DNA of 64,000 nucleotides, taken from contig NZ_SSMD01000004.1 in NCBI RefSeq assembly GCF_004799325.1, positions 248,001 to 312,000 on the forward strand, read 5' to 3'. How positions within the stretch are numbered: position 1 is the stretch's first letter; every line of letters begins with the position of its first letter. The position numbers and the translations under genes were made by a program. Of the stretch, positions 1 to 64,000 are shown in pieces. This DNA is from Thalassobius vesicularis (GTDB lineage Bacteria; Pseudomonadota; Alphaproteobacteria; Rhodobacterales; Rhodobacteraceae). The notes under the pieces are model-generated. The model saw only the letters and a list, made by a program, of their open reading frames with translations. It made no database searches and was not told where the DNA came from.

Positions 1-323
1 TTGCCTGGGGCGCGCCGTTCTGGGTGTGTGGTGGCTCGAACTTCCTGCCGGCGGAACATGTCGCGCTGTACGAGGCCTGCGTGCTGCAAGGCGATTTCGC
101 CAAGGGTCGCCGGATCATGAGTGCGATGATGCCGCTGATGCGGGTGCTGGAGCAGGGCGGCAAGTTCATCCAGACGATCAAGCACGGCGTCACCATGAAC
201 GGGATCGACACCGGCCCTATGCGCGCGCCGCTGCGCGGGCTGAACAAGGACGACAAGCGCCAGCTGGAACAGGTGGTGCGCGTACTGAAATCGACGATTG
301 CCAACATCCGGGCGGAGGGCTGA
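1..323 (+). CDS. DapA-family (dihydrodipicolinate synthase-like) lyase/aldolase, C-terminal part
   Basis: Only the last ~107 codons are present; the reading frame is open from base 3 and the start lies before the window. The visible part is the helical C-terminal region of a class I (Schiff-base) aldolase of the DapA/NAL superfamily, with the typical pattern of a GGSN turn followed by helices containing LPAEHVALYEAC and a conserved late segment around GPMRAPLRGL. The Schiff-base lysine and substrate loop are not in the window, so the substrate cannot be assigned. The gene is 3 nt upstream of an aldehyde dehydrogenase and then an FAD oxidase. In comparable clusters such lyases act on keto-acid or hydroxy-amino-acid intermediates, but that is inference. 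It is distinct from the second dapA copy at the other end of the window. Confidence 0.8.
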   Translation, partial: AWGAPFWVCGGSNFLPAEHVALYEACVLQGDFAKGRRIMSAMMPLMRVLEQGGKFIQTIKHGVTMNGIDTGPMRAPLRGLNKDDKRQLEQVVRVLKSTIANIRAEG

Positions 324-326
324 GCC

Positions 327-1823
327 ATGACCTTGCTGACGAAAGACGAATACACGGCCATCGCCGCCGGGCTGGACCTGCCGACCGGGGCGTTCATCGA
401 CGGGATGTCCCGGCCTGCGGCCTCGGGGAAAACCTTTGCCAGCGTGAACCCGGCGACGGGCGCGCATCTGGCCGACATTGCGGCCTGCGATGCAACGGAC
501 GTGGATTTCGCCGTGCAAAAGGCGCGTGAGGCGTTCGACGATGGTCGCTGGTCGCGCCTGCATCCGGCGGAGCGTAAGGACGTGCTGATCCGGCTGGCCA
601 AGTTGATGACCCGCAATGCGCGTGAACTCGCGGTGATGGAGAGCATCGACAGCGGCAAAACGATCTATGACTGCGAGACGGTGGATATCCCCGAAACCAT
701 CCACGTCCTGAAATGGCATGCCGAGCTTATCGACAAGATCTACGATCAGGTCTCGCCTGCCTCCGACGACCATATCGCGATGGTGGTGCGCGAACCCGTG
801 GGTGTGGTGGGGCTGGTGCTGCCGTGGAACTTCCCCTTGCTGATGCTGGCGTGGAAGATCGGGCCGGCGCTGGCGGCGGGCTGCTCGGTCGTGGTGAAAC
901 CTGCGGCTGAGACGACCCTGACCACCCTGCGCATGGCCGAGTTGGCCATCGAGGCGGGCCTGCCGCGTGGTGTGTTCAACGTGGTCCCCGGTGGTGGTGC
1001 CGAAGTGGGCGAACCGCTGGGCCGTCACATGGATGTGGACGCGGTCTCCTTCACCGGCTCGACCGTGACGGGCAAGCGGTTCCTGTCCTACTCCGCCGAA
1101 TCCAACGCCAAGGAAGTCGTGCTGGAGATGGGCGGCAAGAACCCCGCCATCGTGATGGACGATGCCGAAAATCTGGACCGCGTGGCGCAGCATGTCGTCA
1201 ACGGGGCGTTCTGGAATATGGGCGAGAACTGCTCGGCCTCGTCCCGGCTGATCGTGCATAAATCGGTCAAGGCCGAGTTGCTGACCCGGATCGCGCACCA
1301 CGCCAAACAGTGGAACGTGGGCGACCCGCTGGACCCGGAAACCCGGATGGGCGCGCTGGTATCCAAGGCGCATTTCGCAAAGGTTTGCAGCTATCTGGAG
1401 CAGGCCGAGAACATCGTTCTGGGCGGCAAGGCAGCGGACGGGTTCGTCGAGGCGACGGTGGTCGAAGTGTCGGGCAATGACGTGGCGCTGGCGCGCGAGG
1501 AAATCTTTGGCCCGGTGCTGAGCGTGATCGAGGTCGCCAGTTTCGACGAGGCGATCGCGGTAGCCAATGATACCGAATATGGGCTGTGCGCCTCGATCTT
1601 CACGGCAAACGTCAAACGGGCGATCCGCGGCGCGCGGGCGTTGCGGGCAGGCACCGTGACCGTCAACAGCTTTGGCGAGGGCGACATCACCACACCGTTC
1701 GGCGGCTGGAAGCAGTCCGGCTTTGGCGGGCGCGACAATGGCATTCATGCGCATGACCAGTACACCCAGCTGAAAACCATCTGGATCGACCTGGCTGACG
1801 ACACGGACGAGGCCGTGGATTGA
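327..1823 (+). CDS. NAD(P)-dependent aldehyde dehydrogenase (PuuC-like)
   Basis: A full-length, 498-residue aldehyde dehydrogenase that oxidises an aldehyde to the acid with NAD(P)+. The [12 protein letters not shown] cofactor segment lies near residues 166-177, the general-base glutamate is E267 in LEMGGKNP, and the catalytic cysteine is C302 in MGENCSASS. The EEIFGPVLSV motif is near residue 390. It starts 3 nt after the DapA-like gene, and its stop codon overlaps the TTG start of the following FAD oxidase, so the three are almost certainly one transcript. The overall type resembles gamma-glutamyl-gamma-aminobutyraldehyde or betaine-aldehyde dehydrogenases. With a PuuB-like oxidase downstream and a glutamine-synthetase-like ligase nearby, a gamma-glutamyl-aminoaldehyde is a reasonable but unproven substrate. 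Confidence 0.9.
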   Translation: MTLLTKDEYTAIAAGLDLPTGAFIDGMSRPAASGKTFASVNPATGAHLADIAACDATDVDFAVQKAREAFDDGRWSRLHPAERKDVLIRLAKLMTRNARELAVMESIDSGKTIYDCETVDIPETIHVLKWHAELIDKIYDQVSPASDDHIAMVVREPVGVVGLVLPWNFPLLMLAWKIGPALAAGCSVVVKPAAETTLTTLRMAELAIEAGLPRGVFNVVPGGGAEVGEPLGRHMDVDAVSFTGSTVTGKRFLSYSAESNAKEVVLEMGGKNPAIVMDDAENLDRVAQHVVNGAFWNMGENCSASSRLIVHKSVKAELLTRIAHHAKQWNVGDPLDPETRMGALVSKAHFAKVCSYLEQAENIVLGGKAADGFVEATVVEVSGNDVALAREEIFGPVLSVIEVASFDEAIAVANDTEYGLCASIFTANVKRAIRGARALRAGTVTVNSFGEGDITTPFGGWKQSGFGGRDNGIHAHDQYTQLKTIWIDLADDTDEAVD

Positions 1824-3160
1824 GCCTCTATCGCGCCACGCATCTGCCTCTGCACCGGGGCCCAGCGGGGTGGAGCGCGATCCTGCCTGCCCGTCCCGCT
1901 GGGCCGGCGTTGGAGGCGGACCGGACCGCCGACTTCACCATCATAGGCGGCGGCTTCGCCGGGCTGGCGGCGGCGCGGCGGCTGACGCAACTGGCCCCCG
2001 GCGCCAAAATCGTGGTGCTGGAGGCGGGCGGCATTGCCGAAGGCGCCTCGGGGCGCAATTCGGGCTTCATGATCGACCTGCCGCACGAGCTGACCAGCGA
2101 GGATTACGCGGGCACGGGCGACGACCGCGCGGTGATTGCGTTAAACCGCCATGCACAGGTCTTCGCGGCCGAGGCGGTCGAGGACTACGGGATCGACCGG
2201 AACTTCTTTGACCGGGCGGGCAAGGTGAACGGGGCGGCCAGTGAAGGGGCCCATTCCCACAACCTCAGCTATGCGCAGCATTTGCAGACGCTGGGTGAGG
2301 CGTCGGAAATGCTGGACGCGCAGGCCATGCAACAGATGACGGGCAGCCCGCACTACCTGTCGGGCCTGTACACGCCGGGGACGGTGATGCTGCAGCCCGC
2401 CGGGTTCGTGCGTGGTATGGCGGATGGGTTGCGCCGTTCGGGCGTGGCGATCTACGAGAACAGCCCAGTCAGCCAGTTCACGCAGAAGGGTGACGGCTGG
2501 GTCGTGCAGACCCCGCGCGCAACGGTGGCGACCGGCAAGGTGATCCTGACGGTGAACGGGCATCTGGAGAGCTTCGGCGTGCAGCGGGGGCGGCTGATGC
2601 AACTGTTCCTGTTCGCCACGATGACGCCGGAACTGCCCGCAGCGGCGCTGGATGCACTTGGGGGGCAAAGCCGTTGGGGCATCACCCCGTCCGACCCGAT
2701 GGGGACCACGATGCGCCGGATAGACTCGGGGCAGGGGGGCAACCGGATCGTGACGCGGACATGCGCGGTGCTGCGCTCGGGGATGCAGGCGACGGCGCAG
2801 GATCTGGCCCGTGCCGCGCGGGTCATGCAGACGAAATTCGACAGCCGGTTCCCCCAATTGGCGGGGCTGAAAATGGAGCACGCCTGGGCCGGACACCTGT
2901 GCCTGAGCCTGAACGGCGTGGCGGTGATGCGAGAGCTGGAGCAGGGCGTCTTCGCCGGGTGCGTTCAGAACGGTCTGGGCACCGCGCGGGGCACGCTGAC
3001 GGGGATCGGTGCGGCTGAGCTGGCCTGCGGCGTGACCTCGGACATCACGCGGCATTTCGGGACCGAGGAGGCGCCGAAACGACTGCCGCCCCGGCCTGTG
3101 CGTGATCTGGGGGCGAACACCGTGCTGCGGTGGAAAGAGTGGAAAGCCCGCGCCGAATAA
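1820..3160 (+). CDS. FAD-dependent amine/amino-acid oxidoreductase, PuuB-like (DAO fold)
   Basis: A 446-residue DAO-superfamily flavoprotein expected to oxidise an amine or imino/amino acid to an imine, which hydrolyses to an aldehyde. The dinucleotide-binding GGGFAGLAAAR motif is near residues 41-51, followed by the GASGRNSGFM segment typical of gamma-glutamylputrescine oxidase (PuuB)-type proteins. Near the C-terminus are HAWAGHLCLS and a GLGTARGTLTG glycine-rich FAD segment. No ATG lies near the N-terminus. I use the TTG at 1820, which overlaps the ALDH stop (TTGA) and suggests translational coupling; an upstream GAGG sits about 8 nt before it. Its product aldehyde would feed the preceding dehydrogenase. 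The true substrate is unknown. Confidence 0.85.
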   Translation: MSLYRATHLPLHRGPAGWSAILPARPAGPALEADRTADFTIIGGGFAGLAAARRLTQLAPGAKIVVLEAGGIAEGASGRNSGFMIDLPHELTSEDYAGTGDDRAVIALNRHAQVFAAEAVEDYGIDRNFFDRAGKVNGAASEGAHSHNLSYAQHLQTLGEASEMLDAQAMQQMTGSPHYLSGLYTPGTVMLQPAGFVRGMADGLRRSGVAIYENSPVSQFTQKGDGWVVQTPRATVATGKVILTVNGHLESFGVQRGRLMQLFLFATMTPELPAAALDALGGQSRWGITPSDPMGTTMRRIDSGQGGNRIVTRTCAVLRSGMQATAQDLARAARVMQTKFDSRFPQLAGLKMEHAWAGHLCLSLNGVAVMRELEQGVFAGCVQNGLGTARGTLTGIGAAELACGVTSDITRHFGTEEAPKRLPPRPVRDLGANTVLRWKEWKARAE

Positions 3161-3179
3161 CGGGCCGAACTGTGCAAGC

Positions 3180-3941
3180 TTATGCGTCGGCGCTTATGCG
3201 TCCGACTGAAATCGCGGTGTGGCGCAGGACGTCCAGCACCCGGTCCAGCGTTGTACTGTCATCGAACCGGTTGACCGACGCCGTGACGCCCAGAACGAAG
3301 GGTGTGTCGTCCAGGGCGCCGACCGGCACGGCCACACCGGCCGCGCCCGTTTCGAATTCGTTGCGGGCGAGGCAATAACCCTGATCGCGCGCGGTTTGGA
3401 TGGCGGCGCGCAATGCGTCCGGGTCCATCTGCGAGGCTTCGGTGTGGGGGCGGTTGTTCGCCTGCTCCAGCGCCTGTTGCACGGTTTCGGGCGCGCTGCG
3501 TGCCAGCAGCATCCGCCCGACCGCCGTATGCAGCAGTGGCAGGGTGCTGCCCACCGACAGGCCCAATGTCACCCGGGCCGAGGCAGGCGCGGCGCGGTCC
3601 ACATACACGGCCTGCATGCGGTCACGGGTGGCAAGGGCGACCTCCAGATCCAGCGTTTCGGCGGCGTGGCGCAGCAGGGGCTGAACTTTCCGTCCTGCCT
3701 CGATCTGATGCAGGTAGCCGCCGGCCAGTGACAGCACGCGCGGGGCCAGGCGGTAGCCTTTGCCGTGCCGTTCCAGATAGCCGCAATGTTCAAGCGTCAG
3801 GCATAACCGCCGGGTGGTGGCGCGGTCGAAACCGCTGAGCTCGCCCAGCTCGGGCATCGTCAGAGTGCCGCCTCTTTGTTCAAAACAGGCCAGGGCATCC
3901 AGCCCCTTGGCCAAGGTCGCCGCGATGTCGCGATTGATCAT
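3180..3941 (-). CDS. IclR-family transcriptional regulator
   Basis: A 253-residue IclR-type regulator with an N-terminal winged helix-turn-helix (about residues 5-65, with LTMPELGELSGFDRATTRRL) and a C-terminal effector-binding domain containing LGLSVGSTLPLLHTAVGRMLLA and a conserved ETGAAGVAVPV stretch. A longer open frame extends to 3983, but the ATG at 3941 is preceded by a good AGGTG ribosome-binding site and begins MINRDIAATLAKG, as in relatives. It is convergent with the FAD oxidase (19 nt apart) and divergent from the Rieske operon. A perfect inverted repeat at 3989-4003 in the shared promoter is the obvious candidate operator. It probably controls the neighbouring catabolic genes in response to a pathway acid or aromatic ligand. 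Confidence 0.92.
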   Translation of the reverse strand: MINRDIAATLAKGLDALACFEQRGGTLTMPELGELSGFDRATTRRLCLTLEHCGYLERHGKGYRLAPRVLSLAGGYLHQIEAGRKVQPLLRHAAETLDLEVALATRDRMQAVYVDRAAPASARVTLGLSVGSTLPLLHTAVGRMLLARSAPETVQQALEQANNRPHTEASQMDPDALRAAIQTARDQGYCLARNEFETGAAGVAVPVGALDDTPFVLGVTASVNRFDDSTTLDRVLDVLRHTAISVGRISADA

Positions 3942-3988
3942 TTGACACCTGCCTGACGCTCTGTCACTGTTCGATAAATACATATTAT

Positions 3989-4003
3989 GTGCGAATATCG
4001 CAC
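3989..4003. promoter_or_regulatory. Candidate IclR operator (perfect inverted repeat)
   Basis: GTGCGA-ATA-TCGCAC: 6-bp perfect arms with a 3-nt spacer. It lies in the 87-bp divergent region between the IclR gene and the Rieske gene, directly after an AT-rich TATTAT stretch that could be a -10 element for the plus-strand operon. Position and symmetry fit repression by the adjacent regulator; the link is inferred. Confidence 0.55.
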
Positions 4004-4028
4004 GGATTGCAAGGGGAGGGCCGGCTCA

Positions 4029-4430
4029 ATGCAAGCCACGCAAATCGACGGGGAGACGTGGGTGCGGATCGCCCAAAGCGCCGATCTGGACATCCCACGC
4101 CCGGTGATGCCGATCACCCTGCAAGGGCGGCGGCTGGTGCTGTTCCGCGATGACGACGGCCAGCTTGGCCTGATCGGGCGACATTGCCCGCATCGGGGCG
4201 CTGATCTGTGCTATGGTCGACTGGAGGATAACGGCCTGCGCTGTCCGTTCCACGGCTGGCATTTCGACCGCACCGGCCAATGCGTGGAACAACCGGCAGA
4301 GCCCGAAGGCTCGGTCATGTACCAGCAGATCAAGGTGCCGATGGTGCCGGTGATCGAGCGGGACGGGGAAATTCTGGCCCTGCTGGGCAGCGAACTGGAA
4401 CAGTCCGCGGGAAAGGAAACGGGGAAATGA
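4029..4430 (+). CDS. Stand-alone Rieske [2Fe-2S] protein of the phthalate-dioxygenase type
   Basis: A 133-residue protein consisting essentially of one Rieske domain. The cluster ligands are complete: C53-P-H55 in HCPHRGADL and C72-P-F-H75 in RCPFHGWHFD, 16 residues apart. The sequence around the ligands resembles the N-terminal Rieske domain of phthalate 4,5-dioxygenase-type oxygenase large subunits more than a soluble ferredoxin. The start at 4029 has a strong GGGGAGGG site 8 nt upstream; the ATG at 3987 lies inside the inverted repeat and has no ribosome-binding site. The stop codon overlaps the next start (ATGA). The next gene encodes the matching oxygenase subunit with the cluster ligands missing, so this protein probably carries the electron-transfer centre for it. 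Confidence 0.88.
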   Translation: MQATQIDGETWVRIAQSADLDIPRPVMPITLQGRRLVLFRDDDGQLGLIGRHCPHRGADLCYGRLEDNGLRCPFHGWHFDRTGQCVEQPAEPEGSVMYQQIKVPMVPVIERDGEILALLGSELEQSAGKETGK

Positions 4431-5650
4431 TCAGCGAAGAGTTGAACAAGCGGATCACACGGGTCGGGCCGGGCACTCCGGCGGGGGCGGTATTGCGGCG
4501 CTATTGGCAGCCCGCCGCCCTGATCGAAGAGTTGGAGCATGGCGCGCGTGTCCCCGTGAACCTGATGGGCGAGCGTCTGGCCCTGATCCGCGACGATGCG
4601 GGGCAGTTGCTGCTGGCGACCCGCGTGGCAGATGCCGATGAGGCGCCGACGCATTATCCGCCCTCGGACCAGATCCAGATCGACGCCGACGGCCCGACCT
4701 ATCCGGTGGTGCAGCGTGCTGGCGCGGTGTTCGCATATCTGGGCGGCGGGACGCCCCCGGCTTTTCCGGATTTCGACTGTTTCCGCGCGCCTGACACCCA
4801 TGTCTTTGCGTTCAAAGGGCTGTGGGAATGCAACTGGCTACAGGCGCTGGAGATCGGGATCGACCCGGCCCATGCCTCTTTCCTGCATCGGTTCCTCGAG
4901 GATGAGGATCCCGATCAAAGCTATGGCAAACAGTTCCGCGACAAGGCGGGCAGCACCAACATCCCGATGACCAAGCTGCTGCGCGATTACCCGCGCCCGG
5001 ACATTCTGGTCGATGAGACTGATTACGGCCTGAAAATCACCGCCCTGCGCCATATGGAGGACGGCCGGACACATGTCCGCGTCACCAACCAGATTTTCCC
5101 GGATGCGATCTGCATTCCGATGTCGCGCGAGATGACAATCACCCAATGGCACGTGCCGGTCGACGACCGAACCTGCTACTGGTTCACGATCTTCACCAGC
5201 TTCGACAAGCCCGTGAACAAGGAATTGATGCGCGCCCAGCGTCTGAAAGAGCACAGCCTGCCGGATTACGCCCCGCTAAAGAACCGCGCCAACGACTACC
5301 ACTATGACCCGTCCGAGCAAGCCTCGCTGACCTATACGGGCATGGGGCTGGACATCAACGTACACGACCAGTGGGCCGTCGAAGGGATGGGCGCGATCCA
5401 GGACCGCACGCAGGAACATCTGGGTCGGTCGGACGTGGCGATCATCCGCTACCGCCGCCTGCTGCGCCGCGCGATGGACGCGCTTGAACAGGGCGCGGAC
5501 CAGACCCTGCTGATGCAAGAGGACGAGACCGCGAACATGCGCGGCCCGCTGTCAAACGACGCGATCGCTCAAAGCGACGACTGGCGTAACGCAAGCCATC
5601 AGGCCGATATGCAGCGCCGCGCTGCGTGCCCCTGGGATGCCTCGGTATGA
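4427..5650 (+). CDS. Rieske-type oxygenase large subunit with degenerate Rieske domain (mononuclear-iron catalytic subunit)
   Basis: A 407-residue homologue of phthalate/vanillate-type Rieske oxygenase alpha subunits. The start is typical (RITRVGPGTPAG...LRRYW, residues 10-27). The catalytic mononuclear-iron motif is intact as D146-x2-H149-x4-H154 in GIDPAHASFLH, and the C-terminal DQWAVEGMGAIQDRTQEHLG segment (about 314-333) is also family-typical. The region where the Rieske C-x-H and C-x2-H pairs should be (about residues 45-105) contains no cysteine or histidine pair; it runs from LALIRDDAGQLLLATR to YPVVQRAGAVFAYLGG. The cluster is therefore absent from this chain, and the overlapping upstream gene supplies a complete one. 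The likely activity is hydroxylation or oxidative dealkylation; substrate unknown. Confidence 0.85.
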   Translation: MISEELNKRITRVGPGTPAGAVLRRYWQPAALIEELEHGARVPVNLMGERLALIRDDAGQLLLATRVADADEAPTHYPPSDQIQIDADGPTYPVVQRAGAVFAYLGGGTPPAFPDFDCFRAPDTHVFAFKGLWECNWLQALEIGIDPAHASFLHRFLEDEDPDQSYGKQFRDKAGSTNIPMTKLLRDYPRPDILVDETDYGLKITALRHMEDGRTHVRVTNQIFPDAICIPMSREMTITQWHVPVDDRTCYWFTIFTSFDKPVNKELMRAQRLKEHSLPDYAPLKNRANDYHYDPSEQASLTYTGMGLDINVHDQWAVEGMGAIQDRTQEHLGRSDVAIIRYRRLLRRAMDALEQGADQTLLMQEDETANMRGPLSNDAIAQSDDWRNASHQADMQRRAACPWDASV

Positions 5651-5657
5651 GCCGCCC

Positions 5658-7121
5658 ATGAGCAAACAGACGCTGGAGCAGATTGCAGCCGGAAAGCTGG
5701 CCCAACGCGGGCTGCTGACCGATGAACAGGTGACGCGCGCCGCCCATCTGGTGTCCGAAGTCACCGCGCTGGGGCTCGAGACGATCCGCGTCGTTTTCCC
5801 CGATCAGCACGGCCTGTTGCGCGGCAAGAACATCGCCGCGCGCACCTTGGCCTCGGTCTTTGCGTCAGGGCTGTCGGTGCCTTCGACCGTGCTGCTGAAA
5901 GACACCGCGAACCGGACCGTCTTTGACATCTGGGCCGGGGATGTGACGCTGGACGGCCGACCTTTGTCCGGGGCGGGGGATGTGGTGCTGGTGCCCGATC
6001 CCGACGCGCTGACCCGGCTGCCGTGGTCGCCGCATTCCGCGATCCTGATGTGCGATCTGGCCTATGCCTCGGGCGGGCCGGTGTCCGTCGCGCCGCGTGG
6101 TATCCTGCGCCGCGCCGTTGATCGACTGGCCGCCGCGGGTCTGAACGCCGTCATGGGGCTGGAGGTCGAGTTCCAGGTCTTTCAGATCGAAGAAGACGGG
6201 CTGGCGCATACCGACGCCACTATGCCCCCCGCCGCGATCCGCACCCGGAACCTGACGCAAGGCTGGTCCTACCTGTCTGAGACCCGCTACGGCGAGGTCG
6301 AAGGGCTGCTGGACACCCTGCGCCGCCATGCCGAGGCGATGGGGCTTTCCCCCCGCTCGGTCGAGATCGAGATGGGGCCCAGCCAGTTCGAGTTCACCTT
6401 TGACGCCAGCGATCCGCTGACGCAGGCCGACCGTTTCGTGCTGTTCCGCACCATGGTGAAAGAGGTCTGCCGCGCGCAGGGACTGCACGCCAGTTTCATG
6501 GCGAAACCGCGCGTGGCCAACTCGGCCGCCAACGGCTGGCATATCCACCAATCGCTGGTGTCGCGCGAGACCGGCCAGAACGTGTTCACCCCCGATGCCG
6601 ATGGTGCGTTGACCGAAACCGCCAGCCATTGGGTGGCCGGGCTGCTGGACCACGCCGCCGCGTGCTGCCTGATGACCAACCCGACGGTCAACAGCTACAA
6701 ACGGTTCACCGAGTTCCAGCTGGCCCCCAACCGGGTGCAATGGGCCACGGATAACCGGGGCGCGATGCTGCGGGCGCTGCTTTACGCGGGCGATCCGGCA
6801 TCGCGGGTCGAGAACCGGGTCGCGGACACCACCGCCAACCCGTATTTCGCGCTGGCCTCGCAGATCGTGGCCGGGCTGCACGGGCTGACGCGCAAGGCCA
6901 AGGCTCCGGCGCCGACGGACACGCCCTATGCCAAGGACAACGTGATGCTGCCGCCCAGCCTGATCGCCGCGATCGAGGCGTTCGAGGGCAGTCCCCTGTT
7001 CGCGGACACGTTCGGCGCGGATTTCCCCCGGTACCTGGCGCATCTGAAGCGCGCAGAATGGCAGCGATACCTGATGACGGTCTCGGAATGGGAGCAGACC
7101 GAATATTTCAATCTATACTAG
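5658..7121 (+). CDS. Glutamine synthetase-family ligase (gamma-glutamyl-amine synthetase type)
   Basis: A 487-residue protein of the glutamine synthetase superfamily, in the group that attaches glutamate to amines rather than ammonia (PuuA, gamma-glutamylmethylamide synthetase and relatives). It shows GLEVEFQVFQIEEDG (metal/glutamate side, near residue 168), VEIEMGPSQFEFTF, the ATP-site stretch FMAKPRVANSAANGWHIHQSL near residues 280-300, NSYKRFTEFQLAPNRVQWA and VENRVADTTANPYFALA. I use the ATG at 5658 (MSKQTLEQ), 7 nt after the oxygenase stop; an ATG at 5637 overlapping that gene is possible. Lying between an oxygenase and an unknown gene, and near an amine oxidase and ALDH, it suggests gamma-glutamylation of an amine substrate. 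This is inferred from context. Confidence 0.85.
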   Translation: MSKQTLEQIAAGKLAQRGLLTDEQVTRAAHLVSEVTALGLETIRVVFPDQHGLLRGKNIAARTLASVFASGLSVPSTVLLKDTANRTVFDIWAGDVTLDGRPLSGAGDVVLVPDPDALTRLPWSPHSAILMCDLAYASGGPVSVAPRGILRRAVDRLAAAGLNAVMGLEVEFQVFQIEEDGLAHTDATMPPAAIRTRNLTQGWSYLSETRYGEVEGLLDTLRRHAEAMGLSPRSVEIEMGPSQFEFTFDASDPLTQADRFVLFRTMVKEVCRAQGLHASFMAKPRVANSAANGWHIHQSLVSRETGQNVFTPDADGALTETASHWVAGLLDHAAACCLMTNPTVNSYKRFTEFQLAPNRVQWATDNRGAMLRALLYAGDPASRVENRVADTTANPYFALASQIVAGLHGLTRKAKAPAPTDTPYAKDNVMLPPSLIAAIEAFEGSPLFADTFGADFPRYLAHLKRAEWQRYLMTVSEWEQTEYFNLY

Positions 7122-7122
7122 G

Positions 7123-7704
7123 ATGACGGGCGCGGTTCCCACATGCGATGGCTGGTTGTTCGAAGATATCCTCGACGGCTATTTCCCCCTGCGCGAAAGC
7201 CTGCGCCAGTGCCTGATCCGGCAGCGGGCGGCGACGGGGCTGTTCGTGCTGACCTACGCGCCGATCCTGCATTTGCCCGACCGGCCGGGCGATGCGCCGG
7301 TGCCGCTGCGGCTGGAGGCCGAGGTTTCGGGCCTTGTGCGGCGGCTGATGATGGTCGTGCGGTTGGATGAAACCGGGCAAGCTGAGTTGCGCGGTGTCGG
7401 GGCATGGCGTTGGCATCACGGTGACAGCGCAGCCGCGCTGACGCCGGATACGCGTCTGGCCGAGCCTGCCTTTGTGCGCGGCATCGCCGTGGCGCAGGAT
7501 GTGGACGGCTGCCTGTGGCGGCTGTCGGGGCCGGACGGGTTTGCTCAGAGCTGGGGGTTCGATGCGTCCAACGGGATTGTCAGCCTGTCAGAGGCCGTGG
7601 TTTCTGCGGGCGACAGCTCCCCTCGCGCCGATCTGGTGGTACATGCGCCGGACGCTGCGACGCCCGCCAAGGCGGCACAGATGAAGCGTGACTGGCAGAT
7701 CTGA
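7123..7704 (+). CDS. Hypothetical protein, last gene of the Rieske/ligase operon
   Basis: A 193-residue protein I do not recognise. Its ATG follows the ligase stop by one base, so it is co-transcribed and probably translationally coupled. No signal peptide or membrane segment is evident. The N-terminal half has MTGAVPTCDGWLFEDILDGYFPLRESLRQCLIRQR-type helical character (shown in part), then a hydrophobic RRLMMVVRLDE stretch and a GAWRWHHGDS segment, followed by an LWRLSGPDGFAQSWGFD region. Two cysteines occur before residue 35 but no metal motif is clear. It is convergent with the TRAP permease, 6 nt from its stop. It may be an accessory or substrate-handling factor for the oxygenase, but that is context only. 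Confidence 0.7.
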   Translation: MTGAVPTCDGWLFEDILDGYFPLRESLRQCLIRQRAATGLFVLTYAPILHLPDRPGDAPVPLRLEAEVSGLVRRLMMVVRLDETGQAELRGVGAWRWHHGDSAAALTPDTRLAEPAFVRGIAVAQDVDGCLWRLSGPDGFAQSWGFDASNGIVSLSEAVVSAGDSSPRADLVVHAPDAATPAKAAQMKRDWQI

Positions 7705-7710
7705 GCGGGT

Positions 7711-9504
7711 CTACAGAAACGCTGGCCCGAACAGCAACCCCGCCCCAAGGATCAGCAGACCCGCGCGCTGCGCCCTTGGTCTGCGGCTGATCAGGGCAAA
7801 GGACAGCGCAGCCAGCGCCACGCCCAGCACCACGAAAGCCCCCATCGCACCAACCGGGTCCGAGGGCAGGCGGATCACAGCGGGCCACGTCACCATGCCC
7901 AGCGGGATCAGGTACAGCCCGACCCCCAGCGCCATCGAGGTGACGGCTACCTTGATCCAGTTCTCTTGCACCATCCCCGAGGCGATGAACACCGCGCCGC
8001 AAACGGGGGGGGTGATCGTGGATAGCAGGGCGAACCAGAACACGAACAGGTGCGCCTGCAACGGCTCCAACCCCAGTTTCATCAGTGCGGGGCCGGCGAC
8101 AGAAACGCAGATCACGTAGGCGGCGGTCGTCGGCACCTCCATCCCCAGGATCAGGCAGGCCAGCGCCGTCAGCAGCAGCGAGCCCCAAAGCGTGCCGCCC
8201 GAGCCTTGCAGGATGACCGAGGTGATTTTGACCCCCAGCCCCGTGGACCCCAACACCCCGATGATGATCGACGCGCAAAAGATGATCGCCGCGATCATCG
8301 CCACCTGCCGAGAGGCGGTCAGAAGCGCCTCGATCAGCCGTTGCGATGTACGCGTCATGTCAAAGGTCAGTTTGCCGTCCAGCAACAGCAGAATGGCTCC
8401 GGTCAGAATGGCCAGACAAGCGGCGTATTGCGGCGTGTACCCGGCGGCGAACATGCCCAGCATCAGCACCGTGAAGGGCAGCAGAAAGAACAGCGAGGTC
8501 ACGATCACGTCGCGCGGGGCGGGGCGGTCGGCGGCGTCCAGCCCCTTCAGATCATAGCGGGTGGCATAGGCGTCGATGCCGACCCAAACCGCCCAGAAAT
8601 ACAGGATCGCTGGCAGTAGGGCGGCACCCATGATTTGGGTGTAGGGGGTGCTGGTCAGCTCGACCATTACAAAGGCGCCGGCGCCCATCAGTGGCGGCAT
8701 GATCTGGCCGCCGGAACTGGCCACTGCCTCGACCCCGGCGGCAAGGCGTTTGGGATATCCCAGGCGAGTCATAGCGGGCAGGGTGATCGCGCCGGTCGAG
8801 GCGACATTCGCGCTGGCCGAGCCCGAGATCGAGCCGAACAAAGCTGAAGACAGGACCGAGACCTTGGCCGCCCCGCCGCTCAGCCGCCCGGCGGCGGCAG
8901 CAGCGATGTTCATGAAACCTTGTCCGGCCTCGCCCGCGTTCAGGACCGCGCCGAAGATCACGAAGATCGACACGACGCCGACGGAGACGGCGGTCAGGCT
9001 GCCCCAGATGCCGCCCTCGGCAATGGTCATCGTGCCCAGGAACGAGCGCAGCGGCAGCCCGGAATGGCCGAATTCTCCGGGGATGTGGTGGCCGAAAAAC
9101 GCGTAGAGAAGCGCCGCGCTGGCGACCATCGGCAGGGGCCAGCCGATCGCGCGGCGGGCGGCTTCGATCACCACGGCCAGAAGGGCGAAACCGACGCCGA
9201 TCTGGAAGCGGCTTTCCAGAAATCCGTATTGATCGCCCAGCATATCGGCGTTCAGCGCGACCCAAAGGGCCGCCGCGATACCAATGACGCTCAGCACAAC
9301 GCCCGAGGTCAGGCGCCAGCGCCCCGTCACCCCGAACACGAAGACCCACGGCAGGATCAGCGCCAGATGCAGCGGGCGGCTGACCAGGTTGGGCACCAGT
9401 CCCGAAAAGATCAGGCCGATGTGAAACGCGACCAGCGCCACGGCCAGCGTGATCCACATCAGGCGCAGCCAGCGATTGCGGGGAAGATCGGAGTTTTCGG
9501 CCAT
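7711..9504 (-). CDS. TRAP transporter permease, fused small (4TM) and large (12TM) subunits
   Basis: A 597-residue integral membrane protein. The N-terminal ~170 residues carry the four-helix DctQ-like part and the rest the DctM-like 12-helix transport part, with SGSASANVASTGAITLPAM and a GGQIMPPLMGAGAFVM segment near the middle, which are characteristic of the large TRAP subunit. The 4TM/12TM fusion is the form normally paired with TAXI-type binding proteins, and such a protein is encoded just upstream (66 nt). It should drive secondary uptake of an organic acid or amino acid across the inner membrane using an ion gradient. It converges on the catabolic island, so import of that pathway's substrate is plausible but unproven. 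Confidence 0.92.
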   Translation of the reverse strand: MAENSDLPRNRWLRLMWITLAVALVAFHIGLIFSGLVPNLVSRPLHLALILPWVFVFGVTGRWRLTSGVVLSVIGIAAALWVALNADMLGDQYGFLESRFQIGVGFALLAVVIEAARRAIGWPLPMVASAALLYAFFGHHIPGEFGHSGLPLRSFLGTMTIAEGGIWGSLTAVSVGVVSIFVIFGAVLNAGEAGQGFMNIAAAAAGRLSGGAAKVSVLSSALFGSISGSASANVASTGAITLPAMTRLGYPKRLAAGVEAVASSGGQIMPPLMGAGAFVMVELTSTPYTQIMGAALLPAILYFWAVWVGIDAYATRYDLKGLDAADRPAPRDVIVTSLFFLLPFTVLMLGMFAAGYTPQYAACLAILTGAILLLLDGKLTFDMTRTSQRLIEALLTASRQVAMIAAIIFCASIIIGVLGSTGLGVKITSVILQGSGGTLWGSLLLTALACLILGMEVPTTAAYVICVSVAGPALMKLGLEPLQAHLFVFWFALLSTITPPVCGAVFIASGMVQENWIKVAVTSMALGVGLYLIPLGMVTWPAVIRLPSDPVGAMGAFVVLGVALAALSFALISRRPRAQRAGLLILGAGLLFGPAFL

Positions 9505-9570
9505 GACCTTGATATTCCAAACGGAAGGCCGGGCGCGCTGGCCCGGCCTGTGTTGTCACGCGGGGGCGGT

Positions 9571-10530
9571 TTACTGCTGCTCGGCGGTCAGGGCGATGCC
9601 TGCCTCGGCATAGTAGCGTGCCGCGCCGGGGTGGATTTTGCCGTTGATGTTGGACAGCATCGACGCATCGACGCCGCCCCACCATGCCGCGCCCTCGGCC
9701 ATCGTGGCCTTGCTGTCCCAGAAGGTCTTGGTCAGCTGATAGGCGGTTTCGTCATCCATCTTGGTGGTGGCATAGGCGACCACTGGCAGCGAGGTCGTGA
9801 CGATGTCCGTGTCCTGCCCGGCATAGGTGCCAGCGGGAATGACCAGACGGGTGCGTTTGGTTTGGGCAACCTGCTCGTCATTCAGCGACAGAACGACGAC
9901 CCCGGTCGAGGCGGCGGCTTCGACCACGTTGGGCGCGGGCCAAGATCCGGCGGTGACGAAGCCGTCGATCTGGCCGTTCTTCAGCGCGGCGGTGGCGTTG
10001 GACAGCTCGGCGTCGGCGATGGTCACCTTGCCCTCCAGCCCGAAGAGGCCCAGGTATTTTTCGCCTTCTTTGGCGCCAAAGCTGCCCTTGCCCAACAGGA
10101 TCGTCTTACCTTCGAGGCTTGCGAAATCAGTTGCACCGCTTGCTGCAGACATCACGAAATGCATGGTCAGCGAGGGGATGGGGAACAGCGCGCGAATCTC
10201 GTCAAAGGCCGGATCACCCTTGCCGTCGAACATCGCTTTGCCAGCCTGCGCCAGCCCGACCAGGCTGGGCGGGGTGGTGAAGACGTAGTCGCCGCCACGT
10301 GCGCGCACCTCCATCACGTTCTGGACCGAGCCCTGGCCCTCTTCGACGGTGACGATAATGCCGCCGTCCGAGCCGGATTTCATCGCCTCGGCGATCTGCA
10401 CACCCATCTGGTAGTACGAGGTGCCGGCCTTGGCCGATTTGTACGTGATACGCGTTTCGGCCGCTGCCGGCAGCGCCAGAATCGCGCTGGCCAGAACCGC
10501 ACCGGTTGCCCACTTCATTGCATTGAACAT
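9571..10530 (-). CDS. TAXI-family TRAP transporter periplasmic substrate-binding protein
   Basis: A 319-residue secreted binding protein. The N-terminus (MFNAMKWATGAVLASAILALP ending AAAE, quoted in part) is a clear Sec signal peptide with cleavage near residue 25. The mature protein opens with ITYKSAKAGTSYYQMGVQIAE, the typical first strand-helix of TAXI proteins. A longer frame starts at 10584, but ATG 10530 has an excellent GGGAGG site and places the signal peptide correctly. The gene is followed after 66 nt by the fused 4TM/12TM permease, forming a complete TAXI TRAP system. Known TAXI ligands are mostly glutamate-like or small carboxylates; nothing here fixes the ligand. Confidence 0.93.
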   Translation of the reverse strand: MFNAMKWATGAVLASAILALPAAAETRITYKSAKAGTSYYQMGVQIAEAMKSGSDGGIIVTVEEGQGSVQNVMEVRARGGDYVFTTPPSLVGLAQAGKAMFDGKGDPAFDEIRALFPIPSLTMHFVMSAASGATDFASLEGKTILLGKGSFGAKEGEKYLGLFGLEGKVTIADAELSNATAALKNGQIDGFVTAGSWPAPNVVEAAASTGVVVLSLNDEQVAQTKRTRLVIPAGTYAGQDTDIVTTSLPVVAYATTKMDDETAYQLTKTFWDSKATMAEGAAWWGGVDASMLSNINGKIHPGAARYYAEAGIALTAEQQ

Positions 10531-10617
10531 CTGAAAACCTCCCTTTGATTTCGTTAGCAAGCAACATAATCGGGGGGCGGTCAATCGGCGAAGTTCGCTG
10601 CACTGCCGCGACGGGGG

Positions 10618-13600
10618 TTAGCGGGTCAGCTCCTCGAGGTGTGTCAGAACGCGGGCGCGGCAGTCACTTGCGGCGGTCTCGCGCACCGGGCCAAAGCCGC
10701 GGATGTCCATCGGGGCGGCCAGAATTTTGGCCATTGCCTTGGGATCGGCCGTTGCGGGCAGGGCAGATAGCTGGGTCAGAACGTCCTCGTACCACGCGAT
10801 CAGCGCCAGTTCCTGTTTCCGATCATGGGTCCAGCGGAACGGGTCCAGCGCGGTGCCACGGATGCGGCGCACCCGAGACAGCAGGGACAGGACGGGCGAC
10901 AGCCATGCGCCGTAGCGGCGTTTCAGGGGGCGTCCGCGCGCATCTTTGCCCCGCGCCAGAAGTGGCGGAGCGAGGTGGTAGTTGATGCTGAAGCCCGGTT
11001 CGAACTCGGCCTCAAGCATGGCTTGGAAATCGGGGTGCATGTGCTGGCGGGACACCTCGTATTCGTCCTTGATCGCCATCAGTTTGAACAGCGATTTGGC
11101 GGCTGTGGCCAAAAGGTCGTCGGCTTCGTTTTGGGGCAGGGTCGCGCGGAACTGCGCCAGCGTCGCGCGATAGCGGGCGGCATAGGCGGCGTCCTGATAC
11201 TCGGTCAGCCACGCGGCGTTCCGGTCGATCAGTTGGGCGGCGGTCAGCGCCGGGGTGGGGGCGGGTTCTACCAGGACAGAGTCCGGCGCGGCGGCCAGAA
11301 CCCGGCCCAGCTCGAACGCGCGGGTGTTCCGCTCCATCGCGACGCCGTTCAGGGTGATCGCCTGTTTCAGGGCGTCCTCGCTGACCGGGACAAGGCCGCG
11401 CTGCCAGGCAAAACCCAGCATGATGACGTTGGCGAAGACGCTGTCGCCGAGGAAGGTCTCGGCCAGCTGGTTGGCGTTCAGCGTCCAGACCGCATCATCG
11501 CCAACCGCCTTGCCGATTGCGGCCACGCGCTGGTCTACCTTCAGTTGGGCATCCCGGTGCAGCACCAGATCACCCGTCGGCATCTCGGCGGTGTTCAGAA
11601 CGACCTGCGTGCCCGTGCGGTAATGGATCGACGCCTTGGGGGCGGACGACACCACGACGTCACAGCCGATTACCGCGTCTGCAGCGCCTTTCTCGATCCG
11701 GACCTGGTTGATCGCTTCGGGCGTCTTGCCCAGCCGGATATAGCTGAGGACGGTGCCGAATTTCTGCGCGAAACCGGTGAAATCCAGCACGCTGGAGCCC
11801 TTGCCCTCCAGATGCGCGGCCATGGTGATCAGCGCGCCGACGGTCACAACCCCGGTGCCGCCGACCCCCGTCACCAGCAGGTCGAACGGGTCGTCCAGCG
11901 CGGGCAAGACCGGCTTGGGCAGATCGCGCAGCAACGCCGGCAGGTCGATATCCGCGCCGGTTTTCTTGCGGCGCACGGCCCCTTCGACGGTGACGAAGCT
12001 GGGGCAGAACCCATTCAGGCACGAGAAATCCTTGTTACAGGTGGACAGGTTCACCTTACGCTTGCGGCCGAACTCGGTCTCCAGCGGTTCGATGCTGAGG
12101 CAGTTGCTTTCGACCGAGCAATCGCCGCAGCCTTCGCAGACGGCGGGGTTGATGAAGGCGAACCGCTTGGGGTCGTCCATCTTGCCCCGCTTGCGGCGGC
12201 GGCGCTTTTCGGTGGCGCAGGTCTGTTCGTAGATCAGAACGGTCACGCCGGGGATGTCCCGCAATTCGCGTTGCACAGCATCCAGATCGGCGCGGTCGTG
12301 GAAGGTGGTCCCGCCGGGGAAATCGGCGCGGTCGAACTTGGCGATGTCGTCCGAGACCAGCGCAATCCGCTGCACGCCCTCGGCCCGGCAGGTTTGCGCG
12401 ATGCCTGACACGCTGACCGGCCCGTCCACCGGCTGTCCGCCGGTCATGGCGACGGCATCGTTGAACAGGATTTTGTAGGTGATGTTGGTCTTGGCCGCGA
12501 CGGCCTGCCGGATCGCCAGCGAGCCGGAGTGATACCAAGTGCCCTCGCCCAGGTTCTGGAAGATATGCTTGCCGCCGTTGAATTTCGACGCCACCGCATG
12601 GGGCACCCCTTCGCCGCCCATTTGCGCAAAGCCAAAGGTGTTGCGGTTCATCCAGCTGGCCATGACGTGGCAGCCGATGCCAGATGCGGCGGTGCTGCCC
12701 TCAGACAGTTTGGTCGAGCTGTTATGTGGGCAGCCCGAGCAGAAATAGGGCGTCCGCGTCGCACCGGGGATGCTGAGGACGGGCGGTTGCTGGCCGCACA
12801 GCGCGCGCGCCTTTTCGATCAGGCGCTCATCGGGAAAGAACTCGTTCAGTCGTTCGGCCAGTACAGGGACGATGGCCAGGGGGCTCAGCTCTCCGGTCCA
12901 GGGCAGCAGGGGGTCGCCGGCGGCGCGGTGTTTGCCGACCATCTTTTCGGGTTTGTCGCCCGGCCAGTCATAGAAATATTCCTTGAACTGGCTTTCGATG
13001 ATGCCCCGCTTTTCCTCGATCACCAGCACCTCTTTTTTGCCGCGCACAAAGGCCAGCGCGTCGCGGCGGGCCAGCGGCCAGACCATGCCGACCTTGTAGA
13101 TGTCGATGCCCAGGCGGCGGCAGGCGGGTTCGTCCAGACCCAGCAGGCGCATCGCCTCCATCAGGTCCAGATGGCCCTTGCCGGTGGTGACGATGCCGAA
13201 CTTGGCCGCGTCGATGTCATAGATCCGATGGTCGATCGGGTTGGCTTCGACAAAGGCTTCGACGGCGCGCAGCTTGTGCTCGATCCGGGTTTCGATCTCG
13301 GCGCTTGGCAGGTCCGAGCGGCGGACGTGCAGGCCGCCGGGGGGCAGATCGATCTGCGGCAGAACAAAGCTGCGGTCGGGCTGCAATTCGACCGACTGGC
13401 CGCTTTCGACGGTTTCCGAGATCGCCTTGAACCCGACCCAAGTGCCCGAATAGCGGCTAAGCGCCAGCCCGTATTCGCCAAAGGCCAGGTATTCGCCCAC
13501 GCTGGCGGGGTTCAGCGTCGGGATGAACCACGTCATGAAGGCCACGTCCGACTGGTGCGGCATCGACGAGGACACGCAGCCGTGGTCGTCGCCCGCGACC

Positions 13601-14040
13601 ACCAGCACGCCGCCCTTCGGAGCCGAGCCATAGGCGTTGCCGTGGCGCAGCGCGTCGCCGGAGCGGTCCACGCCCGGGCCCTTGCCGTACCACATGGAGA
13701 ACACGCCCTCGACCTCGCAGGCCGGGTCCAGCGTGGCTTGTTGCGCACCCAGAACGGCAGTGGCGCCCAGGTCTTCGTTCACGGCGGGCAGAAAGGTGAT
13801 GTTGTTGCGGGCGGTTTCCTGTTTCGCGCGCCACATCTCCAGATCCAGCGCCCCCAGCGGCGAGCCGCGATAGCCCGAGACGAACCCGGCCGTGTTCAGC
13901 CCGTTCCGGCGATCGCGCCGCGCCTGATCCAGCATGATCCGCACCAGCGCCTGCGTGCCGGTCAGGAAGACGCGCCCCTCGGGCAGGGTGTAACGGTCTG
14001 ACAGGGCATAGGGCTGGGGCTGGTGGACTGTGTCTTTCAT
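10618..14040 (-). CDS. Indolepyruvate:ferredoxin oxidoreductase, fused alpha/beta/gamma type
   Basis: A 1140-residue 2-oxoacid:ferredoxin oxidoreductase that decarboxylates aryl or branched-chain pyruvates to acyl-CoA using TPP and Fe-S clusters. The N-terminal pyrimidine-binding part includes YRGSPLGALDLEM; a PYFCSGCPHNSSTKL motif and a TPP-binding region with GIGCHVMASWM follow. A four-cysteine ferredoxin-like block (CEGCGDCSVESNC) lies near residue 635, with more cysteines after it. The C-terminal third is the POR-gamma domain, with GVGGTGVVTVGALI. ATG 14040 has a GGAAGTGAG site; the longer frame to 14067 lacks one. This long fused form is common in aerobic proteobacteria. The divergent Lrp/AsnC gene suggests control by amino acids. 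Confidence 0.93.
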   Translation of the reverse strand: MKDTVHQPQPYALSDRYTLPEGRVFLTGTQALVRIMLDQARRDRRNGLNTAGFVSGYRGSPLGALDLEMWRAKQETARNNITFLPAVNEDLGATAVLGAQQATLDPACEVEGVFSMWYGKGPGVDRSGDALRHGNAYGSAPKGGVLVVAGDDHGCVSSSMPHQSDVAFMTWFIPTLNPASVGEYLAFGEYGLALSRYSGTWVGFKAISETVESGQSVELQPDRSFVLPQIDLPPGGLHVRRSDLPSAEIETRIEHKLRAVEAFVEANPIDHRIYDIDAAKFGIVTTGKGHLDLMEAMRLLGLDEPACRRLGIDIYKVGMVWPLARRDALAFVRGKKEVLVIEEKRGIIESQFKEYFYDWPGDKPEKMVGKHRAAGDPLLPWTGELSPLAIVPVLAERLNEFFPDERLIEKARALCGQQPPVLSIPGATRTPYFCSGCPHNSSTKLSEGSTAASGIGCHVMASWMNRNTFGFAQMGGEGVPHAVASKFNGGKHIFQNLGEGTWYHSGSLAIRQAVAAKTNITYKILFNDAVAMTGGQPVDGPVSVSGIAQTCRAEGVQRIALVSDDIAKFDRADFPGGTTFHDRADLDAVQRELRDIPGVTVLIYEQTCATEKRRRRKRGKMDDPKRFAFINPAVCEGCGDCSVESNCLSIEPLETEFGRKRKVNLSTCNKDFSCLNGFCPSFVTVEGAVRRKKTGADIDLPALLRDLPKPVLPALDDPFDLLVTGVGGTGVVTVGALITMAAHLEGKGSSVLDFTGFAQKFGTVLSYIRLGKTPEAINQVRIEKGAADAVIGCDVVVSSAPKASIHYRTGTQVVLNTAEMPTGDLVLHRDAQLKVDQRVAAIGKAVGDDAVWTLNANQLAETFLGDSVFANVIMLGFAWQRGLVPVSEDALKQAITLNGVAMERNTRAFELGRVLAAAPDSVLVEPAPTPALTAAQLIDRNAAWLTEYQDAAYAARYRATLAQFRATLPQNEADDLLATAAKSLFKLMAIKDEYEVSRQHMHPDFQAMLEAEFEPGFSINYHLAPPLLARGKDARGRPLKRRYGAWLSPVLSLLSRVRRIRGTALDPFRWTHDRKQELALIAWYEDVLTQLSALPATADPKAMAKILAAPMDIRGFGPVRETAASDCRARVLTHLEELTR

Positions 14041-14131
14041 GGGCTCACTTCCGGAAATTTCTCTCATTTTGCCCGGTAATGCGTGAAAAGAGTGACCAGA
14101 TTTGCTCGCCTCTTACCCTTTGTTCGGTTAA

Positions 14132-14163
14132 CCTGTTCAGAAATTGGCCGCAAGATGAACAGG
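14132..14163. promoter_or_regulatory. Inverted repeat in the IOR/Lrp divergent region
   Basis: CCTGTTCA (14132-14139) and TGAACAGG (14156-14163) are perfect 8-bp inverted arms with a 16-nt spacer; the right arm overlaps the ribosome-binding site of the Lrp-type gene. It may be an autoregulatory binding site for the encoded regulator or an mRNA hairpin occluding the start. Which of these applies cannot be told from the sequence. Confidence 0.4.
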
Positions 14164-14171
14164 ATGACCGA

Positions 14172-14630
14172 ATGCAGCTGGATGAGCGGGACAAGCAGAT
14201 TCTGAAACTTTTGCAATCGGACTGCCGGATTTCCAACGCCGATCTGGCCGAGCAGGTCAGCATGTCGGCCTCGGCCTGCTGGCGCAAGATCCGCGCGTTG
14301 GAGGACGGCGGCGTCATCGAAGGTTATCGCGCCGGGGTGTCGCCGCAGGCGGTCGGCCTAGGGTTCCAGGCGCTGGTCCATGTGCAACTGGCCCGCCACA
14401 ATCCCGAGCATCTGACGGACTTCATCACCGCCGTCAAAACCCGGCAAGAGGTCGTGGATTGCTACGCCACCACCGGGCAGGCCGACTATCACCTGCGGGT
14501 GCTGTGCCGGGACATCGCCGCCTATAACGATTTCCTCGAGAACTTCCTGTTCCGCCTGCCGGCCGTGGAAAGTGCGCAAACCAACGTGGTGCTGCGTGAG
14601 ATCAAGCGCAGTCCGCAGGTGCCGGTCTGA
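14172..14630 (+). CDS. Lrp/AsnC-family transcriptional regulator
   Basis: A 152-residue Lrp/AsnC regulator. The N-terminal helix-turn-helix spans about residues 4-60 (LDERDKQILKLLQSDCRISN then DLAEQVSMSASACWRKI), and the C-terminal part is the RAM/effector domain (ALVHVQLARHN, TGQADYHLRV). The start at 14172 is chosen because AGGATG is correctly spaced and the family start MQLDERDKQIL follows. It is divergent from the indolepyruvate oxidoreductase gene, its likely target, sensing an amino acid. Its last 29 bp overlap the 3' end of the convergent arsJ gene, so the two transcripts are complementary at their ends. Confidence 0.93.
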   Translation: MQLDERDKQILKLLQSDCRISNADLAEQVSMSASACWRKIRALEDGGVIEGYRAGVSPQAVGLGFQALVHVQLARHNPEHLTDFITAVKTRQEVVDCYATTGQADYHLRVLCRDIAAYNDFLENFLFRLPAVESAQTNVVLREIKRSPQVPV

Positions 14631-15876
14631 GGTCGGCCAACCGCCGCGCGGCCAGCCAACTGGCAGCGGCCATGGCTCCGGCGGTGGCCAGACACAGGGG
14701 CAACCCGCCGAGCTGAAAGCTGACGCCGGACAGAAGCGCGCCGATCAGCCGCCCCGCCGCGTTGGCCATGTAGTAGAACCCGACATCTCGCGTGATCCGC
14801 TCGGCCGAGCCGAAGGCAAGGATCAGGTAGGAATGGACCGAGGAATTCACCGCGAACACGAAGCCGAACACCAGCAGGCCCGCGACCAGCGTCACCGTCA
14901 GCCACGGGGCCACCCCGCCGGATAGCCATGCCGCTGCGGCCAAAGCAAACGGGATCGGGACCAGAAAGCCCGACCACAGGATGGCCTTGTGCACGATGTC
15001 GCCCTCGGGCTGGCCCTTGCGGCCCAACAGGCGCGGGGCGAGGGCCTGAACCAGTCCGTACGCAATGATCCAAAGCGCCATGAAGCCGCCGACCAGAAAG
15101 AACGCTTCGCGCCGACCGCCCTCGGTGCCGTCCGAGAGGACGGACTGGAAATAGACCGGGATGCCGACCACGAACCAGACATCGCGGGCCCCGAACAGGA
15201 ACATGCGGGCCAGGCTTAGCCGGTTCACCCGTGCGTCCTTGGAGCGCCATCCCGACCAGCTTTCCGAGGATTTCATCCGTCCGGGCAGGCCCGCAGGCAG
15301 GAACAGAACGACGCCCGTCAGGATCAGCGCCAAAACGGCGGCCATGCCCCAGATCGCGGCCTCAAATCCCGCCAAACCCAGCAGCGCCGCGCCTAGGAAA
15401 AAGCCCAGCCCCTTGACCGCGTTTTTCGAGCCCGTCAGCGCCGCAACCCAGCGGAACAGCCCGCCATCCTCGGACGGGGCCAGCAGTTTGACTGCCGATT
15501 TCGAGGACATCTTGGCCAAATCCTTGGCCACGCCCGACACACCCTGCACGGCCATCACGAAGATGACCGAGGCGGTGACGCCCCAGCTTGGGTCCAGCTG
15601 TGCCAGCGCGACCAATGCTCCGATCTGCAGCGTAAGCCCGCCATACAGCGTGGCCGCCAAGCCAAAGCGCGCGGCCAGCCAGCCGGCACCCAGATTGGTC
15701 ACGATCCCGGCGATTTCATATAGCAGGAACAGCCAGGCCAGCTGTACCGGAGTAAAGCCAAGGCTATGAAATTGCAGCAGAACTAGCATCCGCAGGGCGC
15801 CGTCGGACAGCATGAAGGCCCAGTAGGCCGCCGTGACGGCCGCATAGGCGCGCAAGGGATTGGCGGGCTGACTCAT
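14602..15876 (-). CDS. arsJ: ArsJ: MFS exporter of 1-arseno-3-phosphoglycerate
   Basis: A 424-residue major-facilitator protein with about 12 hydrophobic segments. KDLAKMSSKSAVKLL in the first cytoplasmic region, the DVWFVVGIPVYFQ segment and the FVFAVNSSVHSYLILAF segment match my recollection of ArsJ. ArsJ exports the unstable organoarsenical 1-arseno-3-phosphoglycerate made by GAPDH from arsenate, giving net arsenate efflux. The gene upstream by 5 nt is a GAPDH and before that is an ArsR-ArsC fusion, the expected operon. The start at 15876 (MSQPANPLRAYAAV) is preferred over a longer frame that would overlap the GAPDH gene. Its 3' end overlaps the convergent Lrp gene. Confidence 0.9.
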   Translation of the reverse strand: MSQPANPLRAYAAVTAAYWAFMLSDGALRMLVLLQFHSLGFTPVQLAWLFLLYEIAGIVTNLGAGWLAARFGLAATLYGGLTLQIGALVALAQLDPSWGVTASVIFVMAVQGVSGVAKDLAKMSSKSAVKLLAPSEDGGLFRWVAALTGSKNAVKGLGFFLGAALLGLAGFEAAIWGMAAVLALILTGVVLFLPAGLPGRMKSSESWSGWRSKDARVNRLSLARMFLFGARDVWFVVGIPVYFQSVLSDGTEGGRREAFFLVGGFMALWIIAYGLVQALAPRLLGRKGQPEGDIVHKAILWSGFLVPIPFALAAAAWLSGGVAPWLTVTLVAGLLVFGFVFAVNSSVHSYLILAFGSAERITRDVGFYYMANAAGRLIGALLSGVSFQLGGLPLCLATAGAMAAASWLAARRLADLRPAPADCA

Positions 15877-15881
15877 GTCGC

Positions 15882-16889
15882 TCACATCGAGGCCGTGACC
15901 ATGCGGACGATATCGCCCAGACGGCAGGAATAGCCCCACTCGTTGTCATACCAGGCGTAGATTTTCACCTGCGTGCCGTTGATGACCATGGTCGAGGGGC
16001 CGTCGATGATTGATGAGCGCGCGTCATTGGTGAAGTCGCACGACACAAGCGGACGGGTCTCATAGCCGAGGATGCCGTTCAGCGGCCCTTCGGCGGCGGC
16101 GCGGAACAGTTCGTTCACCTCTTCGGCGGTGGTTGTGCGCTCGACCTCGAACACGCAATCGGTCAGCGAGGCGTTCAGCAGCGGCACCCGGACGGCGTGG
16201 CCGTTGAGGCGGCCCTTCAGCTCGGGATAAATCAGGGTGATCGCCGTCGCGCTGCCGGTGGTTGTGGGGATCAGGTTCGTCATCGCGGAACGGGCGCGGC
16301 GCATGTCCTTGGCCGGGCGGTCGACGATGGTCTGGGTGTTGGTCACGTCGTGGATCGTGGTGATCGAGCCGTGGCGGATGCCCAGCGACTCGTGGATCAC
16401 CTTGACCACCGGGGCCAAGCAGTTCGTGGTGCAGGACGCCGCCGTCACCAGCGGCTGCGAGCCGTCGTACAGATCATGGTTGATGCCGTAGACGATGTTC
16501 AGCGCGCCGCCATCCTTGACCGGGGCGCTGACCACCACCTTCTTGACGCCGGCTGCGTAATAGGGGGCGATCTTGGCTGCCGTCTTGAACACGCCGGTGC
16601 AGTCGATGACCAGATCGACGCCCATCTCTTGCAGGGGCAGGGCCTCGATCGTTTTTTCGTTGGTCAGGCGGACGGGTTTGCCGTCCAGCACCAGCGCGCC
16701 GTCCTGATGGGTGACAGGGCGGTGCCAGCGACCGTGGACCGAGTCGAATTCGGTCAGCAGGGCCAGTTGCTCGGCATCGCCGATGGGCTCGTTGATCAGG
16801 ACAAGCTCGCCGCCCATGCCGGTGTCGATCAGGTCACGCAGCACCAGTTTGCCGATGCGGCCAAGGCCATTGAGTGCGATGCGGGTCAT
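15882..16889 (-). CDS. Arsenic-operon glyceraldehyde-3-phosphate dehydrogenase
   Basis: A 335-residue phosphorylating GAPDH. The NAD-binding N-terminus is [16 protein letters not shown], the catalytic cysteine lies in [14 protein letters not shown] near residue 152, and [15 protein letters not shown] is at the C-terminus. Glycolytic GAPDH catalyses the phosphate reaction; copies encoded beside arsJ use arsenate in place of phosphate to form 1-arseno-3-phosphoglycerate for export. Its ATG overlaps the ArsR-ArsC stop codon by one base (TAATG), so translation is coupled to the regulator/reductase. Assignment to arsenic resistance rests on the operon position. Confidence 0.92.
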
Positions 16890-17734
16890 TATTCGGCTCC
16901 TTCGGGAAAGGGTGCGCCGATTTCATCGACGCGCGATTGCAGGGACAGCCTGTCAAGGCTGGCGAATGGCAGCTCGACAAAGGCCGCGATGCGGCGGCGC
17001 AGGGCGCCATAAGTACGAGCAAAAACAAGGGCTTTTTCGGCATCCGTGCCGGTCGCCTTTACCGGGTCGGGCAGGCCCCAATGGCCGGTGATGGGCTGGC
17101 CGCTCCAGGGCGGGCATTCTTCGGCGGCGGCATGGTCACAGACGGTAAAGACGAAATCCATGCGGGGGGCGTCGGGCCCCTGAAACTCGGAAATGTCCTT
17201 GGAGCGCAGGCCCGTCACGTCATGGCCATTGCGTTTCAACACGTCCAGAACGAAGGGGTTCGGCCCCTTGGCGGGTTGCGTTCCGGCAGAGTAGGCGGCG
17301 AATTTGCCTTGCCCCAGATCGCGCAGCAGCGCCTCGGCGAACAGCGAGCGGGCGGAGTTGCCCGAGCAGATGAAAAGAACGTTCCAAGTCTTGTTCTCCA
17401 TCGGTTTGTCCTCGTGTGGGGCGGCGATGAGGCCGCCAAGCAAATCCGGACGCGCCCGTCCGACATCCAGTGCCAGATAGCCAAGCAGCGTTTCAGTCGT
17501 GTGAAGGTCGACCGAGTAATACAGCGAGCGCCCCTCGCGGCGGACCTGCACCAGACGCGCGGCGGTCAGGTCGGACAGGTGGTGCGACAGGGTGTTTTGT
17601 TTCAGGCCTAGGGCTGCGGCGATCTCGGTCGGGCGGACGCTGCGCGGGGTGAACCGCATCAGCAGCCGGAACACGGCAAGGCGATCCGGGTGACCAAGGG
17701 TAGCAAAGGCGTGGGCGGCTGTTGAGGTATCCAT
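16889..17734 (-). CDS. ArsR-type regulator fused to thioredoxin-type arsenate reductase (ArsR-ArsC)
   Basis: A 281-residue two-domain protein. Residues ~5-80 form an ArsR winged helix ([19 protein letters not shown], then a recognition helix around [13 protein letters not shown]). Residues ~113-281 form a low-molecular-weight phosphatase-like arsenate reductase with the P-loop C123-SGNSA-R129 and the redox pair C199 and C207 in [13 protein letters not shown]. No cysteine precedes C123, so the regulator half has no classical arsenite-thiolate site. The internal [10 protein letters not shown] marks the start of the reductase part. The start at 17734 has no clear Shine-Dalgarno and abuts a palindrome; a longer frame to 17845 is open but shows no family similarity. 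First gene of the ars operon. Confidence 0.9.
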
Positions 17735-17735
17735 A

Positions 17736-17757
17736 ATTCCGGAATATCGGAAATATT
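17736..17757. promoter_or_regulatory. Candidate ArsR operator, palindromes at the ars operon start
   Basis: ATTCCGGAAT (17736-17745) is a perfect 10-bp palindrome directly before the ArsR-ArsC start codon. It overlaps AATAT-N5-ATATT (17743-17757), a second inverted repeat. Together they occupy the place where promoter and ribosome-binding site would be, as expected for autorepression by an ArsR-type protein. Binding is inferred. Confidence 0.5.
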
Positions 17758-17874
17758 GGTGGAGTCGAGTGAAACTTTGATGACAGTCGGGGCGCGGCAA
17801 GATGGCAGGCGGTGACGCGTTGACCGCCCGTGCCGCCTGACGCATGGTGGGGCCGCGTCAAAATCGGAGGCACC

Positions 17875-18207
17875 GTGCGCGCCGCACTCATCATCCTTCT
17901 GGTCGGCCTGCTGGCCGTGTTCTCGGTTTCCGGGGCAGGGATGGTGCGGGCCGAGGTTGCGGGCCACAATATGTCGATGTCCCAACACGACGGTTGTCCT
18001 GATTGCGTGGACCTGGCCGACGACCATTCAATGCCGTGCCAGCAGTGCGCCTTGTGCCTGCCAGCCACTTTGGCCGTCTTGGTGGATGGCGAATTCGGGC
18101 AGGTCACGGCGCCGTTCCGTTATCCTCAAATGGCTGACGCGGTGCTGCGTGCGCCGCCGTTGGCGCTGGATTTGCCGCCTCCTCGTATCCGGTTCAGCAC
18201 TGTTTGA
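17875..18207 (+). CDS. Small secreted Cys/His-rich protein
   Basis: A 110-residue protein starting at GTG 17875, with GGAGG 4 nt upstream. The N-terminus (VRAALIILLVGLLAVFSVSG) is a signal peptide or membrane anchor. The mature part is rich in potential metal ligands: HNMSMSQHDGCPDCVD then DDHSMPCQQCALCL, giving four or five cysteines, several histidines and methionines. The C-terminal ~45 residues are proline-rich and plain. Such Cys/His/Met composition is seen in periplasmic copper- or heavy-metal-linked small proteins (for example DUF2946-like), but I cannot assign a family with certainty. It is divergent from the ars operon and 48 nt upstream of a cytochrome c gene, with which it may be co-expressed. 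Confidence 0.65.
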   Translation: MRAALIILLVGLLAVFSVSGAGMVRAEVAGHNMSMSQHDGCPDCVDLADDHSMPCQQCALCLPATLAVLVDGEFGQVTAPFRYPQMADAVLRAPPLALDLPPPRIRFSTV

Positions 18208-18255
18208 ACCCCGAAGCGGCACGTGGTGCCGCCCCGAAATGATACGGAGACTCCT

Positions 18256-18687
18256 ATGAAAAAATCCCTGCTGCTGGCGGCTGGCGCGGTGGCGCTTGGC
18301 TTGGCCGGATACCTTGCCTATGCCCCCGCTGACGCCCCTGAACAGGCCGGAAAACCGGCCAAAGGCGCGGCTATTGTTCAGGTCCAAGTGCCTGATAACC
18401 TGTCAGAAAATGCGAAAATAGGCCAGCGGGCCTTTGACGTGAAATGCGCCACCTGCCACGGGCTGAACGGCTCTGGCGTCGAGGGGTTTGGGCCGCCGTT
18501 GGTGCATGTCATCTATGAGCCCTCGCATCACGGCGACATGTCGTTCGTGATGGCCGTTCAGCGCGGTGTTCAGTCGCACCACTGGCGGTTCGGCAACATG
18601 CCTCCGCAGCCCGGGCTGACCCAGGCGGACGTGATCGCGATCACCGCCTACGTGCGCGAGTTGCAGCGCGCAAATGGCATCAACTGA
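18256..18687 (+). CDS. Mono-haem class I c-type cytochrome, membrane-anchored or secreted
   Basis: A 143-residue cytochrome c. The N-terminal MKKSLLLAAGAVALGLAGYL is a signal/anchor helix. The haem-binding CATCH motif lies near residue 62 in FDVKCATCHGLNG, and the likely distal methionine is in the NMPPQPGLT segment near residue 120, matching cytochrome c/CbbP-type folds. ATG 18256 follows a GGAGA site with 5-nt spacing. The gene stands between the Cys/His-rich protein and a convergent YqaA-like gene. It may deliver electrons to a terminal oxidase or a metal oxidoreductase; nothing in the window names the partner. Confidence 0.85.
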   Translation: MKKSLLLAAGAVALGLAGYLAYAPADAPEQAGKPAKGAAIVQVQVPDNLSENAKIGQRAFDVKCATCHGLNGSGVEGFGPPLVHVIYEPSHHGDMSFVMAVQRGVQSHHWRFGNMPPQPGLTQADVIAITAYVRELQRANGIN

Positions 18688-18699
18688 TTGAAACTAAAG

Positions 18700-19128
18700 T
18701 CAAATAAATGACAGGGTGGCCAGTGTCAAAACCAGATACCGGCCGCCCTTTGCCACGGTTACGATCAGCGTGAAACGCCAGAGGGGTTCGCGCAGGACTC
18801 CGGCGACGAGGGTCAGCGGATCGCCGATGATCGGCACCCACGAGGCCAGCAGGCTCCAATATCCCCAGCGCGCATACCAGCCCGCTGCCTTGTCGAACTG
18901 ACGCGGTGAGACGGGAAACCAGCGGCGGTCAGCGTAATGGGCCAGAAACCGGCCAATCAGCCAATTCAGTAGTGATCCCAATACGTTACCCACCGTCGCG
19001 GCGGCGAATAACAGCCAGGCGGGATGGGTTTCGGACAGCAAAAGGCCGACCAGAACGGCCTCGGACTGGGCGGGAAACAGTGAGGCCGCAAGGAATGCAG
19101 CAAGGAAAAGGCCGATGATCGCGTTCAT
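18700..19128 (-). CDS. YqaA-family (VTT/DedA-like) inner-membrane protein
   Basis: A 142-residue integral membrane protein with four or five hydrophobic helices. The FPAQSEAVLVGLL start, the VGNVLGSLLNWLIGRF glycine/asparagine segment and the SWVPIIGDPLTLVAGVLR segment are the conserved re-entrant features of the YqaA branch of the VTT/SNARE-associated family. These proteins are associated with lipid scrambling or undecaprenyl-phosphate handling in DedA relatives; the role of YqaA itself is poorly defined. It is convergent with the cytochrome gene (12 nt apart) and transcribed alone. Length is normal for the family. Confidence 0.85.
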   Translation of the reverse strand: MNAIIGLFLAAFLAASLFPAQSEAVLVGLLLSETHPAWLLFAAATVGNVLGSLLNWLIGRFLAHYADRRWFPVSPRQFDKAAGWYARWGYWSLLASWVPIIGDPLTLVAGVLREPLWRFTLIVTVAKGGRYLVLTLATLSFI

Positions 19129-19239
19129 GTGCCCCCTCAGTGCATGAGAGGGGCGCGGCGCGCAACGGGTATGTGCGGCGGGGTAACGGGGTGTTTACCC
19201 GGCGAATCGTAAGGTTTTGGGCGATTTTTGTACGCCGTT

Positions 19240-19809
19240 TCAGGTGGGCGACCACGCGGCCGCCTGACGCTCGCCAAGGCGCAGCATGTCGACCGCGCGG
19301 GCGGCGATCTGGCGGGTCATGTCTTCGACCGTTTCGGGCTTGAGGTAGAAGGCCGGGACCGGGGGCATGATGATGCCGCCCATCTGGGTGACGGCGGTCA
19401 TGTTCTGTAGATGGGCCAGGGTCAGGGGGGCCTCGCGGGTCAGAAGGATCAGCGGGCGGCGCTCCTTCAGTTGGACCGAGGCGGCGCGGGTCAGCAGGTT
19501 GTCGTCCAGCCCGTGGGCGATGGCCGCCAGACTGCGCATCGAGCAGGGGGCGACGATCATCCCGGCCACGGGGAAAGAGCCCGAGGCGATGGTGGCGCCG
19601 ATGTCGGTGGCGGGGTGAACCTGCGTCACGATCTGTTCGAGGGCGGACAGGGTGCCGGGGGCGCATTCCTCGGCGATGGTGCGGTGGGCGGCGGGGCTGC
19701 AGACCAGGTGGATTTGAGCGCCCAGTTTCGCCAGATGCTGCGCGGCCCAGACCCCGAGGGCGGCACCGGACGCGCCCGAGATGCCAAGGATGACGTGCGG
19801 GTTCTTCAT
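19240..19809 (-). CDS. ubiX: UbiX flavin prenyltransferase
   Basis: A 189-residue flavin prenyltransferase that makes the prenylated FMN cofactor used by UbiD decarboxylase. The FMN-binding N-terminus VILGISGASGAALGVWAAQ, the central SGSFPVAGMIVAPCSMRSLAA and the ERRPLILLTREAPLTLAHL substrate/lid segment are diagnostic. The start at 19809 overlaps the UbiD stop codon (ATGA), so the pair is translationally coupled. In ubiquinone biosynthesis UbiX-UbiD remove the carboxyl group of 3-polyprenyl-4-hydroxybenzoate; neither step needs oxygen. The divergent ubiTUV genes make the pathway context strong. Confidence 0.95.
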   Translation of the reverse strand: MKNPHVILGISGASGAALGVWAAQHLAKLGAQIHLVCSPAAHRTIAEECAPGTLSALEQIVTQVHPATDIGATIASGSFPVAGMIVAPCSMRSLAAIAHGLDDNLLTRAASVQLKERRPLILLTREAPLTLAHLQNMTAVTQMGGIIMPPVPAFYLKPETVEDMTRQIAARAVDMLRLGERQAAAWSPT

Positions 19810-21311
19810 GCGGCACCTTTGGGGGTATGGCGGGCCAGCAGATCGCTGGCAAAGGCGATGTCCTGCGGGCGCATCTGCATGACGCGGCCCCATTCGCGGG
19901 TGGTCTCAGAGCCCAGCTTGTTGGTGGCGTCGATGCCCATCTTGCCGGCCAGCCCCGGCTGCGGCGAGGCGAAATCGAGGTAGTCCATCGGCGTGTCCGA
20001 CAGCAACATCACGTCGCGCGACGGGTCCATGCGGGTGGCCATCGCCCAAGCGACGTCATCCCAATTGGCGGGGTCGATGTCGTCATCCACGACGATGATC
20101 GTCTTGGTGTAGCTGAACTGCGGCAGCATCCCCCACAGCGCCATCATCACGCGCCGCGCCTGACCGGGATAGCGCTTGTCGATGCTGACCACGGCCATGC
20201 GGTAGGAGCAGGCGGCGGGCGGCAGCCAGAGGTCGCGGACCTCGGGGATCTGGGCGCGGATGGTGGGCAGGGCGAGGCGGTTGAACACCTCTCCGATGAT
20301 CGCGGGTTCGTCGGGGGGGCGGCCGGTATAGGTGGACAGGTACAGCGGGTCGCGGCGGTGGGTGATGGCGGTGACGGTCATCACGGGGAACGGCTCGACC
20401 GCGTTGTAATAGCCGGTGTGATCGCCGAAGGGCCCTTCGGGGGCGGTGTCGGAGGGGCTGACGGTGCCCTCGATCACGATCTCGGCGTCGGCGGGGACCA
20501 GCATGGGGATCGAATGCGCCGGGGTCAGGCGCGGGCGGGCGCCGGACAGAACGCCGGAGAAGGTCAGCTCGGACACGGTTTCGGGCAGCGGCAGGGCAGA
20601 GGACAGCAGCAGGCCCGGCGAAGCACCCAGTGCGATGGCGACGGGCATGTCCTGCCCGGCCCTGGCCCAGCTGCGGTGATGCGCGGCGCCGCCACGATGG
20701 GCCAGCCAGCGCAGGATCAGGCGCTGGCCGTCCAGCATCTGCGCGCGGTAGACGCCGCAATTGTAGAGCGCGGCCTCTTGCGGGTCCGAACCATGCGGGC
20801 GGGTCATCACGACGGGCCATGTGATCAGCGGGCCGGCGTCCTCGGGCCAGTGGGTCTGGATCGGCAGGCGCGACAGGTCGATCTGGTCGCCGGTGTGCAC
20901 GACCTGTTGCACCGAGGCGGCGCGTTGCAGGACGGGGCGGGTGGACAGGGCGGCGCGCAGCATCGGCCAGCGGGACAGCGCGTCGCGCATCCCTTGCGGC
21001 GGGGTGGGGGCGCGCAGGGCGGCCAGAAACGCGGCGAACCCGTCCAGCGTTTCGTCCGAGACGCCAAGCCCGGCCATGACCCGTTCGCGCGTGCCGAACA
21101 GGTTGGCGATCACGGGGATGTCCAGCGCTTGTCCATTGTGCGTGGGCGCATCAAAGCGCAGCACCGGCCCGCCGGTTTCCAGCACGGCGCGGTGGACGGC
21201 GGTCATCTGGTGGGCGATGTTCACGGGCTCGGGCAGGGTCAGCAGCTGGCCCTGGTCGTGGCACCAGTCCAGAAAGCCGCGCAAGGATCGGAAGGCGGGC
21301 AGCTCTCTCAT
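19806..21311 (-). CDS. ubiD: UbiD 3-polyprenyl-4-hydroxybenzoate decarboxylase
   Basis: A 501-residue UbiD-family decarboxylase. Family blocks visible are VIANLFGTRERVMAGLG near residue 80, PEGPFGDHTGYYN with the conserved acid residues near residue 290, and KTIIVVDDDIDPANWDDVAW near 410. It needs prenyl-FMN from UbiX, encoded next with a 4-nt overlap. ATG 21311 follows GGGAATAGAG. It acts on the ubiquinone precursor. The promoter region is shared with divergent ubiT and contains an FNR-like box, suggesting induction at low oxygen. Other UbiD substrates are known, but the neighbours favour ubiquinone synthesis. Confidence 0.94.
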   Translation of the reverse strand: MRELPAFRSLRGFLDWCHDQGQLLTLPEPVNIAHQMTAVHRAVLETGGPVLRFDAPTHNGQALDIPVIANLFGTRERVMAGLGVSDETLDGFAAFLAALRAPTPPQGMRDALSRWPMLRAALSTRPVLQRAASVQQVVHTGDQIDLSRLPIQTHWPEDAGPLITWPVVMTRPHGSDPQEAALYNCGVYRAQMLDGQRLILRWLAHRGGAAHHRSWARAGQDMPVAIALGASPGLLLSSALPLPETVSELTFSGVLSGARPRLTPAHSIPMLVPADAEIVIEGTVSPSDTAPEGPFGDHTGYYNAVEPFPVMTVTAITHRRDPLYLSTYTGRPPDEPAIIGEVFNRLALPTIRAQIPEVRDLWLPPAACSYRMAVVSIDKRYPGQARRVMMALWGMLPQFSYTKTIIVVDDDIDPANWDDVAWAMATRMDPSRDVMLLSDTPMDYLDFASPQPGLAGKMGIDATNKLGSETTREWGRVMQMRPQDIAFASDLLARHTPKGAA

Positions 21312-21363
21312 CTCTATTCCCCATCGGTTTTGCGAGCCATAGCAAGGGCGGGCTTGTGTTCTC

Positions 21364-21377
21364 TTGAGAATTGTCAA
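21364..21377. promoter_or_regulatory. FNR/FnrL-type box between ubiD and ubiT
   Basis: TTGAGAATTGTCAA fits the FNR half-site pattern TTGA-N6-TCAA (consensus TTGAT-N4-ATCAA). It lies 53 nt upstream of ubiD and 61 nt upstream of ubiT, so it could activate both divergent units at low oxygen. Match to consensus is seen; regulation is inferred. Confidence 0.7.
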
Positions 21378-21438
21378 GTTGGGGCGGGGACGGGGCGGCT
21401 AGAACCGGGGCAGCAACAGTTGCCACAGGGAGTCCTGA

Positions 21439-21987
21439 ATGGACGCCATGCATACTTCGGAGCGGATCCCGCTCTTTCCGCGTCTGGCCGCGGCGCCGCT
21501 GACCGTTCTACCGCTGTACCCGATTCAGGTGGTGCTGGACCGGTTCGCCAAGCAGGTCGGCAAAACCCACCCCAAGATGTTCCGCCGGATGCGAGAGCAC
21601 GCCCATGCCCGGTTCGAACTGGACCCGACGGACCTGCCGTTCCTGATCCAGATCGAGCCGAGGGGCGGCACGCCCTCGGTGAGGCTGACGCGGAGCGCGC
21701 AGCCTTGTGATGCGCGAATCGCGGGGCCGATGGCGGCGCTGCTGGGAATGGTGCACGGGGCCTATGATGGCGATGCGCTGTTTTTCTCGCGCGATCTGGT
21801 GATCGAAGGGGATACCGCCGCCGTGCTGGCCCTGCGCAACGCGATCGACGCCGCCGAGATCGACCTGACCGGAGAGTTGGCGCAGGCCGCTGGCCCGGCG
21901 CGGGTGATGATCGAACGGCTGAGCGAGTATGTCGAGAAACGTACCGGCGTCGCCCTGACCCGCCACGAGGAGGCAGAGCATTGGTAA
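21439..21987 (+). CDS. ubiT: UbiT, SCP2-domain accessory factor of O2-independent ubiquinone synthesis
   Basis: A 182-residue SCP2 lipid-binding domain protein. The N-terminal hydrophobic segment (LAAAPLTVLPLYPIQVVLDRF) precedes the SCP2 core with FLIQIEPRGGTPSV and the DALFFSRDLVIEGDTAAVLALRN block typical of UbiT. UbiT binds prenylated ubiquinone intermediates and works with the UbiU-UbiV hydroxylase. ATG 21439 has GGGAG 8 nt upstream. The stop overlaps the ubiU start by one base. It is the first gene of the ubiT-ubiU-ubiV operon. Confidence 0.93.
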   Translation: MDAMHTSERIPLFPRLAAAPLTVLPLYPIQVVLDRFAKQVGKTHPKMFRRMREHAHARFELDPTDLPFLIQIEPRGGTPSVRLTRSAQPCDARIAGPMAALLGMVHGAYDGDALFFSRDLVIEGDTAAVLALRNAIDAAEIDLTGELAQAAGPARVMIERLSEYVEKRTGVALTRHEEAEHW

Positions 21988-22964
21988 TGGAAATCGTCTG
22001 TCCGGCGGGCACCCCTGCCGCCTTGCGTGCTGCCGTGAAGGCCGGGGCGCATACCGTCTATTGTGGGTTCGCGGATGAGACCAACGCGCGCAATTTTCCC
22101 GGCCTGAACTTTGACCGCGACGAGATGGAGGAGAGCATCGCGCTGGCTCATGACTACGGGGCCAAGGTGCTGATCGCCATCAACACCTATCCACGCGCCG
22201 GGGCCGAAGGGATATGGCATCAGGCCATCGCGGATGCGGAACGGTTCGGCGCGGATGCGGTGATACTGGCCGACATTGGCCTGCTGGACCACGCCGCGCG
22301 GCACCATCCGGGGCTGCGGCGGCACCTGTCGGTGCAGGCTGCGGCGGCGAATGCGGATGCCATCAATTTTTACGGGCGGGAATTCGGGGTGAAGCGCGTG
22401 GTGCTGCCGCGCGTGTTGTCGGTGCCCGAAATCGCCGCGATCAACGCCGAAACCGAGGTCGAGACCGAGGTGTTCGTCTTTGGCGGGCTGTGCGTGATGG
22501 CTGAGGGGCGGTGCTCTTTGTCGTCCTACGCGACGGGGAAGTCGCCGAACATGAACGGGGTGTGCTCGCCCGCCAGTCACGTGGCCTATCATGAGACCGC
22601 GGGCCGTCTGGATGCGCAGCTGGGTGGGTACACGATCCACCGCGTGGGGGCGGGCGAACCGGCGCCCTATCCGACCCTGTGCAAGGGCTGTTTCAGCGCG
22701 GGGGACAAGACCGGCCACCTGTTCGAAGACCCCGTGAGCCTGAACGCCGAGGCGCTGATGCCCGCGCTGCAAAAGGCGGGCGTCACGGCGCTGAAGATCG
22801 AGGGGCGGCAACGCTCGGCCTCGTACGTGTCGCAGGTGGTGCGCAATTTCCGCATGGCCGTCGACGCGCTGGATCAGGGACGACCCATGCCCGAAGGGAT
22901 GCTGGCGCGGCTGTCCGAGGGGCAGGCGATGACCGCCGGGGCCTACAAGAAAACCTGGAGATGA
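21987..22964 (+). CDS. ubiU: UbiU, Fe-S U32-family subunit of anaerobic ubiquinone hydroxylase
   Basis: A 325-residue U32 'peptidase' family protein. The four cluster cysteines are at 169, 176, 193 and 232 (FGGLCVMAEGRCS, NGVCSP, TLCKGC), the same numbers I recall for E. coli UbiU when counting from ATG 21987 (MEIVCPAG). A TTG at 21981 has better spacing to the GAGGAGG site (7 nt versus 13) and would add two residues, so the start is uncertain. With UbiV it forms the [4Fe-4S] heterodimer that hydroxylates ubiquinone precursors without O2, with prephenate as the hydroxyl donor. The ubiV start follows closely. Confidence 0.95.
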   Translation: MEIVCPAGTPAALRAAVKAGAHTVYCGFADETNARNFPGLNFDRDEMEESIALAHDYGAKVLIAINTYPRAGAEGIWHQAIADAERFGADAVILADIGLLDHAARHHPGLRRHLSVQAAAANADAINFYGREFGVKRVVLPRVLSVPEIAAINAETEVETEVFVFGGLCVMAEGRCSLSSYATGKSPNMNGVCSPASHVAYHETAGRLDAQLGGYTIHRVGAGEPAPYPTLCKGCFSAGDKTGHLFEDPVSLNAEALMPALQKAGVTALKIEGRQRSASYVSQVVRNFRMAVDALDQGRPMPEGMLARLSEGQAMTAGAYKKTWR

Positions 22965-22966
22965 CG

Positions 22967-23863
22967 ATGGAACTGACCGTGGGACCGATCCAGTATTTCT
23001 GGAGCGAGGACAACTGGGCCGATTTCTATACCCGATTGGCCGACAGCCCGGTGGACCGGGTGGTCGTGGGGGAGCTGGTCTGCTCGAAACGGTTGCCGTT
23101 CTTTCAGCACCGCATCCCCGAGGCGCTGGCGGCCCTACAGGCGGCGGGCAAGCAGGTGGCGGTGACAAGTCTGGCGCTGGTGACGCTGAAGCGGGAACGC
23201 AAGCAAACGGCGGAACTGGCGGAAATGGGGATGGAGGTCGAGGTGAACGACCTGACCGCGCTGGCCTATCTGCCGCAGGGGGCGGCGTTCTCGGTGGGGC
23301 CGCTGGTCAACGTTTACAGCGCGGGCACGCTGGAGTGGCTGGCCCGGCGCGGGGCGACACGGATCAGCCTGCCGCCGGAATTGCCCATCGCCTCGGTTCA
23401 GGCGCTGGTGCGGGCGGCGCGGGACAATGGCGTGATGATCGAGGTCTGGGGGCACGGAAGGCTGCCGCTGGCGATCTCGGGGCGGTGCTACCACGCGCGG
23501 ATGCATGGCCGGCCCAAGGACAATTGCCTGTTCGCCTGCGAGGATGACCCCGACGGCGCGGATGTGCGGACGCTGGACGACACGCCGTTTCTGGCGATCA
23601 ACGGGGTGCAGACCCTGTCGGACACTCATGCCTGCGCGGCCTATCAGCTGGACCTGCTGCAAGAGGCGGGCGTTGGCGCGCTGCGTCTGTCGCCGCAATC
23701 GCAAGGGTTCGACGAGGTGTGCGCCGCCTATCGCGGGGCGCTGGACGGGGCGATCACCGACACGGCGCTGGAGGCGCGATTGCGCGCGGCCTCGCCCGCT
23801 GGAACGCGGCTGAGCGACGGGTTCCTGACCGGCGAAACCGGGGTTGCGTGGTCGCGGGGCTGA
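22967..23863 (+). CDS. ubiV: UbiV, Fe-S U32-family subunit of anaerobic ubiquinone hydroxylase
   Basis: A 298-residue partner of UbiU. Cluster cysteines are C39 (GELVCSKR), C174 (SGRCYHA), C187 (KDNCLFAC) and C191. C39 and the later spacing (13 and 4) match E. coli UbiV as I recall it, supporting ATG 22967 (MELTVGPIQYFW), which also has GGAG at 6-nt spacing. An ATG at 22961 overlapping the ubiU stop (ATGA) is possible but leaves almost no spacing. It acts as a heterodimer with UbiU in ring hydroxylation during anaerobic or low-oxygen growth. Last gene of the ubiTUV operon. Confidence 0.95.
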   Translation: MELTVGPIQYFWSEDNWADFYTRLADSPVDRVVVGELVCSKRLPFFQHRIPEALAALQAAGKQVAVTSLALVTLKRERKQTAELAEMGMEVEVNDLTALAYLPQGAAFSVGPLVNVYSAGTLEWLARRGATRISLPPELPIASVQALVRAARDNGVMIEVWGHGRLPLAISGRCYHARMHGRPKDNCLFACEDDPDGADVRTLDDTPFLAINGVQTLSDTHACAAYQLDLLQEAGVGALRLSPQSQGFDEVCAAYRGALDGAITDTALEARLRAASPAGTRLSDGFLTGETGVAWSRG

Positions 23864-23899
23864 CACTCGTGTTCAATTTGTGACGGAAGGGAACAATTG

Positions 23900-23913
23900 C
23901 TTCGGAGCCGAAG
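23900..23913. promoter_or_regulatory. Inverted repeat upstream of the OYE-type gene
   Basis: CTTCGG-AG-CCGAAG, perfect 6-bp arms with a 2-nt spacer, 75 nt before the start of the OYE-type gene. It could be an operator or a small hairpin ending the ubiTUV transcript; no T-run follows directly. Confidence 0.3.
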
Positions 23914-23988
23914 GGCATTACTCCTTATGCCAATTCGCCGTGTTCGCCCCAGCGGGCGACCGGCCCTGACGCAATAAAGGACCCCGCC

Positions 23989-25098
23989 ATGAGCCGCACC
24001 GACACCCTGTTCCGCCCCGTTGATCTGGGCAAGCTGAGCCTGAAAAACCGCATCGTGATGGCGCCGATGACGCGCACGTTTTCGCCCGGCAACATTCCCA
24101 ACGATCTGGTGGTGGACTACTATCGCCGCCGCGCCGAAGGCGGTGTCGGCCTGATCATCACCGAGGGCACCTGCATCGATCACCCGGCGGCCAGCGGCTA
24201 TCCGAACGTGCCGTCTTTCTACGGCGAAGAGGCGCTGGCCGGCTGGAAGCGCGTTGTCGATGCCGTTCATGCGGCGGGGGGCAAGATCGCGCCGCAGCTG
24301 TGGCATGTGGGCGGCATTCGGCGCCCCGGCGTGAACCCCGGTGGGGCGACGCCCGGACACAGCCCCTCGGGGATGGCGCGGCCGGGCAAGGTGACGGGCC
24401 ATGCCATGACCCAGCAGGATATCGACGACGTGGTCGCCGGGTTTGCCAAGGCCGCGGCGGATGCCAAGCGGATCGGCTTTGACGCGATCGAGCTGCACGG
24501 CGCGCATGGCTATCTGATCGACCAGTTCTTCTGGGAGGGGACCAACCAGCGCGAGGACGGCTATAACGGCGATCTGGCTGCGCGGTCGCGCTTTGCGCTG
24601 GAGATCGTGCGCGCCGTTCGCGCCGCCGTTGGCCCGGATTTCCCGATCATCTTCCGCTTTTCGCAGTGGAAACAGCAGGATTACAGCGCGCGCCTGTGCG
24701 AAACCCCCGAGGCGCTGGGCGCGTTCCTGACCCCGCTGGCCGAGGCGGGCGTGGACATCTTCCATTGCTCGACCCGCCGGTTCTGGGAACCCGAGTTCGA
24801 AGGCAGCGACCTGAACCTGGCCGGGTGGGCGCGCAAGCTGACCGGCAAGCCCGCGATCACCGTGGGCAGCGTCGGGCTGAACGCCGACTTCCTGCCCGAT
24901 GACGGCACCGCCGATTTCCGCGAGGCCCAGCCCGCCAGCATCGACAACCTGCTGGAGCGCGCCGAGCGGGACGAGTTCGACCTGGTCGCCGTGGGCCGCG
25001 CGCTGATCGCCAACCCGGATTGGGCCAACCAGGTGCAGGCGGGCAATTTCGCGCATCTGGCCGCCTACGAAAAAGAGATGCTGCACAAGCTGCACTAA
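23989..25098 (+). CDS. Old yellow enzyme-family NADH:flavin oxidoreductase
   Basis: A 369-residue FMN-dependent (beta/alpha)8 oxidoreductase of the OYE family. The N-terminal KLSLKNRIVMAPMTRTFSPG, the QLWHVGGIRRPG segment, the substrate/flavin motif ELHGAHGYLIDQFFW near residue 170 and the RALIANPDWANQV C-terminus are all family-typical. Members reduce activated C=C bonds (enones, nitro-olefins) or, in related branches, demethylate amines. ATG 23989 follows AAAGGA with suitable spacing. It is transcribed alone and ends at a strong bidirectional terminator. Physiological substrate unknown. Confidence 0.92.
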   Translation: MSRTDTLFRPVDLGKLSLKNRIVMAPMTRTFSPGNIPNDLVVDYYRRRAEGGVGLIITEGTCIDHPAASGYPNVPSFYGEEALAGWKRVVDAVHAAGGKIAPQLWHVGGIRRPGVNPGGATPGHSPSGMARPGKVTGHAMTQQDIDDVVAGFAKAAADAKRIGFDAIELHGAHGYLIDQFFWEGTNQREDGYNGDLAARSRFALEIVRAVRAAVGPDFPIIFRFSQWKQQDYSARLCETPEALGAFLTPLAEAGVDIFHCSTRRFWEPEFEGSDLNLAGWARKLTGKPAITVGSVGLNADFLPDDGTADFREAQPASIDNLLERAERDEFDLVAVGRALIANPDWANQVQAGNFAHLAAYEKEMLHKLH

Positions 25099-25111
25099 GC
25101 CCTGAAACGCA

Positions 25112-25140
25112 AAAAGCCCCGGTGATGCACCGGGGCTTTT
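25112..25140. terminator. Bidirectional rho-independent terminator (OYE gene / pnp)
   Basis: A perfect 13-bp stem (25112-25124 with 25128-25140) around an ATG trinucleotide loop, with A-run and T-run built into the arms, so it works on both strands between two convergent genes. Confidence 0.9.
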
Positions 25141-25159
25141 CGTTTGTCCGAGGGGCGGA

Positions 25160-27301
25160 TTATTCCGCGTCGCCCTCTTTCGCTTCTTTTACGGCTTCTT
25201 TGCCGGTTTCCTGATCGACGACTTTCATCGACAGGCGCACCTTGCCGCGATCGTCAAAGCCCAGCAGCTTGACCCAAACCTCTTGGCCTTCTTTCAGGAC
25301 GTCCGAGGGGTGGTTCAGGCGGCGGTTTTCGATCTGGCTGACGTGCACCAGGCCGTCGCGCTTGCCGAAGAAGTTCACGAAGGCGCCGAAATCGACGATC
25401 TTCACGACCTTGCCTTTGTAGATGCCGCCTTCTTCGGGCTCGGCCACGATCGAGTAGATCATGTCGTATGCCTTCTGGATGGCTTCACCGTTGGCCGAAG
25501 CGATCTTGATGGTGCCGTCGTCGCTGATGTCGACCTTGGCGCCCGACACTTCGACGATTTCGCGGATGACCTTACCGCCCGAGCCGATCACTTCGCGGAT
25601 CTTGTCGGTGGGGATCTGCATGGTCTCGATGCGCGGCGCGTGGACGCTGAACGAGCCAGCACCCGACAGGGCCTTGTTCATCTCGCCCAGGATGTGCATC
25701 CGGCCCTCTTTGGCTTGTGCCAGGGCTTTCTCCATGATCTCGGGGGTGATGCCCGCGACCTTGATGTCCATCTGCAGCGAGGTGATGCCTGCTTCGGTAC
25801 CAGCCACTTTGAAGTCCATGTCGCCCAGGTGGTCTTCGTCACCCAGGATGTCGGTCAGAACGGCGTAGGAACCGTCATCTTCCAGCACCAGACCCATGGC
25901 CACACCGGCAACGGCCGATTTCAGCGGAACGCCTGCGTCCATCATGGACAGCGAGCCACCGCAAACCGATGCCATCGAGGACGAGCCGTTCGACTCGGTG
26001 ATCTCGGAGACAACGCGGATGGTGTAGGGGAAGTCGGTGGCGGCGGGTAGCACGGCTTGCAGCGCGCGCCATGCCAGCTTGCCGTGGCCGATTTCGCGGC
26101 GACCGGGCGAACCAACGCGGCCAACCTCGCCAACCGAGTACGGCGGGAAGTTGTAGTGCAGCAGGAAGTTCGAGCGGAAGTTCCCGTGCAGGGCGTCGAT
26201 GATCTGTTCGTCATCGCCGGTGCCCAGCGTGGTCACGACCAGGCCCTGGGTTTCACCGCGGGTGAACAGAGCCGAACCGTGGGTCCGCGGCAGCAGGCCG
26301 GTTTCGCACACGATCGGGCGCACCTGATCCAGCGCACGGCCGTCGATCCGCTTGCCTTCTTTCACGACGGTGCCGCGCAGAACCGAGGATTCCAGCTTTT
26401 TGATCGCCGGGCCCAGGTTGGCGTCGGCCAGTTGCTCTTCGGTCAGGGTGGCCTTGATGGCTTCCTTCGCGGCGGCAACGGCGGCGACGCGCTCTTGCTT
26501 GATGGTGATCGCGTAGGCGGCGCGCATCTGCTCTTCGCCGGCGGCTTTCACGACGTTGTACAGGTCCGAGTAATCCGGGGCGGCAAAGGCGAACGGCTCT
26601 TTCGCGGCGGATTCGGCCAGGCTGATGATCAGGTCGATCACCGGCTGGATCTGTGCGTGTGCAAAGGTCACGGCGCCCAGCATTTCGGCTTCGGTCAGCT
26701 CGTAAGCTTCGGATTCCACCATCATCACGGCGTCTTTGGTGCCGGCGACGACCAGGTCCAGACGCTGTTCAGGGTTGTTGCGCAGGGTCTGCATGTCATC
26801 GACGGACGGGTTCAGCACGTAGTCGCCATCGACGAAGCCAACGCGGCAGCCCGCGATCGGGCCCATGAACGGCACGCCCGAGATGGTCAGCGCGGCCGAA
26901 GCGGCGATCATGGCGACGACGTCGGGGTCGTTGACCAGGTCGTGGCTGAGCACGGTGCACATGACCAGCACTTCGTGCTTGAAGCCATCGACGAACAGCG
27001 GGCGGATCGGACGGTCGATCAGGCGCGCGGTCAGCGTTTCCTTTTCGGTCGGACGCGCTTCGCGCTTGAAGAAGCCACCCGGCACTTTACCGGCGGCGTA
27101 GTATTTTTCCTGGTAGTGGACGGTCAGCGGAAAGAAGTCCTGGCCCGGCTTCGGCTCTTTCGCGAAGGTCACGTTGGCCATGACCGAGGTCTCGCCCAGG
27201 GTGGCGATCACGGTGCCGTCGGCCTGACGGGCAATCTTGCCCGTTTCCAGTGTCAGCGTCTCATCGCCCCACTGCATGGTTTTGGTCGTAACGTTAAACA
27301 T
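25160..27301 (-). CDS. pnp: Polynucleotide phosphorylase
   Basis: A 713-residue PNPase, the usual alphaproteobacterial length. It degrades RNA 3'-to-5' by phosphorolysis and is a core part of the RNA degradosome. Two RNase PH domains are visible; the second carries the catalytic region with [20 protein letters not shown] and [22 protein letters not shown] domain ([20 protein letters not shown]) is near residue 560 and an S1 domain ([20 protein letters not shown]) near 625. ATG 27301 has AAGGATAC upstream. The C-terminus ends in an acidic tail. It lies downstream of rpsO in the classical order but separated by two extra genes. Confidence 0.98.
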
Positions 27302-27414
27302 CTAGCGTATCCTTATGGGAGCACTCCCGGCCCTCCGGGTCTCCCGTTTTGCATGGCGGCCCCATTGCCGCCGACCCCTCTATCAATCCTTCACGGCGCC
27401 GGGGTCCGGGCGCC
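27302..27414 (-). promoter_or_regulatory. Structured pnp leader
   Basis: The sequence upstream of pnp holds at least two consecutive hairpins: GGCGGC-N6-GCCGCC (27355-27372) and GGCGCC-N8-GGCGCC (27395-27414), plus a GGGAG/CTCCC pair near 27318-27344. In E. coli, PNPase represses its own mRNA through an RNase III-cleaved leader stem-loop; these structures could serve similarly. Folding is seen, autoregulation inferred. Confidence 0.45.
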
Positions 27415-27477
27415 ACGTCTCAGATAGGGGGGCCATATAGGAAAACGCGCGATTAGAAAAGTGCTGAGTTTGCAGGC

Positions 27478-27507
27478 AGGCCCCGCGTGCAGGGCCTGCC
27501 GGGGCCT
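27478..27507 (-). terminator. GC-rich hairpin after the phytochelatin-synthase-like gene
   Basis: AGGCCCCG (27478-27485) pairs with CGGGGCCT (27500-27507), immediately following the stop codon of the minus-strand gene at 27508. No T-run follows in that direction, so it may be a weak terminator or simply an mRNA 3' end structure. Confidence 0.35.
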
Positions 27508-28272
27508 TTATTTCATGATCCGGACCAGCCCGCCGGTTTCGCCTTCGAGCGGGCCATGTTCAGCCGAGGTGGGTTTCAGCAGCGCGGCCAGCAGGACGGG
27601 GGTGGGCGTCCAGTAGGGGATGTACCATTCCTGATCGACCTCGAGGATCAGCACCTTGTCGGCCTCGGCGTCATAGGCGCCGATCAGGGACACGTGCGGG
27701 CCGTCCCAGTCGCCGGTAACGACCCCTTGGTTGAAGTAGATCAGCAGGGCGTCGGTGGCGCTGGCCTCGTTCGCGGTCAGGGCGGCCTTCAGCGCGGCCA
27801 GGGTGTCGGCGCTGTCGTCGGCGGGTTTCCAGGGCGCGACCTCGGCCCCGTGCAGGCCGGTGACGTTGACGGCGGCGCGGGTGAACTCGACCAGCTGGTC
27901 GAACTTCACGCCATCCCCGCCTTCGGCGGACAGGGCGGACCAGTCGGCGCTGTTCACGGCCTCCAGCAGGGCGGGCTGGGTGGTGACGGTCTCCTCGGCC
28001 AGGGCGGGCAGGCCGCCAAGCCCGTTGAGCGCGGCCGTCACGGCAGCGATCGAGCAGGCCGAGGTGGTGAATTGCGGCTTCACGAAGGGGGAAAAGGCCC
28101 AGTAATCGGGCGCGTCATGGCTGCGCAGATAGGCGTTGTCGGCGGTGATCGGAACCGCGTTGGGGCCGAGTTTCGGCAGCGGCGTTTCCTCGGCCGCGCT
28201 GGCGGGCAGGGACAGGAAAAATGCACCCAGGGCCAGCGCGGCCAGGGGCGTCGTGGGGAACCGTAACGTCAT
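27508..28272 (-). CDS. Secreted phytochelatin synthase-like cysteine peptidase
   Basis: A 254-residue protein resembling the phytochelatin-synthase fold (papain-like). The N-terminus (MTLRFPTTPLAALALGAFFL, ending PASAAE) is a Sec signal peptide, cleaved near residue 27. A complete candidate triad is visible: C73 in TTSACSIAAVTAALN, H193 in GPHVSLIGAY and D213 in ILEVDQEWY, in the order and spacing of the family. Bacterial relatives often hydrolyse glutathione to gamma-Glu-Cys rather than polymerise it. The ATG at 28272 is chosen because it starts the signal peptide; the longer frame to 28329 adds non-signal residues. It sits alone between pnp and an acidic orphan gene. Confidence 0.8.
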   Translation of the reverse strand: MTLRFPTTPLAALALGAFFLSLPASAAEETPLPKLGPNAVPITADNAYLRSHDAPDYWAFSPFVKPQFTTSACSIAAVTAALNGLGGLPALAEETVTTQPALLEAVNSADWSALSAEGGDGVKFDQLVEFTRAAVNVTGLHGAEVAPWKPADDSADTLAALKAALTANEASATDALLIYFNQGVVTGDWDGPHVSLIGAYDAEADKVLILEVDQEWYIPYWTPTPVLLAALLKPTSAEHGPLEGETGGLVRIMK

Positions 28273-28437
28273 GATGAACACCAATGAAAGTTGGACAGCC
28301 GACGGTAGCATGGGCCGGTTTTCCGTCAATCGGGCGTGTTGGGCGACGTCGGGTCAGGGGCGGAGATGCGAAACCGCCAAAGGTCCGGGTGCACCTTTGG
28401 CGGTCAACGGGCCCGTCCGGACCGGATCGGCAGGGGA

Positions 28438-29355
28438 TCAGACGAGTTCGTCCAGTTCCTCTTCTTCCTGGCTTGGGTCTTCCTCGCCGGGTTCGTCGTC
28501 TTCCGAGGTCGCGCCCATATCCAGTGCGGCCATCAAGTTGAGGCCGCCATCGTCGGCCGGGCTGACGCCGTCCAGCGCGCCGTTGGCGATGGCCTCGTCA
28601 TAGGCGTCCAGCAGGTCGTCGGCGCTTTGCCAGCCACCCTCGGGGGCGTCGAGGCGGAACAGCTCGGTCGGGACTTCGATCGTGCTGCCATCGGGCAGGG
28701 TTTCCTCGGTCACGTTGAAGAAGATGACGGAGTCGACCTGGGTGATATTGTAATCGGGATCGTCGCCGAACTGGCTTTCGTAGAAGTTGACGTAGTTTTC
28801 GAACGTGCCTTCTTCGCCTTCGGGCAGGTTGTCCTCGAAGATGTAGACGCCGTTCGCGATGAAGCCGTTATCCGCCATCTCGATGCCGAAGCCGACCTTG
28901 TCGAAGGTGGGTTCGTCGTCGTCCTCGGGGTCTTCCTCGGAGACGCCCTTGATCGAGCCCGCGTCATTCGTGGTCGAGGTGGCGCGGATGCCGAACACGT
29001 CGATGTCATCCAGGCTGTTGATGTCCAGCGAGATGGTCAGGGTGTCGCCCTCGGTGACATAGGTTTCCTTGTCGGCGCCGTCCGGCCCCAGACCCGGATC
29101 GCTGAGTTTGACGGCGTCGTCCCACTGGATTTCCTGACCATCCAGTGTCCGGCCGTTCATGTTCAGCGCCTTGCCCAGATCGGCGCTGTCGCCGGAAAAT
29201 TCGTCATCGCCGAAGTAGACGGCGTTCACGTCCATCGCGCCTTCGTTGACGGTGATATCGGCCAGAAACTGGCCGGCGTTGTCGGGATCTTCGTACACTG
29301 TGACGGTGTAGGACAGCCCCTCGACCGAGTAAGAAAACGTTTTAACATCAGGCAT
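28438..29355 (-). CDS. Highly acidic hypothetical protein
   Basis: A 305-residue protein I do not recognise. It is very rich in Asp and Glu, with acidic clusters such as EEDPEDDDEPTFD and a C-terminal EDDEPGEEDPSQEEEELDEL tail, and has almost no lysine. There is no signal peptide. The N-terminus (MPDVKTFSYSVEGLSYTVTV) looks like beta strands, and the body has further beta-like segments such as GDTLTISLDINSLDDIDVFG. The composition and acidic C-terminus recall non-classically or type I secreted proteins, without clear RTX nonapeptides. ATG 29355 has GGGGAAG at 7-nt spacing. It lies between rpsO and the phytochelatin-synthase-like gene, with its own promoter-sized upstream region. Confidence 0.75.
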   Translation of the reverse strand: MPDVKTFSYSVEGLSYTVTVYEDPDNAGQFLADITVNEGAMDVNAVYFGDDEFSGDSADLGKALNMNGRTLDGQEIQWDDAVKLSDPGLGPDGADKETYVTEGDTLTISLDINSLDDIDVFGIRATSTTNDAGSIKGVSEEDPEDDDEPTFDKVGFGIEMADNGFIANGVYIFEDNLPEGEEGTFENYVNFYESQFGDDPDYNITQVDSVIFFNVTEETLPDGSTIEVPTELFRLDAPEGGWQSADDLLDAYDEAIANGALDGVSPADDGGLNLMAALDMGATSEDDEPGEEDPSQEEEELDELV

Positions 29356-29658
29356 GATAACTTCCCCAAGTAAATCGATCTGGTCAGGCGGGTGTCGCCT
29401 GACGAGTGCCGTAAGGGGCCAGATCGGTTGCTGACTTAATTCTGCCCGAAAGTTGCCACAATTTATGGGGTGGCCCGAGTCGACGGTGATCGTTTCAGGC
29501 GAAACAGATCGTTTCCGTTTTTGAAAAGCGGTGGGGCGGGGGCCTGTGCGGGCACGCAATGATGCGGTCGCAGGGCAGGTTTGGCGCCGTATGCGCGCAA
29601 AGAAAAACGCCCGCTTCGGGGAAGCGGGCGTTTCGGAGTTCCAGCGGAACCGGTCGGC
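29356..29658 (-). other. 303-bp intergenic region (acidic-protein leader plus rpsO terminator)
   Basis: It holds a leader hairpin, GTCAGGC-N7-GCCTGAC at 29383-29403, 28 nt upstream of the acidic protein's start, and the rpsO terminator at 29606-29634. The remaining ~200 nt presumably carries the acidic gene's promoter. No open frame here looks like a gene. Confidence 0.6.
29606..29634 (-). terminator. rpsO rho-independent terminator
   Basis: A 13-bp stem (29606-29618 with 29622-29634) and a 3-nt loop, followed on the minus strand by a TTTTTCTTT run, 25 nt after the rpsO stop. Confidence 0.88.
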
Positions 29659-29928
29659 TTAGCGACGCAGGCCCAGACGCTCGATCAGCGAGGCGTAACG
29701 GGCTTCGTCCTTGGCTTTCAGGTAGTCCAGCAGCTTACGACGCTGGGCAACCAGCTTCAGCAGGCCGCGGCGGCCGTGGTTGTCCTTGGTGTGAGTCTTG
29801 AAGTGCTCGGTCAGGGTGGCGATGCGCGACGACAGGATCGCAACCTGGACTTCGGGGGAACCGGTGTCGCCTGCTTTGGTGGCGAACTCTTTGATAACGC
29901 GGTTCTTTTCTTCAACGGTGATCGACAT
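29659..29928 (-). CDS. rpsO: 30S ribosomal protein S15
   Basis: Exactly 89 residues, the standard length of S15, which binds the central domain of 16S rRNA and bridges to 23S rRNA. Conserved segments are [41 protein letters not shown] and LDYLK. The start at 29928 (MSITVEEKN) has an AAGGAG site 6 nt upstream; a longer frame exists but is not used. It is followed by its own terminator. In many proteobacteria rpsO directly precedes pnp; here two genes intervene. Confidence 0.98.
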
Positions 29929-30069
29929 CGGGGTCTCCTTACGGTTAAGGGTTGGGGCCGTAGCCGGGATGTCGTCCAGCCAGGTCCATGGAGGTATCCG
30001 CCCCGGCACAGGCCGCAACGGATGCGCGCGTATACGGGGATTTTGCGTGAAAGGAAAGGGAAAACCGCC

Positions 30070-30999
30070 TTACAGCGCAGTGTCCGAGCGCGCGACCAAG
30101 GCGATGTCAGAGACGCTGAGCCCCGAGGCGCCGGACAGCGTGGCGACCTGCACCCCGTTGACCATCAGCGCCATCGTATCCGTGCCGTCAGTCGCGGGGA
30201 CGAGGTCAAGATCGGGTTCGGCGCCAGTGGTGTCGTCGTAGATCACGGCGAGGCGGTCAGACTCGGGGTCGAAATCCTGAACCGTGGTGGGATTGTCCAG
30301 CCAATCTCCGATCAGCACCATGTCGGCGCCGTTTCCTGTATCGATAAAATCACCCCCTCCGGCGATGATTGTGTCGTTGCCGTCGCCGCCATTGAGGAAG
30401 TCCGCCTCGGAATCATCGTCGCCGCGCAGCAGGTCGTTGCCTGCGCCACCGAACAATGTGTCGTTGCCTGCGCCGCCGGTCAGGGTGTCGTTGTCCAGCC
30501 CGCCGTGCAGGGCGTCGTCGCCTTCGCCACCGTCAAGGGAATCGTCGCCTGCGCCGCCGACGAGGCTGTCGCTGCCGTCATCGCCGCTGAGGCTGTCGTC
30601 GCCGTTATGGCCGAACAGGTGGTCGTCGCCCGCGCCGCCCGAGATGTCGTCCGCGCCGCCCTCGCCATGTAGGGTGTCAGAGCCGTCGCCGCCCAGCAGC
30701 GTATCCTCGCCGTCCCAGCCGTGCAGGTCGTCGTCGCCAGTGCCGCCGTCGACGACATCGTCGCCGCCGTAGCCGTTCAGCTGGTCGTCGCCCGCGCCGC
30801 CATCGATCACGTCACCCTCGGTGCCACCGGCCAGAATGTCGGCGCCGCCGCTGGGCTCGCCGGTGTCGATCGTGTCATCTTCGGCCGTACTGGTGTCGTC
30901 CGGATCGAGGTCAGTATCGTCGCTGAAATCACTGCCGATGAACACGGCGCTGACCGCCATGATGCCCAGCAAACCCGCAATAAGTAACATCTTTTTCAC
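30070..30999 (-). CDS. RTX-type calcium-binding repeat protein
   Basis: A 309-residue protein with an N-terminal hydrophobic helix (MLLIAGLLGIMAVSAVFIGS) acting as signal peptide or anchor, a short acidic linker, then about 15 RTX nonapeptide repeats of the GGxGxDxLx type (GGAGDDQLNGYGGDD..., GGAGNDTLFGGAGNDLLRG) over residues 60-210. The last ~90 residues form a beta-rich end domain with FIDTGNGADMVLIGDW and VQDFDPESDRLAV. The start is GTG 30999 or ATG 30990. Repeats should fold as a calcium-bound beta-roll outside the cytoplasm. Unlike classical type I substrates it has an N-terminal export signal. The function is not predictable from the repeats. Confidence 0.85.
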   Translation of the reverse strand: MKKMLLIAGLLGIMAVSAVFIGSDFSDDTDLDPDDTSTAEDDTIDTGEPSGGADILAGGTEGDVIDGGAGDDQLNGYGGDDVVDGGTGDDDLHGWDGEDTLLGGDGSDTLHGEGGADDISGGAGDDHLFGHNGDDSLSGDDGSDSLVGGAGDDSLDGGEGDDALHGGLDNDTLTGGAGNDTLFGGAGNDLLRGDDDSEADFLNGGDGNDTIIAGGGDFIDTGNGADMVLIGDWLDNPTTVQDFDPESDRLAVIYDDTTGAEPDLDLVPATDGTDTMALMVNGVQVATLSGASGLSVSDIALVARSDTAL

Positions 31000-31051
31000 C
31001 CACGGAATGGTCCGCCGGTATTACCGCATGTCGGGTCGAGTCGGTCAAAAC

Positions 31052-31366
31052 CTATTGGGTCGTCTGGTTAATCGCTGGTTGACCGCTGGCGGCGCGCTCG
31101 AATTCATTGGCCAGCTGGACCAGCCAGTCGCCGATGATGGGCAGGAAATCCAGATGCGACAGCCACCAGGTGATGATCGACACCAGCAGCGTCGCTCCCA
31201 GAACCGAGCCAAGCCCGAAGGCCAGCCCGCGCACGAATTGGAACACCACGCCCCGGATGACCGAGTTCTGCACGGTGATGAAACGGTGGCTGTTCAGCAC
31301 CTTCAGCTCTTTGGTCAACTGGTGGAGGGCGGCCAGCGTGTCGTCCTGCGGGGGCGGCTGAGTCAT
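31052..31366 (-). CDS. DUF5665-type small membrane protein
   Basis: A 104-residue protein with a basic, polar N-terminal region (LAALHQLTKELKVLNSHRFI), followed by one long or two short hydrophobic segments (VIRGVVFQFVRGLAFGLGSVLGATLLVSI, quoted in parts: FVRGLAFGLGSVLGATLLV). This arrangement fits the DUF5665 family, which has no known function. ATG 31366 overlaps the DUF1643 stop codon (ATGA), so the two are co-translated. An alternative start at 31390 would add eight residues. I infer an inner-membrane location with the N-terminus inside. Confidence 0.75.
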   Translation of the reverse strand: MTQPPPQDDTLAALHQLTKELKVLNSHRFITVQNSVIRGVVFQFVRGLAFGLGSVLGATLLVSIITWWLSHLDFLPIIGDWLVQLANEFERAASGQPAINQTTQ

Positions 31367-31887
31367 CGGGGATCCTTGGGCTGGTCCCATTTCTGGGGCT
31401 GCTGGGTATAGGCGATGTACAAAGGATGCTTTGGATGACCGTCCTTTGTCAGCCCCAGATGAAAGATCGGCAGGCCGGTGTTGCGCAGCAGCCGCGCCAC
31501 TTGCGCCCCACGGTCCAGATGGGCGCCGTGGGTGCCCCAGGCGGCGACGATCTGGTCGGCCCAGGCGCAGCTGTCGGTGATGGCGGCGTCATTGGCGGGG
31601 CCCACGGGATCGGCGGCGGCGCGCATGGCGCGGGGATCGGTGTCGCGCCAGGCAAAGATGTTGGTCACGCGGAACGCGCCAAAGCCCAGGGCGCGGGCGC
31701 GGCGCTCGCAGCGTTCGACGGTGGGGTCGTTCTGCACCTCGGTCGCGGTCGAGGGGTTGAGCATCACGAACAGCGCCTTGCGCCCCGCCGGATCCCAGGT
31801 GCGGGTCAGCAGATAGCGGTATTTCTCGCAGTCGGAATAGACGGCGGTCGAGTGGGCGTCGCCCTTTTGGAAATCGCGCGTGATCAT
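31363..31887 (-). CDS. DUF1643 domain-containing protein
   Basis: A 174-residue protein with the hallmark features of DUF1643: YRYLLTRTWDPAG, LFVMLNPSTATEVQNDPTVERC near residues 40-60, FRVTNIFAWRDTDPRAM, a WGTHG motif near residue 115 and FHLGLTKDGHPKHPLY at the end. The family is widespread in bacteria and phages and of unknown biochemical function. Soluble, no signal. It lies 39 nt downstream of truB and overlaps the DUF5665 start, forming the tail of the rbfA-truB transcript. Confidence 0.85.
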   Translation of the reverse strand: MITRDFQKGDAHSTAVYSDCEKYRYLLTRTWDPAGRKALFVMLNPSTATEVQNDPTVERCERRARALGFGAFRVTNIFAWRDTDPRAMRAAADPVGPANDAAITDSCAWADQIVAAWGTHGAHLDRGAQVARLLRNTGLPIFHLGLTKDGHPKHPLYIAYTQQPQKWDQPKDPR

Positions 31888-31926
31888 GGGCTGTTTGTGC
31901 CTGTGCCGCGCGGGCGGCGCAAGCGC

Positions 31927-32838
31927 TCAGTCCAGGTTGAACACGCGGTTGGGGTGCAGTTCGGCGCCTTGCAGGATGCCCACGGCCAGCGGTTTGCCGT
32001 TGTAAGAGGCCCAGCATTCCTCGCCAAACTCCACGTCATGGGCGATGACCATGCCGGGATTGCCGTTGCGCAGGCGGACGGCGCCGGCATCGGTGGCTTT
32101 GACTTCGGGCAGGTCGATCAGGCCTTCTTCGATCGGGCGCAGCAGGGCGTCCAGTTCGGGGGTGCGGGCCAGCTCGTTGATACGCTCGATGCTGACGCCG
32201 TCTTCGTCCGCGTCAAAGGGGCCGGACCAGACGCGGCGCAGCCATTCGACGTGGCCGTAACAGCCCAGAGCCTCGCCCAGATCGCGGGCGACGGCGCGGA
32301 CGTAGCCGCCCTTGCCGCAGGTCATTTCCAGCACCACGTGGTCGGCGTCGGGGCGGTCGTCCATGACCAGTTCCTCGACCCAGAGCGGGCGGGCCTCGAT
32401 CTCGAACTCTTCGTCGGCGCGGGCGAGTTTATAGGCGCGCTGCCCGTCGATTTTCACGGCCGAGAATTTCGGCGGCACCTGCATGATGTCACCCAGAAAG
32501 CCGCTGAGCGCCTCTTTGATCTGCTCGTCGGTGGGGCGCGCGTCGGATTGGGCGATCACTTCGCCTTCGGAGTCATCGGTGTTGGTGGCCTGCCCCAGAC
32601 GGACGCTGAAACGGTAGGCTTTCAGCGCGTCGGTGATGAAGGGGACGGTCTTGGTGGCCTCGCCCAAGGCGACGGCCAGAACGCCGGTGGCATCGGGGTC
32701 AAGCGTGCCCGCGTGGCCGGCCTTGTTGGCGTTGAAGGCCCATTTGACCTTGTTCACCACGGCGGTCGAGGTCATGCCCGCGGGCTTGTCCACCACCAGC
32801 CAGCCGGAAATATCGCGTCCCTTGCGTTTGCGTCCCAT
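31927..32838 (-). CDS. truB: tRNA pseudouridine(55) synthase
   Basis: A 303-residue TruB that converts U55 in the T-loop of tRNAs to pseudouridine. The N-terminal [20 protein letters not shown], the catalytic-aspartate motif [19 protein letters not shown] (Asp near residue 47) and the [20 protein letters not shown] block are all present; the C-terminal part carries a small PUA-like tail. ATG 32838. It sits downstream of rbfA and the glycosidase gene on the same strand, in the usual translation/RNA gene neighbourhood. Confidence 0.97.
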
Positions 32839-32895
32839 GATCCCGTTCCGTTCAATCGTTCAAGGGTGGCGACCTACGCCAAGCCGCCCGCGCTG

Positions 32896-33639
32896 TCAAT
32901 TTGCAGGCGTGACGATTCCGACGATGGGCCCCAGCCAGAAACCGGGATCGTCCCGACCGATCTGCGGCGCGTACAGGCGCGAGACCTTGCCGTCGAGATA
33001 CAGCGCGTTGGGCAGGCCCAGCGTGTCGCGGAACAGGCTGGCGAATTCGTGGAACGTCACCAGATTGCGCGAGATGGCAAACACCACGCGCTGCCCGTCC
33101 GCCGAGGTGCCAACCCCGTTGCGTAGGTTGCGAGAGGTGCTGTCGGGCAGGAACCGCGGATGCAGCGCGCCGTCGATCACCAGCATCGGGCCGGATTGCG
33201 TGGCATAGCGGCAGGCGGGGGCTTCGCGCTGGAACAGCAGGGTCTCGATCACGTCGGCGCGGCCGTTGCGGATGCAGAAGACGCCGTTGGGCAGCATCCC
33301 GAAATTGCCGGGGCCGGCGTTGGGGATCAGCCGCATTTCCTGCTGGCCGTTCTCGATATAGAGGCCGACGGGCGCGCGGTCGTCGTGATACATGCCCCCG
33401 TTCATCGCCAGTTGCAGGGTTTGCCCCTGTGCGGCCAGCCGGTCGGCGAGGGTCGAGAAATGCCCGATCACAGCCCCGGTTTCATCGCGCAGGAACAGGC
33501 GGATGTCTTCGGCGGCGCGGGCCTCGCACACGGTGAAGCGGTTGGTGCCAAGGTCGATGTCGCGGCACTCGACGGCGAGGGCGGGAAGGGGCAGCAGGGC
33601 CAGCGCCGCGCGCAGCAGCCAGCGCCCTGCACGGGTCAT
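32896..33639 (-). CDS. Phosphodiester glycosidase-family (NAGPA/DUF2233) periplasmic protein
   Basis: A 247-residue exported protein. The N-terminal GRWLLRAALALLPLPALAVE is a signal peptide, probably cleaved after ALA near residue 22. The mature domain is NAGPA/DUF2233-like, with LAMNGGMYHDDRAPVGLYIENG near residue 77-98 and GPMLVIDGALHPRF, NALYLDGKVSRLY later. Family members remove N-acetylglucosamine or other sugars from phosphodiesters, in bacteria probably acting on envelope or exopolymer material. ATG 33639 overlaps the RbfA stop (ATGA). Its insertion between rbfA and truB is a departure from the usual gene order. Confidence 0.85.
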   Translation of the reverse strand: MTRAGRWLLRAALALLPLPALAVECRDIDLGTNRFTVCEARAAEDIRLFLRDETGAVIGHFSTLADRLAAQGQTLQLAMNGGMYHDDRAPVGLYIENGQQEMRLIPNAGPGNFGMLPNGVFCIRNGRADVIETLLFQREAPACRYATQSGPMLVIDGALHPRFLPDSTSRNLRNGVGTSADGQRVVFAISRNLVTFHEFASLFRDTLGLPNALYLDGKVSRLYAPQIGRDDPGFWLGPIVGIVTPAN

Positions 33640-34058
33640 TCTTCCTCGTCCCCGTTTTCGTCGCGGGCGTCCAGATCGCGGCGCACCTCGTCTTGCGACA
33701 GCAGGCGGCGGGTTTCGTCCATGCGATCAAAGGTCTGGTCCAGCTGGAAGCGCAGCTCGGGCGTGTGTTTCAGGCCGATCTTGCGGCCGATCAGGTGGCG
33801 CAGTTCGCCCTGATGGCGCGACAGCAGGCGGATCGCGTCCTCTTTGCCCTCGCCGCCCAGCGGCAGGACATAGACGGTGGCGACGCGCAGGTCGCCGCTG
33901 AGGCGGACCTCGCCCACGGTGATCGACATGCGGTTGAGATCCGGATCATGGATTTCCCCACGCATCAGGAGTTCGGACATCGTCCGGCGGATTTGTTCCC
34001 CCACCCGCAGCTGGCGCATGCCGGGTCCGGAACCGAAAGAGCTGTTACCTTTGGCCAT
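33636..34058 (-). CDS. rbfA: 30S ribosome-binding factor A
   Basis: A 140-residue RbfA, a late 30S assembly factor that binds 16S rRNA. Diagnostic segments are RQLRVGEQIRRTMSELLMRG, HDPDLNRMSITVGEVRLSGDL, ATVYVLPLGG and LRHLIGRKIGLKHTPELRFQLD. I use ATG 34058 (MAKGNSS), as relatives start with MAK; ATG 34067 three codons upstream has GAAGG well placed and is equally possible. The C-terminal tail is acidic (DENGDEEE). It overlaps the glycosidase gene by 4 nt and is divergent from dapB. Confidence 0.96.
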   Translation of the reverse strand: MAKGNSSFGSGPGMRQLRVGEQIRRTMSELLMRGEIHDPDLNRMSITVGEVRLSGDLRVATVYVLPLGGEGKEDAIRLLSRHQGELRHLIGRKIGLKHTPELRFQLDQTFDRMDETRRLLSQDEVRRDLDARDENGDEEE

Positions 34059-34147
34059 GCCCCGCATCTACGCCTTCGCAATGGCTTTGCCAAGCGCCGT
34101 GCAAGCGGGTAAGAGGGCGGGACCGCAGAAACCTTGGAGTATGACCG

Positions 34148-34957
34148 ATGACCAACCTGCCCGGAATCGTCGTGACCGGAGCCTCGGGCCGCATGGGCCA
34201 GATGCTGATCCGCACCATTCAGGACAGTGACAAGTGCAAGCTTGTGGGCGCGGTTGAACGCTCGGGTCATGATTGGGTGGGCCGCGATGTCGGCGAGTGC
34301 ATGGGCGGCGCGCCGATTGGCGTGGTGGTGTCGGATGACCCGCTGCAGACGTTCCTGCACGCGCAGGCGGTGATTGATTTCACCGCTCCGGCGGCCACCG
34401 TTGAATTTGCCGCCATCGCCGCGCAGGCGCGTATCGTGCACGTGATCGGCACCACTGGCATGGATGCCGAGCATCTGGCCAAGATCAATGCCGCCGCCCG
34501 TCACGCGATCATCGTGCGCGCGGGGAACATGTCGCTGGGCGTGAACCTGCTGGTGCAGCTGACCAAGAAGGTCGCCGCCGCGCTGGACGAGGATTTCGAC
34601 ATCGAGGTGATCGAGGCGCACCATAACAAGAAGGTGGATGCTCCGTCCGGGACTGCGCTGATGCTGGGGCAGGCCGCCGCCGATGGGCGCGGCGTGTCGC
34701 TGGATGCGGTGTCGGATCGGGGCCGCGACGGCATCACCGGCGCGCGGGAGCGTGGGCATATCGGCTTCACCGCCATCCGTGGCGGCGACATCGTGGGCGA
34801 GCATGACGTGCTGTTCGCCGCCCCCGGAGAGCGCATCATCCTGCGCCACGTCGCCACTGACCGTGCGATTTTCGCGCGCGGGGCCGTGAAGGCTGCACTG
34901 TGGGGTCAGGGCCAGAAGCCCGGCGAATATGACATGATGGACGTGCTGGGACTGTAA
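34148..34957 (+). CDS. dapB: 4-hydroxy-tetrahydrodipicolinate reductase
   Basis: A 269-residue DapB, the second enzyme of lysine/diaminopimelate synthesis, reducing HTPA with NAD(P)H. The Rossmann [12 protein letters not shown] motif, the [14 protein letters not shown] segment and the catalytic block [18 protein letters not shown] near residues 156-174 are clear, as is [22 protein letters not shown] 34148 lies after GGAGTATGACCG. It is divergent from rbfA. The dapA copy that would precede it in the pathway is at the other end of this window. Confidence 0.97.
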
Positions 34958-34964
34958 GCCGCGC

Positions 34965-34996
34965 ATCGCCGGGCCGCCCCCCGGCACGGCGATTTG
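34965..34996 (+). terminator. Possible dapB terminator hairpin
   Basis: ATCGCC (34965-34970) can pair with GGCGAT (34988-34993), with an inner GCCGGG/CCCGGC alternative, followed by TTTGATT. It lies 8 nt after the dapB stop. The short T-run makes it a weak call. Confidence 0.4.
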
Positions 34997-35103
34997 ATTG
35001 CCACAGGCGCGACGTGCGACTGTCGGCGGTGTTTGGCAGTCATAAAGCACCACTGATCCAAGCGCGGATCGCCGCACCGCGGCCCGACGATGCGCAGCAC
35101 CAC

Positions 35104-35298
35104 TCAGAAATCGATCGCGATGCCCTTTTTCTCCCAGTCGCCGTAGCGCACGGGTTCGGGGCCGTCGCGGCCGCCCAGTTCCTTGGGCATGGCCTTGGCG
35201 TCGGCCTCGGCCTTCTTGCGACGCTCTTCGGCTTCGGCAAGGGCGCGGATCGCGGCGGGGGGCAGGTCTTTTTTCGGCTCGTCTGCGGGCTCGCTCAT
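35104..35298 (-). CDS. DUF1674 / succinate dehydrogenase assembly factor 4 (SDHAF4) homologue
   Basis: A 64-residue protein. The N-terminal half is Lys/Glu-rich and helical (AIRALAEAEERRKKAEADA) and the C-terminus carries the conserved ELGGRDGPEPVRYGDWEKKG then IAIDF ending typical of DUF1674/SDHAF4. In eukaryotes SDHAF4 chaperones flavinylated SdhA before complex assembly; the bacterial homologues are presumed similar. The gene is divergent from the rsmB-like methyltransferase gene, 66 nt apart. Length is normal for bacterial members. Confidence 0.88.
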   Translation of the reverse strand: MSEPADEPKKDLPPAAIRALAEAEERRKKAEADAKAMPKELGGRDGPEPVRYGDWEKKGIAIDF

Positions 35299-35364
35299 GG
35301 GGTCTCTTCCTTATGCGGCTGCCTGTTGATATACGCGCCCACAGCCCGACCGCAAGGATGACAC

Positions 35365-36636
35365 ATGACCTCACGCCCCGCCCAGACCCCGCGCAAGGCA
35401 GCTTTGTACCTGCTCAACCAGGTGCTGGTCGAGCGGCGGCTGGTCTCGGAATTGACCGCCCAAGGCGCGTTGGAGCGGCTGGACCCCGCCGATCGCGCAA
35501 GGGCGCAACGGCTGGCGATGGACACGCTGCGCGGGCTTGAGCGCGCCGATAAGCTGCTGGCGAAGCACCTGAAAAAGGCCCCGCCGCTGGCCGTGCGCAA
35601 CATCCTGCGGCTGGCCGCGGTGGAACTGGCGCAGGGCGGCGACGCGCATGGCGTGGTGAACGAGGCGGTGACGCTGACCGGCGCCAACAAGCGCATTCAG
35701 ACGATGAAGGGCATGGTCAACGCGGTGCTGCGCAAGGTCGCGGAAACCGCTGTCGAGGATTGGGCCAAGCAACGCGCCCCGCGCCTGCCGCGCTGGCTGC
35801 GCGATCCGCTGGTGGATTGCTACGGCCCCGAAGAGGTCGCGCGGATGGAGCAGGCGCATTTCGCCGGTGCTCCGCTGGATATCTCGGCCAAGGCCGACGC
35901 GCAGGCGGTGTGTGACGCACTGGGCGGAGAGTTGATGCCGACGGGGTCAGTGCGGCTGGCAGAGGCCGGTCAGGTCTCGGCCCTGCCGGGGTTTCAGCCG
36001 GGCGACTGGTGGGTGCAGGATGCCGCCGCCGCGCTGCCTGCCAAGGTGCTGAGCGCCCAACCGGGTGAAACCGTGCTGGACATGTGTGCGGCCCCGGGTG
36101 GCAAGACGATGCAACTGGCCGCCGCGGGTGCGGATGTGACCGCGCTGGATATCTCCGCGCCGCGCATGGCCCGTGTGCAGGAGAACCTGACGCGGACCGG
36201 CCTGTCTGCGCATCTGGTGACCGGCGATGCGCTGGAACACACCGGCCAATACGATGCGATTCTGCTGGATGCGCCGTGCTCGGCCACGGGCACCATCCGC
36301 CGTCACCCGGATTTGCCGCAGGCCAAGGATGGCTCGGATTTCTGGCAGCTGTTCGAATTGCAGGCGCGGATGCTGGACCACGCGCTGAGCCTGCTGAAAC
36401 CCGGCGGGCGGCTGGTTTATGCCACCTGTTCGCTGCTGCCCGACGAGGGCGAAGTGCAGATCGACGAGGCGCTGGCGCGGCATCCCGGCCTGCGCACCGA
36501 CCCGGACGCGCTGGACCTGCCCGGCATCGACCCTGCGTGGCGGACCGAGGAGGGCGGGCTGCGTCTGTTGCCCTCTTACTGGCGCAAGCAGGGCGGGATG
36601 GACGGATTCTATATCGCCTGTCTGCGCAAGGATTGA
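35365..36636 (+). CDS. rsmB: RsmB-family 16S rRNA (cytosine-5)-methyltransferase
   Basis: A 423-residue RsmB/NOP-family methyltransferase. Residues ~10-135 form the NusB-like RNA-binding domain (ALYLLNQVLVERRLV...VNEAVTLT). The SAM-binding motif VLDMCAAPGGKTMQLAA is near residue 238. The two cysteines of the m5C mechanism are present in LLDAPCSATGTIRRHPDL and VYATCSLLPDEGE. It methylates C967 of 16S rRNA in E. coli. ATG 35365 has AAGGATG upstream. It heads the plus-strand run rsmB-heparinase-purH-lspA that is common in this lineage. Confidence 0.92.
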   Translation: MTSRPAQTPRKAALYLLNQVLVERRLVSELTAQGALERLDPADRARAQRLAMDTLRGLERADKLLAKHLKKAPPLAVRNILRLAAVELAQGGDAHGVVNEAVTLTGANKRIQTMKGMVNAVLRKVAETAVEDWAKQRAPRLPRWLRDPLVDCYGPEEVARMEQAHFAGAPLDISAKADAQAVCDALGGELMPTGSVRLAEAGQVSALPGFQPGDWWVQDAAAALPAKVLSAQPGETVLDMCAAPGGKTMQLAAAGADVTALDISAPRMARVQENLTRTGLSAHLVTGDALEHTGQYDAILLDAPCSATGTIRRHPDLPQAKDGSDFWQLFELQARMLDHALSLLKPGGRLVYATCSLLPDEGEVQIDEALARHPGLRTDPDALDLPGIDPAWRTEEGGLRLLPSYWRKQGGMDGFYIACLRKD

Positions 36637-36729
36637 TAATCCTGTGAGCACCGGCATTGGACGGTGACACAGGCGCTCTCTGGGTCTATTCTGCCGCCAA
36701 CCCGCCGTCAGAGCGTGAGAGGCAGAGCA

Positions 36730-38460
36730 ATGTTCAAACCCGACCGGACGACGGCGCGCCTGACGCGCTGGAATCACCGGCTGCATGCGCGGCTGAGTGG
36801 CCTGTCGCGTCCGGCCACCGGTTTTGTCAGCCAGCCTGAACCACGCACCATCGGCAGCTTTGCCAAGGGCCGCCAATTGTTGGCCGGGAATTTCCTGTTC
36901 GCGGGTCATCTGGTCGAGGCGCCGAACACCCTTCTGTGGGACGCCGATACCCCTGATGCCGCCTATGAGGAAGAAATCCACGGCTTTGGCTGGCTGGACG
37001 ATCTGGCTGCCGTGGCTGACCCGTCGACGCGGGAACGCGCACAGGCCTGGCTGTTTGCCTGGATCGAGCGGTACGGCGCGGGCAAGGGGCCGGGCTGGAC
37101 GCCGGACCTGACCGGCCGCCGGCTGATCCGCTGGATCCACCACGCGCTGTTCGTGCTGCGCGGTGTGGATAAGGAGCAATCGGACGCGTTCTATCGCTCG
37201 CTCTCGCGGCAGACGGTGTTCTTGTCGCGGCGCTGGCGGGCGTGTTCGCCCGGTTTGCCGCGGTTCGAGGCGCTGACGGGGCTGATCTATGCGGGCCTGT
37301 CGCTGCAGGGGATGGCGAAACATGTCGGTCCCGCCGTGCAGGCCCTGTCGCGCGACTGCGCCGCGCAGGTGGATGCGCAGGGCGGTATACCCACGCGCAA
37401 CCCCGAGGAGTTGCTGGAGGTTTTCACCCTGCTGACCTGGGCCGCCGCCGCGCTGATCGAGGCGGGGCAGGCAGTTTTGCCCGAACATCAGGCCGCGATC
37501 GAACGCATCGCCCCCACGCTGCGCACCCTGCGCCATGCGGATGGCGGGCTGGCGCGGTTCCACGGTGGCGGGCGCGGGATCGAGGGGCGGCTGGACACGG
37601 CGCTGGCGGCCTCGGGCGTGAAATCGCGCGCGCCGGACGGGCTGGCGATGGGCTATGCGCGGCTGTCGGCGGGGCGCACCAGCGTGATCGTGGATGCCAG
37701 CCCGCCGCCGGGTGGGAAGGCGTCGTATAATGCGCATGCCTCGACGCTGGCGTTCGAGCTGACCTCGGGGCGCAGGCCGGTTGTGGTCAATTGCGGCTCG
37801 GGCGCGATTTTCGGTGCGAAATGGCGACGGGCGGGGCGGGCGACGCCCAGCCATTCAACGCTGTGTCTGGACGGGCTGTCCAGCGCGCGGCTGGGCACGC
37901 GCGGCAAGGCCGAGCTGCTGACCGACGCCCCGCGCGAAGTGCCGATCGAGGTCAGCCAGGCCCCGGACGGCGTGCGGTTCGAAGGCGCGCATGACGGCTA
38001 TGCCAAGACCTATGGGCTGACCCACGCGCGTACGCTGGAGATGACCTTTGACGGGCGGGCCATGGCGGGCGAAGAGCTGCTGATCGCGCTGAGCGACAAG
38101 GCCAAGCGTCGGTTCGACAAGGTGCCGCAAGTCGTGGCGCTGGAGGGCATCCCCTTTCACATCCGGTTCCACCTGCACCCCGAGGTCGATGCGACCGTGG
38201 ACATGGGGGGGGCGTCGATCTCGCTGGCGCTGAAAAGCGGGGAATTGTGGCTGTTCCGGCACGAAGGGGTCGCCGAGATGACGCTGGAACCCTCGGTTTT
38301 CCTGGAAAAAGGCCGTTTGCGCCCACGTGCGACCAAACAAATCGTTTTATCTGGGCGCGCGATGGACTATGCGACGCGCATCCGCTGGTCCCTGGCCAAG
38401 CCGCAGGATACCCCAATCAGTATCCGCGACCTGAACCGGGACGAGCCTGACCTGAGCTGA
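36730..38460 (+). CDS. Heparinase II/III family protein
   Basis: A 576-residue protein with an N-terminal alpha/alpha toroid region (about residues 60-330, containing GFGWLDDLAA, LTGRRLIRWIHHALF and SPGLPRFEALTGLIYAGLSL) and a C-terminal beta-sandwich heparinase II/III domain (DASPPPGGKASYNAHASTLA, VNCGSGAIFG, HSTLCLDGLSS). This matches polysaccharide lyases or lyase-like proteins acting on uronate-containing polymers, but the substrate is unknown and no signal peptide is visible. ATG 36730 with a GAGAGG site is preferred to GTG 36664, which lacks one. The conserved position between rsmB and purH suggests a housekeeping envelope role. Confidence 0.88.
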   Translation: MFKPDRTTARLTRWNHRLHARLSGLSRPATGFVSQPEPRTIGSFAKGRQLLAGNFLFAGHLVEAPNTLLWDADTPDAAYEEEIHGFGWLDDLAAVADPSTRERAQAWLFAWIERYGAGKGPGWTPDLTGRRLIRWIHHALFVLRGVDKEQSDAFYRSLSRQTVFLSRRWRACSPGLPRFEALTGLIYAGLSLQGMAKHVGPAVQALSRDCAAQVDAQGGIPTRNPEELLEVFTLLTWAAAALIEAGQAVLPEHQAAIERIAPTLRTLRHADGGLARFHGGGRGIEGRLDTALAASGVKSRAPDGLAMGYARLSAGRTSVIVDASPPPGGKASYNAHASTLAFELTSGRRPVVVNCGSGAIFGAKWRRAGRATPSHSTLCLDGLSSARLGTRGKAELLTDAPREVPIEVSQAPDGVRFEGAHDGYAKTYGLTHARTLEMTFDGRAMAGEELLIALSDKAKRRFDKVPQVVALEGIPFHIRFHLHPEVDATVDMGGASISLALKSGELWLFRHEGVAEMTLEPSVFLEKGRLRPRATKQIVLSGRAMDYATRIRWSLAKPQDTPISIRDLNRDEPDLS

Positions 38461-38482
38461 ACCAGAGTAAAAGAGCTGCCCC

Positions 38483-40069
38483 ATGACGAACCTTTATCCC
38501 GTGCGCCGCGCGCTGATTTCCGTTTCCGACAAGACCGGCCTGATCGAGCTGGGCCAGGCGCTGTCCGCGCGTGGCGTCGAGCTGCTGTCCACCGGCGGGT
38601 CGGCCAAGGCGCTGCGCGATGCGGGGCTGGATGTGCGCGACGTGGCGGATGTGACCGGGTTCCCGGAAATGATGGACGGCCGCGTCAAGACCCTGCACCC
38701 CAAGGTGCATGGCGGCCTGCTGGCGCTGCGTGACAACGCCGACCACGTCGCCGCGATGGAGCAGCACGACATCGGCGGCATCGACCTGCTGGTCGTGAAC
38801 CTGTACCCGTTCGAGGCCGCGCTGGCCCGTGGCGCCGACTATGACGAGATGATCGAGAACATCGACATCGGTGGCCCCGCGATGATCCGCGCCGCAGCCA
38901 AGAACCACGGCTTCGTCACCACCGTGGTGGACGTTCAGGATTACGACGCCCTGCTGGCCGAGCTGGACCGCCACGACGGCCAGACCTGCCTGAAATTCCG
39001 CCAGAAGATGGCTCAGATCGCCTATGCCCGCACCGGTGCCTATGACGCTGCGGTCAGCACCTGGATGGCTGGCGCTATCGGTCAGGAAACCCCGCGTCGC
39101 CGCGTGTTCGCCGGCGAGCTGGCCCAGACCCTGCGTTACGGCGAAAACCCGCACCAGTCGGCGGCGTTCTACCTGGATGGCTCGAACCGCCCCGGCGTGG
39201 CGACCGCGCAGCAGCATCAGGGCAAAGAGCTGTCCTATAACAACATCAACGACACCGATGCCGCGTTCGAGCTGGTGGCCGAGTTCGGCTCGGATGCCCC
39301 GGCCTGCGCGATCATCAAGCACGCCAACCCCTGCGGCGTTGCCTCGGGCGCGACCCTGGCCGAAGCGTATAGCCGTGCGTTCGACTGCGACCGGACCTCG
39401 GCCTTTGGCGGGATCATCGCGCTGAACCAGACCCTGGACGCGCCCACCGCCGAGGAAATCTGCAAGATCTTCACCGAGGTCGTCATCGCCCCCGAAGCCA
39501 CCGACGAGGCCAAGGCGATCTTTGCGGCCAAGAAGAACCTGCGCCTGCTGACCACCGGCGCGCTGCCCGATCCGAAGTCGGCGATCACCACCTTCCGCCA
39601 GGTTGGCGGCGGTTTCCTGGTGCAGGGCAAGGACAACGGCGCGATCTCGCTGGACGATCTGAAGGTCGTGACCGAGCGCCAGCCCACCCAGGACGAACTG
39701 CGCGACCTGCTTTTCGCGTGGAAAGTCGCCAAGCACGTCAAGTCGAACGCCATCATCTACGTCAAGGACGGCGCCACCGTCGGTGTGGGTGCGGGCCAGA
39801 TGAGCCGCGTCGACTCGACCCGTATCGCCGCGCGCAAGGCACAGGACATGGCCGAGGTGATGGGGCTGGAGCAGCCGCTGACCAAGGGCTCGGTCGTGGC
39901 ATCGGACGCGTTCTTCCCGTTCGCTGATGGCCTGATCACCGCCGCCGAGGCCGGTGCGACCGCGATCATCCAGCCCGGTGGCTCGATGCGCGACCAAGAG
40001 GTCATCGACGCCGCAAACGAACGCGGGCTGGCGATGGTCTTTACCGGGATGCGCCATTTCCGCCACTAA
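38483..40069 (+). CDS. purH: Bifunctional AICAR transformylase / IMP cyclohydrolase
   Basis: A 528-residue PurH catalysing the last two steps of IMP synthesis. The N-terminal MGS-like cyclohydrolase domain begins [20 protein letters not shown], with [18 protein letters not shown]. The C-terminal AICARFT domain carries [56 protein letters not shown] and [10 protein letters not shown]. The end GMRHFRH is standard. Start ATG 38483, 22 nt after the heparinase gene. Length is standard. Confidence 0.98.
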
Positions 40070-40180
40070 GGCGGCGCACAAAAAAACAGCAAGTCCGGCG
40101 GGATCGTGATAGACTCGCTGGACAATTCATTTCCGAGGTCCGGCAAACGGATCCGGCACGAGGCAGGATAGGGTAGGCAT

Positions 40181-40651
40181 ATGAGGCTGGTTTTCTGGGC
40201 AGGCTTCTGGACGTTCCTTTTGGATCAGGCCAGCAAGTACCTTGTGGTGCATATCCTGAACCTGCGCGTGCGTGGCGAAATCGACGTCATCCCCCCGATT
40301 CTGAACCTGCGCATGGCCTGGAACGAGGGCGTGAATTTCGGCCTGTTCGCCAGCGGATCGGACGTGGTGCGCTGGGGGCTGATCGTGCTGGCGTTGGTCA
40401 TCGTGGCCGCGGTTCTGTGGTGGGTGAACTCGGACCCGCAGGGGCGCTGGGGGATGCTGTCGGCCGGGTTGCTGATCGGCGGGGCGCTGGGGAACGTGGT
40501 GGACCGGCTGCTGTACGGGGCGGTTGCCGATTTCCTGAACATGTCGTGCTGCGGGATTTCCAACCCCTATGCGTTCAACATTGCCGATATTGCGATCTTT
40601 GTCGGCGCATTCGGGCTGATCGTGCTGGGTGGCAGGAAAAAGCAGTCGTGA
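40181..40651 (+). CDS. lspA: Lipoprotein signal peptidase (signal peptidase II)
   Basis: A 156-residue inner-membrane aspartyl protease with four hydrophobic helices that cleaves prolipoproteins before the lipidated cysteine. The catalytic aspartates lie in GNVVDRLLYGAVADFLNM, the AWNEGVNFGLFAS block matches the conserved N-x-G-x-x-F region, and PYAFNIADIAIFVG follows. ATG 40181. It directly precedes a predicted lipoprotein gene. Upstream 111 nt hold only a probable promoter. Confidence 0.96.
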   Translation: MRLVFWAGFWTFLLDQASKYLVVHILNLRVRGEIDVIPPILNLRMAWNEGVNFGLFASGSDVVRWGLIVLALVIVAAVLWWVNSDPQGRWGMLSAGLLIGGALGNVVDRLLYGAVADFLNMSCCGISNPYAFNIADIAIFVGAFGLIVLGGRKKQS

Positions 40652-40702
40652 CGCGGCCGTCTTGATCGGCTAAAGCTTGGCTGACTGTACTGGAGGGTGG
40701 CG

Positions 40703-41218
40703 ATGCGGATCTCTCGCGCGTTGATCATTGTTGCGTGTTTCGGCCTGGCGGCTTGCAGCGGGGATACCCGTTTGCGGGATCTGCGCTCTTTCACGGGCGG
40801 GCCGGATGAGTTCGGCATTCTGCCGGGCAAGGAATTGCAGCAGCCCAAGGATTACACTTCTCTGCCCGCGCCGACGCCGGGCGGGGCCAACCTGACGGAC
40901 CAGTACCCGCTGCAGGATGCGGTTGCGGCCCTGGGCGGCAAGCCCTCGCGCTTGGTTCCGTCGGGCGTGCCCTCGACCGAGGTGGCGCTGGTCAATCATG
41001 TCAGCCGTAATGGCGTGACGCCGTCGATCCGCGCCGATCTGGCCGCCGAGGACGAGAAGTTCCGCAAGTCGCAGTCGCGCTTTACCAAGATTCGCCTGAT
41101 CCGGATCGATCGCTACGAGCAAGCCTATCGCAAGCAGCGTCTGGACGCCTATGCCGAGGCGGATCGCTGGCGTGCCGCCGGTGCGAACGTTCCCTCGGCG
41201 CCGCCCTCGAACCGCTAA
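40703..41218 (+). CDS. DUF3035 lipoprotein
   Basis: A 171-residue predicted lipoprotein. RISRALIIVACFGLAAC is a signal peptide with a lipobox ending LAAC, giving an acylated Cys near residue 18. The mature protein contains GPDEFGILPGKELQQPKDY, typical of the DUF3035 (beta-barrel assembly-associated) family, and an Arg/Lys-rich helical C-terminal half. ATG 40703 has GGAGGG at 5-nt spacing; GTG 40697 overlaps that site. Located right after lspA and before the M16 pair in a conserved order. It probably resides at the outer membrane. Confidence 0.88.
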   Translation: MRISRALIIVACFGLAACSGDTRLRDLRSFTGGPDEFGILPGKELQQPKDYTSLPAPTPGGANLTDQYPLQDAVAALGGKPSRLVPSGVPSTEVALVNHVSRNGVTPSIRADLAAEDEKFRKSQSRFTKIRLIRIDRYEQAYRKQRLDAYAEADRWRAAGANVPSAPPSNR

Positions 41219-41293
41219 GGTCACAACCGCGTGCGCGGGGTTGCACGGGCAGGCATTGGGCGTATCTTTCGGAAAAACAACGGGAGGTTGCCC

Positions 41294-42628
41294 ATGATCC
41301 GAGCTGCCGTCGCCCTGCTGGCGACTCTGGTTCTGTCTTCTCCGCTGCTGGCTGCGGGCACGGTCAGCGATTTCCAACTGGATAACGGCATGAAGGTCGT
41401 GGTGATCGAGGATCACCGCGCCCCGGTCGTCGTGCACATGGTCTGGTATCGCGCCGGATCGGCCGATGAGCCGCCGGGTCAGTCCGGTGTCGCGCATTTC
41501 CTGGAACACCTGCTGTTCAAGGGCACGGATACGCTGGCCCCGGGCGAGTTCTCGGCGACGGTGGCGCTGAACGGGGGCACGGACAACGCCTTTACCAGCT
41601 ACGATTACACCGCCTATTACCAGCGCGTCGCGGCGGACCGCCTGCCGCTGATGATGAAGATGGAAGCGGACAGGATGAAGAACCTGCGCCTGTCCGAGGG
41701 CGACATCGTGACCGAGCGCAACGTGATCCTGGAAGAGCGCAACATGCGGGTCGAGAACAACGCCTCGGCCTTGTTCCGCGAACAGCTGGCGGCGGCGCAG
41801 TACCTGAACCACCGCTACGGCGTGCCGGTGATCGGTTGGCGTCATGAAATGGCCGAGTTGGGTCTGGACGACGCGCTGTCCTTTTACGGCACCTATTATT
41901 CGCCCAACGATGCGATTCTGGTCGTGGCCGGGGACGTGCAGCCCGACGCGGTGCTGGACCTGGCCAAGCAGTATTACGGCGTGATCCCGGCCAACCCGGA
42001 TCTACCCGCCGAACGCTACCGCAGCGCCGAGCCGCCGCAAACTGCCGAGCGGCGCTTGCTGTTCCGGGACGCGCGGGTGGCGCAGCCTTATGTAGTGCGC
42101 TCGTACCTGGCGCCGGAACGTGACAGCGGTGCGCAGACCGACGCCGCCGCGCTGGCGATTCTGGCCGAGGTTCTGGGCGGTTCGACCACCTCGATCATGG
42201 CGGAAAAGTTGCAATTCGACAGCAAGACCGCGCTGTACACGGCGGCCTATTATGGCGGCACCTCGCTGGACCGGACCACGTTCGAGCTGGTCGTCGTGCC
42301 CGCGCCGGGTGTCACCATGCAACAGGCCGAGGATGCGATGGATGACGTGCTGTCGGGCCTGCTGGAAAACGGCATCGACGAAGAGCGGCTGGCCCGCGTG
42401 AAGATGCAGGTGCGCGCCTCGGAGATCTATGCGCTGGACGATACCGAGGGGCTGGCCAACCGCTATGGCCGCGCGCTGACGCAGGGGCTGACGATCCAGG
42501 ACGTGCAGGAATGGCCGAACGTGTTGCAGGCTGTCTCAGTGGCGGATGTGCTGGACGTGGCGCGCCGCGTGTTGGATCGCCGCCAATCCGTGACCGGCTG
42601 GTTGATGAGTGAAGAGGTGGGCCAATGA
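41294..42628 (+). CDS. M16 zinc metallopeptidase, catalytic member
   Basis: A 444-residue exported M16 (pitrilysin/processing-peptidase-type) protease. The first 21 residues form a signal peptide ending LLAAG. The inverted zinc motif H68-FL-E71-H72 (VAHFLEHLLFKGT) and the second glutamate E148 (VILEERN) are intact. ATG 41294 has GGGAGG upstream; the longer frame from 41231 has no site. It overlaps by 4 nt the next gene, encoding a non-catalytic M16 paralogue, with which it should form a heterodimeric periplasmic protease, as with mitochondrial-type processing peptidases. Confidence 0.93.
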   Translation: MIRAAVALLATLVLSSPLLAAGTVSDFQLDNGMKVVVIEDHRAPVVVHMVWYRAGSADEPPGQSGVAHFLEHLLFKGTDTLAPGEFSATVALNGGTDNAFTSYDYTAYYQRVAADRLPLMMKMEADRMKNLRLSEGDIVTERNVILEERNMRVENNASALFREQLAAAQYLNHRYGVPVIGWRHEMAELGLDDALSFYGTYYSPNDAILVVAGDVQPDAVLDLAKQYYGVIPANPDLPAERYRSAEPPQTAERRLLFRDARVAQPYVVRSYLAPERDSGAQTDAAALAILAEVLGGSTTSIMAEKLQFDSKTALYTAAYYGGTSLDRTTFELVVVPAPGVTMQQAEDAMDDVLSGLLENGIDEERLARVKMQVRASEIYALDDTEGLANRYGRALTQGLTIQDVQEWPNVLQAVSVADVLDVARRVLDRRQSVTGWLMSEEVGQ

Positions 42629-43935
42629 TCGCGCGTTTTATTCTGTCGCTGGGCCTGTTGCTGGCCGCTTTGCCGGCCTGGGCCGACGTGAATATCCAGC
42701 AGGTGACCTCGGCCAGTGGGCTGAAGGCGTGGCTGGTCGAGGATCACACCATCCCCTTCACCGCGCTGGAGCTGCGGTTCCGTGGCGGCGCGCGTCTGGA
42801 TGCGGCGGACAAATCGGGCGCGACGAACCTGATGGTCGGGCTGCTGGAGGAAGGCGCGGGTGACCGTGATTCTCGCCAGTTCGCCCGCGCGCTGGAGGAG
42901 CTGGCCGCGAGTTTCGGCTATGACCTTTCGGACGATTTCACCTCGGTCTCGGCCAAGTTCCTGACGGAGAACCGGGACCAGGCGGTGGCGCTGCTGCGCG
43001 ACAGTCTGATTGCCCCGCGCTTTGACGAGGACGCGGTGGAGCGCGTGCGCCAGCAGGTTCTGTCGGGCATCATGTCCGATGACAAAGACCCGCGCGACAT
43101 CGCCTCGCGCCAGTTCCGAGAGCTGGTTTATGGCGACCACCCCTATGCCCGTCCGCAAAGCGGCACCGCCGAAACGGTGACGGCGCTGACCCGTGATGAC
43201 TTGATCGCTGCGCATAAGTCCGCGCTGACCCGCGACCGGGTCTATATCGGCGCGGTGGGGGATATCACTCCGGACGAGCTGGCGCAGCTGATGGACACGC
43301 TGCTGGCCGATCTGCCCGCAACCGGGCCCGAACTGCCCGCCGCCGCAGCGCTGAACCTGCCCGGCGGCGTGCAAGTGACCGATTACCAGACCCCGCAATC
43401 GGTGGTGCTGTTCGCGCAACCCGGCATCAGTCAGGACGACCCGGATTTCTTTCCGGCCTTCGTGCTGGACCTGATCCTGGGTGGTGGCGGTTTCGAAAGC
43501 CGGCTGATGCACGAGGTGCGCGAAAAACGCGGGCTGACCTATGGCGTCTACACCTACCTGGCCGACAAGGACGGGGCGCAGTTGTGGATGGGCTCGGTCG
43601 CGTCAGGGAACGAGCGCGTGGCGCAGGCCGTTCAGGTGATCCGCGACGAATGGCAGAAGCTGCAAGAGCACGGCGTGACCCAGAAAGAGCTGGACGACGC
43701 CAAGACCTATCTGACCGGCGCCTATCCGCTGCGGTTCGACGGCAACGCGCAGATCGCGCAAATCCTGGTGGGGATGCAGACCTCGGGGCGGCCGATCGAC
43801 TATATCGCCACCCGCAACGACAAGGTGAACGCGGTGACGCTGGAGGATATCCAGCGCGTCGCCAAGCGGCTGGTGGACCCGGCGCACCTGACCTTTGTCA
43901 TCGTGGGTCAGCCGCAGGACCTGCCCGCGAACTGA
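42625..43935 (+). CDS. M16-family protein, non-catalytic partner
   Basis: A 436-residue M16 paralogue with a signal peptide (ARFILSLGLLLAALPAWA). At the place of the HxxEH zinc motif the sequence is NLMVGLLEEGAGDRD, so the metal ligands are lost. The glycine-rich LILGGGGFESRLMHEVREKRGLTYGVYTYL loop (quoted in parts: LGGGGFESRLMHEVREKRG), typical of the non-catalytic subunit that helps bind substrate, is well conserved. It starts at ATG 42625, overlapping the catalytic gene. Such active/inactive pairs are common in alphaproteobacteria. Confidence 0.93.
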   Translation: MIARFILSLGLLLAALPAWADVNIQQVTSASGLKAWLVEDHTIPFTALELRFRGGARLDAADKSGATNLMVGLLEEGAGDRDSRQFARALEELAASFGYDLSDDFTSVSAKFLTENRDQAVALLRDSLIAPRFDEDAVERVRQQVLSGIMSDDKDPRDIASRQFRELVYGDHPYARPQSGTAETVTALTRDDLIAAHKSALTRDRVYIGAVGDITPDELAQLMDTLLADLPATGPELPAAAALNLPGGVQVTDYQTPQSVVLFAQPGISQDDPDFFPAFVLDLILGGGGFESRLMHEVREKRGLTYGVYTYLADKDGAQLWMGSVASGNERVAQAVQVIRDEWQKLQEHGVTQKELDDAKTYLTGAYPLRFDGNAQIAQILVGMQTSGRPIDYIATRNDKVNAVTLEDIQRVAKRLVDPAHLTFVIVGQPQDLPAN

Positions 43936-43982
43936 ACGAAATACCTGTCGCTGCGCCCGCGTTTCTGGTTTAAGGCGGGCGC

Positions 43983-45089
43983 ATGACACACCCCCGTTTC
44001 GAGATTTTCCTGGTCGCCACCCCCGGGTTGGAGGCCCCCCTGCTGGCCGAGGCTCATGAGGCCGGTTTCGCCGGTGCCACGCTGATTCCCGGCGGCGTCA
44101 CCTTTCAGGGCGGCTGGCCGGATGTCTGGCGCGCCAATCTGGTGCTGCGCGGTGCGACGCGGGTGCTGGCGCGGATCGGGGAATTCCGGGCGTTCCATCT
44201 GGCGCAGCTGGACAAGCGGGCGACGAAATTCGACTGGCGCGCGGTGCTGCGCCCGGATGTGCCGGTGCGGGTCGAGGCGACCTCGAAACGATCAAAGATT
44301 TACCACGCAGGGGCTGCGGCCCAACGGGTCGAGGGCGCGCTGACGACGGCGGGCATCCCCCTGTCACCCGAGGCCGATCTGGTGCTGAAGCTGCGGATCG
44401 ACGACAACCTGTGCACCTTCAGCGTCGATACCTCGGGCGAAAGCCTGCACAAGCGCGGGCACAAAGAGGCCGTGAACAAGGCCCCCATGCGCGAGACGAT
44501 GGCGGCGATGTTCCTGCGCCAATGCGGGTTTGACGGCACGCAAACGGTGCTGGACCCGATGTGCGGCTCGGGGACGTTTGTCATCGAGGCGGCCGAGATG
44601 GCGGCGGGTCTGGCCCCCGGACGCACCCGCGATTTCGCGTTCCAGCGGCTGGCCAGCTATGACGAGGCAGCCTGGACGCAGATGAAGGCGGCGGTGAAAA
44701 CGCGCCAGCCTGCGGCGCGGTTCTATGGTTCCGACCGGGATGCCGGAGCGATCCGGATGAGCCAAGCCAATGCCGAACGCGCGGGTGTCAGCGCCTGGAC
44801 CGAGTTCCAGACCCTGCCAATCAGCGACATCACCCCGCCCGCCGGCCCCGCCGGGCTGATCATCGGCAACCCGCCCTACGGCGCGCGAATCGGTAATAAA
44901 AAGCCGCTGTTCGCGCTCTATGGCTCGATGGGGACGGTGCTGAAGGAACGGTTCCGGGGCTGGCGCGTCGCGATCATCACCTCGGACCCCGGTCTGGCCA
45001 AGGCGACGGCGCTGCCGTTCCTGCCCAAGGGCCCGTCGATCGCGCATGGCGGGCTGAAGGTGGACCTGTACCGCACCGATCCGCTGTAA
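43983..45089 (+). CDS. THUMP-domain class I RNA methyltransferase (RlmL-like, m2G)
   Basis: A 368-residue RNA methyltransferase related to the N-terminal half of E. coli RlmKL. Residues ~5-160 comprise the ferredoxin-like and THUMP RNA-binding part (FLVATPGLEAPLLAEAHEAG, SKIYHAGAAAQRVEGAL). The methylase half carries LDPMCGSGTFVIEAAEMA near residue 192 and the catalytic IIGNPPYGAR near residue 293, the N-P-P-Y motif of exocyclic-amine methylation. It probably makes an m2G in 23S rRNA. ATG 43983, 47 nt after the M16 pair. Confidence 0.9.
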   Translation: MTHPRFEIFLVATPGLEAPLLAEAHEAGFAGATLIPGGVTFQGGWPDVWRANLVLRGATRVLARIGEFRAFHLAQLDKRATKFDWRAVLRPDVPVRVEATSKRSKIYHAGAAAQRVEGALTTAGIPLSPEADLVLKLRIDDNLCTFSVDTSGESLHKRGHKEAVNKAPMRETMAAMFLRQCGFDGTQTVLDPMCGSGTFVIEAAEMAAGLAPGRTRDFAFQRLASYDEAAWTQMKAAVKTRQPAARFYGSDRDAGAIRMSQANAERAGVSAWTEFQTLPISDITPPAGPAGLIIGNPPYGARIGNKKPLFALYGSMGTVLKERFRGWRVAIITSDPGLAKATALPFLPKGPSIAHGGLKVDLYRTDPL

Positions 45090-45192
45090 GCGAAATCCCC
45101 GCATGCGGAACATTACATAACAAAGCAAGTTTCGCATTGATGGTTACAAATGTAACAAATATCCCCTTCGGAAACACCCCGAGGAGGACCCC

Positions 45193-45735
45193 ATGAAGAT
45201 CGAACAAATCCACCACGTCGCCTATCGCTGCAAGGACGCCAAGCAGACGGTCGAGTGGTATCGCGACATGCTGAACATGGATTTCATCCTGGCGATTGCC
45301 GAGGATCACGTGCCCTCGACCCACGAGCCGGACCCCTACATGCACATCTTCCTGGATGCCGGAAATGGCAACGTACTGGCCTTCTTTGAACTGCCGACCA
45401 AGCCCGAAATGGGCCGTGATCCGAACACCCCGATCTGGGTGCAGCACATCGCGTTCAAGGTGAAGGACCGCGACGAACTGGTCGCCTTCAAAGAGCATCT
45501 GGAGGCCAAGGGGGTCGAGGTGCTGGGCGTGACCGATCACTCGATCTTCCACTCGATCTATTTCTTCGATCCGAACGGCCACCGCGTGGAACTGGCCTGC
45601 CCGGATCCCGAAGAAGAGGCGATGCTGGCCCGTCTGGACAGCGTGAAGTGGGACATGCTGGAGGAATGGTCGCGCACCAAGAAAGCCCCCAAACACGCGG
45701 AATGGATGCACGCCAAGGAACTGTCGGACGTGTAA
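45193..45735 (+). CDS. VOC superfamily protein (glyoxalase/dioxygenase fold)
   Basis: A 180-residue single vicinal-oxygen-chelate protein. The two beta-alpha-beta-beta-beta modules start with IEQIHHVAYRCKDAKQTVEWYRD and IWVQHIAFKVKDRDELVAF. Possible metal ligands are H7 or H8, E78-region FFELP and a late YFFDPNGHRVELAC glutamate. The C-terminal ~35 residues extend beyond the usual domain (KAPKHAEWMHAKEL). The substrate is unknown; relatives include glyoxalase I and extradiol dioxygenases. ATG 45193 has GAGGAGG upstream. It ends at a terminator hairpin. Confidence 0.85.
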   Translation: MKIEQIHHVAYRCKDAKQTVEWYRDMLNMDFILAIAEDHVPSTHEPDPYMHIFLDAGNGNVLAFFELPTKPEMGRDPNTPIWVQHIAFKVKDRDELVAFKEHLEAKGVEVLGVTDHSIFHSIYFFDPNGHRVELACPDPEEEAMLARLDSVKWDMLEEWSRTKKAPKHAEWMHAKELSDV

Positions 45736-45770
45736 GTCACCGCGGAATCGAGGCCGAAGGCCGCCGCGCC

Positions 45771-45806
45771 ATCGCCAGTCCGTCCCGCGGGCTGGCGATT
45801 TTGTTT
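45771..45806 (+). terminator. Rho-independent terminator after the VOC gene
   Basis: ATCGCCAG (45771-45778) pairs with CTGGCGAT (45792-45799), extended by CCG/CGG, followed by TTTTGTTTT. The rest of the 165-nt gap to 45900 repeats the arm sequence (see finding at 45771-45894). Confidence 0.8.
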
Positions 45807-45900
45807 TGGCACGATCTGTTTCGGCGTTTGCCGGATTTGGCGGGGATAAAGCGCCTCGCTCCTCCGGTGGATCGCCATCCCCCGGACTGGCGATGACTCG

Positions 45901-48240
45901 TCAGCCCTCGCCGTAGGGCACCCAGATGGTCTTGATCTCGGTCGCGGCGTCCATGACGGCGCGGCTGTGGTCGGCCTGCCAGTCGCGGGCATGGCCATTG
46001 TTGACCCAGGTGCGTTTCAGGTTCCCGGCGCTGGCGCGTTCGATGGTGGCGGACAGGTCGGTGGAGGAGAAGCTCCAGACCGCGTCCACGTCCATATGGC
46101 TGGCCAGCGTCGGGGCCAGATCGGCATGCGGGCCTGTCAGGATGTTGACGACCCCGGCGGGCACGTCGGACGTGTCCAGCACCTGGTAGAAATCGGTGGC
46201 GGCCAGCGGGAAGGGCTGGCTGGCGCACAGCACCACGCGGTTGCCCATCGCAATCGCCGGGGCCATGACCGAGATCAGGCCCAGCAGCGGCGCTTCGTCC
46301 GGGCACAGCGCACCGATGACGCCGACGGGTTCGTGCATCGCCATGGCGACGCCCCGGATCGGGACGGATTTCACCGCGCCGTCCAGCTTGTCGGCCCATG
46401 CGGCGGCGGTGAACAGGCGGGTGATCGCGGTCTCGACCTCTTGCGCGCCCTGACGGGTGCCGGTCAGCGCGTCGATCCGGGCAGCAAATTCGCTGGCGCG
46501 GGAGGAGAGGTTCTCGGCGATGTAATACAGGATTTGCGCGCGCAGATGGGCGGTGGATTTGGCCCAGCCTGACGCACCGCGCGCCGCCTCGACCGCGTTG
46601 CGGATGTCCTTGCGGCTGGCGATGGGGGCGTGGCCCAACAGCTTGCCGGACTTGCCATAGATGGCCTGCGAGTAGCCGCCATCAGGGCGCGCCTGCTTGC
46701 CGCCGATATAGAGTTTCGGGGTGCGGTCGATCCCGTCGGCGGCACCGTCGCCCTCGTAGGCCGCGATCGGGGCCAGTGGTTTGGGCTTGCCGGTGGGCTT
46801 GGTGTAGGCGCGCAGGCCTTCCCATCCGCCCTCGCGGCCAAATCCGCTGTCGCGGATGCCGCCGAACCCGGCGGCAGCGTCGAACAGGTTGGTGGCGTTC
46901 ACCCAGACCACCCCGGCAGCCAGTTTCGGCGCGATGTCGAGGGCGAGGTTCACGTTTTCTGTCCAGACCGTGGCGGCCAGCCCGTAACGGGTGTTGTTGG
47001 CGATCTGCACGGCCTCGGCCGGGGTGCGGAAGGTCGTGGACACCAGCACGGGACCAAAGATTTCGTCCTGCATCAGGCGATGCGCGGGGTCCAGCCCGGT
47101 GATCAGGGTTGGCGGGTAGTAGCACCCCTCGGCCGGCAGTTGGGCGTTGACGCGGAAGGTTTCGCCATCGGTGTTGCTGTCGACCATGTCACGGATGGTC
47201 TGCAGCTGGATCGGGTCGGCCAGCGCGCCCATGTCGATGCTTTTGTCCAGCGGGTTACCGATGCGCAGGGTCTGCATCCGGGCGCGCAGCTTGTCGTGGA
47301 ATCGCGCGGCGATGCCTTCCTGCACCAACAGACGTGATCCGGCGCAGCAGACCTGTCCCTGATTGAACCAGATCGCATCGACCAGCCCCTCGATGGCGGA
47401 ATCCAGATCGGCGTCGTCGAACACGATGTAGGGGGATTTGCCGCCCAGTTCCAATGTCAGCGCCTTGCCGCTGCCAGCGGTTGCGGCGCGGATCTGGCGG
47501 CCGACCTCGGTCGAGCCGGTGAAGGCGATCTTGTCGATGCCGGGATGGGCGGTGATCATCTGACCGACCGCGCCGTCGCCGGTGACGATGTTGACGACGC
47601 CCTTGGGCAGGCCCGCCTGACGGCAGATGTCGGCGAAGAGTAAGGCTGTGAGCGAGGTATACTCGGCCGGTTTCAGCACCACGGTGTTACCCATCGCCAG
47701 CGCGGGCGCGACCTTCCACGCCAGCATCAAGAGAGGGAAGTTCCACGGGATGATCTGGCCGCAGACACCCAATGCCTCGCGCCCCGACAGTTCGCTGTCC
47801 ATCAGCTGGGCCATGCCGGCGTGATAGTAGAAATGCCGCTGCGCCAGCGGGATGTCGATGTCGCGCGATTCCCGGATCGGTTTGCCGTTGTCCAGCGTCT
47901 CAAGCACCGCGAACAGGCGGGCGTGTTTTTGCAGCAGGCGGGCGAGGGCATAGAGGTGGCGGGCGCGGCCATGTCCGCCCAGTTTCGCCCATTTCGGCTG
48001 TGCCTTGCGGGCGGCGGCAACGGCGGCGTCCACATCGGCTTGGGTGGCCTGAGTCAGGGTGGCGAGGGTTTCACCGGTGGCGGGGTTTTTCGAGTCGAAT
48101 CCGTCGCCGGGTTCGGTGAATGCGCCGTTGATGAAATGCCCGAAGCGGTCGCCTTGATCGACCAGCCAGGCCAGTGCATCAGCAGCGGATTCGGGGGCGG
48201 GGCCGTAGTCCATGGTTTCGAAGATATCTTTGACAGTCAT
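45901..48240 (-). CDS. Tandem-domain aldehyde dehydrogenase (active domain plus truncated second domain)
   Basis: A 779-residue protein. Residues ~30-500 form a complete aldehyde dehydrogenase: [20 protein letters not shown], the general-base glutamate in [16 protein letters not shown] and the catalytic cysteine in [13 protein letters not shown]. Residues ~515-779 form a second, partial domain ([39 protein letters not shown]) that ends where the catalytic half should start, with no cysteine nucleophile ([11 protein letters not shown]). ATG 48240 begins [13 protein letters not shown]; the longer frame overlaps deoC. It lies 4 nt after deoC, so it may oxidise acetaldehyde released by the aldolase, which is an inference. 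Confidence 0.9.
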
Positions 48241-48244
48241 GTGC

Positions 48245-49234
48245 TTAGCCCATCGGATGGCGGTAAGAGGCAGAGTAGGCGCCGGTAACGTGATGCTCCA
48301 GCTGGCGCTCGATATCGCCCAGCAGGGACGAGGCGCCAAAGCGGAACAGGTCGGGTTGCAGCCAGCGATTGCCCAGCTCTTCCTTGATCAGGGACAGGTA
48401 AACCAGCGAGTCCTTGGCCTTGGAAATCCCGCCCGCCGGTTTGTAGCCGACGCGATAGCCGGTGCGGTCATAATAGTCGCGGATGGCGCGGATCATCACC
48501 AGGCTGACGGGCAGGGTGGCGTTGACGCTTTCCTTGCCGGTCGAGGTCTTGATGAAATCGGCCCCGGCCATCATGCAGATCAGGCTGGCACGGGCGACGT
48601 TGCGCAGGCTACCCAACTCTCCGGTGGCGAGGATCGCTTTGACATGGGCATCGCCACAGGCGGCGCGGAAGGTCTTCATCTCGTCATACAGCGCCTGCCA
48701 GTCGCCGGTCAGGACGTGGCGGCGCGAGATCACGATGTCGATCTCATGCGCCCCGGCCTTCACGCTTTCCTCGATCTCGGCGACGCGCAGGTGGAAGGGC
48801 GACAGGCCCGCCGGGAAGCCGGTCGAGACGGCAGCGACGGGGATGCCCGAGCCCTTCAGCGCCTCGACGGCAGGGGCGATCATGTCGTGATAGACGCAGA
48901 CGGCGCCGACGGTCAGACCCTGCATCCCCAGCGCCTGCAACAGGTCGGCGCGGACGGGTTGGCGGGCCTTGGCGCACAGGCGCTGGACGCGGCCTGCGGT
49001 GTCATCGCCAGCCAGCGTGGTCAGGTCGATGCACGAGATCGCCTTGCACAGCCACGCGGCCTGATAGTCCTTTTTCACGCTGCGACGGCCCGGCAGGGTG
49101 GCGGCGCGCCGCTCGATCGCCGAGGTGTTGGCCTGCGCGGTGCGCACCCAGTCCAGGTCCAACTCCATCCCCGGATTGCGGGGTTCGGTCAGCTGCGGCA
49201 GATGGGTTTGAATGACTTGGGGTTCGGTGTGCAC
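48245..49234 (-). CDS. deoC: Deoxyribose-phosphate aldolase
   Basis: A 329-residue DeoC that splits 2-deoxyribose-5-phosphate to glyceraldehyde-3-phosphate and acetaldehyde. The (beta/alpha)8 motifs include VGAVCVYHDMIAPAVEAL, HEIDIVISR, VKAILATGELG (Schiff-base lysine region), GADFIKTSTGKESVNATLP and GYKPAGGISKAKDSL with the second lysine. It starts at GTG 49234. The N-terminal ~50 residues are longer than in short E. coli-type enzymes, as in the eukaryote-like DeoC branch. It is directly upstream of the tandem ALDH, an arrangement that would remove the acetaldehyde. Confidence 0.95.
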   Translation of the reverse strand: MHTEPQVIQTHLPQLTEPRNPGMELDLDWVRTAQANTSAIERRAATLPGRRSVKKDYQAAWLCKAISCIDLTTLAGDDTAGRVQRLCAKARQPVRADLLQALGMQGLTVGAVCVYHDMIAPAVEALKGSGIPVAAVSTGFPAGLSPFHLRVAEIEESVKAGAHEIDIVISRRHVLTGDWQALYDEMKTFRAACGDAHVKAILATGELGSLRNVARASLICMMAGADFIKTSTGKESVNATLPVSLVMIRAIRDYYDRTGYRVGYKPAGGISKAKDSLVYLSLIKEELGNRWLQPDLFRFGASSLLGDIERQLEHHVTGAYSASYRHPMG

Positions 49235-49306
49235 CGGTCCCTCCCTTCGCGGTTTCGCGGGCAGGGTGACACGGGCGCGGGGCGATTGGCAAGGCAGGGC
49301 GTGGGG

Positions 49307-49993
49307 TCAGGCGGTGCGCAGCGCGATCAGCCCGCGCGGGCTGGGGTCGTCATGCAAGGTGACGGGAACGCCCTGCGCACGCAGCCCTTCGGCATAGGAT
49401 TGGGACAAGGGGGTGTCGGACAGGATCGCGACCTGCTGACCCAGCCACCAAGCGCGGGCGGCGCCCATCTCGGCCCCGATCAGGTGACCGGTTTGGGCCG
49501 CGGGATCGGCCTCTGAGGCGGCCAGATGCGCGGCCAGACGTTCGGGGCGCGACAGGGTTTCGGCCAGAGCGCCCGGACTTGCGCCGTCAGGGCAGGCAAG
49601 GGCATGGATCAGGCGGGGCGTCAGGAAGGTCTGAAACCCGACCAGTTCGCGCGCGGACAGCAGGCACCAGTAGCTGTGCGATCCCGTCAGGATCAGCGCC
49701 ACGCCGTCCCAATCGGCATGATCCGTCTGAAACCCCAGCAGTTGCAGGCGTTGCGGCGCGGGCAGGCGGCTGGTTCCGTCTTGCAGGTCCACAAACGCGC
49801 CAGCGGGGGCGAGTTTCGCGGGAACGCTTGCCACCTGACGCGAGGGAGCGACGGCGATCACGTCCGCCTCGCCCAGGTCGGCCAGGATTGCATCGGCGGT
49901 CAGGCCCGTCGCCTCGGACACCACCGTGTCGCCGCGAAAGCCCCAGCCACGCACGCCGTTCTTGTCTTCGATGATACCGATCCAGTCGCTCAT
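49307..49993 (-). CDS. Degenerate 2-dehydro-3-deoxygalactonokinase (DgoK)-like protein
   Basis: A 228-residue protein whose C-terminal two thirds resemble DgoK (WDGVALILTGSHSYWCLLSA then ELVGFQTFLTPRLIHAL, and GHLIGAEMGAAR near residue 165). True DgoK is about 300 residues and begins with a DWGTSNLR-type phosphate loop; here the corresponding start is DWIGIIEDKNGVRGWGF, with the Gly-Thr-Ser lost, and about 70 residues of the N-terminal half are missing. It is probably not an active kinase. ATG 49993 is used. It is 72 nt upstream of deoC on the same strand and 35 nt downstream of the SulP gene. Function unknown. Confidence 0.7.
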   Translation of the reverse strand: MSDWIGIIEDKNGVRGWGFRGDTVVSEATGLTADAILADLGEADVIAVAPSRQVASVPAKLAPAGAFVDLQDGTSRLPAPQRLQLLGFQTDHADWDGVALILTGSHSYWCLLSARELVGFQTFLTPRLIHALACPDGASPGALAETLSRPERLAAHLAASEADPAAQTGHLIGAEMGAARAWWLGQQVAILSDTPLSQSYAEGLRAQGVPVTLHDDPSPRGLIALRTA

Positions 49994-50028
49994 GCCCCGC
50001 AGATAGGACCCGCGGGGCATGGCGTCAA

Positions 50029-51780
50029 TCACTGCGCCGCCATCGCGGACGGGCGTGCCAGTTTGATGACCGCGTCATACTGGGCCAGGAAGACCTCTCC
50101 GGTCAGTTCCTCAAGGAAATGGCTGCGCTTGAGGCGGTCCATCACGGGGCCTTTCACCTCGGTCAGGTGCAGCTTGATGCCCAGATCCTTGAGGCGGGTG
50201 TTGATCGCCTCAAGGCTTTCCAGCGCGGACATGTCGATTTCATTCACGGCCGAGCACATCAGCACCACATGCCGAATCGGCTGATCGCAAGCGATGCGGT
50301 TGTAGATGTAATCCTCGAGGAACCGGGCATTGGCGAAATACAGGCTTTCGTCGATGCGCAGGGTCACGATCTCGGGGTGGGTTTCGACCTTGTGGCGCAG
50401 GATGTTGCGGAAATGGTGGGTGCCGGGGACCAGGCCCACCTCGGCCACGTGCGGGCGCGAGGTTTTATAGAGGAACAGGCCGATCGACAGGATCACGCCT
50501 GCGGACACGCCCATTTCCACACCAAAGCCCAGCGTCAGCAGGATGGTCGCGGCCACGGCGGCGAAATCGACCTTGGAGTAGGTCCAGGTCTTTTTCAGGA
50601 TCGAGAAATCGACCAGCGACAGCACGGCGACGATGATCGTGGCGGCCAGCGTCGCCTGCGGCAGGAAGTACAGCAGCGGGGTCAGCAACAGGGCGGCCAG
50701 CAGGATGCCGACGGCGGTAAAGGCACCGGCAGCCGGGGTTTCAGCGCCCGCGTCGAAGTTGACGACCGAGCGCGCAAAGCCGCCTGTCACCGGGTAGCCG
50801 CCGGTCAGCGCGGCCGCGATGTTCGAGGTGCCAAGGCCCACCAGTTCCTGGTCGGGCACGATGCGCTGGCGTTTCTTGGTGGCCAGGGTTTGCGCGACCG
50901 AGACGGACTCGACAAAGCCGATGATCGAGATCAGCACCGCCGACATGAACAGCGACGACCACATGCCCGCATCGAACGAGGGCAGGGTCAGCGGCGGCAG
51001 GCCCATCGGCACGTCACCGACGATCTTCACGCCTTTGTCCTGAAGCCCGAAGGCAAAGGTCACCAGCGTGGTCACGGCAACGGCGCCCACGGGGCCCGCC
51101 TTGGCCAGAATGTCGGCCAGGCGGGGCTTCAGGCCCAGGCTGAGCAGCAGAGGTTTCAGCCCCTTGCGGACCCAGAACAGAAAGCCGGTGGTGGCAAGGC
51201 CGATGAACAGGGTGATCGGGTTGGCCAGGTGCTGGTTTTCGAACAGCGAGACGGTCAGCTGGATCAGGTTGTGACCCTCGGCCTTGATCCCGAAGATGTG
51301 CTTCAGCTGCGAGGTCGCGATCAGCACGCCCGAGGCGGTGATGAAGCCCGCAATCACCGGGTGGGACAGGAAATTCGCCAGAAAGCCCAGCCGGAAGATC
51401 CCCATCACGGTCAGCAGTAGACCCGACAGAAAGGCCAGCGTGATCGCGGCGGCGGCGTATTCGGGCGTGCCTTGCACCGCGATATTGCCCACGGCGGCGG
51501 CGGTCATCAGCGACACCACGGCCACCGGACCCACGGCCAGCGCGCGCGAGGTGCCGAAGATCGCGTAGGCCACCAGCGGCAGGATCGACGCGTACAGCCC
51601 CATCTCGGCTGGCAGACCCGCCAGCAGCGCATAGGCCAGCGATTGCGGGATCAGCATGATGGTCACGATCAGGGCGGCGACCAGATCGTTGGTCAGCGTG
51701 TCCTTGTCGTAGGTTTTCGACCAGCCCAGGATCGGCAAGTGGCGTTCCAGGGATTTGCGGGTCAGTGTCGGCAAGCGCAT
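50029..51780 (-). CDS. SulP-family anion permease with STAS domain
   Basis: A 583-residue membrane protein. The transmembrane part (about residues 25-430, 11-14 helices) carries the SulP features DLVAALIVTIMLIPQSLAYA LLAGLPAEMGLYAS (in two parts) and GYPVTGGFARSVVNFDAGAETPAAG. The C-terminal ~140 residues form a STAS domain (VVLMCSAVNEIDMSALESLE). SulP proteins import sulfate, bicarbonate or other anions; the branch cannot be told here. Downstream of the sulfide-oxidoreductase-like gene by about 70 nt, so sulfur metabolism is a plausible context. Confidence 0.92.
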   Translation of the reverse strand: MRLPTLTRKSLERHLPILGWSKTYDKDTLTNDLVAALIVTIMLIPQSLAYALLAGLPAEMGLYASILPLVAYAIFGTSRALAVGPVAVVSLMTAAAVGNIAVQGTPEYAAAAITLAFLSGLLLTVMGIFRLGFLANFLSHPVIAGFITASGVLIATSQLKHIFGIKAEGHNLIQLTVSLFENQHLANPITLFIGLATTGFLFWVRKGLKPLLLSLGLKPRLADILAKAGPVGAVAVTTLVTFAFGLQDKGVKIVGDVPMGLPPLTLPSFDAGMWSSLFMSAVLISIIGFVESVSVAQTLATKKRQRIVPDQELVGLGTSNIAAALTGGYPVTGGFARSVVNFDAGAETPAAGAFTAVGILLAALLLTPLLYFLPQATLAATIIVAVLSLVDFSILKKTWTYSKVDFAAVAATILLTLGFGVEMGVSAGVILSIGLFLYKTSRPHVAEVGLVPGTHHFRNILRHKVETHPEIVTLRIDESLYFANARFLEDYIYNRIACDQPIRHVVLMCSAVNEIDMSALESLEAINTRLKDLGIKLHLTEVKGPVMDRLKRSHFLEELTGEVFLAQYDAVIKLARPSAMAAQ

Positions 51781-51850
51781 CGGCTTTGGGTCCTTGCGGG
51801 TGAGGAAAGTCTCAGGGCGGGGAAGGCCCCGCCCTGTTTGTCGTTTTGGG

Positions 51851-53524
51851 TTACTTGGCCGAGACCTTCTCGGGTTTGGCCAGCCATTCCTTGCCGCGCA
51901 GCATCGCCTTCCAGTAGACGGGCGGCAGGATCTGTTCCTTCAGGATCCAGGCGGCGCGGGTCGGTTTGGTGCCGTCGATCATCCATTTCGGGAACGAAGG
52001 CAGCAGCGCCCCGCCATAGCCGAATTCGGCCAGGACGATCTTGCCGCGCTCCACCGTCAGCGGGCACGAGCCGTAGCCGTTGTAGATGGCGGTTGGCGAT
52101 TTCCCGAGGATGTCGTCCACCAGGTTTTCGGCCACGATCGGGGCCTGCATCCGGGCGGCGGCGGCGGTTTTGGCATTCGGCGCGTTCATCACGTCGCCCA
52201 GTGACCAGACGTTGTCATAAGTCTTGTGGCGCAGGGTGGCCTGATCCACGTCGACCCAGCCAGCGGCATCGGCCAGCGGTGACACCCGGATGAAATCGGG
52301 CGCGGTTTGCGGCGGGCAGACGTGCATCATGTCGAACTCGACCTCGATGCGTTCCTTGGGCGTGTCGGGCTTGGCCACGTCGAACCATGCCTTCTTCGCC
52401 GGGCCGTCCACGGCCACGAGGTTGTGGAAGAAGTTCAGCTTGGCGTCGTATTTCTTGACGTATTGCTCCAGCGCGGGGACGTAGTCCTTGACCCCGAAAA
52501 GCACACCACCGGCGTTCATGAAGTTGATGTCGATGTTGTTCAGGACGCCGGATTTGAACCAATGGTCGCCGGACAGGTACATCGCCTTTTGCGGCGCCCC
52601 GGCGCATTTGATCGGCATCGGCGGCTGGGTGAACAGCGCGCGGCCTTTCTTCAGGCCCTTGACCAGTTCCCAGGTATAGGGGGCCAGATCGTAGCGGTAG
52701 TTCGAGGTGACGCCGTTCTTGCCCAGCGTTTCGACCAGGCCTTCGACCTTGTGCCAGTCCAGTTTCAGGCCCGGGCAAACGACCAGACGGTCGTATTTCA
52801 CCACGCGGCAGCCATCCAGGATGACGGCGTTGTCGGCAGGTTCAAACGCGGCGACGGCGGATTTGATCCAGTGCACGCCTTGCGGGATCAGGCTGCCCAT
52901 CGTCTTGGCGGTGGTCTGGGCGTCGAACACGCCCGCGCCGACCATGGTCCAGCCGGGCTGGTAATAGTGAATGTCGGCGGGATCCAGAATCGCGATGTTC
53001 AGATCGCCCTTGCGCGCCTTGATCGAGGAGGCCACGGCAATGCCTGCCGCGCCGCCGCCGACGATCACCACGTCGAATTTCGCGTCGCCGGTATCGGTCG
53101 GCGTCTTGCCGCCGTTCACGATGCGGCGAACCACGCCGGCCATGTCATAGCCAGCGGCCTTGGTCGCGGCCAGAATCTCGGAGGCCGGTTTGGATTTCGC
53201 CACGGCCAGCGACCACAACGTGGTCGAGCGCGTGCCGGTCCGGCAATAGGCCAGGGTCGGGCCGGGCAGCTCGATCAGGGCCTTGCCGAAATCGGCGGCG
53301 TCGCTGTCCAGCACCTTGCCGGATTCGATCGGCAGATAACGGGTTTGCAGACCGGCGGCCTGCGCGGCGGCGTCCACCTCGTCAAAGGTGGGCTGGTCGG
53401 CGGCCTCGCCATCGGGGCGGTTGCAGATGATCGAGCGGAAGCCCATCCGCGCCAGCTCGGCCACGTCTTCGGGCAGGATCTGGGCGGCGACGGACAGCTC
53501 GTCAGAGATTTTCTTGGGGTCCAT
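51851..53524 (-). CDS. Fusion of a DUF442/TIGR01244 sulfurtransferase-like domain and an SQR-type flavoprotein
   Basis: A 557-residue two-domain protein. Residues ~1-140 match the DUF442 (BLH) domain, with an active-site loop C94-RTGTRS. Residues ~148-557 are an FAD/NAD-dependent oxidoreductase related to sulfide:quinone oxidoreductase: VVIVGGGAAGIAVAS near residue 153, PIKCAGAPQKAMYLSGDHW with a conserved Cys near 305, and MMHVCPPQTAPDF with another near 415. The predicted role is sulfide or persulfide oxidation with sulfur transfer. ATG 53524 has AAGGA upstream; it follows the DUF2892 gene by 32 nt. Confidence 0.87.
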   Translation of the reverse strand: MDPKKISDELSVAAQILPEDVAELARMGFRSIICNRPDGEAADQPTFDEVDAAAQAAGLQTRYLPIESGKVLDSDAADFGKALIELPGPTLAYCRTGTRSTTLWSLAVAKSKPASEILAATKAAGYDMAGVVRRIVNGGKTPTDTGDAKFDVVIVGGGAAGIAVASSIKARKGDLNIAILDPADIHYYQPGWTMVGAGVFDAQTTAKTMGSLIPQGVHWIKSAVAAFEPADNAVILDGCRVVKYDRLVVCPGLKLDWHKVEGLVETLGKNGVTSNYRYDLAPYTWELVKGLKKGRALFTQPPMPIKCAGAPQKAMYLSGDHWFKSGVLNNIDINFMNAGGVLFGVKDYVPALEQYVKKYDAKLNFFHNLVAVDGPAKKAWFDVAKPDTPKERIEVEFDMMHVCPPQTAPDFIRVSPLADAAGWVDVDQATLRHKTYDNVWSLGDVMNAPNAKTAAAARMQAPIVAENLVDDILGKSPTAIYNGYGSCPLTVERGKIVLAEFGYGGALLPSFPKWMIDGTKPTRAAWILKEQILPPVYWKAMLRGKEWLAKPEKVSAK

Positions 53525-53556
53525 GTGGGGGGTCCTTGTTGGGGTCTTTGGGGGGG

Positions 53557-53769
53557 TCACAAGCGGCAGGTGTTCAGCCCCAGTACGCGGTACAGCGGGC
53601 AGATACGGAAGGCCGAGGTCAAAGCAATCGCGCCGCCAATCGCGGCGACGGCGTACTTGGCCGCATCAACGTTCCAGATGTCCCATCCAGCAACAAACGG
53701 CATCAGAAAGATACCCACTCCGGCGACTAGTCGGACCAACCGGTCCAAATTTCCAACGTTACAGGTCAT
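53557..53769 (-). CDS. DUF2892 membrane protein
   Basis: A 70-residue protein with two hydrophobic segments (LVRLVAGVGIFLMPFVAG and YAVAAIGGAIALTSAF) after a short NVGNLDR start, ending in CPLYRVLGLNTCRL, the conserved C-terminus of DUF2892/YgaP-like proteins. In YgaP this module anchors a rhodanese domain in the inner membrane; here it is separate but first in the operon of the sulfurtransferase/SQR fusion. ATG 53769 follows GGAGGAG. It starts the unit, and an AT-rich region lies upstream. Two cysteines flank the last helix. Confidence 0.9.
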   Translation of the reverse strand: MTCNVGNLDRLVRLVAGVGIFLMPFVAGWDIWNVDAAKYAVAAIGGAIALTSAFRICPLYRVLGLNTCRL

Positions 53770-53791
53770 GGCTCCTCCTCGGATAGTGAAC

Positions 53792-53815
53792 ATATAAAGT
53801 AATGTGAATGTATAT
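53792..53815 (-). promoter_or_regulatory. AT-rich promoter/possible operator of the sulfur operon
   Basis: A markedly AT-rich stretch upstream of the DUF2892 gene, with ATAT at 53792-53795 and 53812-53815 and repeated AATGTGAATGT in between. Sulfide-responsive ArsR-type repressors (BigR/SqrR) bind AT-rich dyads in front of such operons, but no specific match is claimed. Confidence 0.3.
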
Positions 53816-53871
53816 TTCAACAACTCTGTACCGGGTGCGGCGGAATGGAGCGGGAATAATTCCCCAAAACA

Positions 53872-53898
53872 AAAGGCCCGCCAGAACGGCGGGCCTTT
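53872..53898 (-). terminator. Terminator of the class III aminotransferase gene
   Basis: A perfect 11-bp stem (53872-53882 with 53888-53898) and 5-nt loop, followed on the minus strand by TTTTGTTTT, 21 nt beyond the aminotransferase stop. Confidence 0.88.
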
Positions 53899-53918
53899 CG
53901 CAAGGGGTTTGGCGTGGA

Positions 53919-55268
53919 TCAGACGGCCGAGAAACCGGCGTCCAGCGCGTCCAGAATCACCTGCACTTCGGCCTCGGTGATGGTCAGCGGCGGCGACATC
54001 AGGATGTTGTGCATCCCCAGACGGACCATCGCACCGGCCTGATAGGCGGCGGTGTGAATGCGCTTCATAGAGGCGGCGTCCATCGGGGTCTTGGCAGCCT
54101 TGTCGCTGACGATCTCGATCCCGTGCATCAGGCCGTGGCCGCCACGCACGTCACCGATGATGTCGTGCTTTTCGGCCAGTTTCAGGATGCCCTCGTGCAG
54201 CTGCTTGCCACGCGCGGCCGCGTTGGTCTTGGTGTCCAGACGCAGGGTTTCCGAGATCGTGGCGGTGACGGCAGCCGCGCCCACCGGATGGGCCGAGTAG
54301 GTGTAGCCGTGGTAGATGCCGCCCTCGGAACCCGCGCCTTCGAACACTTCGGCGACCTTGCCGCTGATCAGCGCCGCGCCGACCGGGAAGTAGCCCGAGG
54401 TGATGCCCTTGGCCATGCTCATCATGTCGGGCTTCACGCCCCAATGACGCGCGCCCGACCAGTCGCCGGTGCGGCCAAAGCCGGTGATGACCTCGTCCGA
54501 GATCAGCAGGATGCCGTGGCGGTCGCAGATGTCGCGCATCAGCTTCATGAACGAGGCGTCGGGCACGATCACCCCGCCCGCGCCCTGGATCGGCTCCATG
54601 ATGAAGGCGGCGATGGTTTTCGGGTCCTGGAACGCGATCTCGTCCTCCATCGCGGCGGCGATGTTCTGCGCCAGCTTGGCCGGGTCGGTCTCGTTATAGG
54701 GGTTGCGATAGGTGTAGGGGCTGGGCAGGTGGAAACAGCCCGCCAGCAGCGGTTCATACGCGGTGCGGAAACGTGCGTTGCCGTTCACCGACGCGCCGCC
54801 GAAATGGGTGCCGTGATAGCCCTTTTTCAGCGACAGGAACTTGGTGCGGGTCGGCTCGCCACGCAGGCGGTGGTACTGGCGCGCCAGACGCAGGGTGGTT
54901 TCCACCGAGTCAGAACCGCCCGAGGTGAAGAACACGCGCTCGACGCCATCTTCGGCGAACATTTCCTGGACCGCGTAGGCGGCCTCGATCGCGGGCGGGT
55001 TGGTCGAGCCGGCGAAGGCCGAGTAATAGGGCAGATCGTACAGCTGCTTGGCGATGGCGTCTTTGACGACGTTGTTCGAGTAGCCCAAGTTCACGCACCA
55101 CAGGCCGCCCACGGCGTCCACGACGGAATGCCCGTCGATGTCGGTGATCTTCACCCCTTCGGCGCTGGTGATGATGGTCGGCGCGTTCGCACGGATGTCG
55201 GCGGGGGCCCCCATCGGGTGCCACAGCTGGCGCGCGTTGTTCTCTTTAAGGAAGTTCTGGTCTTTCAT
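53919..55268 (-). CDS. Class III PLP-dependent aminotransferase (omega-aminotransferase type)
   Basis: A 449-residue fold-type I aminotransferase. The N-terminal QLWHPMGAPADIRANAPTII is typical of omega-amino acid:pyruvate enzymes. FTSGGSDSVETTLRLARQYH is near residue 118, MEPIQGAGGVIVP near 225, LLISDEVITGFGRTGDW near 255 (PLP-binding Asp), and the Schiff-base lysine lies in MSMAKGITSGYFPVGAA near residue 289. Candidate substrates are beta-alanine, taurine or similar amines. ATG 55268 has GGAG 8 nt upstream, just after a 12-bp palindrome. It is transcribed alone and ends at its own terminator. Confidence 0.92.
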   Translation of the reverse strand: MKDQNFLKENNARQLWHPMGAPADIRANAPTIITSAEGVKITDIDGHSVVDAVGGLWCVNLGYSNNVVKDAIAKQLYDLPYYSAFAGSTNPPAIEAAYAVQEMFAEDGVERVFFTSGGSDSVETTLRLARQYHRLRGEPTRTKFLSLKKGYHGTHFGGASVNGNARFRTAYEPLLAGCFHLPSPYTYRNPYNETDPAKLAQNIAAAMEDEIAFQDPKTIAAFIMEPIQGAGGVIVPDASFMKLMRDICDRHGILLISDEVITGFGRTGDWSGARHWGVKPDMMSMAKGITSGYFPVGAALISGKVAEVFEGAGSEGGIYHGYTYSAHPVGAAAVTATISETLRLDTKTNAAARGKQLHEGILKLAEKHDIIGDVRGGHGLMHGIEIVSDKAAKTPMDAASMKRIHTAAYQAGAMVRLGMHNILMSPPLTITEAEVQVILDALDAGFSAV

Positions 55269-55288
55269 GTCGCTACTCCGAAGCGGGA

Positions 55289-55300
55289 ATTTGATCAAAT
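55289..55300. promoter_or_regulatory. Palindromic operator candidate upstream of the aminotransferase
   Basis: ATTTGATCAAAT, a perfect 12-bp palindrome beginning 21 nt upstream of the start codon. Its position between probable promoter and ribosome-binding site fits a repressor site; the regulator is not in the immediate neighbourhood. Confidence 0.5.
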
Positions 55301-55358
55301 GTTATCCCGAGTCTTTACCCACTCCAAGCCTATCCGCGACATTCGGCGTTGGAAAACG

Positions 55359-55387
55359 AAAACCCCCGCCACGGGGACGGGGGTTTT
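55359..55387 (-). terminator. Terminator of the NCS2 transporter gene
   Basis: AAAACCCCCG (55359-55368) pairs with CGGGGGTTTT (55378-55387). On the minus strand it follows the transporter stop by 33 nt and ends in a T-rich run. Confidence 0.85.
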
Positions 55388-55420
55388 ACGGTATTCCGGC
55401 CGGTTTTCAGCCCGTTTGGC

Positions 55421-56770
55421 TTAGTCCAGCTCTTCCGGCAGGATCAAATTCAGCAGGATCGACAGCCCGGCGGCAGGCAACAGGCCCGAGGTCAGCAGAA
55501 TCTGCGCCGTCTTGGGCAGGTGCTGCAGCGCCGAGGGTTCGAGTTGCAGGCCAAAGCCGACCGACAGCGAGATCGCGAAGATCACCATGTTGCGGCGGTT
55601 CCAGGATACTTCGGACAGCATGTTGACGCCCGCTGCGGCGACCATGCCGAACATGACGATCACGCCGCCGCCCAGCACGTTGATCGGCACGGTGGACACG
55701 ATGGCCCCGAATTTGGGGATCAGGCCGCAGACGATCAGGAAGATCGCGCCGATGGTGACGACGTGGCGGCTCATGACGCCGGTGATGCTGATCAGGCCGA
55801 CGTTCTGGCTGAACGAGGTGTTGGGCAGGGCGCCGAACACACCCGCGACGGCGGTGCCAAGGCCGTCTGCAAAGGTCGCACCGGCGATCTCCTTGTCGGT
55901 CGCCTCGCGGCCCGCGCCGCCCTTGGTGATGCCGCTGACATCGCCCACGGTCTCAATCGCCGAGATCACCGCCATGAAGCACATGCCGAGGATGATCGCG
56001 CCGTTGAATTCGACCCCCCATTTGAAGGGCATGGGCAGGGCGAACACCGCTGCGCGGCCGATATTGCCGAAGTTCACCTGACCCATCAGATAGGCGACGA
56101 CATAGCCCGCGATCAGGCCGATCAGAACGGCTGCGACCGAGGACAGGCCGCGGGTGAAGAACTTGAAGCCCAGCGTGACCAGAATCACGACCAGAGCCGG
56201 GGTCCACATCGCCAGTGTGCCGAATTCGGGCTTACCCATCAGCGGCACACCCCCAGCGGCGTATTGGATGCCGACCTTGAGCAACGACAGACCGATCATC
56301 AGCACGATCAGCCCGGTGACCAGCGGCGGCAGGGCAAAGCGGATCTTGCCGATCACGGTGCCCAGACAGAAGTGGAAGATGCCGCCGATCACGATGCCGG
56401 TCATCAGCCCGGCCAGACCGGCGGTGCCCTGACCCGCGACCGCCGGGATCATCACCGGCAGGAACGCGAACGAGGTGCCCTGCACGATCGGCAGACGCGC
56501 GCCGACGGGGCCCATGCCCAGCGTCTGGAACAGCGTGGCGATGCCTGCGAACAGCATCGACATCTGGATCATGTAGATCAGGTTCGGGAAATCCGGGCTG
56601 TTCGAGCCAAAGCCGAAGCCCGCCGCCCCCGCGACGATGATTGCCGGGGTGACGTTGCTGGCGAACATCGCCAGCACGTGCTGGATGCCCAGCGGTACCG
56701 CGTCGATCAACGGCGGGGTGTAGTTCGGATCTTTTAACTGATCCGGAGTTCCTAGGTAGCTGTTAGTCAT
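55421..56770 (-). CDS. NCS2-family (nucleobase:cation) permease, purine type
   Basis: A 449-residue membrane protein with about 12-14 hydrophobic segments. The N-terminal LGIQHVLAMFASNVTPAIIV, the central AIETVGDVSGITKGG signature region near residue 270, and FGALPNTSFSQNVGLISITG near 325 are characteristic of NCS2 xanthine/urate permeases. Beside allA, allE and puuE-uraD it most likely imports urate, xanthine or a related purine. ATG 56770. It follows allA on the same strand by 36 nt and ends at its own terminator. Confidence 0.92.
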   Translation of the reverse strand: MTNSYLGTPDQLKDPNYTPPLIDAVPLGIQHVLAMFASNVTPAIIVAGAAGFGFGSNSPDFPNLIYMIQMSMLFAGIATLFQTLGMGPVGARLPIVQGTSFAFLPVMIPAVAGQGTAGLAGLMTGIVIGGIFHFCLGTVIGKIRFALPPLVTGLIVLMIGLSLLKVGIQYAAGGVPLMGKPEFGTLAMWTPALVVILVTLGFKFFTRGLSSVAAVLIGLIAGYVVAYLMGQVNFGNIGRAAVFALPMPFKWGVEFNGAIILGMCFMAVISAIETVGDVSGITKGGAGREATDKEIAGATFADGLGTAVAGVFGALPNTSFSQNVGLISITGVMSRHVVTIGAIFLIVCGLIPKFGAIVSTVPINVLGGGVIVMFGMVAAAGVNMLSEVSWNRRNMVIFAISLSVGFGLQLEPSALQHLPKTAQILLTSGLLPAAGLSILLNLILPEELD

Positions 56771-56806
56771 CCCTCTACTCCTGTTGGGGGCCCCTCTTGG
56801 CGGGGG

Positions 56807-57295
56807 TTATCGTGTGATTTGAATGGGTTGGGGTAGTGTGTACTCTTGCAGGTTCGGGGTGCCGCCGATCCGGTCGACCACGGCGAAAAGGCCGGGTTCA
56901 TGCAGCGGCGTCAGCACGCCGTGCCAGGTGCCTCGGTGCAGGTTGATGCCCTGACCCGGCGCGGCCAGAAAGGCACGGATGTTGGCGGGGGTGCCGTTGG
57001 CGTCGCTGGCGACGATCACCAGCCATTCATGTTGCGACATCGGAAGGAAGGCCTGGCTGCCGTCGGGGTGACGCTCCAGCAGGTCGAGCGTGTAGGGCAG
57101 GCTGCGCGGGCGGGCGTGGAAGATCGAGATGCCGGCACGGCCCTGCGGCCCGAAGTCCAGCCGCGCGCGGTCGTGGAAGCGCCCGCAATTGCCCTGGTTG
57201 ATGATCTTGTCAGGGTCGCCGGACGCATCGAGTACGTCCCCATAAGGTGCGAAGGCGGTGGCGGTCAGCGGTTCGAGATGGATCGAAGTGGTCAT
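56807..57295 (-). CDS. allA: Ureidoglycolate lyase
   Basis: A 162-residue AllA that splits ureidoglycolate into glyoxylate and urea. IHLEPLTATAFAPYGDVLDA at the N-terminus, a central INQGNCGRFHDRARLDF, SMPLP-like region replaced by LPMSQHEWLVIVASD, and NLHRGTWHGVLTPLHEPGLF near residue 120 match the family. The start at 57295 is chosen because an AGGA site precedes it and the family start follows; a very long open frame upstream has the composition of an antisense shadow. It lies between allE and the NCS2 gene on one strand. Confidence 0.93.
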   Translation of the reverse strand: MTTSIHLEPLTATAFAPYGDVLDASGDPDKIINQGNCGRFHDRARLDFGPQGRAGISIFHARPRSLPYTLDLLERHPDGSQAFLPMSQHEWLVIVASDANGTPANIRAFLAAPGQGINLHRGTWHGVLTPLHEPGLFAVVDRIGGTPNLQEYTLPQPIQITR

Positions 57296-57315
57296 GGGCG
57301 TCCTGGTCCGGGCAG

Positions 57316-57369
57316 GCGGGGGGCTGTCTGCCCCCCGCACCCCCCGAGGATATTTGCAAAAAGAAGAAG
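57316..57369. repeat. Rhodobacteraceae-type intergenic hairpin element
   Basis: A hairpin with perfect 9-bp arms, GCGGGGGGC (57316-57324) and GCCCCCCGC (57330-57338), followed by CCCCCCGAGGATATTTGCAA and an AAAAAGAAGAAG tail ending at the allE stop codon. I recall nearly identical GC-hairpin plus GAGGATATTT elements between genes in many Rhodobacteraceae. Only one copy is seen in this window. Confidence 0.6.
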
Positions 57370-58188
57370 TCAGAGGGTCAGCTTGGGGTGGCGGTTCACG
57401 TCCTTGTAGAGGAGGTAACGGAAGGGCTCGGTGCCGGTGGCGATACAGGCTTGAGGGCAGAAGGCGCGCAGCCACATGAAATCGCCGGGGCCGACCTCGA
57501 CCCAGTCCTTGTTCAGCAGGTAGCGGGCGGTGCCCTGGAGGACGTAGAGGCCGTGCTCCATCACGTGGGTTTCGGCGAAAGGGATGCGGCCGCCGGGGGC
57601 GAAGTTCACGATGTTGACGTGGAAATCGTGTCGAAGGTCGAGCGGGTCGGCGAAGCGTTGGGTTTCCCAGATACCCTCGGTTCCCGGCATGGCGGATTTG
57701 GGAACGTCGGTTTCGTGGACGACGCGGGCCTCGGGCGGGAGTTGGCCGGGCACGGGTTCGAAGCGTTTGCGAATCCAGTGGAAACCGCAGGGGGTGTCGC
57801 CGGTGTTCCACAGGGTCCAGACGGCGCTGGCGGGGATGAAGGCGAAGTGGCCCGGACCGAGGTCGTAGGCGTCGCGGCCAAGGGTCAGGCGGGCTGTGCC
57901 GTGGGCGATGAAGATGACGGCCTGCGCCTCGGGGTTGGGTTCGGGTTCGGCGCTGCCGCCGCCGGGGGACAGCTCGACCGCGTATTGGGCGAAGGTTTCG
58001 GCAAAGCCGGTCAGCGGTCGGGCCAGAATCCAAGCGCGCGCACCTGTCCAGCCGGGCAGGAAGCTGGTCACGATGTCGCGCATCGTATGGGCCGGGATGA
58101 CGGCGTAAGCCTCTGTAAAGATGGCGGTTCCTTCGGGGTTAACTGTTTGGTCGGGCAGGCCGCCGGGGGGGAAGGCGTAGGTGGTCAC
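57370..58188 (-). CDS. allE: (S)-ureidoglycine aminohydrolase
   Basis: A 272-residue bicupin enzyme that deaminates ureidoglycine to ureidoglycolate. The first cupin has QAVIFIAHGTARLTLG and LGPGHFAFIPASAVWTLWN; the second, catalytic, cupin carries DFHVNIVNFAPGGRIPFAET then HVMEHGLYVLQGTARYLLNK with the Mn2+ ligands. It starts with GTG 58188, overlapping the puuE-uraD stop (GTGA), so translation is coupled. Its stop is followed immediately by the hairpin element at 57316-57369. It works between allantoate amidohydrolase (not in the window) and AllA. Confidence 0.94.
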   Translation of the reverse strand: MTTYAFPPGGLPDQTVNPEGTAIFTEAYAVIPAHTMRDIVTSFLPGWTGARAWILARPLTGFAETFAQYAVELSPGGGSAEPEPNPEAQAVIFIAHGTARLTLGRDAYDLGPGHFAFIPASAVWTLWNTGDTPCGFHWIRKRFEPVPGQLPPEARVVHETDVPKSAMPGTEGIWETQRFADPLDLRHDFHVNIVNFAPGGRIPFAETHVMEHGLYVLQGTARYLLNKDWVEVGPGDFMWLRAFCPQACIATGTEPFRYLLYKDVNRHPKLTL

Positions 58189-59588
58189 AGCAGGGGCTCC
58201 AGTCGTAGGCGGGCGATGCGTTCGACCTGCTTGCAGGCCTCTTGCAGCTCGATCTCGGTGTCGTTGTTAACCCGGCGTTTGAAGTTTTCCAGGATGCTGG
58301 CCTTTGTGTGATCGCGGACGGCGATGATGAAGGGGAAGCCGTGTTTCTGGGTATAGTCTTGATTCAGCTGGGTAAAATCGGCGCGTTCCTGATCGGTCAG
58401 GGCGTCGAGGCCGGCGCTGGACTGTTCGGCGGTCGAATCAGCGGTCAGGCGTTTGGCGGCGGCCAGTTTGCCGGCCAGATCGGGGTGAGCGCGCAGGACG
58501 CCAAGGCGTTCGTCCGGCGTTGCGCTGCGGAAGATACGCGCCAGGGCGTTGTGCAGGCCCGCAGGCGTGTCATGCGCTGGCCCAAGTTCCAGATCAAAGG
58601 CGCGATCCGCGATCCATGCGGAATGCTCGAAAATGCTGCCGTATTTGGTGACAAAGGTGGCGCGATCCATCTGGCTGGGGCGGTCCTTGCGCTGTGGCGG
58701 ATGGGTGGTGGCCCAGTGGCGGGCGATGTCGAGGCGGCGGGGCGTCCAGACGTTGGGATGCGACTGGATGTAGTCGATGAAGCGCTTCAGACCGGCCAGT
58801 TTGCCGGGGCGCCCGATGAGGCGGCAGTGCAGGCCGATGCTGAGCATCTTGGGCTTGTCCTCGGCATACAGCGTGTCGAAGGCGTCTTTGAGATAGGTGA
58901 AGAACTGCTCGCCGGTGATGTAGCCGGGGGCGGTGGCGAAACGCATGTCGTTGGCTTCGAGCGTGTAGGGGATGATCAGTTGGTCGCGGTCCCCGACAGG
59001 CAACCAATAGGGCAGATCGTCGTCGTAAGTGTCGGAAATATAATCGAAACCGCCCTCTTCGGCGACCAGCCGGACCGTGTTGGCCGAGCACCGCCCGGTG
59101 TACCAGCCGCGCGGGCGTTCGCCGACGACCTCGGTATGCAGGCGGATTGCTTCGGTGATGGCGGCGCGCTCGGCGTCCTCGGGCATGTCTTTGTGTTCGA
59201 CCCATTTCAGCCCGTGGGAGGCGATCTCCCACCTGGCCTCTTTCATGGCCTCGACCTGTTCAGGCGAACGGGCGAGGGCGGTGGCGACGCCGTAGATGGT
59301 GACGGGGATGTTGGCGCCGGTGAACAGGCGATGCAGTCGCCAAAAGCCCGCGCGGGCGCCGTAGTCGTAGATCGACTCCATGTTCCAGTGGCGCTGACCA
59401 GGCCAGGGTGCGGCGCCGGCGATGTCGGAAAGGAAGGCCTCGGACGCGGCATCGCCGTGCAGAACGGAATTTTCCCCGCCTTCTTCGTAGTTTAGCACGA
59501 ATTGCACGGCAATTTTCGCCCCGCCCGGCCATTGGGCGTCGGGGGTGCGGGGGCCGTAGCCGATCAGGTTGCGGGGATAGCGCTGCAT
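58185..59588 (-). CDS. Bifunctional PuuE-type allantoinase / UraD OHCU decarboxylase
   Basis: A 467-residue fusion. Residues ~1-310 are a polysaccharide-deacetylase-fold allantoinase (PuuE): YPRNLIGYGPRTPDAQWPGG, VLNYEEGGENSVLHGD, EIASHGLKWVEHKDMP and YTGRCSANTVRLVAEEGGFD. Residues ~315-467 are OHCU decarboxylase (UraD): KYGSIFEHSAWIADRAF, LRAHPDLAGKLA and QKHGFPFIIAVRDHTKASIL. The fusion performs two sequential steps: OHCU to (S)-allantoin, then allantoin to allantoate. ATG 59588. It is divergent from uraH, whose product it uses, across a palindrome-rich promoter. Confidence 0.95.
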   Translation of the reverse strand: MQRYPRNLIGYGPRTPDAQWPGGAKIAVQFVLNYEEGGENSVLHGDAASEAFLSDIAGAAPWPGQRHWNMESIYDYGARAGFWRLHRLFTGANIPVTIYGVATALARSPEQVEAMKEARWEIASHGLKWVEHKDMPEDAERAAITEAIRLHTEVVGERPRGWYTGRCSANTVRLVAEEGGFDYISDTYDDDLPYWLPVGDRDQLIIPYTLEANDMRFATAPGYITGEQFFTYLKDAFDTLYAEDKPKMLSIGLHCRLIGRPGKLAGLKRFIDYIQSHPNVWTPRRLDIARHWATTHPPQRKDRPSQMDRATFVTKYGSIFEHSAWIADRAFDLELGPAHDTPAGLHNALARIFRSATPDERLGVLRAHPDLAGKLAAAKRLTADSTAEQSSAGLDALTDQERADFTQLNQDYTQKHGFPFIIAVRDHTKASILENFKRRVNNDTEIELQEACKQVERIARLRLEPLL

Positions 59589-59599
59589 TTTTGACCTCT

Positions 59600-59611
59600 T
59601 TCACGTGTGAA
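59600..59611. promoter_or_regulatory. Inverted repeat close to the puuE-uraD start
   Basis: TTCAC-GT-GTGAA, perfect 5-bp arms, 12 nt before the puuE-uraD start codon. It may be a secondary site for the regulator of this divergent promoter or a different factor. Confidence 0.35.
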
Positions 59612-59641
59612 CGGTTGTACGGCAGTAGGAGCGCTTGCCAC

Positions 59642-59660
59642 TTTCAAGAAATTCTTGAAA
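59642..59660. promoter_or_regulatory. Strong palindromic operator candidate in the uraH / puuE-uraD promoter
   Basis: TTTCAAGAAATTCTTGAAA: perfect 9-bp arms around one central base, in the 155-bp divergent region. It lies 54 nt from the puuE-uraD start and 84 nt from uraH. Length and symmetry are those of a dimeric repressor site controlling ureide catabolism in both directions; the regulator gene is not in this window. Confidence 0.65.
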
Positions 59661-59743
59661 CACTTTCAGGGGTGAGTTGCCGCGCGCTGCCGCCTATCCT
59701 GTCGGCATCATATAGGCTAAGTGCCTGAAAAAGGAGCGATTTC

Positions 59744-60103
59744 ATGTCCGAAGGTTATCTGACCACCCATGTGCTGGACACCGCGAAGGGATGCCCCGCC
59801 GCGGGCCTGCGGATCACGCTGTTCCGGCTGGAGGGCGAGACGCGCACCCAGCTGGCACAGATGGTGACCAATGATGACGGTCGCACCGACAGCCCGATCC
59901 TGCCGAAGGGGCAAATGAATACAGGCACTTACGAGCTGGTATTCGAGGCCGGCGCCTATCTGGATGCCAGCGGCGCCCCCGCCGAAAGCCCGCGTTTTCT
60001 GGACGTCGTGCCGATCCGCTTCGGGATTTCGGACGACCAGGCGCATTACCACGTGCCGCTGCTGATCAGCCCGTTCGGCATGTCGACCTACCGCGGGAGC
60101 TGA
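59744..60103 (+). CDS. uraH: 5-hydroxyisourate hydrolase
   Basis: A 119-residue transthyretin-like hydrolase that converts 5-hydroxyisourate to OHCU. The N-terminal [19 protein letters not shown] with the catalytic histidine, the central [14 protein letters not shown], and the C-terminal [19 protein letters not shown] ending YRGS are the family signatures. ATG 59744 has AAGGAG upstream. It supplies the substrate of the UraD domain encoded divergently. Length is typical. Confidence 0.97.
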
Positions 60104-60245
60104 GCCGCAACACCCCGTTAACCCGGAAAATCGCCAGATTTCCGGCGAAAACCGTACGATTCGTTTCCCCTGTTTTTCCGCCCCCGACGCGCCTATATCT
60201 GGCCTTCCGATGGACAGCGCCGAAGGGGCGCGATAGGGAAGGCGC

Positions 60246-60719
60246 ATGGCCAAGCAGAAATCAGACCCCAACTACAAGATCATCGCCGAGAACCGCCGGG
60301 CGCGCTTCGATTATGCGATCGAGGACGATCTGGAATGCGGGATCATTCTGCAGGGCTCTGAGGTGAAATCGCTGCGCGAGAACTCGGCCAATATCACGGA
60401 AAGCTACGCCTCGGTCGAAGAGGGCGAGCTGTGGCTGATCAACGGCTACATCGCGCCCTATGAACAGGCGAAAACCTGGGGGCACGAAGAGCGGCGCAAG
60501 CGCAAGCTGCTGGTGTCGAAAAAAGAGCTGGCGCGGATGTGGAACGCGACCCAGCGCAAGGGCATGACGCTGGTCCCGCTGGTCATGTATTTCAACCACA
60601 AGGGCCTGGTGAAGCTGAAGATCGGCATCGCCAAGGGCAAGAAGAACCACGACAAGCGCGCATCCGAGGCAGAACGCGACTGGAATCGCCAGAAAGCACG
60701 CCTTCTGAAGGAGGGCTGA
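60246..60719 (+). CDS. smpB: SsrA-binding protein
   Basis: A 157-residue SmpB, partner of tmRNA in rescue of stalled ribosomes. [53 protein letters not shown] and [20 protein letters not shown] are all present, and the basic C-terminal tail is intact ([20 protein letters not shown]). ATG 60246 after AAGG. No tmRNA gene was recognised in the window. It is followed by sseA after about 70 nt. Confidence 0.97.
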
Positions 60720-60788
60720 CGCCACCTAGTCTTGCCCTTCATCCCCCTGCATTGTAGGCAGGACAAAGCTTAATACATGGGGGACCGC

Positions 60789-61646
60789 ATGGCACAAGAC
60801 GATCCTAAAACGCTTGTTTCCACCGAATGGCTGGCCGCACATATCAAGGACCCGGATCTGCGGATTCTGGATGCCTCGATGTTCCTGCCGGGCGTCGGAC
60901 GGGACGCGAAGGCCGAATACGACCAGGCCCACATCCCGAACGCGCGTTTCTTTGACGTGGACGAGATCAGCGATCTGCGGTCCGAACTGCCGCACATGGT
61001 GCCCCCGGTCGAGAAATTCATGTCGCGCCTGCGGGCGATGGGCGTGGGCGACGGGCACCAGGTGGTGGTCTATGACAGCCAGGGGATCTACTCGGCGCCG
61101 CGCGTGTGGTGGCTGTTCCGCCTGATGGGTCAGGACAACATCGCGGTGCTGGACGGTGGCCTGCCGAAATGGGTTGCCGAAGGTCGCGAGACCGAGGACA
61201 TGCCGCCGATCGTGCGCGACCGCCACATGACCACGCGCCGTCAGAACCACATGGTGAAGGACGTCACGCAGGTGTCCTCGGCGTCGAAGCTGGGGGATTA
61301 CGTGATCGTGGACGCGCGCTCGGCCGAGCGGTTCCGCGGCGAGGTGGACGAGCCCCGCGCCGGTCTGCGTCGTGGCCACATCCCCGGCGCGCGCAACGTG
61401 CCGTTCAACACGCTGTTGCAGGCCGACGGCACCCTGAAATCCCCCGATGACTGCCGCGCCGTGTTCGAGGCCGCCGGCGTCGATCTGGGCAAGCCGGTGA
61501 TCGCGTCCTGCGGTTCTGGCGTGACCGCCGCCGTGCTGTGCCTGGCGCTGGAGCGGATGGGGAAAACCGATCACTCGATTTATGACGGGTCCTGGACCGA
61601 ATGGGGGGCCTTCCCCACCTTGCCCGTCGCCACCGGAGAAGCCTGA
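60789..61646 (+). CDS. sseA: 3-mercaptopyruvate sulfurtransferase
   Basis: A 285-residue two-rhodanese-domain sulfurtransferase that moves sulfur from 3-mercaptopyruvate to thiophilic acceptors. Domain 1 (residues ~10-135) has LVSTEWLAAHIKDPDLRILD and VVYDSQGIYSAPRVWW, with the catalytic cysteine replaced as usual. Domain 2 ends in the active loop C241-GSGVTA, the mercaptopyruvate-type signature. ATG 60789 has GGGGGA at 5-nt spacing; ATG 60777 has no site. It lies 6 nt upstream of the aminotransferase gene, which could generate the mercaptopyruvate by transamination of cysteine. Confidence 0.94.
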   Translation: MAQDDPKTLVSTEWLAAHIKDPDLRILDASMFLPGVGRDAKAEYDQAHIPNARFFDVDEISDLRSELPHMVPPVEKFMSRLRAMGVGDGHQVVVYDSQGIYSAPRVWWLFRLMGQDNIAVLDGGLPKWVAEGRETEDMPPIVRDRHMTTRRQNHMVKDVTQVSSASKLGDYVIVDARSAERFRGEVDEPRAGLRRGHIPGARNVPFNTLLQADGTLKSPDDCRAVFEAAGVDLGKPVIASCGSGVTAAVLCLALERMGKTDHSIYDGSWTEWGAFPTLPVATGEA

Positions 61647-61652
61647 GAGAAA

Positions 61653-62837
61653 ATGTTCAGCAACCTGAAGACCCACCCCGCAGACAAGATCCTTGCGCTG
61701 ATGCAGCTGTACAAGGACGACCCGCGCCCCAACAAGATCGACCTGGGCGTCGGTGTGTACAAGGACGCAACCGGGCTGACCCCGGTGATGCGCGCCGTGA
61801 AGGCCGCCGAAAAACAGCTGTGGGAACAGGAAACCACCAAGACCTATGTCGCGCTGGCCGGTGACCCCGGGTTCGCAGACGCGATGGTGGACATGGTGCT
61901 GGCCGGTGCGGTCGCGCGTGAAAACGTGGCGGCGGCAGCAACCCCGGGCGGCACCGGCGCGTGCCGTCAGGCGTTCGAGATGGTCAAGATGGCCAACCCC
62001 GACGCACGGATTTTCGTGTCGAACCCGACCTGGCCGAACCACCTGTCGATCCTGAAGCACCTGAACATGCCGGTGGTCGAGTATCGCTACTTCGACGCCG
62101 AGTCGCGCGGTGTGGACTTCGAAGGCATGCTGGCTGACCTGCAGCAGGTCAAGGCGGGCGACGTCGTGCTGCTGCACGGCTGCTGCCACAACCCGACCGG
62201 CGCCAACCTGAACCTGACCCAGTGGCAGGCCGTGGTGGACGTGCTGCTGAAAACCGGTGGCGTGCCGATGATCGACCTGGCCTATCAGGGCTTTGGCGAC
62301 GGCTTGGACGAAGACGCGGCGGCGACCCGCCTGGTGGCCTCGTCGGTGCCGGAATGCCTGATCGCGGCCAGCTGTTCCAAGAACTTCGGGATCTACCGCG
62401 AACGCACCGGCATCCTGATGGCCGTCGCGCAGGACAAGGGCCTGCGGACCCTGACCCAGGGCACGCTGAACTACCTGAACCGCCAGAACTACTCGTTCCC
62501 GCCGGATCACGGCGCGCGTCTGGTGACGATGATCCTGAACGACCCCAAGCTGCGCACCGAATGGGCGACCGAGCTGGAAGAAGTGCGCCTGTCGATGCTG
62601 AACCTGCGTCAGCAGATGGCGGACGAGCTGCAGCGGCTGTCGGGCTCGGACCGGTTCGGGTTCATCGCACAGCACCGGGGCATGTTCTCGCGGCTGGGCA
62701 CCACGCCCGAAATGGTCGAGCGCCTGCGCGCCGAGCACGCGATCTACATGGTGGGCGATTCGCGCCTGAACATCGCCGGGCTGAACAGCACCACGGTGCC
62801 GATCCTGGCCAAAGCGATCGTCGATACCGGGATTTGA
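61653..62837 (+). CDS. Aspartate/aromatic aminotransferase (class I, TyrB/AspC-like)
   Basis: A 394-residue PLP enzyme of aminotransferase subfamily I-alpha. NKIDLGVGVYKDATGLTPVM at the N-terminus, ATPGGTGACRQAFEM near residue 100, HGCCHNPTGANLNLTQW near 180, the PLP aspartate/tyrosine in PMIDLAYQGFGDGLD, and the Schiff-base lysine in AASCSKNFGIYRERTG near residue 247 are clear. It transaminates aspartate, aromatic amino acids or cysteine sulfinate/cysteine with 2-oxoglutarate. It is 6 nt downstream of sseA and probably co-transcribed. Confidence 0.94.
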   Translation: MFSNLKTHPADKILALMQLYKDDPRPNKIDLGVGVYKDATGLTPVMRAVKAAEKQLWEQETTKTYVALAGDPGFADAMVDMVLAGAVARENVAAAATPGGTGACRQAFEMVKMANPDARIFVSNPTWPNHLSILKHLNMPVVEYRYFDAESRGVDFEGMLADLQQVKAGDVVLLHGCCHNPTGANLNLTQWQAVVDVLLKTGGVPMIDLAYQGFGDGLDEDAAATRLVASSVPECLIAASCSKNFGIYRERTGILMAVAQDKGLRTLTQGTLNYLNRQNYSFPPDHGARLVTMILNDPKLRTEWATELEEVRLSMLNLRQQMADELQRLSGSDRFGFIAQHRGMFSRLGTTPEMVERLRAEHAIYMVGDSRLNIAGLNSTTVPILAKAIVDTGI

Positions 62838-62851
62838 GCCGGAAATACGCG

Positions 62852-62876
62852 AAGGGCGGGCCTTGGGTCCGCCCTT
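62852..62876 (+). terminator. Terminator-like hairpin after the aminotransferase
   Basis: AAGGGCGG (62852-62859) pairs with CCGCCCTT (62869-62876), extendable by CGCG/CGC ends. It is 14 nt after the stop, but only a short T-run is present. Confidence 0.55.
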
Positions 62877-62905
62877 TCGCTGAGGGGGCTTGAAATTGCC
62901 TCGAT

Positions 62906-63046
62906 GTTAGCGCATATCAAAAGGGCTAACGTTATTCTATCTCGACCTGTCTCCCGTTTCTGACGGCGTTCAGTCTTCGATACAGACCGACTACGCCGGA
63001 CAGCCGCACTTCCGCGGGCTGTATTTTAAAACAGGAGACCACGGAT
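62906..63046 (+). promoter_or_regulatory. Promoter and structured leader of the cold-shock gene
   Basis: Includes an inverted repeat GTTAGC-N13-GCTAAC (62906-62930) near the likely promoter. A leader of about 100 nt follows that can fold: CGGCGT (62964-62969) with ACGCCG (62993-62998), and an ACAGCC..GGGCTGT hairpin around 62999-63026 just before AGGAG. Long structured leaders are typical of cold-shock mRNAs; thermosensing is inferred. Confidence 0.5.
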
Positions 63047-63253
63047 ATGGCCAACGGCACCGTGAAATGGTTCAACACCACCAAAGGCTACGGCTTCATC
63101 GCACCCGAAGGCGGCAAAAAAGACGTGTTCGTGCACATCTCGGCCGTCGAGCGTTCGGGCCTGACCGGTCTGAAGGACAACCAGAAGGTGACCTTCGACA
63201 TCGAAGCAGGCCGTGACGGCCGCGAATCGGCAGTGAACATCGCTGTCGCCTGA
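63047..63253 (+). CDS. Cold-shock protein, CspA family
   Basis: A 68-residue single cold-shock domain that binds single-stranded RNA/DNA. NGTVKWFNTTKGYGFIAPEG contains RNP1 (KGYGFIAPE) and DVFVHISAVERSGL contains RNP2 (VFVHIS). Start ATG 63047 with AGGAG about 9 nt upstream, after a structured leader. It is a single-gene unit ending in a clear terminator. Which of the several csp paralogues it is cannot be told. Confidence 0.97.
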   Translation: MANGTVKWFNTTKGYGFIAPEGGKKDVFVHISAVERSGLTGLKDNQKVTFDIEAGRDGRESAVNIAVA

Positions 63254-63277
63254 TTTCGATATCAGGACGGATTGAAG

Positions 63278-63302
63278 CGCGGCCCCTTGGGGCCGCGTTT
63301 TT
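63278..63302 (+). terminator. Rho-independent terminator of the cold-shock gene
   Basis: CGCGGCCCC (63278-63286) and GGGGCCGCG (63289-63297) form a perfect 9-bp stem with a TT loop, followed by TTTTT, 24 nt after the stop. Confidence 0.9.
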
Positions 63303-63341
63303 CGTTTGTGGGGCCAAGATGTTTGGCACGGGCGTCAGCCC

Positions 63342-63471
63342 GGGCCGCGCCCGACCCTCCCCCCCGGGAGGGCGCATTGGCGATGTCGAGCGGAATGGGG
63401 GCGGCATTCGGGCTTTGAGGTGGTTCGCGGATCAACCGGGCGGAGCGCCCACCCAGGGTCGGGCGCAGCCC
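63342..63471. repeat. Long imperfect inverted repeat between csp and dapA
   Basis: GGGCCGCGCCCGACCCT (63342-63358) is the reverse complement, with one mismatch, of AGGGTCGGGCGCAGCCC (63455-63471). Between them are further GC hairpins (CCTCCCcccCGGGAGG near 63355-63370; GGGCGGAGCGCCC near 63438). It looks like a palindromic intergenic element rather than a gene. Confidence 0.5.
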
Positions 63472-63485
63472 TTAGCGCCCATGAA

Positions 63486-63510
63486 AAAGCCCGCCGGGAA
63501 GGCGGGCTTT
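63486..63510 (-). terminator. dapA terminator
   Basis: AAAGCCCGCC (63486-63495) and GGCGGGCTTT (63501-63510) form a 10-bp stem with a 5-nt loop; on the minus strand it is followed by a T-rich run, 22 nt after the dapA stop. Confidence 0.85.
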
Positions 63511-63532
63511 GTTGTTCAGGCTTGGGCCGTGG

Positions 63533-64000
63533 TCAGAGCAGACCGGCGTGCCGCATGGCCGCGTCGATGCGGGCCTTGGTGCTGTCGGTCAGGCCGGTCA
63601 GGGGCAGGCGCACCTCTTCGGAGCACAGGCCCAGACGCGACATGCCGTACTTGGCGCCGACGAGGCCGGGCTCGATAAAGATCGCTTCGTGCAGGGGCAT
63701 CAGACGGTCCTGATACTCCAGCGCCTTGGCGTAGTCGCCGGCCAGGGTTGCGGCCTGGAATTCAGCGCACAGGCGCGGGGCCACGTTCGCGGTGACCGAG
63801 ATGCAGCCAACGCCACCGTGGGCGTTGAAGCCCAGAGCGGTCGCGTCTTCGCCGGACAGCTGGATGAAATCCGCGCCGCAGGCGGCACGCTGCTGGCTGA
63901 CACGCTCGATCTTGCCGGTGGCGTCCTTGACCCCGACGATGCGGGGCAGTTTCGCCAGTTCGCCCATCGTCTCGGGCGTCATGTCGATGACCGAGCGACC
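63533..64000 (-). CDS. dapA: 4-hydroxy-tetrahydrodipicolinate synthase, C-terminal part
   Basis: The last ~155 codons of DapA; the N-terminus lies beyond the window edge and the frame is open to base 64000. The Schiff-base lysine is in [17 protein letters not shown], followed by [25 protein letters not shown] (in two parts: [14 protein letters not shown] and GGVGCISV), typical of true DapA. The C-terminal helices include [20 protein letters not shown] and [15 protein letters not shown]. It makes HTPA from pyruvate and aspartate semialdehyde, the substrate of DapB encoded at 34148. It is different from the DapA-like fragment at the window start. Confidence 0.96.

Follow-up and report, generated by a model that had tools for sequence, protein, structure and literature searches.

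The stretch of DNA analysed here, referred to as the window, comprises 64,000 nucleotides of Thalassobius vesicularis (assembly GCF_004799325.1, contig NZ_SSMD01000004.1, positions 248,001 to 312,000 of the forward strand). Close to its start lies a cassette encoding a small Rieske protein (RieskeS), an oxygenase chain (OxyL), a glutamine-synthetase-like (GS-like) ligase and a protein termed D193 (Table 1). Loci of this kind, with the Rieske cluster and the oxygenase on separate chains, are called split, and those with a single-chain oxygenase intact. The divergent IclR-type gene is a possible regulator of the RieskeS-OxyL cassette. Beyond it, upstream and on the cassette strand, an aldehyde dehydrogenase and a DAO-type FAD oxidoreductase are encoded (window positions 327-3160), a pairing that was not seen at the other split loci searched. 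On the 3' side the cassette is followed by TAXI-type TRAP transporter genes (7711-10536); relatives of these, 69 and 76% identical, adjoin the split cassette of another locus (L035). A minus-strand frame of 1149 aa at 10618-14067 encodes what we take to be an indolepyruvate ferredoxin oxidoreductase.

Table 1. Features of the split oxygenase cassette and its regulator candidate (window positions).
Feature	Position	Strand	Basis
RieskeS: stand-alone Rieske [2Fe-2S] protein, 133 aa	4029..4430	+	Pfam and PDB matches; ligands C53, H55, C72, H75 in 27/27 split loci
OxyL: LigXa_C/phthalate-type oxygenase subunit, 407 aa, cluster-binding lobe deleted	4427..5650	+	Pfam, structure alignment; D146, H149, H154, D314 kept
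OxyL residues 62-88: remnant in place of the cluster-binding lobe, 27 aa	4610..4690	+	Alignment with 83 intact orthologues (56 aa each)
GS-like ligase, long-standing neighbour of the oxygenase family	5661..7121	+	Pfam; longest frame begins at 5637
D193: 193-aa protein from an uncharacterised family that accompanies the split oxygenase	7123..7704	+	Co-occurrence across loci
Divergent IclR-type regulator, PcaR/PcaU/PobR-like	3180..3983	-	Match below the cut-off of the PcaR/PcaU/PobR model

A sequence-only reading of this locus had described a complete Rieske protein upstream of an oxygenase subunit without Rieske ligands of its own, and the analysis bore out this description. RieskeS consists of 133 residues with the motifs C53-x-H55 and C72-x2-H75 and is recognised by Pfam as a single Rieske domain (E=1.6e-21) without a reductase fusion; its gene overlaps that of OxyL by 4 nt (4427-4430). 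All four [2Fe-2S] ligands are kept in each of the 27 RieskeS proteins of the split-locus alignment. RieskeS is a small stand-alone Rieske protein like BphF or the NDO ferredoxin. Unlike these, it is far closer to the Rieske domain of an oxygenase (7fhr, E=6e-27) than to a ferredoxin (2qpz, 2.1e-5) among PDB sequences, and both the PDB matches and the Rieske-domain tree place its nearest kin among oxygenase Rieske domains, not ferredoxins. Three proteins of the window genome match the Rieske model; two are encoded elsewhere, and RieskeS is the only one within the cassette.

OxyL has 407 residues, carries D146, H149 and H154 as had been claimed, and gave no Pfam Rieske match at E<=0.001. It matches the LigXa_C model (E=2.8e-29) and, more weakly, two further oxygenase C-terminal models. 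Residues 3-65 and 89-368 align to 9ina, a solved phthalate-type oxygenase, and the cluster-binding segment between them does not. Similarly, a profile comparison aligned RieskeS 10-126 with OxyL 26-112, with a gap at the cluster lobe. According to the accessible text on isophthalate dioxygenase (IPDO), iron is bound by H177, H182 and D337, and D174 bridges to the cluster of the neighbouring subunit over 12.5 A, compared with 45 A within the chain (PMC12445078). By analogy with these residues, drawn from the motif and from phthalate-type alignments rather than from an alignment with IPDO itself, the apparent counterparts in OxyL are H149, H154 and, as third iron ligand, D314, with D146 for the bridging Asp. 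All four are invariant in 27/27 OxyL proteins, so that by this analogy the 2-His-1-Asp iron site and the bridging Asp are present. Between positions 62 and 88 the split members have 25-27 residues, all 83 intact proteins 56. Identity in this region is 42.3% among split members and 85.2% among intact ones, and in the catalytic domain 82.1% and 81.1%, respectively. Across 138 collected family members the C-x-H...C-x2-H motif is absent from the oxygenase chain in 27/27 split proteins and present in 111/111 others, where agreement at the named loci arises by construction, as their split and intact labels were set by the same motif. These comparisons support the view that OxyL lost about 30 residues bearing the [2Fe-2S] ligands and kept the base of the Rieske domain together with the whole iron-binding catalytic domain.

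The adjacent pair, which the sequence-only reading had proposed to look for in other Rhodobacteraceae, was found in 10 of 394 genomes of the family, the window's own included. An oxygenase was detected at E<=1e-60 in 46 of these genomes; in ten of them the match spans the whole of OxyL (split), and in the other 36 it begins only at about residue 78-90 (intact type). As there was one match per genome at this threshold, none of the 46 carries both a split and an intact oxygenase. A scan of named genomes returned at least 579 relatives, of which the best 80, comprising 20 split and 60 intact loci, were used. Split hosts among these 80 include Roseobacter sp. GAI101, three Pararhodobacter species, Alterinioella nitratireducens, Pseudooceanicola marinus, Alloyangia pacifica and Thalassovita gelatinovora. 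A sample of 385 genomes of the class gave matches at E<=1e-40 in 34, and the alignment reached back to residue 1 only for the window's own match. Thirteen plasmid records contain a match. Two of them (L238, L239) are split, each with an oxygenase lacking the motif, a Rieske motif upstream and D193 downstream; in the Palleronia plasmid record the Rieske gene is absent from the listed gene table. Four of the remaining 11 plasmid matches were viewed, and their annotation shows no upstream Rieske gene. A split cassette was also observed on a 6.5-kb contig of a metagenome-assembled genome named Granulosicoccaceae (L084), outside the Rhodobacteraceae, which could reflect transfer or a mis-binned contig. 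Removal of identical proteins, and exclusion of one short frame (L189), left a working set of 138 sequences, of which 27 (the window's among them) are split, 83 are intact and 28 come from other families of the class.

Rows chosen from this set were used for a catalytic-domain tree (68 rows, Rieske columns excluded, five rows without a recognisable cut-point motif being left out) and a Rieske-domain tree (73 rows, 90 columns). Both were built by a quick method without bootstrap, and the root is approximate in both, since the outgroup rows do not fall on one side of a branch. In the catalytic-domain tree the 27 split oxygenases form one side of a branch with an SH-aLRT value of 99; they sit in a 33-row set (SH-aLRT 97) together with five intact members, two of them from Mameliella, and one row from another family. 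Identity of the intact single-chain orthologues to OxyL is 54-69%. In the Rieske-domain tree all 27 RieskeS proteins fall into a 31-row set with intact Rieske domains (SH-aLRT 95), and support for RieskeS as a single clade is only 55. Over a core of 53 residues the window's RieskeS shares 94% identity with one intact protein (L040). The sequence relationships thus support both a single origin of the split clade and derivation of RieskeS from the Rieske domain of an intact orthologue. The earlier proposal that the Rieske domain was duplicated, one copy becoming clusterless and the other a separate protein, is borne out by the position of RieskeS among intact Rieske domains and by the clusterless oxygenases forming one clade. 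Intact homologues without an upstream partner, which that proposal had named as a finding against it, do exist: no upstream Rieske motif was seen at 60/60 named intact loci (among the best 80 of at least 579 relatives), and none of these 60 combined an intact oxygenase with an upstream RieskeS. They do not contradict the reading, as the intact form represents the ancestral state.

The two chains have decayed in complementary fashion. Positions conserved in at least 95% of the 83 intact proteins were counted as kept if present in at least 90% of the 27 split ones. RieskeS keeps 36/38 such positions in the cluster lobe, but 8/21 and 4/16 in its flanks. OxyL keeps 3/15 in the cluster lobe, 20/30 and 6/11 in the base, 129/140 in the catalytic domain and 9/10 in the tail. 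These complementary sets are as predicted by duplication followed by complementary loss. In each of the pairs with finite dS (eight pairs compared, several dS values being close to saturation) dN was below dS for RieskeS, OxyL and D193; between the window and Pararhodobacter aggregans dN/dS was 0.26, 0.17 and 0.56, respectively.

The third gene linked to the split oxygenase is D193. Every one of the 29 split loci has it, whereas it was found at no intact locus out of 91 examined, 83 of them distinct. In detail, it is present at 9/9 split and 0/31 intact family loci, not counting the window, at 20/20 split and 0/60 intact loci among the best 80 of at least 579 named relatives (three of the 20 repeat earlier loci), and at both split plasmid loci. 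A D193 profile matched 10/394 family genomes, exactly the split ten; as the profile was made from those ten loci, this result speaks for absence elsewhere more than for presence. Of the 36 intact family genomes, 31 were viewed with long flanks, and the other five were covered by this genome-wide search. At a few intact loci little DNA follows the oxygenase (105 and 1410 bases in the shortest cases), so that D193 could escape detection there, and since the split loci share a common origin the co-occurrence counts are not independent events. In searches for relatives, six members were run against Pfam up to E 10 without any match. NCBIfam, searched with 26 members, returned just two matches, each to a single member (best E 0.064), and the PDB two at chance level (best E 0.24), none of them significant; profile comparison likewise showed no similarity to OxyL or RieskeS. 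Eighteen columns are invariant across 26 members, none of them Cys or His. Given the outcome of these searches and the lack of invariant Cys or His, the idea that D193 is a beta subunit, GST, ferredoxin or reductase of a known kind was rejected.

It is conceivable that D193 is not part of the oxygenase and instead represents an additional pathway enzyme or regulator gained at the same time. The failure to find homology fits such a role, as do the fast evolution of the protein, members being 28-45% identical to the window's, and the GS-like gene that separates D193 from OxyL in 19/27 loci. However, D193 was not seen with intact orthologues, though these share the GS-like gene and often the regulator. 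Moreover, in the other 8 of the 27 loci (L037, L039, L080-L083, L085 and L086), and in both plasmids, D193 lies directly 3' of OxyL, and at the eight loci the GS-like gene is found elsewhere in opposite orientation. These eight form two separate groups on the catalytic-domain tree, the parting branch scoring 90. RieskeS, OxyL and D193 stay together where the GS-like gene has moved away, which ties D193 more closely to the oxygenase than to the GS-like gene, and we consider a role outside the oxygenase unlikely.

The GS-like gene itself is present at 38/40 family loci and at 26/29 short loci from the class; its pairing with the oxygenase is old. The alpha chain of aniline and 1-naphthylamine dioxygenases has an intact Rieske domain. 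In these systems (AtdA, NpaA), as far as the accessible text describes them, a glutamine-synthetase-like gene adjoins the Rieske oxygenase as in the present cassette; unlike the cassette, they have a two-component Rieske-type dioxygenase (AtdA3A4) and a reductase gene in the cluster (PMC11335346). The conserved GS-like neighbour and this analogy suggest that the substrate may be of the amine type and possibly gamma-glutamylated.

With respect to electron supply, the sequence-only reading had noted that no reductase gene is adjacent. This is true of the window, where neither a flavodoxin pair nor a ferredoxin/FAD oxidoreductase pair lies near the cassette, but not of all split loci. In one subgroup, comprising four named contigs (L080-L083) and the two split plasmid loci (L238, L239), a flavodoxin and an FAD oxidoreductase, the latter presumably related to adrenodoxin reductase, are encoded divergently upstream of the cassette and may possibly serve as a dedicated electron supply. 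Strong flavodoxin matches (E<1e-30) were obtained in 6/10 split and 7/36 intact genomes (Fisher p 0.02, relatedness ignored), an adrenodoxin-reductase-like oxidoreductase in 2/10 and 7/36. Neither has a match in the window's own genome, and given this absence and their uneven occurrence the two were rejected as a universal donor.

Near the intact relatives on plasmids of Polaromonas, Cupriavidus, Methylobacterium and Nitratireductor (L240-L243) a 2Fe-2S ferredoxin and an FAD oxidoreductase are encoded, the Polaromonas pair being checked with Pfam. We noticed that oxygenase, ferredoxin, oxidoreductase and a GS-like gene form a compact cluster there. The same pair occurs at a few named intact loci (L091, L095, L120), and none was found at most family loci within the flanking DNA examined. 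The pair beside intact relatives suggests that the oxygenase family is probably fed by ferredoxin. The window genome encodes a ferredoxin 45-49% identical to those adjoining intact relatives, and an FAD reductase (contig C4 of the genome, 378329-379516) that we take to be of the putidaredoxin-reductase-like type. As reductases of this type occur in 45/46 genomes, it is only a candidate donor. The window genome has 3 matches to PF00175 and 11 to PF00111, and among those inspected no stand-alone PDR/VanB-type reductase was recognised. A donor of this type was rejected, as the PDR-type tails viewed belong to two large fusion proteins, presumably a P450 fusion and one other. On another contig of the genome (L234, 1517-4675, contig C1) a 1052-aa protein was observed in which 4Fe-4S-like Cys motifs precede a reductase-like tail that bears a plant-type 2Fe-2S motif; it resembles a reductive dehalogenase fusion.

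Taken as a whole, the locus likely encodes a working Rieske oxygenase, the terminal oxygenase of which would be divided among RieskeS, OxyL and D193. The sequences support an origin from a single-chain ancestor of the phthalate/LigXa type, the Rieske domain of which was duplicated into an upstream gene, the present RieskeS. OxyL then lost its cluster lobe, and RieskeS kept the lobe and let its base diverge. OxyL may still assemble into a ring, probably a trimer. The cluster lobe of RieskeS is predicted to dock where the Rieske cluster of the neighbouring subunit was formerly located, near the bridging Asp146, and to pass electrons to the mononuclear iron of OxyL. The bridging Asp is kept although the OxyL chain holds no cluster, which argues that a cluster still docks there. 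D193, having no conserved Cys, could serve as an adaptor or scaffold holding RieskeS and OxyL, and electrons would be supplied in trans by a shared ferredoxin or flavodoxin chain.

RieskeS might instead be a soluble shuttling ferredoxin that contacts OxyL only transiently, as BphF-type ferredoxins do, and thus not a stable split subunit. Its small size, its separate chain, its plain Rieske domain in Pfam and its diverged base flanks would suit a shuttle, but its descent from the oxygenase's own Rieske domain and the almost complete retention of the cluster lobe would not. Furthermore, at the 20 named split loci its gene and that of OxyL either overlap by 4 nt or are no more than 66 nt apart, and OxyL lacks a cluster motif with which it could itself accept electrons. 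We therefore regard a mere shuttle as rather improbable. That OxyL is no longer an oxygenase, the pair being in decay or regulatory, is very hard to sustain: one of the two metal centres is indeed lost, but the iron-site residues and the bridging Asp persist in 27/27 OxyL proteins, the catalytic domain is as conserved in split as in intact members, and dN lies well below dS. Concealment of the ligands of OxyL by a frameshift or by sequencing or assembly error was ruled out for practical purposes, as the identical architecture recurs in 27 distinct split loci and in two plasmid records titled complete sequence.

The divided oxygenase can be compared with known systems. Phthalate and isophthalate dioxygenase and LigXa-type oxygenases share with OxyL the catalytic domain, the bridging Asp, the His/His/Asp iron site and the N-terminal segment. 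Single-chain oxygenases of the phthalate/LigXa type carry the cluster lobe in the chain, whereas OxyL is without it and the copy is encoded upstream. In the literature searched, and as far as its text was accessible, a split Rieske oxygenase is known once: the caffeine N7-demethylase NdmCDE of Pseudomonas putida CBB5, described as the first reported split-off Rieske domain, in which NdmE is postulated to align NdmC with the Rieske-bearing protein (PMC4408171). The accessible description resembles the present system in that the oxygenase (NdmC) has no cluster of its own, the Rieske domain resides on another protein and a third protein takes part (PMC4408171). It differs in that the Rieske domain is fused to the reductase NdmD and the third protein is GST-like (PMC4408171). 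RieskeS, by contrast, is a separate 133-aa protein, and Pfam gave none of six D193 members a match up to E 10. Also unlike NdmCDE, the oxygenase here keeps the base of the Rieske domain, and its origin was traced to intact phthalate/LigXa-type orthologues. The present split probably arose separately from NdmCDE, the two being set apart by description, not by comparison with Ndm sequences. No earlier report of this split was found in the literature searched, most subscription papers lying outside its reach.

A bolder reading, to which we give slightly less than even credence, is that the Rieske domain has been rebuilt over two chains, with the lobe in RieskeS and the base in OxyL, and that D193 represents a new class of obligate assembly subunit. 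Split Rieske oxygenases would then have been invented a second time and independently, here through duplication and complementary loss, and the cluster protein would have been freed to work with different carriers, a ferredoxin in some hosts and a flavodoxin in others. Beyond the sequence-only reading, the analysis brought out D193 as a linked third gene, a single origin of the split, complementary decay of the two copies and a precedent in caffeine demethylase. D193 marks a protein family that has no entry in Pfam, and its role is defined and can be tested. In Rieske oxygenases electrons cross between subunits, and the roles of cluster and iron are hard to part within one chain. Here the two are naturally separated, and a matched control exists in the intact orthologues, which share the gene neighbour, so that with the set of split and intact enzymes cluster docking, coupling and the choice of electron donor can be tested directly. 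Duplication with subsequent complementary loss inside a metalloenzyme also has a clear candidate in the split clade.
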